A stretch of 64,000 nucleotides of DNA from Nitrosophilus alvini (lineage in GTDB: Bacteria > Campylobacterota > Campylobacteria > Campylobacterales > Nitratiruptoraceae), in the NCBI RefSeq assembly GCF_015100395.1, contig NZ_AP022847.1, positions 186,001 to 250,000 of the forward strand. The letters run 5' to 3'. Numbering within the stretch: position 1 is the stretch's first letter; each line of letters opens with the position of its first letter. Shown piece after piece: positions 1-64,000 of this stretch. Under the pieces are notes generated by a model that made no database searches, had not been told where the DNA came from, and saw nothing but the letters and a program-made list of their open reading frames with translations. The position numbers and the translations under genes are program-made.

Positions 1-1
1 A

Positions 2-4408
<4,407 letters not shown>

Positions 4409-4415
4409 TATAGTT

Positions 4416-4433
4416 CCGGGGCTTTTGCCCCGG
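4416..4433 (+). terminator. GC-rich hairpin after rpoC
   Basis: Perfect 7-bp stem (CCGGGGC / GCCCCGG) with a TTTT loop, 8 bases after the rpoC stop. No T-run follows, so it may be an attenuator, an mRNA 3'-end stabiliser or a weak terminator rather than a classical intrinsic terminator. Confidence 0.45.
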
Positions 4434-4487
4434 CCACCTATAGCTTAAAAAAATATTAATTTAAGACAAATTAAAGTTTTATTTGAC

Positions 4488-4493
4488 TATAAT
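4488..4493 (+). promoter_or_regulatory. -10 element of the rpsL promoter
   Basis: Exact TATAAT 42 bases upstream of the rpsL GTG start, in an AT-rich stretch following the rpoC hairpin. There is no convincing -35 box, which is usual for sigma-70 promoters in Campylobacterota. It suggests that rpsL-rpsG-fusA can be transcribed independently of rpoBC. Confidence 0.55.
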
Positions 4494-4535
4494 TTGCCAT
4501 TAATTTTAAGAATAGCTTTAAAGAAAGGAAACGAA

Positions 4536-4907
4536 GTGCCAACTATCAACCAATTGGTTAGACGAGAAAGAAAAAAGGTTATAAAAAAGTCCAAATCTCC
4601 AGCACTTGTAAAGTGTCCTCAAAGAAGAGGTGTTTGTACTAGAGTTTATACCACTACGCCTAAAAAGCCAAACTCGGCTTTGAGAAAAGTTGCAAAAGTA
4701 AGACTTACAAGCGGATATGAAGTGATCAGCTATATTCCGGGTGAAGGTCATAACCTGCAAGAGCACTCCATAGTTCTTGTAAGAGGCGGAAGGGTAAAAG
4801 ACTTGCCGGGTGTTAAGTACCATATAGTAAGGGGTGCGCTCGATACAGCAGGCGTTGCAAACAGAAAAAGATCAAGATCTAAATACGGAACCAAAAAACC
4901 GAAATAA
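4536..4907 (+). CDS. rpsL: 30S ribosomal protein S12
   Basis: Universal small-subunit decoding-centre protein, 123 residues. The GTG start at 4536 is chosen because it gives the canonical N-terminus (M-PTINQLVR) and has AAAGGAAA upstream; the open frame extends further upstream but without family residues. The KPNSALRKV loop containing the streptomycin-target lysine and the later LPGVKYH segment are wild-type, predicting a streptomycin-sensitive S12. It is followed by a 120-base spacer containing a heptad repeat and then rpsG. Confidence 0.97.
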
Positions 4908-4919
4908 TCAACAAACAGT

Positions 4920-4947
4920 TTAGTCATTAGTCGTTAGTCATTAGTTT
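4920..4947 (+). repeat. TTAGTNN heptad tandem repeat, four units
   Basis: Four consecutive 7-base units: TTAGTCA, TTAGTCG, TTAGTCA, TTAGTTT. It lies between rpsL and rpsG, 13 bases after the rpsL stop. The same heptad family occurs inside the nucleotide-sugar dehydrogenase gene at 35070-35104. No function is evident. Confidence 0.8.
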
Positions 4948-5015
4948 TTCTAAAGATTAAGACTCACTGACTAGCCACAGGCGGGGCTTACCGCTTGAGT
5001 AAATTTAAAAATTGA

Positions 5016-5495
<480 letters not shown>

Positions 5496-5611
5496 TACCG
5501 AAACAGAAACAGACAGAAGCAGAAGCGGGTTCTGCTGCAACTTCACAGAAGCAGGCTTTGCCCTGCCTTCTAAAAACTTCATTGAAACTTCAAATCATTA
5601 AAGGATAAAAA

Positions 5612-7690
5612 ATGGCAAGAAAGACTCCTATAGACAAAGTAAGAAATATAGGAATTGCAGCTCATATCGATGCTGGTAAAACTACAACTACAGAGAGAAT
5701 TCTATATTACACCGGAATTTCGCATAAAATAGGCGAGGTTCATGAAGGTGCGGCAACTATGGACTGGATGGAGCAGGAGAAAGAGAGAGGTATTACTATT
5801 ACTTCTGCTGCTACCACATGTTTTTGGAACAACCATCAGATAAATATCATCGATACACCGGGGCACGTTGACTTTACGATAGAAGTTGAAAGATCGATGA
5901 GAGTACTTGACGGTGCAGTTGCGGTTTTCTGTGCCGTTGGCGGTGTACAGCCTCAGTCAGAGACTGTATGGAGACAGGCAAATAAATATGGAGTTCCAAG
6001 AATCGTTTTTGTCAACAAGATGGACAGAATCGGTGCTGACTTTTTCAATGTTGAAAATCAGATAAGAGAGAGACTAAAAGCCAATCCAGTTCCTTTGCAG
6101 ATACCGATCGGTGCAGAAGAAAATTTCAGAGGCGTTGTTGACCTTGTAGAGATGAAGGGAATCGTCTGGGATGATGAGACTATGGGAGCGAAATATACCG
6201 TTATAGATATCCCGGAAGAGTTGAGAGAAAAAGCTGAAGAGTACAGAGAAAAGCTGATAGAAGCGGTTGCCGAAAGCGACGAAGAGCTTATGGAGAAATA
6301 TCTTGGCGGAGAAGAGCTAACAAACGAAGAGATAAAAAGAGGTATAAAAGCCGGAACTCTTTCTATGGATATGACTCCTATGCTTTGTGGAAGCGCCTTC
6401 AAAAACAAAGGTGTGCAGACACTTCTTGACGCTGTTGTGGATTACCTTCCTGCTCCGACAGAAGTAAAAGCGATCAAAGGGATCGATCCAAATACCGAAG
6501 AAGAGGTTACTGTAGAGTCAACAGACGAAGGTCCTTTTGCCGCACTTGCATTTAAAATCATGACTGACCCGTTTGTTGGACAGTTGACATTTATCAGGGT
6601 TTACAGAGGGCAGATAGCAAGCGGAAGCTATGTTCTTAACTCTACAAAAGGCAAAAAAGAGAGAGTGGGAAGACTTCTTAAGATGCATGCAAACAAAAGA
6701 GAAGAGATAAAAGAGCTGCCTTCAGGTGAAATCGGTGCGGTTGTTGGACTCAAAAATACATTGACAGGTGATACGCTCTGCGACGAAAAAGCGCCTGTTA
6801 TTCTTGAAAGAATGGAGTTCCCAGAGCCTGTTATCTCTGTTGCCGTTGAGCCTAAAACTAAAGCGGACCAGGAGAAAATGTCTGTTGCACTCTCTAAGCT
6901 TGCCGAGGAGGATCCGAGTTTCAGAGTTCATACAGATGAAGAGACCGGCCAGACAATAATTTCCGGTATGGGTGAGCTTCACCTTGAGATTATCGTCGAC
7001 AGGATGAAAAGAGAGTTCAAAGTGGAAGCTGAAGTGGGACAGCCGCAGGTTGCGTACAGAGAGACTATCAAAGTACCTGTCGATCAAGAATACAAATATG
7101 CAAAACAGTCAGGTGGCCGCGGTCAGTACGGACACGTATTTATCAAGCTTGAGCCTCAGGAACCAGGAAAAGGCTATGAGTTTGTAAATCAAATTACAGG
7201 TGGTGTTATTCCGAAAGAGTATATCCCTGCCGTTGATAAAGGTATCCAGGAAGCGATGCAAAACGGTGTTGTTGCGGGATATCCGGTTGTTGACGTAAAA
7301 GCTACTCTGTATGACGGAAGCTACCACGATGTGGACTCATCTGAAATGGCGTTTAAGATTGCCGGTTCTATGGCTTTCAAAGAGGCAGCGAAAAAAGCGA
7401 ACCCTGTTCTTCTTGAGCCTATCATGAAAGTTGAAGTGGAAGTTCCGGAAGAGTATATGGGGGATGTTATAGGCGATATCAACAGAAGAAGAGGGCAGGT
7501 AAGCTCTATGGATGACAGAGCCGGCAATAAAATCATAACAGCAATGGTTCCGCTTGCTGAGATGTTCGGATACTCTACCGATCTTAGATCCTTTACACAG
7601 GGACGTGGAACATACTCCATGGAATTTGATCATTATGAAGAGGTTCCAAGAAACGTTGCAGAAGAGATAGTCAAAAAGAGAAACGGCTGA
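5612..7690 (+). CDS. fusA: Translation elongation factor G
   Basis: Ribosomal translocase GTPase, 692 residues, full length. The G1 P-loop AHIDAGKTT, the G3 DTPGHVDF and the G4 NKMD motifs are all visible, followed by domains II to V with the EF-G-typical GGRGQYGHV in domain IV. The start ATG at 5612 has AAAGGAT upstream. The gene closes the rpsL-rpsG-fusA block and is followed by a heptad-repeat/hairpin region and a tRNA gene. tuf does not follow it. Confidence 0.98.
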
Positions 7691-7704
7691 TTATATTTGT
7701 ATAA

Positions 7705-7784
7705 AAGGCTGAAGGGCGAAGGAGAAAACTCCTTCATCCCCGAAGCCATTTTCGTAAAACTGCTTCAACCTTCAACCTTCAACC
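7705..7784. repeat. AAGGNNG heptad repeat region with inverted arm
   Basis: Just after fusA the + strand reads AAGGCTG AAGGGCG AAGGA, then a pyrimidine-rich opposite-orientation segment (CTCCTTCATCCCCGAAGCC) that can partly fold back on it, and then three direct copies of CTTCAAC (7763-7783), the complement of the same heptad. It could act as a weak terminator for fusA, but the arms are imperfect and no T-run follows. Related arrays occur at 35166-35200 and 45425-45497. Confidence 0.75.
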
Positions 7785-7811
7785 TGAATTCTTTAACTTT
7801 AACTTTAAAAT

Positions 7812-7888
7812 GTCCCGGTAGCTCAGCAGGATAGAGCACCGGATTCCTAATCCGGAGGCCACAGGTTCGAATCCTGTCCGGGACACCA
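7812..7888 (+). tRNA. tRNA-Arg (anticodon CCT)
   Basis: A 77-base cloverleaf. The acceptor stem GTCCCGG pairs with CCGGGAC, the discriminator is A and CCA is encoded. The anticodon stem CCGGA/TCCGG closes the loop TTCCTAA with anticodon CCT at 7846-7848, reading AGG. The T-arm is ACAGG-TTCGAAT-CCTGT. It stands alone downstream of fusA; TTTAAC-type short repeats precede it and no clear -10 box was identified. Confidence 0.97.
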
Positions 7889-7953
7889 CCTCCATTCCAC
7901 AATTTTTCCTCAATCAATATGTATGATTATTAAAAGTATGCAGGAGGTGAAAA

Positions 7954-8469
7954 ATGAAAAAACTAATTTTTGCAGTTTTGGCCATAGTCGCTACAAATAT
8001 GTTTGCGCAAAGTTTCAGTTATATAGAATATGTAGAGGTAACCAGAAGTGAACCGGTATACAGGACAGTTGTAAAAAGGATACCCTATCAGGAGTGCTGG
8101 GATGAAGAAGTTCCCGTTGCCTATGAAAATAGATACAGCGATAACTCTGATACCGTCGGAGCCCTTATCGGAGGTGTTGCCGGAGGAATCATCGGAAACC
8201 AGGTAGGAAGAGGAAGCGGAAAGACTGCTGCTACAGTAGGAGGAGCTATTATCGGTACTCTTGTAGGGAAAAATCTCGCTTCAAGAAACAATTCGTATGT
8301 GACAACGGGATATAAAACCGTAAGAAGATGCAGAACGAGATATGAAGAGAGAGAAGAGAGAGTTCAAAAAGGTTATAGAAATTATGCCTTTTATAACGGT
8401 CGTGAGATTGTAAAATTTAGTAGACGCCCACTTAGGAATATAAAAGTTAAGGTTACCGTTACCTATTAG
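7954..8469 (+). CDS. Glycine-zipper 2TM envelope protein
   Basis: 171 residues. A signal peptide (residues 1-18, ending around MFAQS) is followed by a Tyr/Arg-rich stretch. A glycine-zipper segment (about residues 63-95: GALIGGVAGGIIGNQVG and a second GGAIIGTLVG) is typical of the Rickettsia 17-kDa antigen / glycine-zipper 2TM family. The C-terminal half is basic. There is no lipobox cysteine, so it is probably a periplasmic or outer-membrane-inserted protein rather than a lipoprotein. The RBS AGGAGGTG is strong. The cellular role of this family is unknown (envelope integrity is often suggested). Confidence 0.75.
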   Translation: MKKLIFAVLAIVATNMFAQSFSYIEYVEVTRSEPVYRTVVKRIPYQECWDEEVPVAYENRYSDNSDTVGALIGGVAGGIIGNQVGRGSGKTAATVGGAIIGTLVGKNLASRNNSYVTTGYKTVRRCRTRYEEREERVQKGYRNYAFYNGREIVKFSRRPLRNIKVKVTVTY

Positions 8470-8478
8470 ATTAAAAAA

Positions 8479-8490
8479 TATACCGGTATA
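8479..8490. other. Perfect 12-bp palindrome
   Basis: TATACCGGTATA lies 10 bases after the stop of the glycine-zipper gene and about 40 bases upstream of the next -10 box. It is flanked by A/T runs. It could be a protein-binding site or simply a symmetric AT-rich sequence; nothing else supports a role. Confidence 0.35.
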
Positions 8491-8529
8491 AAAATTTAAA
8501 ATAATTCAATAATATAATTTTTTATTTGA

Positions 8530-8535
8530 TATAAT
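8530..8535 (+). promoter_or_regulatory. -10 element upstream of the ThiF-like gene
   Basis: Exact TATAAT 64 bases before the ATG at 8600, preceded by a T-rich tract as is typical in Campylobacterota. No obvious -35 box is present. Confidence 0.5.
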
Positions 8536-8599
8536 ATCAGATTGGATAATTTAAATATAACGGAATCAAAATCATAAATCCGTTTACAAAGAGGATATC

Positions 8600-9466
8600 A
8601 TGCCGGGATATGATTACTATTTGGCCACATCTAGAAACATTGGCTGGTTTGCCGAGAGAGAACAGGAGAAGCTTAAAAATAAAAAGGTTGCTATAGGCGG
8701 ACTTGGAGGTGTAGGGGGAGGCCATCTTCTTACGCTGGTGAGACTGGGAATATTGAATTTTCATATTGCTGATCCTGATATTTTTGATTATTCCAATCTA
8801 AACAGACAGGTGGGGTCTGATCTTAGAACACTTGGGAACAATAAAGTCGATGTTTTGGAAAAGATGGCAAAAGATATCAATCCCGAACTGAATATAAAGA
8901 AATTTCCCGAAGGGGTAACAGAAGAGAATATAGACGATTTTTTAGATGGAGTCGATATATATATAGACGGTCTTGACTTTTTTGTTATAGAACTGAGAAG
9001 AAAAGTTTTTGATGCGTGCAGAAAAAAGGGTATTCCGGCAGTCAGTGCCGCTGCTATGGGAATGGGTTCGGCGTGTATAGTCTTTATGCCGGATGGAATC
9101 ACATTTGATCAATATTTCAGACTCGAAGGGTGTTCAAGAGAGGAGCAGCTTTTGAGATTTCTTATAGGGCTCTCTCCCAAGATGGCCCAGACAAAATATC
9201 TTGCAGATCCCGATGGTGTAGATTTGAAAAACAACAGAGTGCCATCAACTGCAATTGCCTGCAGACTTTGTAACGGTATTGTAGGAGCGCAGACTGTAAA
9301 AATTCTTTTAAACAGAGGAGATATTGTTACAGCTCCAAAAAGTATACAATTTGATGCATATCTTAATAAGATGTACAATGTATGGGTTCCTTTCGGAAAC
9401 GCCAATCCTTTACAAAAAATCAAACTTGCAGCCGCCAGAAAAATACTTCAAAAAGAGAAAATGTAA
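8600..9466 (+). CDS. ThiF/MoeB/HesA-family E1-like adenylyltransferase, orphan
   Basis: 288 residues. The Rossmann nucleotide-binding motif GGLGGVGGGH (about residues 33-42) and the following DPD...NLNRQ segment define the ThiF/MoeB E1-like superfamily, which adenylates C-termini of ubiquitin-like sulfur carriers or other substrates. Unlike MoeB/ThiF, only one CxxC is visible (ACRLCNG, near residue 216), so the usual four-cysteine zinc site is incomplete. No ThiS/MoaD partner or rhodanese domain is nearby; the flanking genes are a glycine-zipper protein and an HTH protein. The fold assignment is secure but the substrate is unknown. An ATG start with GAGGATATC upstream is used. Confidence 0.8.
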   Translation: MPGYDYYLATSRNIGWFAEREQEKLKNKKVAIGGLGGVGGGHLLTLVRLGILNFHIADPDIFDYSNLNRQVGSDLRTLGNNKVDVLEKMAKDINPELNIKKFPEGVTEENIDDFLDGVDIYIDGLDFFVIELRRKVFDACRKKGIPAVSAAAMGMGSACIVFMPDGITFDQYFRLEGCSREEQLLRFLIGLSPKMAQTKYLADPDGVDLKNNRVPSTAIACRLCNGIVGAQTVKILLNRGDIVTAPKSIQFDAYLNKMYNVWVPFGNANPLQKIKLAAARKILQKEKM

Positions 9467-9547
9467 GCTCTTTGCTGCTTTGATTTTAGTATTTTTTGGT
9501 AAAATTGTTATACAGTTCCCCCAAAAACTCTATTTCAAGGCAATTTT

Positions 9548-10021
9548 ATGAAAAAATTGACAATCAAAGAGGCCTCTGAGGTTTTAGGAATTTCAGAACA
9601 GGCTATAAGAAAGAGAATCAGCAGAGGAACACTGAATTCTGTCAAAGAGAACGGACATATATTTGTAGTAATGGATGAAAAGAGTGAAAATAACAGCTAT
9701 AAAGAGGAGTATGAGCTTTTTTTCTCCTTTTTTATGGATGAACTGGAGAAAAAGGATAAAGAGATAGAAGCGCTCAAGTCTCTTCTTAAAGAGAAAGAGA
9801 AAAAGATAGAAGAGCTTAACGGTGAAGTAAAAAGCGCACTCAAAGACAACGTGAAACTTGCCCAAGGTGTGCATCTTGAAGCGAGGAAACTTATAGAGAC
9901 ATTTGTACCTCTTTTCCCGGAAATCGGACGAACGACCGGTCTAAAAGAGAAAGAAGAGGATGATACAGTATATAAAGAGCGCCCCGGCAAAGAGAAGAAA
10001 AAAAAGAAAAAGAAGAAATAA
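9548..10021 (+). CDS. HTH (MerR/excisionase-like) coiled-coil protein
   Basis: 157 residues. Residues 1-40 form a helix-turn-helix like the excisionase/MerR type (KKLTIKEASEVLGISEQAIRKR, shown in part). Residues about 55-105 are a strongly charged coiled coil. The C-terminus is a lysine-rich tail ending in nine consecutive lysines (poly-AAA/AAG codons). The overall plan resembles the small DUF3972-like proteins of Campylobacterota, which is a tentative family assignment. It is probably DNA-binding and dimeric through the coiled coil; the target is unknown. The upstream sequence GTAAAATTG may be a -10. Confidence 0.65.
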   Translation: MKKLTIKEASEVLGISEQAIRKRISRGTLNSVKENGHIFVVMDEKSENNSYKEEYELFFSFFMDELEKKDKEIEALKSLLKEKEKKIEELNGEVKSALKDNVKLAQGVHLEARKLIETFVPLFPEIGRTTGLKEKEEDDTVYKERPGKEKKKKKKKK

Positions 10022-10043
10022 GCAGGTTTTTTAAAAACAGACT

Positions 10044-10093
10044 TTGAAAAATCTATAAAAGATGATATAATGTTCCTGACTTTTAAAAAAGTC
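10044..10093 (+). promoter_or_regulatory. Promoter and structured leader start of the RRM gene
   Basis: TTGAAA (10044-10049), a 16-base spacer and TATAAT (10066-10071) form one of the best sigma-70 promoters in the window. Immediately downstream, GACTTTT-AA-AAAAGTC (10078-10093) is a perfect inverted repeat at the very start of a leader of about 100 bases before the RRM ATG at 10177. Long leaders are typical of cold-shock-regulated RNA-binding proteins; thermal regulation here is inference. Confidence 0.6.
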
Positions 10094-10176
10094 GTAAATC
10101 TTCTCCTTGAACTTCAGAAATCTTCGGGTTTTTAAGTATCAACGGAGCAGCGCATTTTATTTCAAAGGGACAATGT

Positions 10177-10446
10177 ATGAAGCAAATTTATGTAGGCAAT
10201 CTGCCTTATAGATCAAGCGAAGAGGAAGTTAAAGAGCTTTTTGCTCAGTATGGTGACGTAAGTTCAGTAAAGATAATAACCGATAGAGAAACAGGAAGAC
10301 CAAGAGGTTTTGCATTTGTAGAGATGGAAGATGACGGCGCACTTTCTGCTATTGACGCACTTGACGGAAAAGAGTTTGAAGGAAGAACACTCAGAGTCAA
10401 TGAAGCAAGGCCAAGAGAACAGAGACCAAGAAGAGAATTTAATTAA
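10177..10446 (+). CDS. RRM-domain RNA-binding protein
   Basis: 89 residues consisting of a single RNA-recognition motif. RNP2 is IYVGNL (residues 3-8) and RNP1 is RGFAFVEM (about residues 45-52), with the aromatic residues for stacking on RNA. A short Arg-rich tail (RPREQRPRREFN) follows. It resembles the small glycine-poor Rbp proteins of cyanobacteria and Campylobacterota, believed to act as RNA chaperones. It is transcribed alone from its own promoter and ends in a strong hairpin terminator. Confidence 0.93.
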   Translation: MKQIYVGNLPYRSSEEEVKELFAQYGDVSSVKIITDRETGRPRGFAFVEMEDDGALSAIDALDGKEFEGRTLRVNEARPREQRPRREFN

Positions 10447-10457
10447 CCTTAAATAAA

Positions 10458-10487
10458 TACGCAGTGCAAAGCACTGCGTACTTCTTT
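10458..10487 (+). terminator. Intrinsic terminator after the RRM gene
   Basis: Perfect 10-bp stem TACGCAGTGC / GCACTGCGTA with an AAA loop, followed by CTTCTTT. It sits between convergent genes and probably serves both strands, since the opposing polymerase gene stops at 10486. Confidence 0.85.
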
Positions 10488-11751
10488 ATATCATTTCACC
10501 TCCCCATCTTATCGCATCTACTCCATATTTTGATCTGATTTTCCCGCATTTTTTTAAAAGAGATTTCGATTTTTTATCATTTTTTATCTCAAATATATTA
10601 AAAATTTCGTTTTTACAATAAAATTTTGTACACCGTATTCCTATTCTTATCACTTTTGCATAAGGGTATCTGTCCGCTTTTTTGAAAAGCTCCAGCATGA
10701 TATCTTTCAAAAGTTTTTCACCGAAAATTCTGTTTAGATGTATATGGGCTTTGCCTTTTCCTCCAAACTCATATCTTAGTGAAATGTAAAATATAAGAGG
10801 ATTTAGTTCAAGTTTTGAGACCGTATATGCAAGATGTCTTGAAAGTATTATAACTCTTCTTTTTAACTCTTCTCTATCATCTGTGGGATCAATTGTTCTT
10901 GATATTCCTATCGATTTTCTTGGGCTCTCTTTACAGACCGGTTCATTGTCGATGCCTAATATTCTTTTGTAAAGGAGGATTCCGGGTTTTTTCCATATGT
11001 AAAAAAGTGATTTGAGATCTTTTATTTCTCCCAGGTTTTTAATTCCGTAGTTTTTGAGTCTTTTTGTATATCCCCTGCCTATGCCAGGGAATTTTTCTAT
11101 GGGAATATTTTTCAAAAAAGCCTCCAGTTCGTTTTCTCTTACCACTTTTACGCCAAAAGGCTTTGCGAAAGTTGTGGCTATTTTTGCGGTCCATTTGCTT
11201 TTTGCCGCTCCTATGGATATGGGAAGTCCGAAATTTTTCAAAATTTTTTGCTGAAGATTTTTTAAAAAGGGTTCTATCTTATCATCATCTACCCATCCAC
11301 TGAGATCTCCGAAAAACTCATCTATACTGAATTGTTCAACAGCCGGAATCTCTTTTTCCAAAAAGATTTTCAGTTTGTGTGAAAGTGTATGATAAAAAAG
11401 GTGGTTTGGAGGAAGGACAATGAGGCTTGGACATATCTGCAGAGCCTCTCTTATACTCATTCCTGTTTTAACTCCGTATTGTCTGGCTTCGTAGCTTGAT
11501 GTTATGACAATGCCCCGTATCTTCTCTCCCTCTACAAAATAGCTTTCAAAGTCTGTTTTTGAGTCGTAAAATATGGAAGGAACAAATGCTCCTTTGTTGT
11601 CAAGCTTTGAGTCGACGTTTGTTTTTTTCTCTCTCCTGAATATGAAAGGATCCCCTCTGCCTCCTACGGCAACCGGTTTGCCAAGAAGTTTTCTGTTTTT
11701 TGTTCTCTCCGCCGATACGAAAAAGGAGTCCAGATCGAGATGAATTTTCAT
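10486..11751 (-). CDS. Y-family DNA polymerase (DinB/UmuC-like)
   Basis: 421 residues, a translesion polymerase of the DinB/UmuC family. Catalytic carboxylates are visible: D6 and D8 in MKIHLDLDSFF and D144-E145 in FSIDEFFGD, with the conserved SSYEARQYGVKTGM segment. The GIGRGYTKRL helix-hairpin-helix and the little-finger domain follow. About 45 extra residues (33-78) lie between the first beta-strand (PVAVGG) and the SSYEAR motif. GGAGGAG is the RBS for the ATG at 11751. It is transcribed divergently from an S24-type repressor, with a palindromic site between them, which suggests damage-inducible control. Whether it is Pol IV or UmuC-like is not settled, so no symbol is given. Confidence 0.9.
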   Translation of the reverse strand: MKIHLDLDSFFVSAERTKNRKLLGKPVAVGGRGDPFIFRREKKTNVDSKLDNKGAFVPSIFYDSKTDFESYFVEGEKIRGIVITSSYEARQYGVKTGMSIREALQICPSLIVLPPNHLFYHTLSHKLKIFLEKEIPAVEQFSIDEFFGDLSGWVDDDKIEPFLKNLQQKILKNFGLPISIGAAKSKWTAKIATTFAKPFGVKVVRENELEAFLKNIPIEKFPGIGRGYTKRLKNYGIKNLGEIKDLKSLFYIWKKPGILLYKRILGIDNEPVCKESPRKSIGISRTIDPTDDREELKRRVIILSRHLAYTVSKLELNPLIFYISLRYEFGGKGKAHIHLNRIFGEKLLKDIMLELFKKADRYPYAKVIRIGIRCTKFYCKNEIFNIFEIKNDKKSKSLLKKCGKIRSKYGVDAIRWGGEMI

Positions 11752-11764
11752 TTCAGCTCCTCCG

Positions 11765-11777
11765 TGTTAAACTAACA
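11765..11777. promoter_or_regulatory. Candidate operator for the S24 repressor / polymerase pair
   Basis: Inverted repeat TGTTA-AAC-TAACA located 14 bases upstream of the polymerase ATG and 61 bases upstream of the divergent repressor ATG. A further GTTAAGG half-like sequence lies at the repressor RBS. The position fits an operator blocking both promoters; binding by the neighbouring repressor is inference. Confidence 0.45.
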
Positions 11778-11837
11778 ATATTTTAATAAAAATAGTAAAA
11801 ACAGCTACAAATATAAACATTTTGTTAAGGAGCAATT

Positions 11838-12500
11838 ATGCTTTCGTTTGATGAAGTGACGGAGAGAGTAAAGGATATACTCTCCAAAGAGCTGGGAGAG
11901 AGAAAAATATACGATAAAGATGTGGCGAAGGTTCTGGGTGTTACACCAGAATATTTTTCAATGATGAAAAAGAGAAAAAGACTTCCCATAGAAGAGCTTG
12001 CAAACTTCTGTGCAGCCAGAAACATAAGCATAAACTGGCTTCTATATGATCAAAATCCCGCATCTTTATGCGAGCCTACAGAAAAGTTTGCATATGTAAA
12101 ATATTTCAAGGAGATAAATGCCAGTGCGGGAGGCGGAGCGCTCAATTATGAAGAGAGTGCGCAAAAGCTCTATCTTGATCCTGAACTGATACGATTTTTC
12201 GGAGGAGAGAAAAGGCTTAAAGATATAGAAGCGCTCAATGTTATAGGAGACTCTATGGAACCTCTTTTAAAAGATGGGTCTATTGTTTTTATAGACAGAA
12301 GTCAAAAAGATATAAGAAAAGGAGGAGTGTTTGTTATTTCGACCAATGCCGGTGTTTTTATAAAAAGAGTGGCTTTAAAAATAACAGGAGAGATAGAGCT
12401 TATATCGGAAAACAGAAGTTATCCCAAAGAGTCCGTTTTGCCTGAAGAGATAAAAATAATAGGAAAAGTTATGGGAGCACTGGAGAAAAAGCCTGGATAA
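11838..12500 (+). CDS. LexA/CI-like S24-family autocleaving repressor
   Basis: 220 residues. The N-terminal helix-turn-helix (about residues 8-60, DVAKVLGVTPEYFSMMK) is of the CI-repressor type. The S24 peptidase domain carries the Ser139 nucleophile (GDSMEPLL) and the Lys176 general base (VFIKRVA). The A97-G98 bond in NASAGGGAL fits the Ala-Gly self-cleavage site. Classical LexA is generally absent from Campylobacterota, so this may be the local substitute or a domesticated prophage repressor. It is divergent from a Y-family polymerase, the expected arrangement for an SOS-like module. The RBS AAGGAG precedes the ATG. Confidence 0.88.
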   Translation: MLSFDEVTERVKDILSKELGERKIYDKDVAKVLGVTPEYFSMMKKRKRLPIEELANFCAARNISINWLLYDQNPASLCEPTEKFAYVKYFKEINASAGGGALNYEESAQKLYLDPELIRFFGGEKRLKDIEALNVIGDSMEPLLKDGSIVFIDRSQKDIRKGGVFVISTNAGVFIKRVALKITGEIELISENRSYPKESVLPEEIKIIGKVMGALEKKPG

Positions 12501-12570
12501 ATATAATATTTTATTTAAAATTTTTTGTTATACTGTCGATAGCATGAGTGATATTTGATGGGGGTCGGTA

Positions 12571-13359
12571 TTGAAAATGAACAGGGAAAACAAGGAGAAA
12601 AGACGGAAAAAGAGTTTCAGATACTATTTTGAATATATATTTTTATATGTCTCTTTTGTTGTTTTGTTGTTTTTGATACATTTTTTTCTGATATATCCTT
12701 TAAAAAATCCTACAATCGATGATTTGGTCGTTCCGCTGTTAGCTGCTGCGGCTCTTGCCATAACTACCGGAAAGATAATAGCGCTTGAAAGAGAGAGAGA
12801 CAGAATCTATTTTGAGCTGTTGGAATACAAAGAGAGTATAAAAAGAGTCAAAGAGCGTTATAAAAATATGATAGAGAAGTCAAACTACGACCCCTTGACA
12901 AGAGCTTTGAACAGAAGAGCTTTCAATGAGATTTTGGGATATAAGATAATGGAGGCAAAACAGTTTAAACATCCCCTCTCTATGATAATGTTCGATATCG
13001 ACCATTTTAAGAAGATAAACGATATATACGGCCATCAGGTGGGAGACAAAGTTTTGGCAGAGATATCAAATCTGGTAAGATCGCATATCCGGCAAAACGA
13101 GATATTTGTAAGATGGGGAGGAGAGGAGTTCGTGATACTCGCTTCCGGTGCACCTCTGTACGGTGCTGTAAAAATCGCCGAAAAGCTTCATCTGCTCATA
13201 AATGAGCATAAGTTTGAAAAGGCCGGCCGGGTTACCTGTAGTTTTGGCGTGACTGATCTAAGACCCGGCGACAGTATAGACAGTTTTGTCAAAAGAGCCG
13301 ATGAAGCCTTGTATACGGCAAAAGAGAACGGCAGAAACAGAATAGAGGTGGCGAAATAG
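12571..13359 (+). CDS. Membrane-anchored diguanylate cyclase (GGDEF)
   Basis: 262 residues. Two N-terminal membrane helices (about residues 18-43 and 50-68) are followed by a short coiled coil and a complete GGDEF domain with the active-site motif GGEEF (RWGGEEFVI). The upstream I-site position reads RQNE instead of RxxD, so product inhibition may be altered. It makes cyclic di-GMP from two GTP at the inner membrane; no sensory domain is seen beyond the membrane segments. The TTG at 12571 is best spaced from the GGGGG RBS; an ATG at 12577 is the alternative. Confidence 0.9.
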   Translation: MKMNRENKEKRRKKSFRYYFEYIFLYVSFVVLLFLIHFFLIYPLKNPTIDDLVVPLLAAAALAITTGKIIALERERDRIYFELLEYKESIKRVKERYKNMIEKSNYDPLTRALNRRAFNEILGYKIMEAKQFKHPLSMIMFDIDHFKKINDIYGHQVGDKVLAEISNLVRSHIRQNEIFVRWGGEEFVILASGAPLYGAVKIAEKLHLLINEHKFEKAGRVTCSFGVTDLRPGDSIDSFVKRADEALYTAKENGRNRIEVAK

Positions 13360-13379
13360 AAAAAGAGAATATAAAGTTT

Positions 13380-13823
13380 TTGGCGGATGTTCATCTGGGA
13401 AGAACGGCAAAGTATCTAAGGCTTTTGGGTTTCGATACGCTCTATTTCAAGCATATAGAGGACAACGATATTATCGATATTGCATTGAGAGAAAACAGAA
13501 CAGTTTTGACAAAAGACAGAGAGCTTTGCAAAAGACTTGAAAACAGATGCTTTTATGTAAACTCCAAATTTCCCGAAGATCAGGTAAAAGAGATAGTAAA
13601 ACATTTTGATCTTAAATCAAAGGCGAAACCTTTTACCAGGTGCATGGAAGACAACGCTCTTCTTGAACGAGTGGATAAAAGTGATATTGAAGAACAGTTG
13701 CCCGAAAAAGTCAGAGGTTTTTACGAAGATTTCAAGATATGCCCCGTATGCAAAAAGATTTACTGGCTCGGGTCACATTATGAGAGGATGAAAAAATTCA
13801 TAGATTCTCTTCTAGGAGTCTGA
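13380..13823 (+). CDS. Mut7-C RNase-domain protein (DUF82)
   Basis: 147 residues. It has the Mut7-C signature: an N-terminal PIN-like part (LADVHLGRTAKYLRLLGFDT, with catalytic-type aspartates and TKDREL) and a C-terminal zinc-ribbon-like part in which CPVCKK is visible together with an earlier single Cys in TRCME. Proteins of this family are predicted ribonucleases. The start is problematic: the conserved family beginning KFLADV includes two residues upstream of the only standard start (TTG at 13380), and no ATG/GTG/TTG exists further upstream in frame. It follows the cyclase gene after 20 bases. Confidence 0.8.
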   Translation: MADVHLGRTAKYLRLLGFDTLYFKHIEDNDIIDIALRENRTVLTKDRELCKRLENRCFYVNSKFPEDQVKEIVKHFDLKSKAKPFTRCMEDNALLERVDKSDIEEQLPEKVRGFYEDFKICPVCKKIYWLGSHYERMKKFIDSLLGV

Positions 13824-13833
13824 AGGAGCTGCT

Positions 13834-14079
13834 ATGTTCAAAAAAATAGTGTCTGTTCTCTTTTTTGGTATAATTCTGGCTTTTGCGGGAGTTGATATAA
13901 ACAGTGCTTCTAAAAAAGAGCTGATAAAGCTTAAAGGTATAGGTCCTGCCAAAGCGAAAGCTATAATGAAATATAGAAGAAAGCAGAAGTTTGTAAAGAT
14001 AGAAGATATTATGAATGTCAAAGGAATAGGGCCTAAAATATTCGAAAAGATAAAAGATGATATAGAGGTGGGCGAGTGA
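13834..14079 (+). CDS. ComEA-like helix-hairpin-helix protein
   Basis: 81 residues. A signal peptide or anchor (residues 1-18) is followed by two helix-hairpin-helix motifs (LIKLKGIGPAKAKAI and IMNVKGIGPKIFEKI), a layout shared with ComEA proteins that bind double-stranded DNA outside the inner membrane during transformation. It is a minimal version without a linker. The gene overlaps the galE start by four bases (GTGA), so they are co-translated. Confidence 0.88.
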   Translation: MFKKIVSVLFFGIILAFAGVDINSASKKELIKLKGIGPAKAKAIMKYRRKQKFVKIEDIMNVKGIGPKIFEKIKDDIEVGE

Positions 14080-15104
14080 ATATACTCATAACCGGTGGAG
14101 CCGGCTATATAGGCTCTCATGTGGCAAAGCAGATTTGTACTTATACAGATCATAACATAACGATTTTGGATAACTGCTCCACAGGTTTTGAGAGTACGGT
14201 ACAAAAACTTCAAGAGCTCTTTGCCGGCCGGATAACTTTTATAAAGGCTGATCTGTCCGACTGGGAAATGATCGATGAAATCTTCAGGCTTAATAGATTC
14301 GACGCTGTTATACATTTTGCAGCAAGCCTTGTAGTTCCGGAATCTGTTGAAAATCCCCTCAAATACTATCTCAACAATACAGCCAATACTTCAAACCTTG
14401 TCAAAATATGTATAAAACAGGGTGTAAACAGATTTGTTTTCAGCTCAACTGCCGCAGTTTACGGAGAACCTGAGCTGCTAGAGGATGGTATAAGAGAAGA
14501 GTATGAGACCAGACCTATAAATCCTTACGGCAGAAGCAAACTGATGAGCGAATGGGTACTTGAAGATACGGCAAAAGCCTATAAAGATTTTAGATATATT
14601 GCCCTTAGATACTTTAATGTAGCCGGAGCGGATATATTCTATGAAAACTCAAAGCTTGCTCCAAGGATAGGGCAGTCCACGAAAAACGCCACACATCTTA
14701 TAAAGGTGGCTGCTGAGACTGCACTTGGCAAAAGAGAGAAGATGTATATATTTGGAGATGATTATCCTACCCCGGATGGAACATGTATAAGGGACTACAT
14801 CCATGTGGACGACCTCTCAAACGCCCATATATCTGCCCTAAATTATCTCTCTACTAACACTAACACTCACACTATATTCAACGTGGGTTACGGCAGGGGG
14901 TTCAGCGTAAAAGACGTGATAGAGACCATGAAAAGAGTCAGCGGCGTGAATTTTGCCGTGGAAATTGCGGACAGACGCCCCGGTGATCCGGCCATTTTGG
15001 TTTCAAACAGTGATAAAATCAAAGAAACGATAGGATGGAAAGCACAGTTTGATGACTTGGAGCTTATCTGCAAAAGTGCCCTTGAATGGGAGAAGAGACT
15101 ATGA
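14076..15104 (+). CDS. galE: UDP-glucose 4-epimerase
   Basis: 342 residues, an extended SDR enzyme interconverting UDP-Glc/UDP-Gal (and possibly the N-acetyl forms) for surface glycans. The NAD-binding GGAGYIGSH motif is at the N-terminus; catalytic Ser-Ser-Thr (FSSTAAVYG) and YGRSK (Tyr-xxx-Lys) are present, with the RDYIHVDDL signature later. The GTG start overlaps the preceding stop. Unusually, the loop before the IFNVGYG segment is encoded by hexamer repeats (14853-14876), giving the residues STNTNTHT. It lies 4 kb from the polysaccharide locus. Confidence 0.95.
   Translation: MNILITGGAGYIGSHVAKQICTYTDHNITILDNCSTGFESTVQKLQELFAGRITFIKADLSDWEMIDEIFRLNRFDAVIHFAASLVVPESVENPLKYYLNNTANTSNLVKICIKQGVNRFVFSSTAAVYGEPELLEDGIREEYETRPINPYGRSKLMSEWVLEDTAKAYKDFRYIALRYFNVAGADIFYENSKLAPRIGQSTKNATHLIKVAAETALGKREKMYIFGDDYPTPDGTCIRDYIHVDDLSNAHISALNYLSTNTNTHTIFNVGYGRGFSVKDVIETMKRVSGVNFAVEIADRRPGDPAILVSNSDKIKETIGWKAQFDDLELICKSALEWEKRL
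14853..14876. repeat. GTGTKA-family hexamer repeat inside galE
   Basis: On the + strand: ACTAAC ACTAAC ACTCAC ACTATA; the complementary strand reads as GTGTGA/GTGTTA-type units. It encodes the Thr/Asn/His-rich loop of GalE. The same hexamer family occurs at 39586-39615. Gain or loss of units would stay in frame. Confidence 0.75.
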
Positions 15105-15177
15105 GACTTTATTATTAGACTATTATGTTTAAAAAGGAGAAAAGATTTAAATACTGGAGTTTAGCATTTCAGTTAAC

Positions 15178-15402
15178 TTAAAATCCATGTTCGACTTTCT
15201 GAGCAAGCCACATTTTTATGATCGCTTGTCGGGAGACTCCCAGTTTTTTTGCTTCTTTGTCTATTTTTTCAACAAGCCATAAGGGAAAATCTATATTTAT
15301 ACGTTTTATTTGTAGATTCGGTTTTTTTATCTTTTTAAGATCCAAATCCTCTATTACAGACTCGTTCTCATCAAATTTTTTATCGAATTCAGCAGCTTTC
15401 AT
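15178..15402 (-). CDS. brnA: BrnA-type antitoxin
   Basis: 74 residues. The C-terminal half (KRINIDFPLWLVEKIDKEAK, then LGVSRQAIIKMWLAQK) is a ribbon-helix-helix DNA-binding domain of the BrnA/CopG type; the N-terminus is charged and would bind the toxin. It overlaps the 3' end of the toxin gene by 14 bases, giving the toxin-first order characteristic of brnTA modules. It is expected to neutralise the toxin and autorepress the operon. The pair sits between galE and pglB at the edge of the polysaccharide region. Confidence 0.85.
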   Translation of the reverse strand: MKAAEFDKKFDENESVIEDLDLKKIKKPNLQIKRINIDFPLWLVEKIDKEAKKLGVSRQAIIKMWLAQKVEHGF

Positions 15403-15652
15403 AAATTTGTATCTCCTCTTTTCTTGATCTTCTGACCGAAATTATCCTTATTTTGCCTTTTCTGTAGGTAATTACGGCACTCCAGAACTTCTGACCTATT
15501 TTTCCTATAACAACGAAATGCTGTTCATCAGTCGTTTTTGCCGGTATCTCTACTAAATCAGGATCGTTCCATAGTTTTTTGGCTTCTTCAAAATCTATGT
15601 TGTGTTTGATTTTGTTAGATCGGCTCTTGTTTTGGTCGTACTCAAAATTCAT
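15389..15652 (-). CDS. brnT: BrnT-type ribonuclease toxin
   Basis: 87 residues with BrnT family marks: the N-terminal FEYDQNKSRSNKIKHNIDFEEA segment (shortened: D-N/K-KxxxNxxKHxIdFeeA), then EERHFVVIG-like EQHFVVIGKIGQ and the C-terminal RIISVRRSRKEE. BrnT is a RelE-like ribonuclease that arrests translation. The ATG at 15652 has no recognisable RBS and lies 6 bases after a TATAAT, suggesting a leaderless mRNA. Confidence 0.88.
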   Translation of the reverse strand: MNFEYDQNKSRSNKIKHNIDFEEAKKLWNDPDLVEIPAKTTDEQHFVVIGKIGQKFWSAVITYRKGKIRIISVRRSRKEEIQIYESC

Positions 15653-15658
15653 ATAAAA

Positions 15659-15664
15659 ATTATA
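15659..15664 (-). promoter_or_regulatory. -10 element of brnTA, 6 bases before the ATG
   Basis: TATAAT on the minus strand followed by TTTTAT and then ATG. Transcription starting at the normal distance from this box would begin at or next to the start codon. Confidence 0.5.
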
Positions 15665-15737
15665 CCATATTTATATATATTTTGTATTATATTTAGATTT
15701 ATGACTGATTTGAACATTTTTAATTCGTAATTATTTT

Positions 15738-17948
15738 TCATATCAAAACTTTATAGACTTTTGTCCAAGGATTGAGAATTACGGGCTCGAAAAGTTCTTT
15801 GTCATAATTTTCAAATACAAAAAGCTGTATATACACTGAGTTTAGCATCTCATCATCGACAACAAGAAAACTTTGATAACTTGAGAGATAAATTACTGAA
15901 AACGGAGCTTTTGGTCTTAGATGCTGAACATCTTTTACAATTTTTCCGCTTTTGGTATAGCCGATATTATAAAATGCTTTTATAGGCACTTTTTGTTTGC
16001 CTAGTATCAACATACCTCTTTTTTTGTCGATTTCAACTCCACGGCCAAGTATCGTTTTTTCTTTAGTGTCTTTAAAATATTCAGTATAGTACATAAAAGG
16101 ATCAGATTTGCTTTTCCCTGTTAATAGATCGATATTGCTGAAAATTTTTATAGTAGGGAATATCTCCATCATTCTAAGAGGCAGATAGAGGTAAATTTCT
16201 CTCGTTTTTTCAGGCAGTTTTACATCGCCATATTTCAGCTCTTCCAGAAATTCGTTAGGATTTAACTGATTCTTTTTTCCATTTTGAAACAGCACATCGG
16301 CGACAGGAAAACTGTAAGATGCTACAAACTTTTCTCCATCCTTTTTTTCAAACAGAAACTCTTCCGGTATCTGCGAGATATCCATGTCCTCTTCTTTGTA
16401 TTTTTTGTACCAGCTTATCTGTTCGCTGTATTTTTCAATGGCAATTCTTGACAATCTTGCCGCTTCGAGCTGAGAATCGGTAGAGAGGATCTCCGATACT
16501 ATGAAATTATCGTGATGGTGTTTTCCTCCGTCTATAAGAGTGCATTTTTCTGCGTAAAACCAGATGGGATATCCGTAATCCCACCATGTTATCACGAAAT
16601 CCTTTGAGGAGCCGGTAGATTTGAGCCTGTCGAGAACTTCAACCTCTTTTTTCATAAACACAGTAGGGACTCTGTACTCTACAATGTGCATTATATTAGG
16701 TATCAGCGCAAAGGCGCAAAAGCTAAGAGTCAAAACTTTTTTCAAAATTTCGTTTTTTATCCAAAAAAGTGCGACCCAAAACAGATAGGCGAGAGAAAAA
16801 GCCAGAAACGGAACAGCATATATGGTAAATCTGAGCCCGCCGGTTATCGCAGATAGGCCAAGACCCACCAGTATGATACTTAGCCAAAATGTTCTTTCTT
16901 TGAAAAGAAGCAGCAGATATCCTGCCATCGCTATCGTGAAAGTTATCAGATGGCCGCTGATCCTGTTTGCGAGCGTCTCAAACGGTATGCCGGAGGCTTC
17001 TCTGATAGTCTGCATTACTTTGTAGAAATGCAGCCCTTCCGTTTCGGTTCCATGTTTTAAAAAGTATGCAGATACCTTTTGCCATATTTGCACGAGAGCC
17101 CCACTCCATGCAAAGAAAATGACTATTGAGCCTATTGCGATATATTTTTCATATTTTTGCGGTATCAACTCTTTTTTTATCAAAATGAACAAAATGGGCA
17201 ATATTATCAGTTTGAAAAGGAAGTATAACGGGAAAAGCGAAGCGTAAAGCATGGTAATGGACGGATAGAAAAACTTCTCTTTTCTGTAAAAAATGAAAAT
17301 ATATATGGTATATACGACAACCAGTCCGTACAAAACGTTTATGCCTGGAGAGTATAAAAAAGGATAGATACAGCTTGTCAAAGCGGCCCAGAAAGCTTGT
17401 TTGGGATCTTTCTTTTTTATAGATGAAAGTAGAAAATAAAATATAAACATAAGAACCGCGACACTAAACATATCAGTATCGTAGTATCCGAACATTGTGC
17501 GGTTGTAGTAGCTCCATGCCACAGAGGCAAAGATGGCTGCCATGAAGCCGACCCATGTTATGTTGTAGAGTCTGCCGATAAGTATCATCGGAACAACTAT
17601 CAAAGATGATATGAGACCTGGCATATAAAGAAGAATCGTCTCCAGAGAAAAAGGAAGCAGTTTAGATAGAGCTGCAGTTACAAAAACCAGTCCTCTTTTG
17701 TACCATTCCGGAACCAAGGGATTGTATTCGTGCATACCGAAAAGCGCTTTTTGAACACCGCTTGCAAAAAAGTAGCCGTCATTGGTATTTATCATGATCT
17801 GGTTGTTCCAGAAAAATTCAGGGAAACCGGAAGCCCAGTATATCCAGTAGTATCTAAAGATTATAGAAATTATATATGCTATACTTATTAGTAGTATCAA
17901 CTCTCTCTTTGTTACATTTTCGTATCCAAAATTGAACATTTTTGACAC
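15738..17948 (-). CDS. pglB: PglB-type oligosaccharyltransferase (STT3 family)
   Basis: 736 residues, full length for bacterial PglB, which transfers a lipid-linked oligosaccharide to Asn in D/E-x-N-x-S/T sequons in the periplasm. An N-terminal multi-pass membrane domain is followed by a periplasmic domain. Visible catalytic residues are D57 (TNDGYFFA), D157/D159 (YYDTDMF), E317 in the external loop (MQTIREASG), R373 (GGLRFTIY) and the WWDYG signature at 455-459. It starts at GTG 17948 with AAAGGA; an ATG three codons later is possible. It is divergent from wzz. None of the other pgl-cluster genes (pglD/E/F/K) is identifiable in the window. Confidence 0.95.
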   Translation of the reverse strand: MSKMFNFGYENVTKRELILLISIAYIISIIFRYYWIYWASGFPEFFWNNQIMINTNDGYFFASGVQKALFGMHEYNPLVPEWYKRGLVFVTAALSKLLPFSLETILLYMPGLISSLIVVPMILIGRLYNITWVGFMAAIFASVAWSYYNRTMFGYYDTDMFSVAVLMFIFYFLLSSIKKKDPKQAFWAALTSCIYPFLYSPGINVLYGLVVVYTIYIFIFYRKEKFFYPSITMLYASLFPLYFLFKLIILPILFILIKKELIPQKYEKYIAIGSIVIFFAWSGALVQIWQKVSAYFLKHGTETEGLHFYKVMQTIREASGIPFETLANRISGHLITFTIAMAGYLLLLFKERTFWLSIILVGLGLSAITGGLRFTIYAVPFLAFSLAYLFWVALFWIKNEILKKVLTLSFCAFALIPNIMHIVEYRVPTVFMKKEVEVLDRLKSTGSSKDFVITWWDYGYPIWFYAEKCTLIDGGKHHHDNFIVSEILSTDSQLEAARLSRIAIEKYSEQISWYKKYKEEDMDISQIPEEFLFEKKDGEKFVASYSFPVADVLFQNGKKNQLNPNEFLEELKYGDVKLPEKTREIYLYLPLRMMEIFPTIKIFSNIDLLTGKSKSDPFMYYTEYFKDTKEKTILGRGVEIDKKRGMLILGKQKVPIKAFYNIGYTKSGKIVKDVQHLRPKAPFSVIYLSSYQSFLVVDDEMLNSVYIQLFVFENYDKELFEPVILNPWTKVYKVLI

Positions 17949-18016
17949 ATTTTTTCCTTTACGAAAGATTAAGATTTTGATATTATATCAACATTTATAT
18001 TTTGAAAGGTAGGCGG

Positions 18017-18882
<866 letters not shown>

Positions 18883-18886
<4 letters not shown>

Positions 18887-19806
18887 TTGTTCTTGGTGAC
18901 AGATACAAGTTCGTTCCAACAGAGATAGAAAAACTCAAAAAAAGATTTAAAAATACTGAGTTAATCAAATATAACGACCGATACCCGGAAGAGACAATAG
19001 AGTTTTTTGAGGAAAAAATAGCAAATAACGAATGCAAATTGATAGTTCTGAACGCAAGAGATAAAATCGATGACGAACTTTTGAAATATCTCACAAATCT
19101 TGAGCTAAAAGGCGTAGATTTTATTACGATCGAGCACTTTCTGGAAAAATATCTTCACAAATGCTATATCCCTGAAGATAACAGCGATATAAGTTTTTTG
19201 GAAAGTATCAAGCCATTTAATACCTTTCAGTATATTCAAAAAAGATTTATAGACTTTATTATATCCCTCCCTTTAGCCATTATAACTTCACCCATTATGC
19301 TTTACTGTGCTTACAGGATCAAAAAAGAGTCTCCTGATGGACCAGTTTTTTTCAAACAGACGAGAGTCGGAGCCAAAGGCAAAAAATTTATCTGCTATAA
19401 ATTTAGAAGTATGAGAACAGATATAGATTTTTTCCATCCATATACCCAGGAAAATGATCCGAGAATTTTCCCCTGGGGAAAGATTATGAGAAAAATGCGT
19501 ATAGACGAGCTTCCACAGCTTTTTAATGTTTTAAAAGGAGAGATGCATCTTATAGGTCCCAGAGCCGAATGGGACAAGTTGGTAGAGAACTACGAAAAAG
19601 AGATACCTTATTATAATGAAAGGCATCTCGTAGCTCCTGGTATAACAGGCTGGGCACAGGTAAACTACCAGTATGGAAGCAACATCGAAGATACCAAACA
19701 AAAACTTATGTACGATCTTTATTATATAAAGTATTGGAATATTTGGCTTGAGATTAAGACTATTTTTAAGACTATATTGGTTATGGTAGGTAAAAAAGGA
19801 TTATAA
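18883..19806 (+). CDS. Polyprenyl-phosphate sugar-1-phosphate transferase (initiating)
   Basis: 307 residues. The C-terminal 190 residues form the bacterial sugar transferase domain (PF02397 type): one membrane helix (IDFIISLPLAIITSPIML region), then FFKQTRVG, YKFRSMRTD, RIDELPQLFNVLKGEM and IGPRAEW. The N-terminal 110 residues are a cytoplasmic extension of unknown role without the four extra helices of full WbaP. It starts repeat-unit assembly on undecaprenyl phosphate; the sugar is not deducible. It is translationally coupled to wzz and converges on the minus-strand operon with a 6-base overlap at its 3' end. Confidence 0.92.
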
Positions 19807-20898
19807 AATATCTTTTATTGCCTCCATGTATTTTTCAATAACAATTTTTTCATCAAATTCTTTTATTACTTTTTCTCTACCTTTTTTACCCATAGTTTTT
19901 CTTTCTTCTTCACTTAAATTTAATATCTTTTCCATTTTATCTGCTAAATCTATAGAGTCTTTTACATTACACAAAAAACCATTCACTCCATCCTCAACCA
20001 CTCCTTTACAACCGGGCACATTTGTAGTTACTATAGGCTTTTCTATAGCTGCAGCCTCAAGCAAAGTTCTTGAAGTTCCCTCTCTATAACTTGGTAATAC
20101 AATACAATCAGTATATGCTATTTTTTCTTTTATATTGTCGGTAGTTCCTAAATATTTAATTATTTTTTCTTTTTCCCATTCTAAAATTTTTTCTTTTGGG
20201 ATAGCAGTTGGATTATCTATGCCAATAGCACCAAGAAGTAGAAATTCTACATTTTTATATTTGAGTTTTATGATTTTAGCCGCTTCAATATATTCTCCTA
20301 TCCCCTTATCCCAAAGCATTCTTGCAATTAATAAAAATCTAAATATATTGTCTTTTTTCTCGGTTTTTAGAGGTTGAAACTTTTCTGTATCTATTCCGCT
20401 TCCTGGTAGAACATCATGGTTTTTTACTAAATTTAATTTTACAAATATTTCTTTATCATCATAATTTTGAAAAAAAACAAAAGAGTTTTTAAAAGCTAAT
20501 TTATACATGGATTTAACCATTTTTGTAACAAAACTTTCTTTTATAAAAACCGTTCCTAGTCCCGTTACATTATTTATGACAGGTATATCTAACAGATTAC
20601 AAGCAAAATTTCCATAAATATTAGATTTAATAGTAAAGTGTAAAGCAATATCCGGTTTTAATTTTTTATATAATTTATAATATTGCTGAAAGGTTTTTAA
20701 GTCATTTATTGGGTTTGTTCCTTTATTGTCTATAAAAATGTCATAATACTTACATCCTATTTTAATTAATTCGTGACTATATTTATCTTTTGGTGCAACA
20801 ACAATTACTTCATAAAATTTTAATAGTTCTTTTACAAGACCTAATCTATAATTATAAATACTCCAAGAAGTATTGCTACTTAAAATTATCCTTTTCAA
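19801..20898 (-). CDS. Glycosyltransferase, GT4 family (PglA-like)
   Basis: 365 residues with a GT-B fold. The N-terminal acceptor domain includes KSNIYGNFA and NVTGLGTVFI, and the C-terminal nucleotide-sugar domain has the E-x7-E region in LPSYREGTSRTLLEAAA. The overall pattern resembles PglA-type alpha-glycosyltransferases. It is the last gene of the long minus-strand polysaccharide operon and overlaps the preceding gene by 23 bases. The donor and acceptor sugars cannot be read from the sequence. Confidence 0.88.
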   Translation of the reverse strand: MKRIILSSNTSWSIYNYRLGLVKELLKFYEVIVVAPKDKYSHELIKIGCKYYDIFIDNKGTNPINDLKTFQQYYKLYKKLKPDIALHFTIKSNIYGNFACNLLDIPVINNVTGLGTVFIKESFVTKMVKSMYKLAFKNSFVFFQNYDDKEIFVKLNLVKNHDVLPGSGIDTEKFQPLKTEKKDNIFRFLLIARMLWDKGIGEYIEAAKIIKLKYKNVEFLLLGAIGIDNPTAIPKEKILEWEKEKIIKYLGTTDNIKEKIAYTDCIVLPSYREGTSRTLLEAAAIEKPIVTTNVPGCKGVVEDGVNGFLCNVKDSIDLADKMEKILNLSEEERKTMGKKGREKVIKEFDEKIVIEKYMEAIKDIL

Positions 20899-22048
20899 AT
20901 AAAACCCTCTTATATTTTTCTATAATCTTATCTACTGAAAAAACTTTTGCTCTTTGCAAAGATAAATATTTATATCTGTTATAAAGCTCTTTATTTTCTA
21001 TAAGAAAATTAACAGCTTTCGATAGTTTTTCAACATTACCTATAGGAAATAGTATTCCATATTTAGCTATTTCAATATCATCATTAAAGCCTAACTGCTT
21101 ATTAATATCACTATGAGGTGCTAAAATTTCTCTTGGACCGCTTAAGCAATCGCTGCTAACCACCGGTAATCCACAGGCTAATGCTTCAACTATTACATTT
21201 GGGAAACCCTCCGTCTCACTTGTATGTATGAAAATATCGCATTTTGAAATATATTTAAAAGGATTTTCAACCTGTCCTATAAAATGTACTCTTTTTTTCA
21301 ATCCTAAAGCTTTGGATAAATTTTTAATATTTTCTTTTTCCTTTCCGTTTCCTATAAACAGAATCTCTACATTTTGAGGTAAATATTTTAAAGCTCTTAC
21401 CACATCCTTATTTCTTTTTAATTTAATCAACCTTCCAACAGAAACTAAATAGATTTTACTCTCATCAAAACCAAAATCAACTTTTTCATTCGATAAGTTT
21501 TTTATTTTTTCTATTTCATACGGATTATTTATAATATATTGTTTATTTTGAAAATTTATAAACTTATTTACATCATTTTTCATTCCAAAAGATTTCCAAA
21601 TAACAACATCTGCTTTAGGATAAAGATACTTAACTAGTAGTAGATTTATTTTTCCTGAAAAACCTTCCTTTTTGTATCTACTAACTACACTATTGCTAAC
21701 AATTTGGACTTTATGTTTAGAACCTAAAATTTTTGCCAATATATTTACAAAATTTGCTCTATAAATATGACTTTGAATTAAATCAATATTGTCTTTTTTT
21801 ATATAATTTTTTAATTTCCAAGCAAAAATGGGAAGATATAGCATTTTTTTTACACCGCTTTCATTTCCAGTTAAATTGCTTAGATATGTAACTTTAACTT
21901 CTTTTGGCAATTTATAAAAATTATTCTTTTCAAGGCAAATTACCTCGGTTTCACAACCTTGTCTTGCCAGTTCATTTATAATTACATTTAAAACCTTTTC
22001 AGCTCCACCTGATGAAAAAGAATTTATGAGAAATGTTACTTTATACAA
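20876..22048 (-). CDS. Glycosyltransferase, GT4 family
   Basis: 390 residues, GT-B fold. The N-terminus has the SGGAEKV glycine-rich motif common to PglH/PglJ-like enzymes; the C-terminal donor-site region reads HTSETEGFPNVIVEALACGLP, with SDCLSGPREI after it. It overlaps the wzy-like gene by 13 bases. It adds a sugar during repeat-unit assembly at the cytoplasmic face; specificity unknown. Confidence 0.88.
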   Translation of the reverse strand: MYKVTFLINSFSSGGAEKVLNVIINELARQGCETEVICLEKNNFYKLPKEVKVTYLSNLTGNESGVKKMLYLPIFAWKLKNYIKKDNIDLIQSHIYRANFVNILAKILGSKHKVQIVSNSVVSRYKKEGFSGKINLLLVKYLYPKADVVIWKSFGMKNDVNKFINFQNKQYIINNPYEIEKIKNLSNEKVDFGFDESKIYLVSVGRLIKLKRNKDVVRALKYLPQNVEILFIGNGKEKENIKNLSKALGLKKRVHFIGQVENPFKYISKCDIFIHTSETEGFPNVIVEALACGLPVVSSDCLSGPREILAPHSDINKQLGFNDDIEIAKYGILFPIGNVEKLSKAVNFLIENKELYNRYKYLSLQRAKVFSVDKIIEKYKRVLFEKDNFK

Positions 22049-23196
22049 AACAAAGTCCTATAAAATTTTTCTTTATAAAACAAAGCCAAGAAACCTATAC
22101 TTTCGAATAAAATTAAATATGGAGTAATTTGAATTCTATGCCTTGGTCCCTGCAGTTCAGAAAATGAACCATAAAACACTATAACAATCAATAAGACAAA
22201 ACTAATTAAATAGAATATTTGTGTATTTATTCTCCTGAAAATCCAATAACCATATAAAAGAAAAGGGAAAAACATCCAATGCAAGATGGATGAAAAATAT
22301 AAAAACTGATAAGATTCTTCCAAATTAAACGGCATAGGTGTCAGTAAGAATCTAACAGTACCTATTATAGGATTTGAAAAAAACGACATAAATAAATTCC
22401 AGTAATGAGGAAAAAAATTGATTATTGCAGCTATTAATAAAAAAGGAATGGAAAAAAACAGAAAAAATCCCACCACTTTTAAGTTGAAATTTTTAATAGT
22501 TTTGAGTTTTATAAATATTTTATATAGAAGATATGAAATAAATATCAAATAAGGCAAATAGAATCGTAAAAAAGTCAAAATAACCACACTTATGAAAATA
22601 TAAATTAAAGGAACGATCTTTTTTTTATTTTCTATTTTGATCAAATTATATAAAATAACCAAAAACAGGAACTGTGCTAAAAAATCTTTTATATTTATTA
22701 TGCTGCTCCAAAACAGTGTATCCCAATGTATCAAATAAAAAACTGCAATTAAAAGTGATATTTTTTTAGAAAACTTCAACAAAAGAAGAAAGTTATATAA
22801 AATCCAAGAAATGAAATAGGTTAATATTATATTTAATGCTACAGGAGAAAAATAATTATTACCGAAAACATTAAATGCAGCTACATTATATAATTGATAA
22901 ACAATATGTTTGGTTGAGAAAAAATTAACCAGATCATTGGGATTAAAAATCAAAGTAAACAGCGTTTTATTTTGATTAATGATATCTTCAGTCTGTTTTA
23001 AATAACTCCAGTCATCAAGAAGCGTAAATGTTCCATCAAAAAAAAGATAGAAATAGATAAAGAAAAATGTGGTTTTAATAGATGCGATAAAAAATGAAAT
23101 ATATATATTTTTAGAGTAAATAAAAACAACAGTTACACCAAAGATGAATATAACAAGACTTATAAAAAACAGATTGTCGGGATTATAAAACTCCAT
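22036..23196 (-). CDS. Multi-pass membrane protein, candidate Wzy polymerase
   Basis: 386 residues, very hydrophobic, with roughly ten membrane helices and a larger loop near the N-terminus (DDWSYLKQTEDI) and another near GPRHRIQ at the C-terminus. The position within a locus having wzx, wzz and glycosyltransferases, and the lack of any other candidate, make Wzy-type repeat-unit polymerase the best call. A GT-C glycosyltransferase is a real alternative because of the acidic DDW motif in the first loop. Wzy proteins have little sequence conservation, so this is based on topology and context. Confidence 0.6.
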   Translation of the reverse strand: MEFYNPDNLFFISLVIFIFGVTVVFIYSKNIYISFFIASIKTTFFFIYFYLFFDGTFTLLDDWSYLKQTEDIINQNKTLFTLIFNPNDLVNFFSTKHIVYQLYNVAAFNVFGNNYFSPVALNIILTYFISWILYNFLLLLKFSKKISLLIAVFYLIHWDTLFWSSIINIKDFLAQFLFLVILYNLIKIENKKKIVPLIYIFISVVILTFLRFYLPYLIFISYLLYKIFIKLKTIKNFNLKVVGFFLFFSIPFLLIAAIINFFPHYWNLFMSFFSNPIIGTVRFLLTPMPFNLEESYQFLYFSSILHWMFFPFLLYGYWIFRRINTQIFYLISFVLLIVIVFYGSFSELQGPRHRIQITPYLILFESIGFLALFYKEKFYRTLFCIK

Positions 23197-24278
23197 CAGA
23201 TGTTTTCCAATACCTTTTCATATCTTTTTATAATTTCTTTTATTTCAAATTTTTCTTTTACAAGATTTTTAATTAATAAACTATTCCATTTTAATTGTAT
23301 TGATTTTTTTATTGCAATAGCTAATTGTTCTGTATTCTCACACTCAACTAAAAAACCATTTAATCCATCTTTTATAATTTCTCGAGTTCCTCCGAGACAA
23401 TTAAATGCAACTACAGGTAGTCCGCATGCATTCGCTTCCAATAAAACATTTGGAAAGCCTTCATATTTTGAAGTCAATATAAATAGATCAGCTTGAGCCA
23501 TATATTTATATGGATTTTTCTTAAAACCTTTAAACGTTATTCTATCTTCTATACCAAGATTTTTTGTCAGCATTAAAAGGTTTTCTTTTTCTTCTCCATC
23601 GCCTATTACTGTTAAAAAGAATTTTTCATCTAATTTTACAAAAGCTTTTAAAAGAAGATCATAACCTTTTACCTTATCCAATCTTCCCACAGCCAAAAGA
23701 TTTATCTTGTCATTATTAAATAATTTTTCGCCAGTTTTAGCTGATTTATCAATTTTATCAAAATCTATTGGATTGTTAATAACCACCATCTTTTTATCTG
23801 GAATATTATAATTTTTAATAAGATCACTTTTCATAAAGTTTGATTGACAGATGATAAGATCAAAATTTTTATAAAAATTTTTATATAAAAAATCAAATAG
23901 ATTAGGGTGTTTTTCCTGCTGATTTTGAACGGAAACTATACTCGATTCCCTGGCAATAAATTTTACCTTTTTACTAAATATGGGCTTAATAATCGATATC
24001 AAAAGATTCAAATATCCCAATGTAGAAAATACAATATCCGGTTTTTTCTGTTTTATCAAATAAATTATTTTAAAAATTGAATATCTTGCCTGTTTTACAT
24101 CTAAATCGATTATTTCTATATCTCTTGGTAAATCATCCAAATATTTACCTTCTTTTCTTAATAAAGCTAATAAAATCTCAAACTTGCTTCTATCCAAATG
24201 ATTTAATATTATTGATATTACTCTTTCACTACCTCCCCCTCTCATAGAAGGCACGATAAAAAAAATCTTCTTTTTCAT
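23196..24278 (-). CDS. Glycosyltransferase, GT4 family
   Basis: 360 residues. GT-B fold with N-terminal MRGGGSERV, central VGRLDKVKGYDLLLKAF and the donor-binding region LTSKYEGFPNVLLEANACGLP, then NCLGGTREI. These are the standard landmarks of PglH/WbnK-like retaining transferases. The stop codon overlaps the start of the wzy-like gene, and its own ATG overlaps the stop of the GT2 gene upstream by four bases. Sugar specificity unknown. Confidence 0.88.
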   Translation of the reverse strand: MKKKIFFIVPSMRGGGSERVISIILNHLDRSKFEILLALLRKEGKYLDDLPRDIEIIDLDVKQARYSIFKIIYLIKQKKPDIVFSTLGYLNLLISIIKPIFSKKVKFIARESSIVSVQNQQEKHPNLFDFLYKNFYKNFDLIICQSNFMKSDLIKNYNIPDKKMVVINNPIDFDKIDKSAKTGEKLFNNDKINLLAVGRLDKVKGYDLLLKAFVKLDEKFFLTVIGDGEEKENLLMLTKNLGIEDRITFKGFKKNPYKYMAQADLFILTSKYEGFPNVLLEANACGLPVVAFNCLGGTREIIKDGLNGFLVECENTEQLAIAIKKSIQLKWNSLLIKNLVKEKFEIKEIIKRYEKVLENI

Positions 24279-25174
24279 TTTTTTAAATTGTCCTTTATAT
24301 ACATTAAAAAAGCCACTGGAAAAATAAAAGGTAATAAAAGTTTATTTTGAATTTTTATACATCCAAAAAATAATTCTTTATTATAAAATGAAAATCTCAA
24401 ACAATTTATCATAAATTTAATCTTATACTTTAATGGGATTGGTAAATTAAATTCTTTATAATAGTTATATATTGTACCATTTGGATTATTAATCATTAAC
24501 TGAATAGCATTTGAAGATAAAGAGTCTTCATTAATCTCATAAATTCTTAAAGGTTCATTTATATATCTCGTTATATAAAATTTTGAAACTTCAAACCAAA
24601 CACTACTTTTAGGAATAAAATTTTCTCCCTCAAATTCTTTAAAAGGAAATCTTTTTAAAACATCTGTTCTTTGAAATCCCCACTTTTTACCTTTAATTTT
24701 AAAAATAAAGGTAGTTTCAAAACTATTAGAATCAAAAATATCTTTTGGATATTTATCTCCTATAATATTTCCATTTTTATCTATACAAAGACCTGTTACT
24801 GCTGAGAAATTCTCTTTTTCATTATCTGGAATTAAATCCCAATAATATTTCAATTTTTCCAAAGCATCAGGTAAAAATCTATCATCACTATCTGCTGTTA
24901 AAAAAAATTTTCCTTTTGCTTCTTTTACGCCTTTATTAAAAGCTCTATGTTTTCCTCCATTCTCTTGATAGATATATCTAATAGGGAAATTACTTTTTTT
25001 AAACTCTTCTACCACTTCTTTTGTATTATCTTTACTTCCATCATCTACAATCAACCATTCAAAATCCATTAAAGTCTGAGATTTTAAACTTTCAAATACT
25101 CTGTGTATTAAATGAGCTCTGTTATAAGTTGGCGTAAAAACAGTAAAAGTATATTTATATTCCATTACATCCAC
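24275..25174 (-). CDS. Glycosyltransferase, GT2 family
   Basis: 299 residues with a GT-A fold: FTPTYNRAHLIHRVFESL at the N-terminus, VDDGSKDNT, and the DxD-type TADSDDRF metal-binding site. The C-terminal end is hydrophobic (about residues 270-295). GT2 enzymes are usually inverting transferases that use a UDP/dTDP-sugar. It overlaps the asparagine-synthase-like gene by 10 bases. Confidence 0.88.
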   Translation of the reverse strand: MDVMEYKYTFTVFTPTYNRAHLIHRVFESLKSQTLMDFEWLIVDDGSKDNTKEVVEEFKKSNFPIRYIYQENGGKHRAFNKGVKEAKGKFFLTADSDDRFLPDALEKLKYYWDLIPDNEKENFSAVTGLCIDKNGNIIGDKYPKDIFDSNSFETTFIFKIKGKKWGFQRTDVLKRFPFKEFEGENFIPKSSVWFEVSKFYITRYINEPLRIYEINEDSLSSNAIQLMINNPNGTIYNYYKEFNLPIPLKYKIKFMINCLRFSFYNKELFFGCIKIQNKLLLPFIFPVAFLMYIKDNLKK

Positions 25175-27066
25175 CTTTCATACCACATCTCAAATATTAA
25201 AATAAACCAAAGCCTCTGTACGTTTTCTTTATTGCCTTGTAGATAGCTATCTCTAAGCTTTAAAACCTCTTCGGAAACAAATATACCTTCCTTTTCAAGT
25301 CTATTTTTATCCAAATAAGTTAAAAAGTATTTTTTTAATTCATCTCTAAACCATTCCACTATCGGAACACCAAAACCCATTTTCGGTCTGTCCATCATCT
25401 CTTTTGGCAAATATTTATGAACAATCTGTTTTAAGAGCCATTTTTTTTCGCCATTTTTAATTTTCAAGTTAGAGGGCAACTGAGCAACGAACTCTATAAT
25501 TCTATGATCAAGCAAAGGTTCTCTTCCTTCCAAACTTATACTCATAGTCGCTCTGTCTACTTTAGTCAAAATATCATCCACCATATATGTTTTATAATCG
25601 ATGGCCAGCATCTGATCTATATCATCATTATTTTGATTTAGTAAATTTATTAAATCAAAATTTGTCTGGATATATCTTGGTTCATTTTTCAATAACTTTT
25701 TTAACTCTTTAAGTGTAAAATGTTGGCTTGTATACTGCATAGCTTTTGATGAACTGTTTGATTTTAAAATATTTTTAACTTTTTCGTACCTTGTTTTATA
25801 ATTGTATGTTTTATTAAATACCGGTATAAAATCTGGGTTTACATAATTCATCAGTTTTGAAATGATTGGTAAAGAAAAAGAGGGGAATTGTTTAAAGAAA
25901 TTATAATATTTCAAAGAAGTGTTATATTTTCCATAACCTCCGAATATCTCGTCTCCACCATCGGCACTTAAACTTACCGTAACTTTTTCCCTTGCTAATC
26001 TACTAACAAGAGTTGTGGGGATTGCACTACTGTCACCAAAAGGCTCATCATATATTTCCGGCAATAAAGGAATTATTTCTACTGCATCTTTTTGAGTGCA
26101 GTAATATTCAGTATGATCTGTTCCAAGATAATTTGCAACTTCTTTTGCATAAGGCGCTTCATCATACCCTTTTTCATAAAATCCTATTGTAAAAGTTTTA
26201 ATCTTTTCCGTTTTTTCACTTTGTAAAAGTGCAGTTACTGCACTGCTATCATATCCGCCGCTTAAAAACATTCCCACTGGAACATCAGAAACCATCCTAT
26301 ATTCAAAAGCAGATTTTAAAAGCTTTTCTGTTTCGTTGATTGCTTCTTTTGTATCAATAGAAAGTTTTGGTTTATTATAAAAATCAAAAATATTCCAATA
26401 CTGTTTTTCCTCAATTTTTTTTTGTTTTAAATCAATTTTTAAATAATATCCCGCTTTTAATTTCCTGGTCCACTTAAAAATCGAATATGGTTCCGGAATA
26501 TATCCATATTGAAGGTATAAACTAAGACTGTCTAAATCTATCTCTTTTTTAAATAAAGGATTTTTATGGAAAGACTTTAATTCACTTGAGAACATCAATA
26601 AATTATCTTTAAAATAATAATAAAGAGGTTTAACGCCAGCTCTATCTCTGATTAAAACGACTTCTTGCTCTTTTTTATCATAAATTGTTATTGCAAACAT
26701 TCCTATAAATTTATAAATCGCCTCTATATTCCATCTATGATAGGCTTTCAATATCACTTCTGTATCAGAATTTGATTCAAATGTATATCCATATTTTTCA
26801 AGTTCAGCTTTAATTTCTTTAAAATTGTAAATCTCTCCATTATAAACTATCTCCAAGTTTTCAAAACTCATAGGCTGATGACCATGTTTTGAAAGATCCA
26901 ATATTGAAAGCCTCCTATGGCCAAGTCCAATATTTGCATTATTTAGATCATAAAAACTATATCCACTATCATCAGGACCTCTATGATGTAATACGTCGGT
27001 CATAATTTTTAAAACTAATTTATCTGATTTTTTATTAAAATCAATAAATCCCGCTATCCCGCACAT
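25165..27066 (-). CDS. AsnB-like glutamine amidotransferase of a polysaccharide locus
   Basis: 633 residues. The N-terminal class II glutaminase domain keeps the catalytic Cys2 (MCGIAGFI) and the RHRRLSILD-type GHRRLSILD loop. The C-terminal ATP-pyrophosphatase domain has the PP-loop SGGYDSSAV (about residue 262). The length and its place in an O-antigen-like operon match the WbpS/WbtH subgroup, which are thought to amidate uronic acids of surface polysaccharides rather than make free asparagine. The dehydrogenase at 35009-36301 supplies a candidate uronate. True asparagine synthetase remains possible. Confidence 0.9.
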   Translation of the reverse strand: MCGIAGFIDFNKKSDKLVLKIMTDVLHHRGPDDSGYSFYDLNNANIGLGHRRLSILDLSKHGHQPMSFENLEIVYNGEIYNFKEIKAELEKYGYTFESNSDTEVILKAYHRWNIEAIYKFIGMFAITIYDKKEQEVVLIRDRAGVKPLYYYFKDNLLMFSSELKSFHKNPLFKKEIDLDSLSLYLQYGYIPEPYSIFKWTRKLKAGYYLKIDLKQKKIEEKQYWNIFDFYNKPKLSIDTKEAINETEKLLKSAFEYRMVSDVPVGMFLSGGYDSSAVTALLQSEKTEKIKTFTIGFYEKGYDEAPYAKEVANYLGTDHTEYYCTQKDAVEIIPLLPEIYDEPFGDSSAIPTTLVSRLAREKVTVSLSADGGDEIFGGYGKYNTSLKYYNFFKQFPSFSLPIISKLMNYVNPDFIPVFNKTYNYKTRYEKVKNILKSNSSSKAMQYTSQHFTLKELKKLLKNEPRYIQTNFDLINLLNQNNDDIDQMLAIDYKTYMVDDILTKVDRATMSISLEGREPLLDHRIIEFVAQLPSNLKIKNGEKKWLLKQIVHKYLPKEMMDRPKMGFGVPIVEWFRDELKKYFLTYLDKNRLEKEGIFVSEEVLKLRDSYLQGNKENVQRLWFILIFEMWYERWM

Positions 27067-28142
27067 TTACATACCTTCATTATTAATTACTGAATAAATC
27101 ATGGTTTCCCATTCGTCAGCAATTTTTTTTACATCAAGTATTTCACTGATTTTTAAAGCATTTTGAGCCAACAAATCTCTTTTATTTTCATCGTCTATTA
27201 AACTTCTTATTGCTTTGCTTAATTCATCTACATTTCCATTCTTTACCAATATACCGTTTTCATTATTATTTATTATCTCGCTTGGTCCCGTTAAGCAATC
27301 AAATGCAACACAGGCACAGCCATATCCCATAGCTTCAACCAAAACGTTGGGAAAACCTTCCATTCTTGAAGATAGTACAAAAATAGATGCCCTTCTATAA
27401 TAATCTTCAATATTTTTTTTCTTCCTATCAAAAAAACTTTATTTTCTAAATTTAGCTTTTTAATTAAATCTTGTAGATTTTTTCTCTCTTCACCTTCTCC
27501 AACAATAATCAATTTCCAATCTGTATCAATAGTTGAATAGGCTTTTAAAAGTCTATCGAATCCTTTATTGTAATCTATTCTTCCAACACCTAAAATAATA
27601 TGTTTTTTTTTAAAAAAATTATTTTTTTTGGAATTTTTTATAAATAGCGGATTATATATTATTTGACAGTTTTTATGAAAATCATATTTTGATTTATCAT
27701 ATTTGGATTGAACGATCAATCCATCAGCGAAAGGATAAACAGCTCTTCTAAGAAATCTCCAAACTTTTGATTTTAGGAAATTATAATTACTTCTTTCAGA
27801 AACAATAATCTTTTTACCAACTAATTTTGAAGCAACAATAGATAAAATGTTAGTTCTCGTCAAAAAACTAATTATAATATCGGGATTCTCTTTTTTAATT
27901 GTTTTTGACAATACTTTTATTCTATTAAAATTATTTGACAAACCATCAATAAACGATTTTGCAGATTTAGATAAATTAAGACTTATTACTTTAACGTTTG
28001 AATCAATATCATAAAAAATTGTATCAGTTGATAATAAAACTATAGTTATTTCGTATTTTTTTACAAGATAATTGGCAAGTGTCACTAATACTCTTTCAGA
28101 TCCACCGGTTCCAAGAGATGATATCACAAATAAAATTTTCAT
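27067..28142 (-). pseudogene. Glycosyltransferase (GT4), frameshifted at an A8 tract
   Basis: Two overlapping minus-strand frames make one GT4 enzyme of about 358 residues. The upstream part (ATG 28142) has the GTGGSERV motif and VGRIDYNKGFDRLL; the downstream part restarts as EGFPNVLVEAMGYG, the donor-site motif. The break is at a run of eight A on the coding strand (plus-strand T8, 27413-27420): one more A would give RKKNIEDYYRRASIFVLSSR joining the two halves. As read, the upstream frame continues into 44 unrelated residues and stops at 27291. This could be a phase-variable OFF state, transcriptional slippage or a sequencing error. Confidence 0.85.
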
Positions 28143-28151
28143 TATAAGCCA

Positions 28152-29090
28152 TTATTTTTTTATAAATAAATTAAAAATTAAATTTTTTACACTTCTTGGA
28201 TAAAAGAAGATTACTAAAGCATATTCATAATTTTTCAATATGTAACTAAACAATTCTTTTATAGCTTTATTGTTCTTTGATTTAAGCAATCCGATCAATA
28301 CCATATATAAGTAATTTTTTATCATTCTTTTTTTCCATTTATACAAACTATCTCGGTCTATAATTTTTTGTTTGATTGCAAATTCATATGGAGTCAAAAT
28401 ATAGTCAAGGTTTTTGATTAAATCATTTAATTCTGCTTTTTGTGCAATAGACTGACTATGAACTCTATAAACAGATACGTGGTCTTCAATAAATCCGATT
28501 TTGCCTATTAAACTTAATTTTAAAAATTCTAACCAATCAGAGCTGTTTATATTTTTCTTAAAGACATCAAGTTTTTTTATTTCATTTACATTAAAAATAG
28601 TTGTGGCCAAAAAATAAACCAGTTGATTCAAATGGTAATTTAAAAACACATCTAATCCATTCATAATTTTAGGAAATTTCCTATTTATTTTAATTTTTAT
28701 ATTTTTATCCTCAAGATATTCTACTTGATTGGCATGAACAATCACCAAATCTTCAAATTTCATGATTAGTTTTACAGCTTTACTAATATAACTATTATCG
28801 ATAAAATAATCATCATCTGACAATATAATGGCCCAATCACCGGAAATATATTCATATAAAGCTCTTCTCCAGTTGCCTGTCATTCCAAGATTTTTTTCAT
28901 TTCTAAAATATTTGAATCTTTTATCAGACAAGTATTTTTTGACAACTTCTTCTGTCTTATCAGTTGAACAATTGTCTGAAACAACTATTTCAAGATTTGG
29001 ATAATCTTGTGCTAAAGCACTCTCTATCGCCTGAACAAGATAGTCGGCTCTATTATAAGTAGGTATTATGATGCTAACTTTCGGTAACAT
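28152..29090 (-). CDS. Glycosyltransferase, GT2 family
   Basis: 312 residues from ATG 29090, chosen because family homology starts there (LPKVSIIIPTYNRADYL); an ATG nine codons upstream would overlap wzx more deeply. GT-A landmarks are VSDNCSTDKT and the metal-binding LSDDDYF. The C-terminus is basic and hydrophobic. It lies just downstream of the wzx flippase gene, overlapping by 17 bases. Specificity unknown. Confidence 0.87.
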   Translation of the reverse strand: MLPKVSIIIPTYNRADYLVQAIESALAQDYPNLEIVVSDNCSTDKTEEVVKKYLSDKRFKYFRNEKNLGMTGNWRRALYEYISGDWAIILSDDDYFIDNSYISKAVKLIMKFEDLVIVHANQVEYLEDKNIKIKINRKFPKIMNGLDVFLNYHLNQLVYFLATTIFNVNEIKKLDVFKKNINSSDWLEFLKLSLIGKIGFIEDHVSVYRVHSQSIAQKAELNDLIKNLDYILTPYEFAIKQKIIDRDSLYKWKKRMIKNYLYMVLIGLLKSKNNKAIKELFSYILKNYEYALVIFFYPRSVKNLIFNLFIKK

Positions 29091-30369
29091 TATATTCCTT
29101 GAGGATTTTTTTTGCAAACAAAACGTATAAAATCAGGTTGATTAACTGTGCAATAGTAGCAGCAACGGGTATAGAATATATTCCTATAATTTCTTTTAAA
29201 AAAAATGAAATAAAAAAATAGGTCACTATAAATATAGTATTTGTAGTTATAAAGATTTTACTTCTTTTGGATGAAATACCTATCGGTGTTACAGAAGATT
29301 CTAAAGTTAAAATAAAATACCAAACTGACAGAAAAAGAAACATCATTTCAATCATCCAAATATTTTGCGTTGTAAGTTTTGATGATAAAATCGGTAAAAT
29401 ATAAGGAATAATCAAAAAAACTATCACTGAAAAAACTACATACAAAATCAGTACAATTTTTAGATACTGTATTGCTGATTTTTTAATTTCATCGTATTTT
29501 TTGTTAGAAAAAAGCTTTGATACTTTTACAACAAAAACCCTATGCGACGGACCTGTTGTAAGAGAGTAAACGATTTGTATCAATCTTTGGGCATAGTAAA
29601 ATATAGATGCGTAACTACTTGGTAAAACTGCCAAAATATTACTTGTAATAGGCGTAAATAAAAGATTATGAATATTGTGTCCGAATCTCATTGAAATACT
29701 GTTTTTTATAAAACTTGCTGCAAGCTTGTGCTTTAAAACAATATTAAAAGGCACATTAATATATTTAAAAATAAAATAGATACTAATAGATAATGATATT
29801 ACGGTTCCTATTATTCTTGCTATTAATATCGGTTCAATATTATTTAGTTTAAATATCAAGGAATATATCAACATCAATAAAGTCATAAAACCGGGTATCA
29901 TTTCTAAAATATAGGGAAGAGAAAAGTGCATTTCTGCATTTAAAAATCTGATATTGACATATAAAGCTAAATTAAAAATTCCACTAAAAACCAAAATTGT
30001 AACACTCTTTACAAGAAGGTCTCTTCTTTCTGGATCAATGCCAAATGCATATAGTTCCACCAGAAAGTTTCTAAAAATATAAAATATTAAGAACATAACA
30101 AGTCCTGTAGCTAAAGAGAAGAATAGTGAAAAATTATAAAATTTATAAGCATATTCATTACCGACGGTCTTAGCATCATTATAAAAATACATAAACTGTT
30201 CAACAAACATTAATTGCAATAAACTTATAGAAGAGAAAATTGCAATACTCATCAAATAAACATCTGCTTTATAGGAAACACCAAATAGTTTTAATAAAAT
30301 AACAGAGTTTAATATACTTATTAATATCTGTATCAGAACAAGAAAATTATATTTTATTTTAAACATCAA
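29074..30369 (-). CDS. wzx: Polysaccharide flippase, Wzx/MurJ-like (MOP superfamily)
   Basis: 431 residues with about 12 evenly spaced hydrophobic helices and a short basic C-terminus, typical of MOP-superfamily lipid-linked oligosaccharide flippases. It has no ATPase domain, so the locus is Wzx/Wzy- rather than ABC-dependent. The start ATG overlaps the rfbH stop by four bases. It would move undecaprenyl-linked repeat units across the inner membrane. Some MOP proteins (MurJ-like) act on other lipids, but the context favours Wzx. Confidence 0.85.
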   Translation of the reverse strand: MMFKIKYNFLVLIQILISILNSVILLKLFGVSYKADVYLMSIAIFSSISLLQLMFVEQFMYFYNDAKTVGNEYAYKFYNFSLFFSLATGLVMFLIFYIFRNFLVELYAFGIDPERRDLLVKSVTILVFSGIFNLALYVNIRFLNAEMHFSLPYILEMIPGFMTLLMLIYSLIFKLNNIEPILIARIIGTVISLSISIYFIFKYINVPFNIVLKHKLAASFIKNSISMRFGHNIHNLLFTPITSNILAVLPSSYASIFYYAQRLIQIVYSLTTGPSHRVFVVKVSKLFSNKKYDEIKKSAIQYLKIVLILYVVFSVIVFLIIPYILPILSSKLTTQNIWMIEMMFLFLSVWYFILTLESSVTPIGISSKRSKIFITTNTIFIVTYFFISFFLKEIIGIYSIPVAATIAQLINLILYVLFAKKILKEYNVTES

Positions 30370-31691
30370 TGATTTTTTACAAACTCTTGTATTTTTTCAA
30401 TCATATACTCAATTGCTTCGTCTTTTATTCCGGGATAAACTCCCAACCAAAAACTATCTCTCATAATTTTATCTGTGTTTTTAAGATCACCGATAATTTT
30501 GTAATCCTTACCTTTTTCTAAAGATTCAAACATAGGATGTCTTATCATGTTTCCTGCAAAAAGATTTCTTGTTTGTATATTATGCTCTTCCAAATATTTA
30601 ACAAGCTCATTTCTGTTAAACCCTACATTATCTTTTAATGTGATTAAAAACCCGAACCAGCTAACGTCACTGTCTCTTTGAGGTGTAACCAGTACAAACT
30701 TATCAATATTTTTCAATCCCTCATATAATTTTTGCCAATTCTTCTCTCTTTTTTTTATAAAATAAGGAAGTTTATCAAGTTGAGCAACACCGATAGCAGC
30801 CTGCATATCGGTTATTTTAAGGTTAAAACCAAAATGACTGTAAACATATTTATGGTCATAGCCTTTAGGAAGAGAGCCAAATTGTTGTGAAAATCTATGA
30901 CCACATGTATTATCTACTCCGCTTTCGCACCAACAATCCCTTCCCCAATCTCTAAGACTAAGCATAATCTTTTTTAAAAGAGGATCGTTAGTATAAACTG
31001 CTCCACCCTCTCCCATAGTAATATGATGTGGAGGATAGAAACTGCTTGTTCCTATATCTCCCCAAGTACCGGTATATTTTCCTTTATACCTGCTTCCCAA
31101 AGCATCACAGTTATCTTCTATTAACCAAAGATTATATTTATCACAAATATTTTTGACTCTCTCAATATCAAAAGGATTCCCTAACGTATGAGCTATCATT
31201 ATAGCCTTCGTTTTAGGAGAAACTGCCTTTTCAATTTCGTTTGGATCAATATTGAAAGTATCAAGCTCCATATCCACAAAAACAGGTATTGCACCAAATT
31301 GAACTATAGGCGCAACTGTAGTCGGAAAGCCAGCAGCAACTGTAATAACTTCATCACCTCTTTGAATTTGCCTATCTTTAAGCAGAGGTGACGTCAAAGC
31401 GAAAAAAGCCAATAGATTTGCACTGCTGCCGCTATTTACACTTAAAACATATCTAACACCTAAAAAATCTGCCAATTTTGCCTCAAACTCTTTTGCATAT
31501 TTTCCAAAAGTTAACCAAAAATCCAAACCACTTTCAATCAAATTTATCATTTCATGTTCATCAAATATACGTCCTGCATAATTAACTCGAGATTGTCCTG
31601 GAATGAACTCTTTTTCCTGTTCTGGTTTATGAACACTTTTGTAATATTCAACTATCTTCTCAAATATCTCTTTTTTTAATCTATCTTTCAT
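30366..31691 (-). CDS. rfbH: CDP-4-keto-6-deoxyglucose-3-dehydratase (E1)
   Basis: 441 residues from ATG 31691 (TAATG junction with the preceding stop). It is a PMP-dependent, DegT-fold enzyme: the usual PLP lysine is replaced by histidine in FYPPHHITMGEGG (His 222/223). The [2Fe-2S] ligand pattern C-x57-C-x-C-x7-C known for E1 is exactly present (C195, C253, C255, C263; segments EDNCDALG and RDCWCESG). It removes the C3 hydroxyl of CDP-4-keto-6-deoxyglucose with electrons from an E3 reductase. No E3 (ddhD/ascD) gene is in the window. Confidence 0.95.
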   Translation of the reverse strand: MKDRLKKEIFEKIVEYYKSVHKPEQEKEFIPGQSRVNYAGRIFDEHEMINLIESGLDFWLTFGKYAKEFEAKLADFLGVRYVLSVNSGSSANLLAFFALTSPLLKDRQIQRGDEVITVAAGFPTTVAPIVQFGAIPVFVDMELDTFNIDPNEIEKAVSPKTKAIMIAHTLGNPFDIERVKNICDKYNLWLIEDNCDALGSRYKGKYTGTWGDIGTSSFYPPHHITMGEGGAVYTNDPLLKKIMLSLRDWGRDCWCESGVDNTCGHRFSQQFGSLPKGYDHKYVYSHFGFNLKITDMQAAIGVAQLDKLPYFIKKREKNWQKLYEGLKNIDKFVLVTPQRDSDVSWFGFLITLKDNVGFNRNELVKYLEEHNIQTRNLFAGNMIRHPMFESLEKGKDYKIIGDLKNTDKIMRDSFWLGVYPGIKDEAIEYMIEKIQEFVKNH

Positions 31692-32575
31692 TATTTTTTC
31701 CTCAATGTTTTTTTGATAGCTTCTTTTAATTTGTATTTTTGATTCCAACCGGGTACACTTTGTCCTAAATTATAAGGAACCATAACCTCTCTTTTTCTAT
31801 AATTTCTTCCCCCCCAGTTTATACCAAGTTTAGTACCTGTAACCTCTTCAAAAATTTTTGCCAACTCTTTTAAGGAAACTTTTTTACTGTTTGTTACTAC
31901 AAACTCTTTTTCATTAAGTTCACATGATTCATTGGAGTTTAAAAGTTCAATCAACTTCAAATAAGCTTCAACTACATCCTCTATATAACTTATATCTATT
32001 ATTTGCTCTCCTGGAGACATATCTATTGTGTCCCCACTTTCTGCAATTTTTTGCCATAAACTAAAAATTTTTTTTCGTGTATCGTTTGGACCAAATGTAT
32101 CATTTAGTTTTATAGTAGTAAAAATCATATTTGAGGTTTCTGTGTAGTATTTTGCAATTTTTTGAAAAGCTTCTTTTGTTGCTGCATATAAATTTACAGG
32201 ATTGTATTCTTCGTTATTAAAATTTTGCCAAAATGTACCGGTATTTATAAACCATTTTACTTTAGTTTGTTTGCTCGCTTCCAAAAGCTCTGTACCGAAT
32301 AAGATATTTGAATATATTAAATTTTTTATATCAGTAGGTTTATGTTCAGACAGAAACATTGAAGCTAAATGAACAACTCCATCAAATTTTTGATCTTTAA
32401 AAAATACTAACAGATCTGAAATTTTTCCACTATAACGAAAAATTTTTATTTTATTATCCAATTGTGAAATATCGCTCCCTTCTCTAACAATTGCATAGAC
32501 ATCATGATACTCTATTAATTTTTTGCTTAAGTGTTTTCCTACAAATCCAGTAGCACCAGTTACCAATATTTTCAT
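31691..32575 (-). CDS. SDR-family CDP-3,6-dideoxyhexose synthase/reductase
   Basis: 294 residues, extended SDR fold: NAD(P)-binding GATGFVGKH, catalytic YAATK (Tyr-xxx-Lys) and the C-terminal NWGGRNYRKREVM, PGWNQKY segment resembling CDP-abequose/paratose synthases. In the CDP pathway it would reduce the 4-keto group after E1/E3 to give the final 3,6-dideoxyhexose. With the neighbouring epimerase the product may be an L-sugar (AscF-like role). The exact stereochemistry cannot be assigned. Confidence 0.82.
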   Translation of the reverse strand: MKILVTGATGFVGKHLSKKLIEYHDVYAIVREGSDISQLDNKIKIFRYSGKISDLLVFFKDQKFDGVVHLASMFLSEHKPTDIKNLIYSNILFGTELLEASKQTKVKWFINTGTFWQNFNNEEYNPVNLYAATKEAFQKIAKYYTETSNMIFTTIKLNDTFGPNDTRKKIFSLWQKIAESGDTIDMSPGEQIIDISYIEDVVEAYLKLIELLNSNESCELNEKEFVVTNSKKVSLKELAKIFEEVTGTKLGINWGGRNYRKREVMVPYNLGQSVPGWNQKYKLKEAIKKTLRKK

Positions 32576-33126
32576 CAGGTATCTCCAAATTTAAATGGAG
32601 AAATAAATTCATTTAATGGAGGAAATGTTTTGTCTCTTTCTGATAAAATTGGATGATCTATTTTCCAATCATAACCGAAACTATCATATTTTATTCCTTT
32701 GTCACACTCTCTATCATAACTGCTGCTTTGCATATAAACAACGATAGTATCATTTTCTATGCTTTTAAAACCATGGGCTAAACCAATAGGTATGATTAAT
32801 GCTTTTCCATTCTCTTCATTTAACTCTATTTCAAAGTATTTTCCATAAGTAGGAGAACCTTTTCTTATATCGACAACTATATCGATTATGCGCCCTTTTG
32901 GTACATAAACCAACTTCAAATGTTCTTTTGGCGGTATCTGAAAGTGCATTCCTCTAATTACATCTTTTTTCGATATAGAATAGTAACTCTCTTTTATAGA
33001 AAAATTTATACCAAATTTTTGAAATGTTTCATTATTGAATATTTTCAAAAAAGACCCTCTGCTATCTATAAATTTTTTATTTTCAATTACTTTTAAACCA
33101 TAAATAAAAGTATCATTGATTGTCAT
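32575..33126 (-). CDS. RfbC/AscE-like sugar-nucleotide 3,5-epimerase family protein
   Basis: 183 residues from ATG 33126 (GGAG 11 bases upstream; a longer ATG at 33147 is less likely). It is a cupin-fold protein of the dTDP-4-dehydrorhamnose 3,5-epimerase family: FSIKESYYS, VIRGMHFQIPP with the catalytic His, and the AHGFKSIE motif. In this cluster, with rfbF, rfbG and rfbH but without rmlABD, the natural role is C5 epimerisation of a CDP-4-keto sugar, as AscE does in ascarylose formation. Confidence 0.85.
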   Translation of the reverse strand: MTINDTFIYGLKVIENKKFIDSRGSFLKIFNNETFQKFGINFSIKESYYSISKKDVIRGMHFQIPPKEHLKLVYVPKGRIIDIVVDIRKGSPTYGKYFEIELNEENGKALIIPIGLAHGFKSIENDTIVVYMQSSSYDRECDKGIKYDSFGYDWKIDHPILSERDKTFPPLNEFISPFKFGDT

Positions 33127-34225
33127 TATTCTCAATACTCCATTCAATATTCATTTTTTTTGCATCAAAAACATATTCTTCTAAATGTTTTTGTGTCAAT
33201 ATAATATTGTTTTCATAAAAATTTTTGTACCATTGTGCAGTTTTTTCAAAAGTTTTATCTTTATCCCAAACTGATTTCCAATTTAATTTAATATGAGCTT
33301 TACTGCAATCCAATTTTAGAAATTTTGCTTCATGTGGATGTTCAATATTTTTTTCATATTCATATTTTATTTTATTCCAATATCTTTGCATAGTTTTTAT
33401 AACATTTTCTACGGTTATACTAACTTCGTTAGAAGGACCAAAATTCCACCCTTCGGCAAATTTTTTTTTGCCTTCTAATAGTTTTTGCCCTATTTGCAAG
33501 TATCCACTCAAAGGCTCCAGTATATGTTGCCATGGCCGTGTTGCATATGGATTTCTGATTTTTATTTTTTCATTTTTACTAACTGCTATCATGATATCAG
33601 TAATCAGTCTATCTTTTGCCCAATCTCCACCGCCTATTACATTACCGGCCCTGCATGAAGCCAGCAGCGTATTGTGCTTTATACCATAATCATCCAGATT
33701 AAAATATGAGTTTCGATAACTTGAAGTTAAAAGTTCTGCACAACCCTTTGATGAACTGTATGGATCATACCCGCCCATTGGGTCATTTTCTCTATACCCC
33801 CATATCCACTCTTTATTTTCATAACATTTATCACTTGTTATATTTACGATTGCTTTTACATTTGTTTTTCTGCAGGCCTCAAAAACTTTTAATGTTCCAA
33901 TTACATTTGTCTCATATGTTTCAATAGGATTTTCATAAGACATAAGAACAAGCGGTTGAGCAGCCAAATGAAAAACTATATCAGGCTTAAATTTATTAAA
34001 GACACTATCTAATTTTTCCTGGTCCCGTATATCTCCAATAATTGAAACAATTTTTAAATTTAATAATTCAAAATGATTAGGCTTTGTCGGTGGTTCCAAT
34101 GAATATCCGACAACATTTGCTCCTAATTGTTTTAACCAAAAGCTAAGCCATGAACCTTTAAAGCCTGTATGTCCGGTTACTAAGACGGTTTTGTTTTTAT
34201 AAATTCCGCCAAAAAGATTTTGCAT
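33113..34225 (-). CDS. rfbG: CDP-glucose 4,6-dehydratase
   Basis: 370 residues from ATG 34225, overlapping the rfbF stop (TAATG). SDR signature GHTGFKGSWLSFWL, HLAAQPLV, and the catalytic region YDPYSSSKGCAE (Tyr-xxx-Lys) are those of CDP-glucose 4,6-dehydratase. It converts CDP-glucose to CDP-4-keto-6-deoxyglucose, the substrate of RfbH. It follows rfbF directly in the operon. Confidence 0.95.
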   Translation of the reverse strand: MQNLFGGIYKNKTVLVTGHTGFKGSWLSFWLKQLGANVVGYSLEPPTKPNHFELLNLKIVSIIGDIRDQEKLDSVFNKFKPDIVFHLAAQPLVLMSYENPIETYETNVIGTLKVFEACRKTNVKAIVNITSDKCYENKEWIWGYRENDPMGGYDPYSSSKGCAELLTSSYRNSYFNLDDYGIKHNTLLASCRAGNVIGGGDWAKDRLITDIMIAVSKNEKIKIRNPYATRPWQHILEPLSGYLQIGQKLLEGKKKFAEGWNFGPSNEVSITVENVIKTMQRYWNKIKYEYEKNIEHPHEAKFLKLDCSKAHIKLNWKSVWDKDKTFEKTAQWYKNFYENNIILTQKHLEEYVFDAKKMNIEWSIENNDNQ

Positions 34226-35004
34226 TACCACACTTTCCATGGAGCATTTCCGGACTCCCAAAGCTTTTGAAGTTCTCTCTTGTCCCTTAGTGTATCCATT
34301 GGTTTCCAGAAACCGTGATGTTTGTATGTATACATTTTCCCATCTTTTGCAAGATTTTTCAATGGGTCTTGTTCAAATACTGTTTTATCACCATCTTTTA
34401 TATAATTAAATATTTCCGGTTCACATACAAAAAATCCCGCATTAATCCAATTACCATCACCTTTTGGCTTTTCCAAAAAGTTTATTACTTTGTTATTTTT
34501 ATCAACATTTAACGCACCAAATCTACCTTCCGGCTGTGCTGAAGTGACTGTTATGGCACCATCATGAGCATTGTGAAACTCCAATAAATTTTTGATATCA
34601 ATATTGCCAACTCCATCTCCATAAGTTAACATGAATGGTCTATTACCAATATAGTTTTGAGCCCTTTTAATCCTTCCTCCAGTCATTGTATCATTACCAG
34701 TATCAATTAAGGTAACTTTCCATGGCTCACTACTATTGTTATGGACTTCTAATTCATTTGTTTGTAAATTTATAGTTACATCACTTTGATGCAAAAAATA
34801 GTTTGCAAAATACTCTTTTATATAATACCCTTTATAGCCAAGCAATATTAAAAAATCATTAAAACCGTAATAGGAATATATTTTCATTATATGCCATAAG
34901 ATAGGTTTGCCACCAATTTCAACCATTGGTTTAGGTTTTAATTCGGTCTCTTCACTTAATCTTGTTCCAAACCCACCTGCCAATATGAGTACTTTCATTT
35001 TCAT
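34225..35004 (-). CDS. rfbF: Glucose-1-phosphate cytidylyltransferase
   Basis: 259 residues, the standard length. It has the nucleotidyltransferase signature LAGGFGTRLSEET near the N-terminus, the cytidylyltransferase-type KPMVEIGGKPILWHIM, and YGDGVGNIDI for metal binding; the C-terminal FWKPMDTLRDK is typical. It makes CDP-glucose from CTP and glucose-1-phosphate, the first step of the 3,6-dideoxyhexose branch. The start is at 35004 or two codons later. Confidence 0.96.
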   Translation of the reverse strand: MKMKVLILAGGFGTRLSEETELKPKPMVEIGGKPILWHIMKIYSYYGFNDFLILLGYKGYYIKEYFANYFLHQSDVTINLQTNELEVHNNSSEPWKVTLIDTGNDTMTGGRIKRAQNYIGNRPFMLTYGDGVGNIDIKNLLEFHNAHDGAITVTSAQPEGRFGALNVDKNNKVINFLEKPKGDGNWINAGFFVCEPEIFNYIKDGDKTVFEQDPLKNLAKDGKMYTYKHHGFWKPMDTLRDKRELQKLWESGNAPWKVW

Positions 35005-35008
35005 CCTT

Positions 35009-36301
35009 TTACAATCTTCTATCTATTAAATTTTTATCTAAAACACCTTTTAGATCATATACTACAGTGTTAGTTTTTAGTTTTTGGTTTTTAGTTTTTA
35101 GTTCTTTGTTTAGATTTTTAAATTCGTTATGAGCTACTGCTAATACGATTGCGTCGTAATTTTTTAAGGTTAAAGGTTGAAGGTTGAAAGCTGAAGGAAG
35201 TAGTTCAATCCCATACTCTTTTTTTACTTCTTCAGGATCGGCCCAGGGATCATAGACATCAACGTTGCAGCCAAATTCTTTTAATTCGTCAATAACGTCA
35301 ATTACCCTACTGTTTCTGATATCCGGGCAGTTTTCTTTGAATGTGACTCCTAATACTAAAACCTTGCTTCCTCTGATAGTGTGTCCTTTGTGTATCATAA
35401 GTTTTACCACTTTATTGGCTACATATATACCCATATTATCATTAACACGCCTGCCTGATAGTATTATCTGAGGATGATAGCCGACCTCTTTTGCCTTGTA
35501 AGTCAGATAGTATGGATCGACTCCTATGCAGTGGCCGCCGACAAGACCCGGTCTGAAAGGTAAAAAGTTCCACTTCGTCCCTGCTGCTTCAAGGACATCT
35601 AGAGTATCAATGCCCAGTTTGTCAAAAATAAGTGCAAGTTCGTTTACAAAAGCGATGTTGATATCCCTTTGTGCATTCTCTATCACTTTTGCAGCTTCTG
35701 CCACTTTGATGGAAGGAGCCAAGTGGGTACCCGCCTCAATAATGCTTTTATAAAGAGCATCTATTTTTTTTGCAATTTCTGGTGTACTGCCGGAAGTTAC
35801 TTTTTTTATGGTAGGGAGTGTATGTTTTTTGTCCCCGGGATTGATTCTTTCTGGACTGTATCCGCAATAAAAATCTTCATTAAATTTCAACCCGCTGACT
35901 TTTTCCAAAATTGGAACGCAGACTTCTTCTGTACAGCCGGGATATACGGTGGATTCATAAATAATGATATCTCCTTTTTTCAAAACCTCTCCGACAGTTT
36001 TGCTGGCTTTTTTCAGAGGGGTCAAATCGGGATTTTTATGAGAGTCTATAGGTGTAGGAACGGTAACTATATAGACATTCGCATTTTTTATATCTTCCGT
36101 TGAAGTTGTAAGTTTCAGGTTTGAAGTCTCAAGGACCGAGTTTAGTTCATCTTCGCCAACTTCCAAAGTAGAGTCGATACCTCTGTTTAGTTCCTCAATC
36201 CTTTTTTGATTTATATCGAAGCCGATTACTTTATATTTTTTTGCAAACTCTACAGCCAAAGGAAGCCCAACGTAGCCTAAACCTATGATTGCTAATTTCA
36301 T
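35009..36301 (-). CDS. UDP-hexose(amine) dehydrogenase, TviB/WbpO type
   Basis: 430 residues. NAD-binding [10 protein letters not shown] at the N-terminus, catalytic Cys258 in [11 protein letters not shown] and the C-terminal UDP-binding domain ([18 protein letters not shown]) are those of the family that oxidises UDP-GalNAc or UDP-GlcNAc at C6 to the uronic acid. Two stretches of its C-terminal domain (residues about 368-379 and 400-411) are encoded by heptad tandem repeats of 35 bases each and replace loops around [14 protein letters not shown]. It overlaps the MarR-type gene by four bases. Confidence 0.93.
35070..35104 (+). repeat. TTAGTTT heptad repeat inside the dehydrogenase gene
   Basis: Five units on the + strand: TTAGTTT, TTAGTTT, TTGGTTT, TTAGTTT, TTAGTTC. 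On the coding strand this gives the Lys/Thr-rich loop [13 protein letters not shown]. It is the same family as the spacer repeat at 4920-4947. A change of one unit would shift the reading frame. Confidence 0.85.
35166..35200 (+). repeat. AAGGTTG heptad repeat inside the dehydrogenase gene
   Basis: Five units on the + strand: AAGGTTA, AAGGTTG, AAGGTTG, AAAGCTG, AAGGAAG. On the coding strand it encodes the loop [14 protein letters not shown]. It is the same family as 7705-7784 and 45425-45497. Confidence 0.85.
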
Positions 36302-36615
36302 ATTTTATCCTTATAAAGTTCTCTTTGTAGTTCTTCATACTCTTTTTTCTTTATCTCTATGAAAACTTTCGTCAGTCTGATTTTCTCTTCCAAGCCTTTT
36401 TTTGTCAGAAGGTATCTGTAGCCTTTTTTGTTGTTGCTTTTTATGAAGCGTTTGGTTTTGACCAGGCCTTTTTTGACGAGCTCTTTTATGATGTAGTTTG
36501 TTTTTCCCACACTGCAGCCCAGAGACTGGGCCAGTGATTTTTGATCGGGGATATTTTCTATTTCTCTAAGGATAGATAGACTGAGTTCCTGTTCATATTT
36601 TTCTTTAAATGCCAT
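36298..36615 (-). CDS. EPS-associated MarR-type transcriptional regulator
   Basis: 105 residues. A winged-helix DNA-binding domain ([20 protein letters not shown] recognition region, [11 protein letters not shown] wing) is followed by a short coiled C-terminal helix. This is the small MarR-type regulator that typically heads exopolysaccharide operons. It is the first gene of the 17-kb minus-strand operon and overlaps the dehydrogenase gene (ATGA). It probably controls the whole locus. Confidence 0.85.
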
Positions 36616-36694
36616 TTGCCCTCGATTGGGAATTTAAGATTCAAATTTTGAATAAATAGTATAGTTATATTTATATGACAGAAAGCTTAAATAA

Positions 36695-37306
36695 TCAGAA
36701 TACTATCAGCGGAACAAACGCAAATCCGTAATGTTCCTCTTTTTCTATTTCGGATTCTGAGATTTTGTCTATTTTATAGATAGACTCCAATATGGGAATA
36801 ACCATCCTACCGCCAGTTTTGAGTTGATCTACAAGAGTTTCAGGCAGTGAGGCGGCAGAAGCGGAGACGAGTATTTTATCAAATTTTTCTCCCGGTATTC
36901 CGAGAGTTTCGGCTTCTTCGATACGAGCGTTTTTGAAGTTGTATTTTGAGAGATTTTTTTGACCGAATTCCACAAGCTCGGGAAATCTTTCTAGCCCAAT
37001 GACTTCTCCCTTATCTTTGACTATAAAAGCCAGAAGAGCTGTAGTCCATCCCGATCCGGAACCGATATCCAGGATTTTGTCCCCTTTTTCTGGCTGCAGA
37101 AGCTCCAGCATAAAAGCTACGGTAAAGGGTTGAGAAATGGTCTGGCCATGTCCTATGGGAAGAGGATAGTCATCATATGCAGCGTCAAGATATTTTTTGG
37201 GAACAAAATCTTTTCTGTCGATATTTTTGAATGCTTCTATGATCTCTTGCGTTTTCAGGACACCGCAGTCGATCAGATGCTCTACAAGTTTTTTGTTGCT
37301 TTTCAT
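36695..37306 (-). CDS. pcm: Protein-L-isoaspartate O-methyltransferase
   Basis: 203 residues from ATG 37306, which overlaps the upstream stop (ATGA); a start four codons further upstream exists. Class I methyltransferase: SAM motif LDIGSGSGWTTALL, preceded by the PCMT-typical PLPIGHGQTISQP. It repairs isoaspartyl damage in aged proteins. The C-terminus (EKEEHYGFAFVPLI) matches the family. It is oriented with the small membrane gene upstream, separate from the polysaccharide operon. Confidence 0.95.
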   Translation of the reverse strand: MKSNKKLVEHLIDCGVLKTQEIIEAFKNIDRKDFVPKKYLDAAYDDYPLPIGHGQTISQPFTVAFMLELLQPEKGDKILDIGSGSGWTTALLAFIVKDKGEVIGLERFPELVEFGQKNLSKYNFKNARIEEAETLGIPGEKFDKILVSASAASLPETLVDQLKTGGRMVIPILESIYKIDKISESEIEKEEHYGFAFVPLIVF

Positions 37307-37619
37307 CAGTAGCCGCATTGCTCCTTATTTTCATAGATATCTTTTAAAAGAGTATCGGTGTTAAAAGATTTTAGTTCATCATTTATGCCAAAAATATACG
37401 GAATCACTTCCAGAAATACATAGGTTATGTGTAGCATGGGCATAAATATAACAAGTTCTATGGCAAAAACTTTGGGCGAGTGCCATTTTTTTATCCACTG
37501 ATATGCGCTTTTTGCTCCGTTCATCGCAAGAAGCGATTCAAATGAGAAAACAAATCCCCACACTATATAAGTTAGCAGGGCACCGTAAAAATCAGATCTA
37601 TAAAAAAATCCATTTTCAT
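37306..37619 (-). pseudogene. Small membrane protein gene, apparently frameshifted at a T7 tract
   Basis: The frame covering 37306-37563 encodes 85 residues with hydrophobic stretches but only a GTG without RBS as a start. Upstream in the same frame there is a continuing membrane-like sequence (FYRSDFYGALLTYIVWGF), while the well-placed AAAAGGGG RBS and two ATGs (37617-37619, 37611-37613) are in another frame joined at seven T (plus-strand A7, 37602-37608). One extra T would give MKMDFFYRSDFYGALL continuing into the long frame, about 103 residues. No known family was recognised. It is coupled to pcm. Confidence 0.6.
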
Positions 37620-37632
37620 CCCCTTTTAATCA

Positions 37633-37658
37633 ATTATAACACTAATTTTATTTATAAT
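37633..37658. promoter_or_regulatory. Divergent -10 elements
   Basis: TATAAT on the minus strand at 37633-37638 (14 bases before the ATG at 37619) and TATAAT on the plus strand at 37653-37658 (57 bases before the hydrolase ATG at 37715). The minus-strand box supports the longer 5' end proposed for the small membrane gene. Confidence 0.55.
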
Positions 37659-37714
37659 AGAACATATGAACTGTTATAAGGTTCTTGGCTGAAAGCTAAA
37701 AATAAGGAAAGAAC

Positions 37715-39112
37715 ATGGCAAAGGTTATAAGTTATGGTGCTGCAGGAACGGTGACGGGTTCGTGCCATCTTCTTGAAATAGACAATATACACATATTGAT
37801 AGATTGCGGAATGTTTCAAGGGGAAGTTGAAGAGAAAAATTATGAAAAATTCGGCTTTAATCCCAAGAGAGTGGATTTTGTCGTCTTGACACATGCTCAC
37901 CTGGATCATATAGGAAGATTGCCCAAGCTTTTTAAAGAGGGATTTTCCGGAGTTGTAATCGCTACAAAAGCTACTTTTGACCTTGCCAAAATTCTTCTAC
38001 TTGACAGTGCCAAAGTTATGAGCGAAGAGTATGAAACAATATATAGAAAGGCTCTTAGACGAGGAGAAGCCGACAGGGTGAGAAAGCCTATCTATGATGA
38101 AAAAGATGTCAGAGATATGTTCAGGAAGATGAAAAAAAGAGTAGCCAAATATCACAGGCCCGTTAAGCTGCCAAAATCGATAGAACTGCTTTTCCAAAAT
38201 GCGGGACATATACTGGGTTCATCTTTTGTTACCATAAAATATAAAGAGTTTAAAACAGTAAGAAAAGTTGTTTTTTCCGGTGACCTTGGAGACCGCAGCT
38301 CTTTGGTCATAAAGCCGGTAGAGTATCCCGAAAAGGCTGACAATCTTTTTATAGAATCTACTTACGGCGACAGGAACCATAGGCCTTTAAATGAAAGTAT
38401 AATAGAATTTAAAGAGGCGGTTGTTTCGACTCTGCTGGTGGATGGAAATGTTTTGATTCCCTCTTTTGCAGTAGAGAGATCACAGGAAATTTTGTGCATA
38501 TTAAAAGATATGTATAATAGTGGCGAACTGCCTGAGTGTCAGGTCTTTCTTGACAGTCCTCTTGCCATAAAAGCTACGAATATATACACAAATTATCCCG
38601 AAGAGCTTGGACCAAAATGTAACTACTATCTCAAAAGAGACGGAAATATATTCAGATTTCCCTATCTACAGTTTGCACAGACTCCCAATCAGTCAAGAAA
38701 AATAAATTCTGTCGAAAGCAGAGCCATCATAATAGCCGGAAGCGGAATGTGCAATGGCGGAAGAATTCTTCACCATATGAAGCACAGGCTCTGGAATCCT
38801 AAAAACTCTCTAATATTTGTAGGATATCAGGTGCATGGAACGCTTGGCAGAAGAATAATAGAGGGTACAAAAATGATAGAGATATATGGCGAAAAGATAA
38901 AAGTCGCTTCAAAAGTCTATACGATAAACGGTTTTTCCGCCCATGCAGACCAGAACGAATTGATAGAGTGGATAGAAAGTTTCAAAAGACTCGGGCATAT
39001 TTTTCTTATACATGGCGAAAAAGAGAAACAGGAAATTTTTAAAAAAGCAATTGAAAAAAGACTTCATGCCAAAGCACATATAGTCAATGAAAAAGAGGTC
39101 ATATATCTATGA
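37715..39112 (+). CDS. Metallo-beta-lactamase / beta-CASP RNA-processing hydrolase
   Basis: 465 residues. The MBL zinc-binding motif THAHLDH lies near residues 59-65, followed by a beta-CASP domain and the C-terminal NGFSAHADQNEL (motif with the catalytic His) typical of CPSF73-like/YSH1-type nucleases (RMMBL domain). These enzymes cut or degrade RNA; the exact substrates in this group are unknown. It is different from RNase J in lacking the long C-terminal dimer domain. It overlaps the lipoprotein gene by four bases. Confidence 0.92.
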   Translation: MAKVISYGAAGTVTGSCHLLEIDNIHILIDCGMFQGEVEEKNYEKFGFNPKRVDFVVLTHAHLDHIGRLPKLFKEGFSGVVIATKATFDLAKILLLDSAKVMSEEYETIYRKALRRGEADRVRKPIYDEKDVRDMFRKMKKRVAKYHRPVKLPKSIELLFQNAGHILGSSFVTIKYKEFKTVRKVVFSGDLGDRSSLVIKPVEYPEKADNLFIESTYGDRNHRPLNESIIEFKEAVVSTLLVDGNVLIPSFAVERSQEILCILKDMYNSGELPECQVFLDSPLAIKATNIYTNYPEELGPKCNYYLKRDGNIFRFPYLQFAQTPNQSRKINSVESRAIIIAGSGMCNGGRILHHMKHRLWNPKNSLIFVGYQVHGTLGRRIIEGTKMIEIYGEKIKVASKVYTINGFSAHADQNELIEWIESFKRLGHIFLIHGEKEKQEIFKKAIEKRLHAKAHIVNEKEVIYL

Positions 39113-39585
39113 TAAAATCTTGGCTTTTTGCTGTTTGTGCAGTTTTCCTTCTATGGGGGTGTGCCGCTAAAATGCCGCAACAGGTAAAAAGCTCTCTGAT
39201 AGTTATGAAAACACCCAAGCTTAGATTTGCTGATACCGGTTTTGTAAAGAAGTATAAAAATAGAGTAGAAGTGGAAATCTACTCTGCAGGAAGCGCGCTT
39301 TTGGGCCTGAGTATATCAAACAGGGTATGCACTGATGAGGGATGTATGAGTAAAAAGGAGTTTAACAAAAAATATCTCTCAGCTCACTATCCTCCCGATT
39401 TGTTGAAAAACGTTTTTCTTGGAAGACCGATCTTCAAAGCTGAAAATATCTTTAAATCAGAAGATGGGTTTGAGCAGCATATATACAAAAAAAACAGTTT
39501 TGATATAATCTACCGCGTGAAAAAAGGCGAGATATATTTTAAAGATAGAATAAACCGGATTTTGATAAAGGTTAAAGATATATAA
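39109..39585 (+). CDS. Hypothetical lipoprotein
   Basis: 158 residues. A signal peptide with the lipobox LLWGC (Cys18) indicates lipidation and membrane anchoring. The rest has mixed alpha/beta character with SNRVCTDEGCMSKKEFN (two cysteines that could form a disulfide) and no recognised domain. Conserved small lipoproteins of this kind occur in Campylobacterota next to unrelated genes. It is translationally coupled to the beta-CASP gene. The function is unknown. Confidence 0.75.
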   Translation: MIKSWLFAVCAVFLLWGCAAKMPQQVKSSLIVMKTPKLRFADTGFVKKYKNRVEVEIYSAGSALLGLSISNRVCTDEGCMSKKEFNKKYLSAHYPPDLLKNVFLGRPIFKAENIFKSEDGFEQHIYKKNSFDIIYRVKKGEIYFKDRINRILIKVKDI

Positions 39586-39615
39586 GTGTGAGTGTTAGTG
39601 TGAGTGTTGGTGCTT
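39586..39615 (+). repeat. GTGTKA hexamer repeat after the lipoprotein gene
   Basis: Units GTGTGA, GTGTTA, GTGTGA, GTGTTG, GTGCTT begin at the first base after the lipoprotein stop codon. It is the same hexamer family as the array inside galE (14853-14876). Confidence 0.8.
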
Positions 39616-39673
39616 GAAAGGGGAATATTTTGAGAAGTGTTGAAGAGTTGGAAGTTTGCAAAAAAGGAACATT

Positions 39674-40540
39674 TTGAAAAACAGTGAAAAATCAAACAAA
39701 TACGTAGGAGCCCATGTGAGTGCAAGCGGGGGTGTTTTCAATGCTCCTGTCAATGCAAAAAATATCGGTGCAAAAGCGTTTGCACTTTTTACAAAAAACC
39801 AAAGACAGTGGATGGCGAAACCTCTTGATACAAAAACGATAGATGAGTTTTTAAAAAATCTAGAAGAGTCTCGAATCGATCCGAAGCAGATACTGTCCCA
39901 TGACAGCTACCTAATAAATCTGGGTCATCCCGAAGAGGATAAGCGGCAAAAGAGTCTGGATGCTTTTATCGATGAGGTGAAAAGATGTGAACTTTTGAGT
40001 CTAGATAAACTCAATTTTCATCCCGGAAGCCATCTAAAAAAGATAAGCGAAGAGCAGTGTCTGGACCTCATAGCCGATTCAATAAACAGGACGCTTGATG
40101 TGACCGAGGGCGTAACTCTTGTCATTGAAAATACTGCCGGGCAGGGGAGCAATCTTGGATACAGATTTGAACATCTGGCGTATCTTATAGACAAAACGGA
40201 GGATAAGAGCCGCATAGGCGTGTGTCTTGATACATGCCATATGTTTACCGCCGGCTATGATATCAGAGATAAAGAGTCATATGAAAAAACGATGAAAGAG
40301 TTTGATGAAATCGTTGGGTTTGAATATCTAAGAGGTATGCATATAAATGATTCGAAAGCGAAATTTGCAAGCAGGGTTGACAGACATCACTCCATAGGAG
40401 AAGGCGAAATAGGCCTTGAAGCATTCAGGCTTATAATGAACGACGGAAGGCTTGATAACATACCGTTGATTTTGGAGACAATAGATGATAGTATATGGGA
40501 TAAAGAGATAGAGCTTCTATATAGTTTTAAAAATAGATAG
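39674..40540 (+). CDS. nfo: Endonuclease IV (AP endonuclease)
   Basis: 288 residues from TTG 39674, chosen because AAAAAGGA precedes it at the right distance and the family beginning [12 protein letters not shown] follows shortly; further upstream TTGs have no RBS. Zinc-ligand motifs of the family are seen: [39 protein letters not shown] and MHINDSK. It cuts DNA at abasic sites in base-excision repair. The GTGTKA repeat lies in its leader. Confidence 0.95.
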
Positions 40541-40610
40541 AATCGACTTGGCAATTGAATTGAAAATATGCTTTTGCAAATAATTAAAAAAGATAGGACA
40601 AAGGAGATAA

Positions 40611-42344
40611 GTGAACTATCTGATAGATTTCATAAAAACAGAGGACATAAAAAAAACGAAAATTTTTCCTCAGCTTAAATGCAGCGAAGAGGAAGCAAAA
40701 CTTTTGCGTGAGCTTGCAAAAAGGTATATCAATGCACAGGAGGAGGTTCTTGTATCGGACCTTCTTCTCGATATCTACGGAGGGAAAGATTTTGAGCATC
40801 TGCACAAGCTTCCCATTATAAAAAATCTGCTTGAACTCGGGTGGATAGTTCAGGGAAGTTTCGGCAGTTTCAAGACAAACGAACATACCACACTGGAACT
40901 TCTTCATACTCACATAACACTGAGTGTACCCTTTTTGAAACTTGTCGAAGAAGGCAATCTCGACCTTGTTCTTCCTGAGATCAAACCGTACACGGATCAT
41001 CTGGAATATCTGCAGGACCAGTTTTTCAGAATAGATCTGTATCAGAAGCTCAGTGCAACAAAGCAGAATTTCAATCTCGACTCCCCAAGTATTCACAGAC
41101 TCAGAAACAAACTCAAACTCCTTGAAAAGAGGATAGAAGAGAGGCTCAAAGTTACCGAGCAAGATATTGAAGTGGAGAAATTTTTCAAAGAGTACGACCT
41201 CAATGAAAAAGAGCAAATCATTTTTTTGGCACTTTTAAAAGAAGAATATGCCGGAACAGACGGGAATCTTAGAGAGATGAATACTCTTATAGACCTGATA
41301 AGTTTTGATGAATACGAAAGAATTGAAAACAGGGCTATGCTTGAAGAGGGAGCAAAACTTATAGAAGAGAGGCTTATAGACTATGATGAGATGCTCACAC
41401 CTTTTGGAGGCATAAGCAGATCTTTTTTTATAGTCGAAGACATACTTCAAAGAATTATACATCCGCAGAAAAAGAAAAAGAGCAAAAAGCTGAAACTCGA
41501 TATGCTGATAAAAGAGCAGGATATTTTTGAACTGATTGAGCCCAAAACGACGCTTGACGATGTGGTGCTTCATCCAGAAACAAGAAAGACACTCAACAAT
41601 CTTTTGAAACAGATGGACAGAACAGTTTCAAACAGACTTAAAGAGTGGGGTATAAAGCCGAAGAAGAAAGGAATAGATGCCAGGATCATCCTTTACGGAC
41701 CTCCAGGGACCGGAAAAACGATGACGGCTCTTTCTCTTGCCAAGTCGCTGAGAAAACCGGTTCTCAGTTTTGACTGCTCTAAAATACTTTCAATGTATGT
41801 TGGTGAGAGTGAAAAAAATGTAAGAAAAATTTTTGATACATACAATGAACTAAGTTCAAAAGCGAAAACCGAACCGGTTTTACTCCTTAACGAAGCGGAT
41901 CAGTTTCTCTCAAGCAGGACAAGCAGTCCCGGAAGCAGTGCCGACAAAATGCACAACCAGATGCAAAACATCTTTTTGGAACAGATAGAGAAATTTGAAG
42001 GGGTGCTTATCGCCACGACAAATCTGCTTGAAACTATAGATCAGGCATTTTCGAGAAGATTTAACTACAAAATAGAGTTCAAAAAACCAAGTTTCAAAGA
42101 AAGAGTTGAGTTATGGAAAAAAATGCTTCCTAAAAATGCACCTTATGAAGAGGGATTTGATATAGAAAAGCTGGCGAGTTACGATCTTACAGGAGGACAG
42201 ATAAACCTTGTTATAAAAAATACCGCCTACAGGGTCGCAGCTAGCGAAAGTCCTATATTCAGGGTGGAAGATTTCGTAACAGAAATCAAAAAAGAGAAAG
42301 CATCAACCTTTGGTGATGAAAAATCTATGGGATTTATAAGTTAG
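40611..42344 (+). CDS. AAA-family ATPase
   Basis: 577 residues from GTG 40611 (AAGGAG upstream). A long alpha-helical N-terminal region (about 1-330) of unknown role precedes a single AAA module: Walker A GPPGTGKT (about 365-372), a Walker B written LLLNEADQF (Asn in place of the usual first Asp, about 422), sensor-1 ATTNLLETID and the arginine finger region SRRFN. Related proteins of unknown function are widespread in Bacteria. The Asn in Walker B also occurs in some of this family. It stands alone just upstream of the nuo operon. Confidence 0.85.
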   Translation: MNYLIDFIKTEDIKKTKIFPQLKCSEEEAKLLRELAKRYINAQEEVLVSDLLLDIYGGKDFEHLHKLPIIKNLLELGWIVQGSFGSFKTNEHTTLELLHTHITLSVPFLKLVEEGNLDLVLPEIKPYTDHLEYLQDQFFRIDLYQKLSATKQNFNLDSPSIHRLRNKLKLLEKRIEERLKVTEQDIEVEKFFKEYDLNEKEQIIFLALLKEEYAGTDGNLREMNTLIDLISFDEYERIENRAMLEEGAKLIEERLIDYDEMLTPFGGISRSFFIVEDILQRIIHPQKKKKSKKLKLDMLIKEQDIFELIEPKTTLDDVVLHPETRKTLNNLLKQMDRTVSNRLKEWGIKPKKKGIDARIILYGPPGTGKTMTALSLAKSLRKPVLSFDCSKILSMYVGESEKNVRKIFDTYNELSSKAKTEPVLLLNEADQFLSSRTSSPGSSADKMHNQMQNIFLEQIEKFEGVLIATTNLLETIDQAFSRRFNYKIEFKKPSFKERVELWKKMLPKNAPYEEGFDIEKLASYDLTGGQINLVIKNTAYRVAASESPIFRVEDFVTEIKKEKASTFGDEKSMGFIS

Positions 42345-42413
42345 AACAATTTGAAAGACTGTTTCTATAAGAAACAAATAAATGATAAAGTTAACAAATT
42401 TACTCATCTTAAA

Positions 42414-42440
42414 TTGATTTCAATCTTTTTCTGTTATAGT
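42414..42440 (+). promoter_or_regulatory. Candidate nuo operon promoter
   Basis: TTGATT (42414-42419), a 15-base T-rich spacer and TATAGT (42435-42440), with an AT-rich upstream region. The leader to the nuoA ATG is about 55 bases. The spacer is short, so the -35 may not be used. Confidence 0.45.
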
Positions 42441-42502
42441 TGCATTTAGAATCTAAAAGTGTGTCGGTAGCAATTTTGTTACTTGATCCAAAGGAGATGT
42501 TG

Positions 42503-42895
42503 ATGTTGACTCATATGGATGTTGCACATCCCTATTTTGGTGCATTTTTGCTGTTTGTTATTACAATAGTAGCTTTTACGGCAACTACAACAGCAGCAAG
42601 GTTTGTGAGCAGAAAGCTTGCAAAACTGGATACGGAAAAACTGAAACTCACTATCTATGAGTGCGGTCCTGAAGTTACAAAACAGCCCAACAGGATATCT
42701 GTGCAGTTCTATCTTTTTGCGCTTCTGTTTATTCTTTTTGATGTTGAGATAATTTTTATGTTTCCATGGGCCATAGACTTTAAAGTACTCGGATGGTTTG
42801 GGTTTGCAGAGATGATACTTTTTATACTTTTACTTGCAATCGGATTCATATACGCATGGAGGAAAGGAGCACTAGAATGGCACAGCATCAGGTAA
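42503..42895 (+). CDS. nuoA: NADH-quinone oxidoreductase subunit A
   Basis: 130 residues from ATG 42503, which is six bases after AAGGAG; a nearby ATG at 42497 is possible but overlaps the RBS. Three transmembrane helices and the NuoA signature YECGPEV (with the quinone-loop Cys) are present. It is the first gene of the 14-gene complex I operon and overlaps nuoB by 19 bases. Confidence 0.95.
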
Positions 42896-43386
42896 ATTAT
42901 GCTGCAAGCGGCGGTCTTCCCGTTGCACTTACAACTGTAGACAAACTTGTAAACTGGGGAAGAAGCAACTCTCTTTGGGCGCTTACATACGGGCTTGCTT
43001 GCTGCGCGATAGAGATGATGGCAAGCGGGGCGAGCAGATATGACTTCGACAGATTCGGTGTTATATTCAGAGCGAGTCCGAGACAGTCTGATGTTATGAT
43101 AGTTGCAGGTACACTTACCAAAAAGCATGCCGAATTTATCAGAAGGCTGTATGACCAGATGACTGAGCCCAAATGGGTTATATCTATGGGAAGCTGCGCC
43201 AATACAGGCGGTATGTTCAACACATACGCGACAGTTCAGGGAGTCGACAGAGTAATACCTGTTGACCTGTATCTGCCAGGATGTGCTCCAAGACCCGAGA
43301 CTCTTCAATATGCTGTTATGCTGCTTCAGAAAAAGATAAGAAAAGAGTCAATTTTTAAAAGTCAAAAACCAAAAAGGTTGGTATGA
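42877..43386 (+). CDS. nuoB: NADH-quinone oxidoreductase subunit B
   Basis: 169 residues from ATG 42877 (GGAAAGGAG upstream), giving the normal N-terminus. It carries the N2 [4Fe-4S] ligands: CC in LACCAIEMM, then [10 protein letters not shown] and LPGCAPRPE. NuoB delivers electrons to quinone together with NuoD. The last residues are basic and overlap nuoC by four bases. Confidence 0.97.
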
Positions 43387-44183
43387 TGAGACCATATAAA
43401 CCAAAAGACAACGTACAGGCAAAAGCCTACTATACCGACAGATTCTGGGTTGCTCCCAAAATACCGGAAGAAGATGTGCAAAATGATGAGGTATATGCCG
43501 AGGATCTGAAAAAACTTGAAGAGAATTTTGAAATAAAAAAAGCATATATTCAAAGAGGGCAGTTGGTGGTTTGCATTGCTCCTGAGATAAACAAAGAGGT
43601 AGTAAAGTTTTTCAAAGATGAGCTTGAATACGATTTTTTGTCGGAGCTAAGCGCAATAGACTATCTGGCCCAAGACGGTGAATTTGAAATTTTTTATCAG
43701 ATGCTCTCCACATCAAAAAGAAAGAGAGCAAGAATCAAATGCAGAATAAAAGAGAACCAGGCTATAGAGAGTGTTGAGAGTGTGTTTAGAAGCGCCAACT
43801 GGAGTGAGCGGGAAATGTACGATATGTTCGGTGTAAAAGTAAATAATCATCCGTATATGAAGAGAATTCTTATGCCGGACGACTGGAGTGGACATCCTCT
43901 CAGAAAAACATATCCTCTTCACGGCGACGAAGCTGCCCAGTGGTATGAGGTGGACAAAATATTTGGAAAAGAGTACAGAGAAATCATAGGGCCTGAGATA
44001 AGAGATGCGGCATTTGTAGACAGGTATGATACTGAAAGATTTGCAAGGCTCGGACATGAAGTGCCAAGAGGTGCACCGGTTGATTATAAAGAACAGGGAA
44101 ATCCTGATGTATTCAATGATGATGCACCGCTTGTAGAAACATTCGATATGAAAAAATCAAAAATAGTCAACAGAGACAGATAG
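43383..44183 (+). CDS. nuoC: NADH-quinone oxidoreductase subunit C
   Basis: 266 residues. The 30-kDa subunit signature is seen in [15 protein letters not shown] and [20 protein letters not shown]. It is separate from nuoD (not fused as in enterobacteria). It has an extended N-terminus of about 60 residues before the core domain and a C-terminal extension, as in other Campylobacterota. Two adjacent ATGs (43383 and 43386) are possible. Confidence 0.95.
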
Positions 44184-44193
44184 GGGCCGGAAT

Positions 44194-45426
44194 ATGCAGC
44201 AAAGAAACAGACTACAACCATTTTTCGAAAACCTTGTATTTGAAAGAGACGATACAAATATGATCGTCAACTTCGGTCCGCAGCATCCATCTGCCCACGG
44301 ACAGCTCAGACTTATACTCGAACTTGACGGAGAGCAGGTGGTAAAAGCAGTACCGGATATCGGATACCTCCATAGAGGTATGGAGAAGATGGGCGAAAAC
44401 ATGATATATAACGAGTTTTTGCCCACTACAGACAGAATGGACTATATTGCGGCAACATCAAACAACTATGCATTCGCTTTTGCAGTTGAGAGACTTCTTG
44501 GGATAGAAGATAAAGTTCCTAGACGTGCTAAAGTGATAAGAACGATGCTTCTTGAGCTCAACAGAATTATCTCGCACCTGTTCTGGCTTGCAACCCATGC
44601 ACTTGACGTAGGCGCTATGAGTGTTTTCCTGTACTGTTTCAGAGAGCGCGAATATGCAATGGACCTTATGGAAGAGTACTGCGGCGCAAGACTTACGCAC
44701 AGTGCAGTCAGGATAGGAGGAGTTCCACTGGATCTTCCTGCAGGCTGGATAGAAAGACTCAGCGCTTTCATAGCCAAGCTTCCAAAAGATATAGAGGATT
44801 ATGAAGGGCTTTTAGATACGAACAGAATCTGGAGAATGAGGCTTGAAAATGTGGGTGTAGTACCGCCTGAGATGGCGAAAAGCTGGGGATGCTCCGGTAT
44901 TATGCTAAGAGGAAGCGGAATAGAGTGGGATATAAGAAAAGAGGAACCTTACGAGCTGTATGATGAGCTTGATTTTGATATTCCGGTGTCTGACAGATGT
45001 GACAGTTACGGAAGGTACAAACTTTATATGGAAGAGATGAGACAAAGTGTCAGAATTCTTCAACAGCTTATTCCAATGTATAAAGATACATCACCTGAAA
45101 TTATGGCCCATGTTCCGGAATATATATCTGCACCAAAAGAGCAGATAATGACCCAGAACTATTCGCTTATGCAACATTTTGTCCTTGTGACTCAGGGTAT
45201 GAGGCCTCCTGTGGGCGAAGTTTATGTACCTACCGAGTCGCCGAAAGGGGAACTCGGTTTCTTTATCAGAAGCGAAGGCGAACCGTATCCTTACAGACTG
45301 AAAATCAGAGCTCCAAGCTTCTGGCATACGGGAATTTTACAAGACCTTCTGCCGGGACACTATCTGGCGGACGTTGTAACTATAATAGGAAGTACAAATA
45401 TAGTTTTCGGTGAAATTGACAGATAA
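44194..45426 (+). CDS. nuoD: NADH-quinone oxidoreductase subunit D
   Basis: 410 residues, the 49-kDa subunit that forms the quinone-binding chamber with NuoB. The segments [17 protein letters not shown] and YLHRGMEKM are canonical and the C-terminal VFGEIDR is typical. Its stop codon overlaps the first heptad of the repeat/hairpin at 45425-45497, which separates it from the non-canonical electron-input genes. Confidence 0.97.
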
Positions 45427-45497
45427 GGCTGAAGGTAGAAGGCTGAAGGTAGAAGAAACAGTCCTCCTTCATCCTTCGTCCTTCACCCTTCAACCTT
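45425..45497. repeat. Inverted AAGGNNG heptad array within the nuo operon
   Basis: The left arm is AAGGCTG AAGGTAG AAGGCTG AAGGTAG AAG; after AAACAGT the right arm (45463-45497) is the inverted version, whose complement reads AAGGTTG AAGGGTG AAGGACG AAGGATG AAGGAGG. The arms can form a long imperfect hairpin (the AAGG and final G of each unit pair). It occupies nearly the entire space between nuoD and the NuoE-like gene, ending 16 bases before its ATG. Confidence 0.88.
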
Positions 45498-45512
45498 ATT
45501 AAAAGGAAGAAG

Positions 45513-45743
45513 ATGGTTAGATACGATTTGAGACATTTGCATGATAATTTTTATGACAGGATGTTGGAGCTTTTGGAAAAAGAGGTAAAACCAGAAGAGG
45601 TTGCTATATTTCTTTTTGAAATTGGAGATTTTTCTCCTATCCAGAAAAGTGCAGATCTTATAAAAGAGGCCGGCCATGAGCTCTTGAACTCTTTGAAGTT
45701 CAATGAAGTGGACTGGACTATAGTTGTAAGAAGGAAGAAATAG
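45513..45743 (+). CDS. NuoE-like small complex I protein of Campylobacterota
   Basis: 76 residues. It occupies the nuoE position but lacks the thioredoxin-like [2Fe-2S] fold and has no cysteines at all, so it cannot carry cluster N1a. The sequence (MVRYDLRHLHDNFYDRMLEL, ending VDWTIVVRRKK) resembles the small proteins found at this place in Campylobacter and Helicobacter nuo operons. It overlaps the next gene by one base. Its role is probably structural or in docking the electron donor; this is inference. Confidence 0.8.
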   Translation: MVRYDLRHLHDNFYDRMLELLEKEVKPEEVAIFLFEIGDFSPIQKSADLIKEAGHELLNSLKFNEVDWTIVVRRKK

Positions 45744-47743
45744 TGAGCAGAGTCTATTTTTCCTGCTGGCGGGATGAATTTATAGACAACCGCGGTAAAC
45801 CGGCCGATGAGTGGACAGAATCATCTTTCAATTTTCCGGAGCATTACAACGTTGACAAAAAATCCAAAGCGTTCATAGGATGGGACGGTTTTGCTATCTT
45901 TGAAGAAGGTGTCGATGTAGTAAGACTAGCTACCGAATATGCCGCACAATATCAGGAATATTCTGAAGCCTGCGGAAGATGTGCGCCGGGTAGATGGGGC
46001 GGCAGGATACTATATGATCTTTTTGACAAAATAGCCAGAGGAGAGGGAGAGGTAAGTGATCTTGAACATCTAAAAGAGGTTTCCAGAACCATGATGGAAA
46101 CGAGTAAATGTGAAATCGGTAGAACAGTACCGAAACCTCTTTTGGATATTATGAAGTATTTTCAAGATGAAATTTTGGAACTTATAAACGATAAAAAGCC
46201 CTCACCTGATTATGACAAGAAATGCGACTATATAGCAAAAGTTACAGCACCCTGCATGGATGCCTGTCCTTCACATGTGGATATTCCGGCATATATCGAG
46301 GGTGTAAGAGACCTCAGATTTGACGACTCTTTGCAGGCTACAAGAAAAACCATGCCTCTGGCACATACCTGCGGCAGAGTCTGTCCACACCCTTGCGAAG
46401 ACGCGTGCAGAAGAACGAATCTTGACGAGCCAATATCGATTATGGAGCTCAAAAGACTCGGAGCCGATTTTGAGGATGACCACGGTCTTTACTGGCTTCA
46501 TCCCAAAAAACAGAAACCTTTGACCGATAAAAAAGTTGCTATTATCGGAGCCGGCCCCGCAGGACTTGCAGGAGCCTATTATCTTGCTTTGGAAGGTATA
46601 AGGTGTGATATTTTTGAAGAGCTTCCGGTTCTTGGCGGCGAAGTGGCTGTGGGGGTTCCCGAGTACAGAATGCCGGTAGAGAAATACAATAAAGATATAG
46701 AAGCTGTAAAAAGCCTTGATGGTGTAAATATATATACAAATACAAGAGTTGATGCGGATATGATGAGAAAGTTTGAAAAAGAGTATGACGCTATTCTCAT
46801 CGCAACCGGTACTAGAATATCCAAAAAAGTGAGAGCAAAAAACGAAAGAGAAGAGATAAAGGGCTACTGGCCGGCTATCAAATTTCTTGATGAGATAAAT
46901 CTATATGTAAAATATGGCATAGGTGAACCTGTTGATCTCACCGGTAAAACGGTTGTCTGCGTGGGAGGCGGATTTACCTCTATGGACGTTGTAAGGTGTT
47001 CTGTCAGAGCAAATGCCAAAAAAGTAATTATGCTTTATAGAAGAGATGAAGCTACAATTATAAGAAACACCACATACGAAGAGTATCATGAAGCGGTAGA
47101 AGAGGGTGTTGAGTTTATCTTTTATTCCGCAGTCGAAGAGATAATTACAGATGAAAACGATCAGCTAAAAAAACTTAAAATCAATAGATTCGAACTTGTT
47201 CCCGATCCTAACGGAGGAAGACCGCAGCTCGTAAAAATCGAAGGTGCGGATTTTGAGATAGAGTGCGACTATCTTATACCTGCAGTAAGCCAGAGTGCAG
47301 ACCTTTCGCATCTGCCAGAGGAGTGGGAGATAGAGCTTACAAGCTGGGGAACAATAAAAACGGACGGCAAAACCTATATGTCCAGTAGAAAAGGAGTATT
47401 TGCCGCGGGAGATTGCGAATACGGGCCTATGACTATTGTAAATGCCGTAGGACAGGCGAAAAGAGCCGCATCGGTAATGGCAAGATATGTACTAACCGGT
47501 GAGGTGACTTTGACAGATGAAGAGATAATGGAAGATCATTTAAGAGCGCTCAAAGTCTATGACAAGAAAGAGAAGATCAAAGGATGGCTTCCGGGACTTC
47601 CAAGGGCTGTGAGTGAGAAGCTAACTGTAGAAGAGAGAAAAGATAATAACAAAGAGGTAAATTTGGGGCTTACTCAGGAGCAGGCAATCGCTGAAGCCGA
47701 ACGATGTATGAGATGTTACTATATAGCTATGGTCGCTGTATAA
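45743..47743 (+). CDS. NuoF-tail/GltD-like flavoprotein in the nuoF position
   Basis: 666 residues. Residues 1-150 match only the C-terminal iron-sulfur part of NuoF: EACGRCAPGRWGG (Cys77, Cys80, third ligand replaced by Gly83) and Cys123; the FMN/NADH-binding domain is missing. Residues 160-666 are a GltD-like unit: N-terminal cysteine clusters (CMDACPSHVDIPAYI, CGRVCPHPCEDACRR), FAD motif GAGPAG (269-274), NAD(P) motif VGGGFTSMD (about 407-415), FAAGDCEYGP and a C-terminal CMRC. It could oxidise NAD(P)H, or exchange electrons with ferredoxin, and feed NuoG. GTG start. Confidence 0.88.
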   Translation: MSRVYFSCWRDEFIDNRGKPADEWTESSFNFPEHYNVDKKSKAFIGWDGFAIFEEGVDVVRLATEYAAQYQEYSEACGRCAPGRWGGRILYDLFDKIARGEGEVSDLEHLKEVSRTMMETSKCEIGRTVPKPLLDIMKYFQDEILELINDKKPSPDYDKKCDYIAKVTAPCMDACPSHVDIPAYIEGVRDLRFDDSLQATRKTMPLAHTCGRVCPHPCEDACRRTNLDEPISIMELKRLGADFEDDHGLYWLHPKKQKPLTDKKVAIIGAGPAGLAGAYYLALEGIRCDIFEELPVLGGEVAVGVPEYRMPVEKYNKDIEAVKSLDGVNIYTNTRVDADMMRKFEKEYDAILIATGTRISKKVRAKNEREEIKGYWPAIKFLDEINLYVKYGIGEPVDLTGKTVVCVGGGFTSMDVVRCSVRANAKKVIMLYRRDEATIIRNTTYEEYHEAVEEGVEFIFYSAVEEIITDENDQLKKLKINRFELVPDPNGGRPQLVKIEGADFEIECDYLIPAVSQSADLSHLPEEWEIELTSWGTIKTDGKTYMSSRKGVFAAGDCEYGPMTIVNAVGQAKRAASVMARYVLTGEVTLTDEEIMEDHLRALKVYDKKEKIKGWLPGLPRAVSEKLTVEERKDNNKEVNLGLTQEQAIAEAERCMRCYYIAMVAV

Positions 47744-47752
47744 AGGCAGGAA

Positions 47753-50026
47753 ATGATTAAATTTTATATAGACGGAAAAGAAGTCACTGCTAATAAAAAC
47801 GAAACTATTTTGGAAGCAGCAAGAAGAGAGGGTATATATATTCCCACAATGTGCTATCTTCCCAAAGTAAAACCTATAGCATCATGCAGACTCTGTGTGG
47901 TGGAAGTGGAAGGAGTAGAGGGGTTTGTTCTAAGTTGTCAGACACCACCTACTACAGGTATAAAAGTAAAAACGAACTCCAAAGAGCTTTATTCACACAG
48001 ACAGAATATAATGAAACTGTATGATGTGAACCATCCACTGGAATGCGGAGTTTGTGACAAGAGCGGGAATTGTGATCTGCAGAATAAAACTCTGGAATTC
48101 GGGGTTGACACTCAGGATTTCAGTGCAAAAGATCAGCCCAGAATCATTAAAGACTGGAAATTTATACAATACGATCCTTCCCTTTGTATTCTATGCGAAA
48201 AGTGTGTTCATACATGTAACGAAGTGATCGGTGATGATGCGATAGAGATAGAGTTTGGAGGATATAAATCTCATATTGTTGTTAAAGAGGGCGAGACGCT
48301 CGATTGTACTTTCTGCGGCGAATGTATTGCGGTATGTCCGGTCGGTGCTATGATTAGCCAGGATTTCAAATACAGTGCAAATGCATGGGAGTTGACAAAA
48401 ATCCCGGCATCCTGTGCCCACTGCAGTGCAGCATGTCATCTGTACTATGAAACCAAACATGAAGGCTGTTTTGATAAAAACTCTCCTGCTATATACAGAG
48501 TGACAAATGATTACGAATTTACAAATCTGTGCGGGGCTGGTAGATTTGGCTACGATTTTGAAAACAGAGCCCAAAAGGATGAAAAGGCTTTTGGCGATGC
48601 GATAGAGGCGTTCAAAAAAGCGGACACTATAAGATTTTCAAGCTATATAACAAACGAAGAGGCTTTGATACTTCAAAAACTCAAAGAAAAATTCGGATAT
48701 AGACTCGTAAACGAAGAGGCTAAAAAATATAGAGATTTTCTTAGTGAATTTTCAAAAACAAGCGGCTCAAGCCTTTATAGCGGATCGCTTGAAGATATTA
48801 AAAGAAGCGACTATATCATAATTTTCGGAACAAGGATAGCTACAGACAATCCGGCTGTCAGATATGCCGTTACAGTCGCCTCCCGAAAACAGAGCAGCGA
48901 AGTTGTATATATGCATCCTATGGAGGACGAGCTTCTTAAAAACGTAGTAACAAAATTTGTCAAATACGAAGTGGGAACAGAAGAGGGCGTCATGGCCCTT
49001 GTTGCAGATGCGTTTATAGATGAAGATGCCAAAAACAGCATAGATAAAGAGTGGTTTGATGCTTTGGATATCGGTTACATAAGTGCAGAGTCAAATGTTG
49101 GCGAAGAAGAGATAGAAGAGATACTCAAAAAGTTTAATAGAAAAAGAAGACTTCATAGGAAAAACTTTACATTTGTAATCGGCGAGGATCTCTACACTCA
49201 TCCGAGGGCTGGGAATATAGCGAGACTTGCGGGTTTGATAGAGAGGTATACAGATTTTAAAGTGGTATTGGTTCCTCCGAAGACGAACAGTTTGGGAGTA
49301 TCTTTGATATGCGATCTAGATGATGAGGCCGGAGAGTACGTGATAGGATACAACGCTCCGGGAGACTTTGTACTGAGCGCTCTTGGAGAGGGTGATTTGG
49401 ATATGCCTGCACTGAACCAGCAAGAAGGCACCTTTACAAATATAGACAAAAGAGTCGTACCGACAAACGTTGCTCTTCCATATGAGGGGTATGTACTGAA
49501 CGATATAGCCAGAGCGCTAGGAGTAAGTGATAAAGAGTATACGGTAGAGTTTACAAAAGAGCTACCTGAAGAGAAGGGATATAAGAGAGTAGATTTTGAT
49601 TCTTTGCCGAACCATTATACAAATGCGGGCGAAGAGGTGAGAGGATATGTGATAGAGCCGAAACTTACGGAAGCTGAAAGTAAAATCGAAGAGATAGAGG
49701 AGCTACCGGAGTTTAACGGCACAATTATATACAGATGTGAGCCTGTACTGCAGTTCAGTCCTTTTACCAACAAAGCGCATCAGCTGAGTAGTACAGGTGA
49801 GCTTACAGGTTCGAAACAGTTTGCAATAGCTGCAAAACTGCAAGATGGCGACAAAGTGATCATAAGAAGCAGAAACGGTGAAATGCAAAGAGTGTTTAGA
49901 ATCGATACAGACCTCAAAGGTACGGTTGCTCTATGCCCAACCTTTGATATTGACTTAAGTTATTTTTATGTACTATCGGATTACCGTTATGAAGCTGTAA
50001 AAATAGAAAAAGTGGGCGAGCTATGA
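47753..50026 (+). CDS. nuoG: NADH-quinone oxidoreductase subunit G, first copy
   Basis: 757 residues. All N-terminal cluster motifs of NuoG are present: [2Fe-2S] cysteines (CYLPKVKPIASCRLC, then SC), HPLECGVCDKSGNC, CILCEKCVHTC, CTFCGECIAVCP, and the additional CAHCSAAC (N7-type) site. The molybdopterin-oxidoreductase-like C-terminal part follows. Two segments (48528-48778, 49179-49789) are almost identical to the next gene while the remainder differs. The gene overlaps the second copy by four bases (ATGA). Confidence 0.95.
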   Translation: MIKFYIDGKEVTANKNETILEAARREGIYIPTMCYLPKVKPIASCRLCVVEVEGVEGFVLSCQTPPTTGIKVKTNSKELYSHRQNIMKLYDVNHPLECGVCDKSGNCDLQNKTLEFGVDTQDFSAKDQPRIIKDWKFIQYDPSLCILCEKCVHTCNEVIGDDAIEIEFGGYKSHIVVKEGETLDCTFCGECIAVCPVGAMISQDFKYSANAWELTKIPASCAHCSAACHLYYETKHEGCFDKNSPAIYRVTNDYEFTNLCGAGRFGYDFENRAQKDEKAFGDAIEAFKKADTIRFSSYITNEEALILQKLKEKFGYRLVNEEAKKYRDFLSEFSKTSGSSLYSGSLEDIKRSDYIIIFGTRIATDNPAVRYAVTVASRKQSSEVVYMHPMEDELLKNVVTKFVKYEVGTEEGVMALVADAFIDEDAKNSIDKEWFDALDIGYISAESNVGEEEIEEILKKFNRKRRLHRKNFTFVIGEDLYTHPRAGNIARLAGLIERYTDFKVVLVPPKTNSLGVSLICDLDDEAGEYVIGYNAPGDFVLSALGEGDLDMPALNQQEGTFTNIDKRVVPTNVALPYEGYVLNDIARALGVSDKEYTVEFTKELPEEKGYKRVDFDSLPNHYTNAGEEVRGYVIEPKLTEAESKIEEIEELPEFNGTIIYRCEPVLQFSPFTNKAHQLSSTGELTGSKQFAIAAKLQDGDKVIIRSRNGEMQRVFRIDTDLKGTVALCPTFDIDLSYFYVLSDYRYEAVKIEKVGEL
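48528..48778 (+). repeat. Near-identical block A, shared with 50867-51117
   Basis: A 251-base segment in the first nuoG matches 50867-51117 in the second with about five differences. It begins at the CGAGRFGYDFENRAQKDEK coding region and ends abruptly at SSLY. Flanking sequence diverges strongly on both sides, which is the pattern left by gene conversion. Confidence 0.9.
49179..49789 (+). repeat. Near-identical block B, shared with 51668-52278
   Basis: A 611-base segment in the first nuoG matches 51668-52278 in the second with about 13 differences, mostly silent. It starts at GEDLYTHPRAGN and ends at NKAHQLS, with abrupt loss of similarity outside. Confidence 0.9.
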
Positions 50027-52509
50027 GTGAAAAAATAAAAATTACTATTGACGGAAAAGAGTGCGAAGCTACGGCCGGTGAGTATGTTCTTAACATTGCG
50101 CGTGCCAATGATATATTCATACCTGCTATATGCTATCTGACAAACTGTTCGCCAACGCTTGCGTGCAGGTTATGCCTTGTGGAAGCTGACGGAAAACAGG
50201 TATATGCCTGTAATGCCAAGGCAAAAGATGGTATGAATATCGTAACCGTTACGGAAAACATCATTGAAGAACGCCGCGCCATAATGGAAGTTTACGATGT
50301 AAACCATCCGCTCCAGTGCGGAGTTTGCGACCAGAGCGGCGAATGTGAGCTTCAAAACTACAATCTCGAAATAAAAGTCGACGAGCAGCATTATGCAATC
50401 AAAGATGTGCACAGACCCGCTAAAAACTGGAATTTTATAAAATATGATCCGGGTCTTTGCATCGTATGCGAAAGATGCGTTACAGTTTGTAAAGATATGA
50501 TAGGCGATGCAGCTTTGAAAACTGTTCCCAGAGGCGGAGATAAGCTTCCAAAAGAGCTTAAAGATGAGATGCCTAAAGATGCTTATGCTATGTGGAACAA
50601 ACTGCAAAAGTCTCTTATCGGAGCGGTTGCGGGAGAAGAGCTCGACTGTACCTGGTGCGGAGAGTGTATATCGGTATGTCCTGTTGGAGCACTTGTAAGC
50701 AGCGACTTCCAATATACTTCAAACGCATGGGAACTTAAATCAACGCCTGCTTCATGCGCCCACTGCAGCGCCGCATGCCATCTCTATTACGATATAAAAC
50801 ACACTTCTATTGACAATCCTGAACCGAAAATATACAGAGTAAAAAATGAGTGGAACTATGTCTCTTTGTGCGGGGCTGGGAGATTTGGCTACGATTTTGA
50901 AAACAGAGCCCAAAAGGATGAAAAGGCTTTTGCCGATGCGATAGAGGCGTTCAAAAAAGCGGATACTATAAGATTTTCAAGCTATATAACAAACGAAGAG
51001 GCTTTGATACTTCAAAAGCTCAAAGAAAAATTCGGATATAGACTCGTAAACGAAGAGGCTAAAAAATATAGAGATTTTCTTAGTGAATTTTCAAAAACAA
51101 GCGGCTCTAGCCTTTATGGCGGTGACCTGAAGTCAGTTCATAATGCAAACTTTGTCATCTCGGTCGGTACGGCTTTGAAAAGCGACAATCCAAGAGCAAG
51201 ATTTGCCTTCAACAACTCAGTGAAAATGAATAAGGGTGCCGGTCTTTATTTTCATCCGGTAAAGGACCCTGTTATCGAGGGAATTGGCAAAAATGTTATG
51301 GCTATAGCCCATAAGCCCTTAAAAGAAGAGGCTGTTATGTATCTGCTTCTTGATCTCTTTGCCGATAAAGAGAAGCTTCCAGAAACCACTGCAAAATATC
51401 TTGAAAGCTTTCATTCAATCGTAAAAAAAGAGATAGAAGAGACGATAAAAGAGAAGGTGAAAGAAAAAGTTGTCAAGAAGATAAAAGATGAAGAGACCGG
51501 TGAAGAGAGAGAAGAGGAAGTTGAGGTTGAAAAACTTGTTCCAAAAAAAGTGAAAAAAGAGATAGAAGTAGATCACAACGCGCTTCTTGATATGGTAGAT
51601 GCTTCTGAAGACTTTATGGAAAAACTTCAGAAAATGCTTGCAAAAAAAGACAGTTTTGCACTGATCCTCGGCGAGGATCTCTACACTCATCCGAGGGCTG
51701 GGAATATAGCGAGACTTGCGGGTTTGATAGAGAGGTATACAGATTTTAAAGTGGTATTGGTTCCTCCGAAGACGAACAGTCTGGGCGTATCTTTGATATG
51801 CGATCTAGATAATGAGGCCGGAGAGTACGTGATAGGGTACAACGCTCCGGGAGACTTTATACTGAGCGCTCTTGGAGAGGGTGATTTGGATATGCCTGCA
51901 CTGAATCAGCAGGAGGGCACCTTTACAAATATAGACAAAAGAGTCGTACCGACAAACGTTGCTCTTCCATATGAGGGGTATGTACTGAACGATATAGCCA
52001 GAGCGCTAGGAGTAAGTGATAAAGAGTATACAGTAGAGTTTACAAAAGAGCTACCTGAAGAGAAGGGATATAAGAGAGTAGATTTTGATTCTTTGCCGAA
52101 CCATTATACAAATGCGGGCGAAGAGGTGAGAGGATATGTGATAGAGCCGAAACTTACGGAAGCTGAAACCAAAATCGAAGAGATAGAGGAGCTACCGGAG
52201 TTTAACGGCACAATTATATACAGATGTGAGCCTGTTTTGCAGTTCAGTCCTTTTACCAACAAAGCGCATCAGCTGAGTGAACAGGGCGGACTATATGCCT
52301 CCAGGGCGTTTCTCGAAGAGCATGGGCTTGAGCCCGGTGACAAGGTTGAAGTAGCAGGAAAAGAGTGCGAAGTTACCGTTATGGTAAAGCTTGATGATAA
52401 GATTGACGGAAACATCGCATATCTTTCTACATTTGACAAAAACATAGATGTTGAAAAGCTTTTTGCTGCCGGGTACAGGTTTGCAGAAGCAAATATAAAA
52501 AAGGTGTAA
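50023..52509 (+). CDS. nuoG: NADH-quinone oxidoreductase subunit G, second copy
   Basis: 828 residues. It has the same order of cluster motifs as the first copy (CRLC, HPLQCGVCDQSGEC, CIVCERCVTVC, CTWCGECISVCP, CAHCSAAC), all ligands retained. Two insertions distinguish it: about 25 residues before the CTWC motif and a highly charged Lys/Glu helix (about residues 465-520) before the DSFALILGEDLY segment. Both NuoG copies could be alternative subunits or be present together; the sequence does not decide. Confidence 0.95.
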   Translation: MSEKIKITIDGKECEATAGEYVLNIARANDIFIPAICYLTNCSPTLACRLCLVEADGKQVYACNAKAKDGMNIVTVTENIIEERRAIMEVYDVNHPLQCGVCDQSGECELQNYNLEIKVDEQHYAIKDVHRPAKNWNFIKYDPGLCIVCERCVTVCKDMIGDAALKTVPRGGDKLPKELKDEMPKDAYAMWNKLQKSLIGAVAGEELDCTWCGECISVCPVGALVSSDFQYTSNAWELKSTPASCAHCSAACHLYYDIKHTSIDNPEPKIYRVKNEWNYVSLCGAGRFGYDFENRAQKDEKAFADAIEAFKKADTIRFSSYITNEEALILQKLKEKFGYRLVNEEAKKYRDFLSEFSKTSGSSLYGGDLKSVHNANFVISVGTALKSDNPRARFAFNNSVKMNKGAGLYFHPVKDPVIEGIGKNVMAIAHKPLKEEAVMYLLLDLFADKEKLPETTAKYLESFHSIVKKEIEETIKEKVKEKVVKKIKDEETGEEREEEVEVEKLVPKKVKKEIEVDHNALLDMVDASEDFMEKLQKMLAKKDSFALILGEDLYTHPRAGNIARLAGLIERYTDFKVVLVPPKTNSLGVSLICDLDNEAGEYVIGYNAPGDFILSALGEGDLDMPALNQQEGTFTNIDKRVVPTNVALPYEGYVLNDIARALGVSDKEYTVEFTKELPEEKGYKRVDFDSLPNHYTNAGEEVRGYVIEPKLTEAETKIEEIEELPEFNGTIIYRCEPVLQFSPFTNKAHQLSEQGGLYASRAFLEEHGLEPGDKVEVAGKECEVTVMVKLDDKIDGNIAYLSTFDKNIDVEKLFAAGYRFAEANIKKV

Positions 52510-52512
52510 GCT

Positions 52513-53508
52513 ATGGGTGAGACGGCATTCATCATAGAGACAGTTATAAAAATTCTTATAGTTTTGGGTGTATTTTCTGCACTGGCTGGTTTTGCTACAT
52601 ATGCGGAAAGGAAAGTACTTGCATTTATGCAAAGAAGACTGGGGCCAATGCATGTAGGCCCATACGGGTTGCTTCAGGTTTTGGCTGACGGTATAAAACT
52701 CTTTACAAAAGAGGATATCGTACCGCAAAACGCGATAAAGCCTATATTTAAAATTGCACCTGTTATAACTGCCGCTACAGCGTTTATGGCTATGGCTGCA
52801 ATTCCTATGTTCCCTGAGTTTACAGTAGGTGGATATACTGTCAAACCGATAATAGCCGATATCAATGTTGGACTTCTTTATGTACTGGGTGTTATGGCGG
52901 TAGGTATGTACGGGCCGCTTCTTGCCGGTATGGCTTCAAGCAATAAATGGGGACTTTTGGGAGCGGCCAGGACAGTTATTCAACTTTTGAGTTTTGAAGT
53001 TGTAACCGGTCTTTCCGTACTTGCCCCACTTATGATTGTAGGATCACTTTCTTTGGTAGATATCAACAATTATCAAGCGGGCGGAGTATCAAACTGGCTA
53101 ATTTGGAGTCAACCTGTTGCTTTTTTACTCTTTATGATAGCAGGGTTTGCAGAAACAAACAGAACACCGTTTGACCTACTTGAACATGAGGCTGAAATCA
53201 TTGCAGGATATGCTACAGAGTACTCAGGTATGAGATGGGGGATGTTCTTTATAGGGGAGTATGCCAACCTGTTTACCGTTTCATTCCTTGTAAGTATTAT
53301 ATTCCTTGGCGGATTTAACGATCTTTGGTTTATACCCGGGGCTATAGCGATACTTCTAAAAGTATTTTTCTTTATATTCCTGTTCCTTTGGGTTAGGGCG
53401 GCGTGGCCTCACATAAGACCTGATCAGTTGATGTGGCTGTGTTGGAAAGTTTTGATGCCTATAGCAGTTTTGAATATAGTAATAACCGGCATCGTTTTGA
53501 TGATATAA
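52513..53508 (+). CDS. nuoH: NADH-quinone oxidoreductase subunit H
   Basis: 331 residues, eight predicted membrane helices. Conserved ERKVLAFMQRRLGP and the ETNRTPFDLLEHEAEIIAGY loop (quinone-site carboxylates) are present. It links the hydrophilic arm to the membrane arm. It follows the second nuoG after three bases. Confidence 0.97.
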   Translation: MGETAFIIETVIKILIVLGVFSALAGFATYAERKVLAFMQRRLGPMHVGPYGLLQVLADGIKLFTKEDIVPQNAIKPIFKIAPVITAATAFMAMAAIPMFPEFTVGGYTVKPIIADINVGLLYVLGVMAVGMYGPLLAGMASSNKWGLLGAARTVIQLLSFEVVTGLSVLAPLMIVGSLSLVDINNYQAGGVSNWLIWSQPVAFLLFMIAGFAETNRTPFDLLEHEAEIIAGYATEYSGMRWGMFFIGEYANLFTVSFLVSIIFLGGFNDLWFIPGAIAILLKVFFFIFLFLWVRAAWPHIRPDQLMWLCWKVLMPIAVLNIVITGIVLMI

Positions 53509-53517
53509 GGGGATAAG

Positions 53518-54126
53518 ATGGTCGAACAATTTAAAAACAGAAATATCGGTCAACAGAACTACAAACTGATCGAAATTGAAGAGTATCCCAAAACACCATG
53601 GGAGAAATTTAAAAGAGTTGTCAGAAGAACTTTCAGATATGAGCTTTTTGTAGGGCTTTGGATAGTGTTCAGGGAGATGGTGAAATTCAACATACATACC
53701 GTGAAATATCCAAAAGAGAAGCTACCGATAGGACCAAGATATAGAGCAGTTCATAAACTTTTGAGGCTTCTGGAAAGTGGCAATGAAAGATGTATCGGCT
53801 GTGGCCTTTGCGAAAAGATATGTATAGCCAAATGTATCAGAATAGATACTAAAATGGATGAAAATAATAGAAAAATACCGACTGCATATACTATAAACCT
53901 TGGACGATGTATATTCTGCGGATATTGTGCGGAAGTTTGTCCAGAACTGGCGATCGTACATGGACAAAATTATGAAAATGCAAGTGAACAACGTGCACAC
54001 TTTGTTTTGAAAGAGGATATGCTCACTCCACTCGATTTCCTTAAAGGGCAGAAAGAGTTCCCAGGGTTCGGTGCACCGAGTGATGATGCCGATAAATTTA
54101 TCAAGAAAACACCGTTAGCTTATTAA
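53518..54126 (+). CDS. nuoI: NADH-quinone oxidoreductase subunit I
   Basis: 202 residues. Two [4Fe-4S] ferredoxin motifs, CIGCGLCEKICIAKCI and CIFCGYCAEVCP, hold clusters N6a/N6b. The N-terminal 70 residues include an amphipathic segment for contact with the membrane arm. It has the usual position after nuoH. Confidence 0.97.
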   Translation: MVEQFKNRNIGQQNYKLIEIEEYPKTPWEKFKRVVRRTFRYELFVGLWIVFREMVKFNIHTVKYPKEKLPIGPRYRAVHKLLRLLESGNERCIGCGLCEKICIAKCIRIDTKMDENNRKIPTAYTINLGRCIFCGYCAEVCPELAIVHGQNYENASEQRAHFVLKEDMLTPLDFLKGQKEFPGFGAPSDDADKFIKKTPLAY

Positions 54127-54137
54127 AAGGGATAAAG

Positions 54138-54692
54138 ATGTTTGAAGCAATAGCATTTTATCTGTTTGCTGCACTGACAATAGTAATGTTTAGTATAACA
54201 GTCATGACAAAAAATGCACTCTATGCTATGAGTGCGCTTGCTGCCGGAATGATTTTTATTTCCGGATTTTTCTTCCTGCTTGATGCAGATTTTCTAGGCG
54301 TTGTACAGATTGTTGTTTATACAGGTGCAGTGATGGCCCTATACGCATTCGGTATGATGTTTTTCGACTCTACGCGAGACATTAAAGAGAAAAATCCGAG
54401 CAAAAAAGTTGTATTTCTGCTTAGCGGAATGACAGCGGTTCTGCTTGTTATTATAGTTGTAGCTCCGATTATTTCACAAAAAGTCACACCTCTTTATCCT
54501 ATGCTTGAAAATGTAGGAAATGCAGAAGCTATAGGTATTGTACTATTTACAAAATATCTCGTTCCGTTTGAGGTAGCTGCAGTTATGCTTCTTGTTGCCA
54601 TGATAGCCGGCATAATACTAGCAAGCAAGCAGATGGATGAGAGTCTGACTCTGATAGAAGATGAAGAAATAGAAAAAAAGGCTGTGCAATGA
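54138..54692 (+). CDS. nuoJ: NADH-quinone oxidoreductase subunit J
   Basis: 184 residues, five membrane helices. The typical VVQIVVYTGAVMALYAFGMMF-type helix (pi-bulge region around YTGAVM) is seen. The C-terminal tail is acidic. It overlaps nuoK by four bases. Confidence 0.95.
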   Translation: MFEAIAFYLFAALTIVMFSITVMTKNALYAMSALAAGMIFISGFFFLLDADFLGVVQIVVYTGAVMALYAFGMMFFDSTRDIKEKNPSKKVVFLLSGMTAVLLVIIVVAPIISQKVTPLYPMLENVGNAEAIGIVLFTKYLVPFEVAAVMLLVAMIAGIILASKQMDESLTLIEDEEIEKKAVQ

Positions 54693-54991
54693 TTACACTA
54701 AGTCATTATCTGATCGTTGCTGCAATACTATTTGCAATCGGTTTGGTCGGTATTTTGAGAAGAAAAAATCTATTGATGCTTTTCTTTGCCACAGAGATGC
54801 TGTTGAATGCCGTAAATATCGGTTTTGCGGCTGTTTCTAAATTTTATGGCGATTTGACAGGACAGCTTTTTGCATTTTTTATAATTGCAATTGCTGCTAG
54901 TGAAGTGGCTGTGGGTCTTGGATTGTTGATAATCTGGTATAAAAGAAGAGGCAGCATCGACCTCGATACGCTCCAAACAATGCACGGGTAA
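54689..54991 (+). CDS. nuoK: NADH-quinone oxidoreductase subunit K
   Basis: 100 residues, three membrane helices, with the conserved glutamates in FFATEMLLNAVN and AIAASEVAVGLGL that belong to the proton channel. Length and position are canonical. Confidence 0.96.
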   Translation: MITLSHYLIVAAILFAIGLVGILRRKNLLMLFFATEMLLNAVNIGFAAVSKFYGDLTGQLFAFFIIAIAASEVAVGLGLLIIWYKRRGSIDLDTLQTMHG

Positions 54992-55000
54992 GGAAGAGGA

Positions 55001-56890
55001 ATGGAAAAATATCTATATATTGCACTTTTTGCACCGTTAGTCGGTTCTTTATTTGCAGCTATTTTCGGTGCACAACCGAAAAAGCTTTTTACCGGAATTG
55101 TTACATCGGCACTGCTTTTTGTTTCTCTTTTCAGCTCACTGTACTTACTTTATTACGTATCAAGTACTGGAGAGATTGTCCATGTAACGCTATTTGAGTG
55201 GATAAAAGTAGGGGGACTCGATATTCCGTTTGGATTTGTCGTTGATAACGTATCAGCTATTATGATGGTAACGGTTACAACGGTTTCCGCTCTGGTACAT
55301 GTATATTCGATCGGATATATGAAGCATGATAAAAGTTTCAACAGATTTTTCTCTTATCTGTCGGCTTTCGTTTTCTCAATGATGGTTCTTGTGATGAGCG
55401 ACAACTTTGCCGGTCTCTTTATAGGATGGGAAGGTGTCGGTCTTTGTTCATGGCTTCTTATCGGTTTTTGGTATCACAAAAAAGATGAAACAAGAGATGT
55501 CAATCCGTCTGTTAGTCCTTCATGGGCTGCTAATGAAGCGTTCATTATGAATAGAATAGCGGACCTGGGTATGCTTATCGGCCTCTTCCTTATATATTGG
55601 AATGTGGGAAGCCTTCAGTATGATGTTGTTTTTAAAGAAGTATCAGTTTTGAATATTTCCCTTGTTACGATGATAGGAATATTTCTTTTCATCGGGGCTA
55701 TGGGTAAATCTGCACAGTTTCCGCTTCATACATGGCTTGCAGATGCGATGGAAGGTCCGACTCCCGTATCGGCCTTGATTCACGCGGCTACAATGGTTAC
55801 TGCAGGAGTTTATCTTGTAATAAGGGCATTCCCTCTTTATTCTATGATTCCTGATGTGGGATTTTTTATTGCTAGTCTTGGTGCTTTTGTCGCAATCTTT
55901 GCGGCTTCTATGGCGCTGGTCAATCAGGATCTTAAAAGAATTATTGCCTATTCTACATTGAGTCAGCTTGGATATATGTTTGTGGCAGCAGGCCTTGGTG
56001 CTTATTGGATAGCACTTTTCCACCTGATGACACATGCATTTTTCAAAGCACTTCTGTTCCTTGGTGCTGGTAATGTTATGCACGCTATGGATGATGAGCT
56101 TAATATATTTAAAATGGGTGGGCTCCACAAGGTGATGAGATGGACCGCAATAATGATGATAATTGCATCTGTAGCACTAGCCGGTATCTATCCTTTTGCG
56201 GGATTCTTCAGTAAAGATAAAATTCTTGAAGTTGCATTCGATTCGCACCACTATATCTTATGGTTTGTTCTTTGGGTTACTGCCGGTATGACAGCCTTTT
56301 ACAGTTTTAGACTTGTAATGCTTGTCTTTTTCGGCGAAGAGAGATATAAAAAATTCGGTTTTCATCCACATGAAGCATACTGGTATATGCTGGCGGCTAT
56401 GGCTCCATTGGCATTATTGGCTATCATTGCCGGTTTTTTCGAAGAGAGCTTTGAACATTTTGTGACACAGCTTCTTCCCGGATATGAGTTTCATGCACAC
56501 GGCCTTGTAACATATGCTCTGATCGGAGTTACAACGCTGATCGCTCTAAGTGGCATCGGGCTGGCAGTTTACAAATACAGCAGAGGCGGATTCAGCGAAA
56601 AATGGAAAGAGACATTTATTTATAAACTTCTTTTTAATCAGTATTACATTCCGAAAATATATCAAGAAGTTATTGCAAAACCGTATGCTGAACTTTCCAA
56701 AATAGCTTGGAAAGATATCGATATGAGAATAGTTGACGCAACGGTTGATTTTATTGCAAATGTTATATACAAAACAGGTGAAAAAGGAAGAGTGGTTCAG
56801 AGCGGTAATCTATCCAAAATGCTCAGATGGATGGTTATAGGTCTGTTGATACTTCTTCTTTTTGTAATTTTTTACAGTCCGGTAAGGTAA
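55001..56890 (+). CDS. nuoL: NADH-quinone oxidoreductase subunit L
   Basis: 629 residues, an antiporter-like subunit with about 16 helices. FIGWEGVGLCSWLLIGFW, FPLHTWLADAMEGPTPVSAL and the central lysines of the proton pathway (MGKSAQFPLHTWL; HAFFKALLFLGAG) are present. The C-terminal lateral helix and final anchor helix are visible. It is the distal proton-pumping subunit. Confidence 0.97.
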   Translation: MEKYLYIALFAPLVGSLFAAIFGAQPKKLFTGIVTSALLFVSLFSSLYLLYYVSSTGEIVHVTLFEWIKVGGLDIPFGFVVDNVSAIMMVTVTTVSALVHVYSIGYMKHDKSFNRFFSYLSAFVFSMMVLVMSDNFAGLFIGWEGVGLCSWLLIGFWYHKKDETRDVNPSVSPSWAANEAFIMNRIADLGMLIGLFLIYWNVGSLQYDVVFKEVSVLNISLVTMIGIFLFIGAMGKSAQFPLHTWLADAMEGPTPVSALIHAATMVTAGVYLVIRAFPLYSMIPDVGFFIASLGAFVAIFAASMALVNQDLKRIIAYSTLSQLGYMFVAAGLGAYWIALFHLMTHAFFKALLFLGAGNVMHAMDDELNIFKMGGLHKVMRWTAIMMIIASVALAGIYPFAGFFSKDKILEVAFDSHHYILWFVLWVTAGMTAFYSFRLVMLVFFGEERYKKFGFHPHEAYWYMLAAMAPLALLAIIAGFFEESFEHFVTQLLPGYEFHAHGLVTYALIGVTTLIALSGIGLAVYKYSRGGFSEKWKETFIYKLLFNQYYIPKIYQEVIAKPYAELSKIAWKDIDMRIVDATVDFIANVIYKTGEKGRVVQSGNLSKMLRWMVIGLLILLLFVIFYSPVR

Positions 56891-56901
56891 GGAGATAGTT
56901 G

Positions 56902-58428
56902 ATGAGTCATATTTTATCTGTATTGGTATTTTTCCCGGCACTTGCCGGAATGCTCGGGTTTATTGTAAAAAAGGACAGTATAAGGACGTACGGCATAACA
57001 GTTGCTGCTATAGAATTTATATTGTCTTTGTGGCTGTGGCTGGGTTTCGATTCTGCAAATGGCGGTATGCAGTTTGTTGAAATTGTGCCACTTATTCCTC
57101 AATTTGGTGTCAGCTATTATCTTGGTGTTGACGGTATATCATTGTTTATTATACTGCTATCTACTTTTATAACATTAATAGGTTTAATATCACTGACTAT
57201 AACCAAGAATCTCAAGAATCTTATAATTTCTCTACTTTTTCTTGAAATGACAATGGTTGGAGTCTTTGTTTCTCTTGACGCGATTCTTTTCTACATTTTC
57301 TGGGAACTCTCTCTAGTCCCTATGCTTTATATTATAGGGTACTGGGGTAGTAATCTTAGAATCTATGCATCTATTAAATTTTTCCTATATACCTTTACCG
57401 GATCGTTGATAATGCTTATCGGTATGCTTTTTATGGCATATCTTTATTATGAAGCTACAGGAACGATAAGTTTCGCAATTCCTGACTGGCATAGACTTAT
57501 AATTCCATTTGACCTTCAGCTATGGCTCTTTTTGGCATTTTTTATCGGACTTGCTATCAAAGTCCCGATGTTTCCGTTCCATACTTGGCTTCCGTATGCT
57601 CATGGTCAGGCACCGACTATCGGTTCTGTGATACTTGCTGCGGTTCTTTTGAAAATGGGTACATACGGTTTTGTCAGACTTTCATTGCCGATATTCCCTG
57701 ATGCGGCTGTAGCTGCTATAACGCCTATAGCAATTTTGTCTCTTATCATGATTATATATACCGCTATGGTTGCGTATGCTCAAGAAGATATTAAACAGGT
57801 AATCGCATACAGTTCAATATCTCATATGGGTGTTATTGTTCTGGGTACCTTTGCTATGAACGCCGAGGGAATAGGCGGGTCTATATTTTTAATGCTGAGC
57901 CACGGTATAGTGAGTGGGGCGCTGTTCATGCTCGTAGGTAATATTTACGACAGACGCCATACGAAACTTATGAATGAGTTTGGTGGTCTGGCTTCTGTTA
58001 TGCCGGCATATGCTACTATATTTGGAATAATGCTGATGGCTTCTGTAGGACTTCCTCTGACAATCGGTTTTGTAGGTGAGTTTTTGAGTCTTTTGGGATT
58101 TTATAAAATATCTCCTATGATGACACTTTTGGCCGGTTTTTCAATAGTATTGGGTGCAGTTTATATGCTGACTCTTTATAAAAGAACATTTTTTGGTCCT
58201 ATTACAAATGATAAGAACAAAACTTTGTCAGATTTGAACGCCAAAGAGTTAACTTCTCTTATTCCTCTGGTTCTTGTTGTTGTCTGGCTCGGCGTATACC
58301 CAAAACCTGTACTCGGTCCGATCGATAACAGTGTTCAGAATCTTTTGGAACTGATGGATAAAAAGGCTATAACTAAAGAAGCAAAAGAGATTTTAAGCTC
58401 TAACAGAGCGGAAGTGGAGGCGAAATAA
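56902..58428 (+). CDS. nuoM: NADH-quinone oxidoreductase subunit M
   Basis: 508 residues from ATG 56902 (GGAG 7 bases upstream; a TTG immediately before it is less likely). Antiporter-like, 14 helices, with [20 protein letters not shown] and [19 protein letters not shown]. The stop overlaps the nuoN ATG by one base (AATGG). Confidence 0.96.
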
Positions 58429-59912
58429 TGGAGCCTATTAACGTAAGTTTGGAATCACTCAATTTAGTAACATTAGCTCCTATGCTAATTGCCATTGCCG
58501 GCGGTTTGACTATTCTTTGTATAGACCTTGTGGCAAAAAATCTGCACAAATCGCTTTATGTAATGCTTGCAATTCTCTTTTTGTTTGTTGATTTGGGAGC
58601 GATAATAGGTCTTGAAGTAAACCAAAGAGGTTTTTTCGACGTTATGCTTGTAGACGGCATTGCAATACTTTCTCAGATTATAATGGTTTTTGCTTCTATG
58701 CTGTTTATTCCGCTTGCACTAACGTCTAAAAGATTTCATGAATTTTCAATGCCGGAGTTTTTTGCGCTCTTTTTATTTATGGTGAGCGGATTTCAGTTTA
58801 TGGTCGCGACAGATAACTTGATACTGATATTTGTGGGTCTTGAGACTGCAAGTCTTGCTCTTTATACGATGATTGCTATGCATAACAGAGAAAAATCCTT
58901 CGAAGCAGCCATAAAGTATTTTACAATGGGTGCTTTGGCTGCCGGTTTCTATGCATTCGGTTCACTTCTGCTTTACGCCCTCACAGGCAGTGTAGAGATA
59001 TATAAAATTGCCGAAGTTCTTGCCGAGAGAGGATATGAACCTATAATGGTTGTTCTAGCCGCAGTTGCTTTTATGATAGCCGCTCTTGGTTTTAAGCTTT
59101 CAATGGTGCCTTTTCATACATGGACGCCTGATGTATATGAGGGAGCGAGTGCGGCTCTTGCCGGATACATGTCCGTAGTGCCGAAACTTGCAGGTTTTGT
59201 CGTAGCTATAAGACTGTTTGAGTTCTTGATCCATAGTGAAGTGATGTGGGTAAGGGATATTCTATATATAGGTGTTGTAATAACAATGACGTTTTCAAAC
59301 ATTGTCGCTCTGGTTCAGGATGATGTTAAAAGAATGCTTGCCTACAGCTCAATTAGTCATGCCGGTTTCGTAATGGCTGCCATAATGATAGGTACAACGC
59401 AGGCAAACAGTGCTCTTTTCCTCTATTGGGTACTTTTCCTGTTTACAAACCTGGGTGCATTTACTATGCTATGGATATCAAGACATAAAAGTCAGATATG
59501 GGATAAAAGATTTGACCATCCTTATTCAAAATTTTCGGGTCTTGTACATATAATGCCGGTTGCCGCAACAATCATGGCAATGTTTATGCTAAGCCTTGCC
59601 GGCGTTCCGCCGTTTTCACTCTTCTGGGGCAAACTTTATATAATGAGTGCTGCCGTAAATGCCGATTATATTGTTTTAGCTGTAATAATGGCTATAAACA
59701 GTGCTATTTCAGCCTACTATTATCTTAAACTTATAGTCTATATGTTTATGAGAGAGCCAGTTGTGGATAAAGAGACGATCTATTTTAAAAACACATCACT
59801 CTCTTTGAAAACTATTGTGGGTTTCTCAGCTATCACAACAATCCTGGCTACTTTGGCTGTATCCCCTCTTATGGAGTATATTACTTATTACGTTAAAATA
59901 AGCGGATTTTAA
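58428..59912 (+). CDS. nuoN: NADH-quinone oxidoreductase subunit N
   Basis: 494 residues, antiporter-like with 14 helices. [35 protein letters not shown] and [11 protein letters not shown] are the family landmarks. It is the last gene of the operon and ends at an intrinsic terminator. Confidence 0.96.
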
Positions 59913-59913
59913 T

Positions 59914-59936
59914 AAATCGGGCTTATGCCCGATTTT
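59914..59936 (+). terminator. Bidirectional terminator between nuoN and miaA
   Basis: Perfect 9-bp stem AAATCGGGC / GCCCGATTT with a TTAT loop and terminal T-run on the plus strand and A-run upstream (T-run for the minus strand). The miaA stop codon lies in the loop, so the hairpin covers the last codons of miaA. Confidence 0.88.
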
Positions 59937-60825
59937 GAAAACTGTTTGCAATTTCAGCTTCCAGACTGCTTATATCTGCCGATATTTTGTCTTTAAACTG
60001 TGTCCTTGCGAAAGTCTGCTGTCTTTTTGCCAATTTTGCCGTGTTTATGCATATTTTTTCAAAAAGTTCCTCTTTTGTAAGTTTTCCGTCCAGATATTCA
60101 AGCGTCTCTTTTATCCCTATTGCACCCATAGGGTTGGGCAATCTTGTGTATTTTTTCTCCAGATATGCCACCTCGTCAATGAGTCCTGATTGAAGCATCT
60201 TTTTTGTTCGTTTTGCTATTCTTTCTCTTAAAATATCTCTGTTGATATCAATTTCATAAATTTTTATATTTTTTGTCAAAGCGATTCTGGGATGCTTTTC
60301 AAAGTAATCAGTCGCAGTTTCACCTGTTTCAAAAAAGATGTTCAATCCTTTTTCGATTCTGTATCTGTCTGAAGGTGTTATCTTCTTTGCGAAAAGAGGA
60401 TCGATTTTTTTCAAAAACTCATATGCAGCTTTAGGATTTTTTAACAATTTGGCACTTTTTTGAATACTCTCTTTACTTATTTTTGGTAATTTGGAAATAC
60501 CCTCTATCATACTTTTGAGGTAAAAGAGTGTTCCTCCTACGATAATAAGATTTTTATCAGATTTCAAGGCCTCTTTTTTTGCTTCCTTGTAAATATCAAA
60601 AAATCTCTCCACACTGAAATATTCATCTGGATATATCTCATCTATGCCGAAATGCCTTACGCTTTTGAGCTCCTCTTTAGAAGGTTTGGCTGACGCAATA
60701 TCAATCTCTTTATAGATAGAAAGACTATCCAAAGAGAGAATATAGGCGTTATGTTTTTTTGCTATTTTCAGTGCCAGGTCGCTTTTTCCGGAAGCGGTTG
60801 GTCCAATTATTGCTATCTCAATCAT
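59923..60825 (-). CDS. miaA: tRNA dimethylallyltransferase
   Basis: 300 residues. P-loop [12 protein letters not shown] at the N-terminus, [29 protein letters not shown], and the C-terminal [10 protein letters not shown] motif are all typical of MiaA. It adds an isopentenyl group to A37 of tRNAs reading UNN codons. The ATG at 60825 has no clear RBS and lies six bases after TATAAT, suggesting leaderless translation. Confidence 0.96.
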
Positions 60826-60831
60826 GTTCGA

Positions 60832-60837
60832 ATTATA
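60832..60837 (-). promoter_or_regulatory. -10 element of miaA, six bases before the ATG
   Basis: Minus-strand TATAAT followed by TCGAAC and ATG. The spacing equals that at brnT (15659-15664). Confidence 0.5.
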
Positions 60838-60890
60838 ACTTAAACTATTAATTGATACAATATCGTTTAATAATTTATGGAGTTATTTTT

Positions 60891-61754
60891 ATGGATAGGA
60901 TACTGAAAGTTTTAAGAGATTTCAATGAACTTGTCATGTTCAAACATACTGTATTTTCACTTCCGTTTATATTTATAGCTATGGTAGTGGCTGCAGATGG
61001 ATGGTTTGGATGGAGATTGCTATTTTTGGGACTTTTAGCTGCAGCGAGTGCCAGAAACTTTGCCATGGGTATTAACAGGTATCTTGACAGAGACATCGAT
61101 GCCAAAAACCCCAGAACTGCAAACAGACCCAGTGTAGACGGTAGAATAGACGAGAGTAAAATACTGCTTTTCATAGCGATAAACGGCCTGATATTCATTG
61201 TAACCGCTTATTTTATAAATGATCTTGCATTTATGCTCTCTTTTCCGATTCTGCTGATTTTGGGAGCATACTCATATTTTAAAAGATTTAGCTACACGGC
61301 CCATATAATTCTAGGTATTTCTTTGGGTCTCGCTCCGATAGCGGGTGTGGTTGCGGTAAAAGCTTCAATTACCATGTGGTCGGTTTTCCTTTCTCTCGGA
61401 GTTATGTTTTGGGTAGCCGGATTTGACCTGTTATACAGCCTGCAGGATATGGAGTTTGACATAAAAGAGGGCCTACACTCTATTCCGTCCAGGTTTGGTG
61501 CAGATTGTACAATGTTTATTTCCAGGATATTCCATGCACTTACCGTACTCTTTTGGCTCTTTTTTACCGTAGAAGCCGGGTTGGGACTTTTTGCGTATCT
61601 TGCGGTACTGATATCTGCTGTTATGCTATGGTATGAACATTTGATAGTAAAACGCGATTTTACAAAAATCGACAGAGCCTTTTTCACAGTTAACGGATAT
61701 TTAGGCATCATATTTTTCATATTGATAGTAATAGATAGGATAGTATATGCTTAA
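60891..61754 (+). CDS. mqnP: UbiA-family polyprenyltransferase, probably MqnP
   Basis: 287 residues from ATG 60891 (TGGAG upstream); an earlier in-frame ATG has no RBS. Eight or nine membrane helices and the two Asp-rich prenyl-diphosphate sites NRYLDRDIDAKNPRT and SLQDMEFDIKEG define the UbiA superfamily. Campylobacterota make menaquinone by the futalosine route and use an MqnP-type enzyme of this subgroup to attach the side chain, so this would supply the quinone used by the complex I encoded next door. Assignment to MqnP rests on lineage knowledge. It overlaps the next gene by eight bases. Confidence 0.82.
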   Translation: MDRILKVLRDFNELVMFKHTVFSLPFIFIAMVVAADGWFGWRLLFLGLLAAASARNFAMGINRYLDRDIDAKNPRTANRPSVDGRIDESKILLFIAINGLIFIVTAYFINDLAFMLSFPILLILGAYSYFKRFSYTAHIILGISLGLAPIAGVVAVKASITMWSVFLSLGVMFWVAGFDLLYSLQDMEFDIKEGLHSIPSRFGADCTMFISRIFHALTVLFWLFFTVEAGLGLFAYLAVLISAVMLWYEHLIVKRDFTKIDRAFFTVNGYLGIIFFILIVIDRIVYA

Positions 61755-62454
61755 GAACGACTGGGGTGATATAGTAGAAGAAGCATATGATTCATTGGAG
61801 AGTGAATATAGAAAGTTTCTTGAAAAAAACAGCGGATATTTTCCCGATTTTGAAAATATGTTCAACGCCTTTAAAACGCTGCCTCTTGCAAATACAAAAT
61901 ATATCCTTTTCGGACAGGACCCGTATCCCAGACGCGAAAGCGCCATCGGATATGCATTTATCGATGCGAAAGTAAAAAGAATCTTTGATGATAAAAACGG
62001 CCTTTCCAAAGAGGTCAATAGAGCAGTTAGTCTCAGAAATTTTGTAAAAATGGCACTTGTGGCAGATGGAAGACTTTCACCGACCGATACTTCCAAAGAG
62101 GCTATTAAAAAAGTAAACAGAGACGATCTTATAGTAAGTATAATGGATCTGAAAAACAATTTTGAGAAAAATGGGATTCTTCTGCTTAACAAAGCACTTG
62201 TTTTTACATCAAAGAAAGATACCAGGCTACATCTGAAAAAGTGGCATCCATTCATAGCAAAACTTCTTGAACTACTTCAAAACAGAGATCTGGAACTTAT
62301 ACTTTTTGGCAATGCGGCAAAAGATATACTGAGTATCAAAGAGAGTAGAAAATTTAAAGTTTACCATATGGAACACCCATACAATGTCAGTTTCGTGACA
62401 AACAAAGAAGCACTCGATTTTTTTGGTAAAATGGAACTTTTAAAGAGACAATGA
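61747..62454 (+). CDS. Uracil-DNA glycosylase superfamily protein
   Basis: 235 residues. The water-activating motif FGQDPYPR (family 1: GQDPYH) and GILLLNKALVF (LLLNxxLT) are present, but the C-terminal intercalation motif reads EHPYNVSF rather than HPSPLSA. It is therefore a divergent UDG family member; whether it removes uracil or another base is uncertain. ATG 61747 overlaps the preceding gene. Confidence 0.75.
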   Translation: MLKNDWGDIVEEAYDSLESEYRKFLEKNSGYFPDFENMFNAFKTLPLANTKYILFGQDPYPRRESAIGYAFIDAKVKRIFDDKNGLSKEVNRAVSLRNFVKMALVADGRLSPTDTSKEAIKKVNRDDLIVSIMDLKNNFEKNGILLLNKALVFTSKKDTRLHLKKWHPFIAKLLELLQNRDLELILFGNAAKDILSIKESRKFKVYHMEHPYNVSFVTNKEALDFFGKMELLKRQ

Positions 62455-62472
62455 TATTAAACGGATAATGAA

Positions 62473-63456
62473 ATGAATAAAAAGATTCTTGCAGTAGTGT
62501 TATTTGGCATATATCTCTTTGCATCAGATATGAGCATCTGGCTAAGGCCGGACTACATTCCGGCTCCGAAAGAGAATCCCCTGACAAAAGAGAAAATAGA
62601 GCTAGGGAAACTGCTTTTTTTTGATCCGAGACTGTCACGCAACGATACGGTATCTTGTGCCACCTGTCATATACCGTACTACTACTGGACAGACAGAGTA
62701 CCAAGGGCAGTTGGAATTGAGGGAAGGAAGGGTACAAGAAACACTCCTACTATAGTAAACGGTGCATATCTTCACACATTTTTCTGGGATGCAAGGGCTG
62801 AGTCTTTGGAAGAGCAGGCATTGGGTCCTATTGAGGCGAAAGCAGAGATGGATATCTCTGCAGAAGAGCTGGTCAAAAAACTCAAAAATATAAAAGGGTA
62901 TGTTAAACTTTTTGAAAAGGCGTTTCCGGGGATTGGCATAACAAAAGAGACAATAGCAAAAGCGATAGCCTCCTTTGAAAGAACGGTAGTTTCTACAGAG
63001 TCAGCTTTTGACAGATGGGTTAAAGGAGATCAAAATGCTATAAGCGAGGAGGCGAAAGAGGGTTTTGAGATATTTAGAAACAAGGGCAAATGTATATCCT
63101 GCCACAGCGGCTTCAATTTTACCAATGAAAGCCTGAACAACATTGCTCTTGGTGACTCGGATCCAGGAGTTTTTGCAATAACCAAAAATCCCATATGGAA
63201 AGGGTGCTTTAAAACGCCGACTTTAAGAGATGTGGCCGAAACATCTCCATATTTTCATGACGGTTCGGTGCATACACTTGAAGAGGCTGTTTATATATGC
63301 GGCAATGGAGGTAGGTATAAAGATATGAAAGGAAGGTCTCCTTTTTTCAGAGATAGGGGACTGAGTATGGATGAAGTGAGAAAAGTTGTAAAATTTCTCG
63401 AGACACTGACAGGCAAGAGACCGGATATCGAAATACCATACGAATTTCCACAGTAA
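62473..63456 (+). CDS. Di-haem cytochrome c peroxidase
   Basis: 327 residues. A signal peptide (about 1-18) directs export; two haem c sites, C62ATCH66 and C207ISCH211, are in the positions typical of the CcpA/MauG family, and the DARAESLEEQ and SPYFHDGSVHTLEEAV signatures are present. It reduces hydrogen peroxide in the periplasm with electrons from cytochrome c. It is monocistronic or the last gene of the mqnP-UDG-ccp unit. Confidence 0.93.
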   Translation: MNKKILAVVLFGIYLFASDMSIWLRPDYIPAPKENPLTKEKIELGKLLFFDPRLSRNDTVSCATCHIPYYYWTDRVPRAVGIEGRKGTRNTPTIVNGAYLHTFFWDARAESLEEQALGPIEAKAEMDISAEELVKKLKNIKGYVKLFEKAFPGIGITKETIAKAIASFERTVVSTESAFDRWVKGDQNAISEEAKEGFEIFRNKGKCISCHSGFNFTNESLNNIALGDSDPGVFAITKNPIWKGCFKTPTLRDVAETSPYFHDGSVHTLEEAVYICGNGGRYKDMKGRSPFFRDRGLSMDEVRKVVKFLETLTGKRPDIEIPYEFPQ

Positions 63457-63505
63457 AAAGCTTTGAAGAGTTATCCCGGAATTTTCCCTTTGCACTCTTT
63501 TATGG

Positions 63506-63511
63506 TATAAT
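63506..63511 (+). promoter_or_regulatory. -10 element of the tRNA-Arg(GCG) gene
   Basis: Exact TATAAT 14 bases upstream of the mature tRNA 5' end. No clear -35 box. Confidence 0.65.
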
Positions 63512-63524
63512 TTCACTCCTCAAA

Positions 63525-63601
63525 GCGCCCGTAGCTCAGCTGGATAGAGCAACAGGTTGCGGTCCTGTAGGCCGGGAGTTCGAATCTCTCCGGGCGCGCC
63601 A
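63525..63601 (+). tRNA. tRNA-Arg (anticodon GCG)
   Basis: A 77-base cloverleaf with acceptor GCGCCCG/CGGGCGC, discriminator G and encoded CCA. The anticodon stem ACAGG/CCTGT closes the loop TTGCGGT, anticodon GCG. A at the D-loop position after GG and C35 fit arginine identity. Most bacteria read CGN with ACG (inosine), so G34 is noteworthy. The 3' half is a standard integration site and a tyrosine integrase gene follows 77 bases downstream. Confidence 0.93.
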
Positions 63602-63678
63602 GAGTGCTTCATACTCCCGATTTTAGGGGACTTTTAGTCTCGCGATTTTCCACTGTGCCCAAACTGTGTCAGCAAGTG

Positions 63679-64000
63679 TTATTCAGATATAAGAAAATCT
63701 GATATAAAGGTGGCTCTTTTTTTCTTTTTGCTTCTGATATATCTTGCATATTTTTGTAGTGTCATTGAGCTGTCTTTGTGACCAAGCATTTGACTAACCC
63801 AAAGGATATCTTCACCATTTGCTATCATTAGGCTTGCAAATGTATGTCTCATCTGATATAGATTTCTGTGAGGAATCCCCAATTTTTTTAAAGTAGGTTT
63901 CCAGTAATAGGCACTGATTTTATCACAGGTATTAAAGGGTCTGTTCTCATAGGTTTCAAAAACATAAATTGCCTTTTTTCTGGATAACTCTCTGTGCATT
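63679..64000 (-). CDS. Tyrosine recombinase / integrase, C-terminal part
   Basis: At least 107 residues; the frame runs off the window end, so the N-terminus (arm- and core-binding domains) is outside. Visible catalytic motifs are YQMRHTFASLMI (R-H-x-x-R box II as RHTF) and LGHKDSSMTLQKYARY (box III with His and the nucleophilic Tyr). It belongs to the phage-type integrase family. Its 3' end faces the tRNA-Arg(GCG), the arrangement expected if this tRNA is the attachment site of an integrated element extending to the right. Confidence 0.9.
   Translation of the reverse strand, partial: MHRELSRKKAIYVFETYENRPFNTCDKISAYYWKPTLKKLGIPHRNLYQMRHTFASLMIANGEDILWVSQMLGHKDSSMTLQKYARYIRSKKKKRATFISDFLISE

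Follow-up and report, generated by a model that had tools for sequence, protein, structure and literature searches.

Repeated gene conversion over a fixed internal block of the tandem nuoG paralogues of Nitrosophilus alvini and its relatives

The complex I operon of Nitrosophilus alvini contains two adjacent NuoG genes, nuoG1 and nuoG2, and we conclude with high confidence (a probability of roughly 0.93) that these are ancient tandem paralogues subject to repeated gene conversion over a fixed internal segment, block B, and more rarely over a second segment, block A. As documented below by comparisons among related genomes, the blocks follow the history of the genomes, silent sites included, the exchange evidently recurred after related species had split, and its edges are nearly constant.

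Organization of the complex I locus

The window, the 64,000-nucleotide stretch of DNA analyzed here, spans positions 186001–250000 of a single-contig 1.8 Mb genome (labelled G000 in the comparisons). The operon reads nuoA, nuoB, nuoC, nuoD, nuoX, a flavoprotein gene, nuoG1, nuoG2, nuoH, nuoI, nuoJ and onwards, and the reading frames of nuoG1 and nuoG2 overlap by 4 nt (Table 1). Like the NuoG of Campylobacterota represented by NCBIfam PRK08493, both genes pass the model cut-off and keep the cluster ligands; the differences are that the window has two copies in tandem, and that G1 is paired with a GltD/NuoF-like flavoprotein. Some relatives, in contrast to the tandem pair of the window, carry a single NuoG, which is of the G2 type. 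All of the N1b, N5, ferredoxin-type (N4) and N7 ligands are found in both window proteins and in most relatives, in agreement with the first-pass annotation, in which both copies were said to retain every iron-sulfur ligand. The eight cysteines of a two-cluster ferredoxin region are kept in both (window positions 48185–48340 and 50455–50700), together with the N7 ligands, whereas the NuoG of the Thermus type has a single N4 set. An AlphaFold2 model of NuoG1 built from nine sequences has a mean pLDDT of 60 and is of poor quality across the Fe-S domain and in places within block B; a fold search with it confirmed the NuoG/formate-dehydrogenase fold and nothing more.

Table 1. Features of the nuoG locus and NuoY-position proteins of relatives. 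Plain coordinates are window positions; those preceded by a locus label refer to that locus.
Feature	Coordinates	Strand	Remarks
nuoX-like small subunit (76 aa)	45513..45743	+	PF16514 NADH-UOR_E, 141 bits
Flavoprotein in nuoEF position (666 aa)	45743..47743	+	fusion of the NuoF C-terminal 4Fe-4S domain with a GltD/NfnB-like NAD(P)H oxidoreductase
nuoG1 (NuoG, 757 aa), copy paired with GltD/NuoF-like flavoprotein	47753..50026	+	NCBIfam PRK08493, 946 bits; Pfam Fer2_4, NADH-G_4Fe-4S_3, Fer4_Nqo3
nuoG1 N-terminal Fe-S domain, not homogenized; carries N1b, N5, the 8-Cys ferredoxin-type region and the start of N7	47753..48517	+	58.7% nt identity to nuoG2
Block A, nuoG1 copy (251 nt)	48528..48778	+	98.0% identical to 50867-51117
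nuoG1 inter-block segment, paralogue-specific	48782..49162	+	45% nt identity; paralogue split, support 100
Block B, nuoG1 copy (611 nt)	49178..49788	+	97.9% identical to 51667-52277
nuoG1 tail, paralogue-specific	49789..50026	+	47% nt identity; paralogue split, support 100
nuoG2 (NuoG, 828 aa), copy retained in single-NuoG relatives	50023..52509	+	NCBIfam PRK08493, 1231 bits
Block A, nuoG2 copy	50867..51117	+	98.0% identical to 48528-48778
Block B, nuoG2 copy	51667..52277	+	97.9% identical to 49178-49788
NuoY-position protein	L068:1065-1907		shortened NuoG1 C-terminal domain
NuoY-position protein	L067:1150-2019		shortened NuoG1 C-terminal domain
NuoY-position protein	L064:1425-2159		shortened NuoG1 C-terminal domain
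NuoY-position protein	L066:1223-2026		shortened NuoG1 C-terminal domain
NuoY-position protein	L069:1312-2022		shortened NuoG1 C-terminal domain
NuoY-position protein	L071:4390-5214	-	shortened NuoG1 C-terminal domain

Two near-identical blocks in divergent genes

A maximal-segment scan of the codon alignment gave exactly two near-identical blocks, with 5 differences in block A and 13 in block B, and thereby reproduced the 251 and 611 bases at about 98% identity first described for the pair; the sharp edges and the divergence of the N-terminal domain and inter-block segment were likewise recovered, identity outside the blocks being 45–59%. The longest run identical between nuoG1 and nuoG2 is 136 nt, and none longer than 41 nt arose in 2000 permutations of the variable sites. 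Block A starts at the edge of the N7 domain (...LCGAGRFGYDFENR) and spans the first part of the molybdopterin-fold domain, so that the initial portrayal of the blocks as a C-terminal scaffold is right only in part. At four-fold degenerate sites the window copies match at 22/24 positions in block A and 78/82 in block B, compared with 14/44 in the N-terminal domain; the high agreement within the blocks places the identity at the DNA level, beyond what protein conservation would give.

Phylogenetic grouping of the gene segments

The tandem pair was compared across 52 genomes of the same order, including that of the window, and the segments fall into two patterns. First, G1 and G2 are separated by one split with support of 100 in each of the trees for the N-terminal Fe-S domain, inter-block segment and tail. 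Secondly, the block B tree has at least 12–13 switches between G1 and G2, and throughout the window's family the G1 and G2 copies of the same genome group together; a single G1 clade for block B is rejected (AU p 4e-49, log-likelihood difference 578). The first-pass annotation had proposed comparing orthologues, anticipating grouping of the blocks by genome and of the remainder by paralogue, and for block B, the N-terminal domain, the inter-block segment and the tail this is what is seen; paralogue-wise clustering throughout, which it had named as evidence to the contrary, is rejected by the same AU test. Block A is a short region and its tree is poorly resolved. AU tests of the donor copy favour neither gene for either block: trees in which the homogenized block joins G1 or G2 fit equally well (AU p 0.28 and 0.31).

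The trees also bear on whether the C-terminal half was recently duplicated, with the remainder of each gene drawn from different sources, since a single fusion event of this kind could give a mosaic of near-identical and divergent segments. However, the G1 and G2 clades of the inter-block and tail segments span nine families with support of 100, placing both genes at full length and already distinct in the common ancestor, and the shuffling would need to have happened anew in every species; we therefore give such an origin very little credence.

Recurrence among related genomes

Within genomes, nine of the ten same-family pairs are 94.8–99.5% identical in block B (the tenth, G018, at 78%), and in a first, cleaner alignment the copies of G001, G004, G007 and G008 match at every one of 603 nt. 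Between the window genome and its relatives the same block is about 69–74% identical, a level like that of the remainder of the gene. Sites at which both copies agree within a genome but differ between genomes (genome-informative) greatly outnumber paralogue-informative sites in block B, at 61 versus 3 for G004/G008, 27 versus 3 for G001/G007, 132 versus 2 for G003/G007, and 103 versus 2 for G006/G002. In the inter-block segment of these four pairs the counts are 0–7 genome-informative versus 97–161 paralogue-informative sites (0 versus 133 for G004/G008), and paralogue-informative sites also prevail in the tail, the reverse of block B. Because each genome has block B changes common to both of its copies, exchange must have continued after these species split.

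Strong purifying selection on the protein, with no exchange of DNA, is an alternative source of such likeness: both blocks contain conserved residues, and in families that do not convert, the two copies resemble each other somewhat more in block B than in the inter-block segment and tail. Yet in several genomes the copies agree at every four-fold site (71/71, 77/77, 86/86 and 84/84) while the same sites vary widely between species, and the block sequence tracks the genome and not the paralogue; selection of this sort is thus a most improbable explanation.

The edges of block B are near-constant across species, from about G1 residue 470–476 to 672–681, where the paralogues are 40–50% identical. 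Block A behaves differently. Its two copies are near-identical in the window genome and G003 alone, and 68–86% identical in other family members; its conversion is therefore sporadic, and two blocks are not a general rule. The original claim of recurrent conversion in two blocks consequently stands for block B, where all genome pairs that were checked show it, and for block A in few genomes.

Outside the window's family, the copies in G055 are 99.0% identical in block B and 90% in block A, G022 has a separate shorter tract of 365 nt with one difference, and in G048 the broken-off end of the G1 contig shares 125 identical nt with the G2 contig. Conversion thus arose in at least four families, namely that of the window and three others separately. 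Other families with a tandem pair have block B identities of 44–72%, a longest run of 37 and no recent exchange, and as most other families are unconverted, a functioning pair does not depend on conversion.

Assembly of the repeated blocks

Assembly collapse had been named at the outset as an outcome that could overturn the pattern. Here the reads of one copy would have been assembled into both so that the blocks look alike, and draft assemblies are indeed prone to errors at such repeats, as in G014 and G005, whose nuoG genes are chimeric. In eight drafts of the family the nuoG1 match ends at a contig end, at residue 289, 306, 327, 500, 522, 531, 532 or 672, and all eight breakpoints lie inside block A (residues 259–342) or block B (residues 473–679), as is expected for a repeat. 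However, the window comes from a single-contig genome in which the two copies differ at 18 positions within the blocks, and in six other genomes of one or two contigs block B is 98.5–99.5% identical between the copies; moreover, artefacts shorten the pair or make it chimeric, and do not yield lineage-specific substitutions common to both copies in related species. Collapse is accordingly a negligible prospect, and it is excluded for the family since complete one- and two-contig genomes carry the same pattern. We note that locus L043 of G014 has one gene with a G1-type N-terminus and inter-block segment and a G2-type tail, the other gene being missing, and that L037 of G005 has a G2-type inter-block segment within G1; these chimeras may be errors that the repeat provoked during assembly, or else genuine recombinants.

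Mechanism and the position of the edges

Gene conversion, as non-reciprocal recombination between copies in tandem direct repeat, would proceed by pairing through RecA-type homologous recombination, a step for which we identified no particular machinery or site. Tracts would end where the paralogues are too diverged to pair, or where a swap harms function, and each homogenization would renew the identity and make the next exchange likely. If G1 serves a second electron input attached to G2, as proposed below, the Fe-S, inter-block and tail parts would stay distinct, while the core of the shared molybdopterin-like domain could be swapped without cost.

The first-pass annotation supposed that the scaffold is homogenized while the electron-carrying domains specialize, and the data fit such a selective account; the edges do not demand it, as conversion limited to segments that already match would yield the same ones. 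That the conversion is real but its fixed edges reflect recombination mechanics, with low similarity stopping the tracts, and not specialization of the Fe-S domain, is a serious contender against which we lean only slightly. The edges of block B are indeed nearly constant and lie in sequence of low identity, and high identity, once reached, sustains further exchange. Against this, the N-terminal domain, whose baseline is close to that of unconverted block B (about 53–65% compared with 44–72%), is homogenized in none of the 52 pairs, which hints, though not decisively, that selection opposes exchange in that domain.

Gene conversion is well known to drive concerted evolution among bacterial paralogues, e.g. 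the tuf genes and rRNA operons. As in those systems, nuoG copies within a genome are closer than orthologues between species, silent sites included; unlike them, homogenization is limited to internal blocks of functionally distinct paralogues, and the flanks remain paralogue-specific across the order. A search of the open literature, which was not exhaustive and may have missed a prior report, found none of tandem or converted nuoG. The process itself is familiar, and what appears to be new is that two distinct respiratory subunits are homogenized only in part, with fixed boundaries, throughout a family.

The flavoprotein and a proposed second electron input

The flavoprotein gene adjoins G1 across the order, at every locus with an intact G1 and upstream sequence present. 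The interval between nuoD and nuoG1 holds only nuoX and the NuoF 4Fe-4S/GltD-like fusion, and a complete NuoE or NuoF with an FMN/NADH site, as the canonical NADH-dependent input module would have, was not found in it. A GltD-like flavoprotein coupled to a NuoG-like protein is also seen in StnC of the Sporomusa-type Nfn, NsoC, and SfrB/SfrA (PMC7483475). The window resembles these systems in having both parts, but here they are two separate genes inside a complex I operon, the flavoprotein has the NuoF C-terminal cluster domain, and a second NuoG lies alongside. The NuoE/NuoF-like subunits of electron-bifurcating StnABC/Nfn are absent from the operon stretch examined, while the GltD-like and NuoG-like parts are present. 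The single-NuoG genomes examined have an N-domain of the G2 type, and we infer that G2 is the core NuoG; the arrangement suggests that G1 and the flavoprotein form an added module through which electrons from NAD(P)H (or a low-potential source) enter a G2-based complex I.

NuoY as a putative remnant of NuoG1

The complex I of C. jejuni is flavodoxin-dependent and contains NuoX and NuoY (PMC6682613, PMC4178425), and its NuoX has a counterpart in the window too. Six genomes lacking both the flavoprotein and an intact G1 encode NuoX followed by a protein of 237–290 aa in the NuoY position (Table 1); from their gene order and NuoX, these single-NuoG genomes are taken to be those of Campylobacter-/Helicobacter-type bacteria. 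All six proteins match a profile of the G1 C-terminal domain (E 1e-21 to 2e-58), with the G2 profile worse in every case, and an hhalign comparison with that domain gives a probability of 100, E 7e-44, and 40% identity over 251 columns. They differ from NuoG1 in having no Fe-S domain and missing most of block B. When four of them were compared with Pfam and NCBIfam, no Pfam family reached its cut-off and the match to the NuoG model was far below its own. The best reading of these profile matches is that G1 was reduced to NuoY in lineages that use flavodoxin. In G032 (L065/L113) the flavoprotein is absent, G1 is a 466-aa protein without the Fe-S domain, and nuoX and nuoG2 are intact; this genome is possibly an evolutionary intermediate. 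A derivation of NuoX as a remnant of the flavoprotein N-terminus was considered and rejected, as the two have no similarity and NuoX is also a separate gene in the window.

Taken further, free-living Campylobacterota may have a complex I in which two NuoG proteins stand in series, a core NuoG2 and a bolt-on NAD(P)H module of NuoG1 and flavoprotein. The flavodoxin-dependent complexes of the Campylobacter/Helicobacter type would derive from it once the flavoprotein and the Fe-S domain of NuoG1 had been lost, NuoY being what remains of NuoG1. We regard this larger scheme as evenly balanced between true and false; if it is true, the repeatedly converted block is the interchangeable core common to both NuoG proteins.

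Implications

The tandem nuoG genes constitute an order-wide natural experiment on the segments of a respiratory subunit that paralogues can exchange and those that they cannot, with the same boundary used in separate lineages. In practical terms, nuoG-based trees, annotation and draft assemblies in these bacteria will err in the converted region. Finally, the comparison provides a testable account of how NuoY, an unexplained subunit of the Campylobacter-type flavodoxin-dependent complex I, may have originated.
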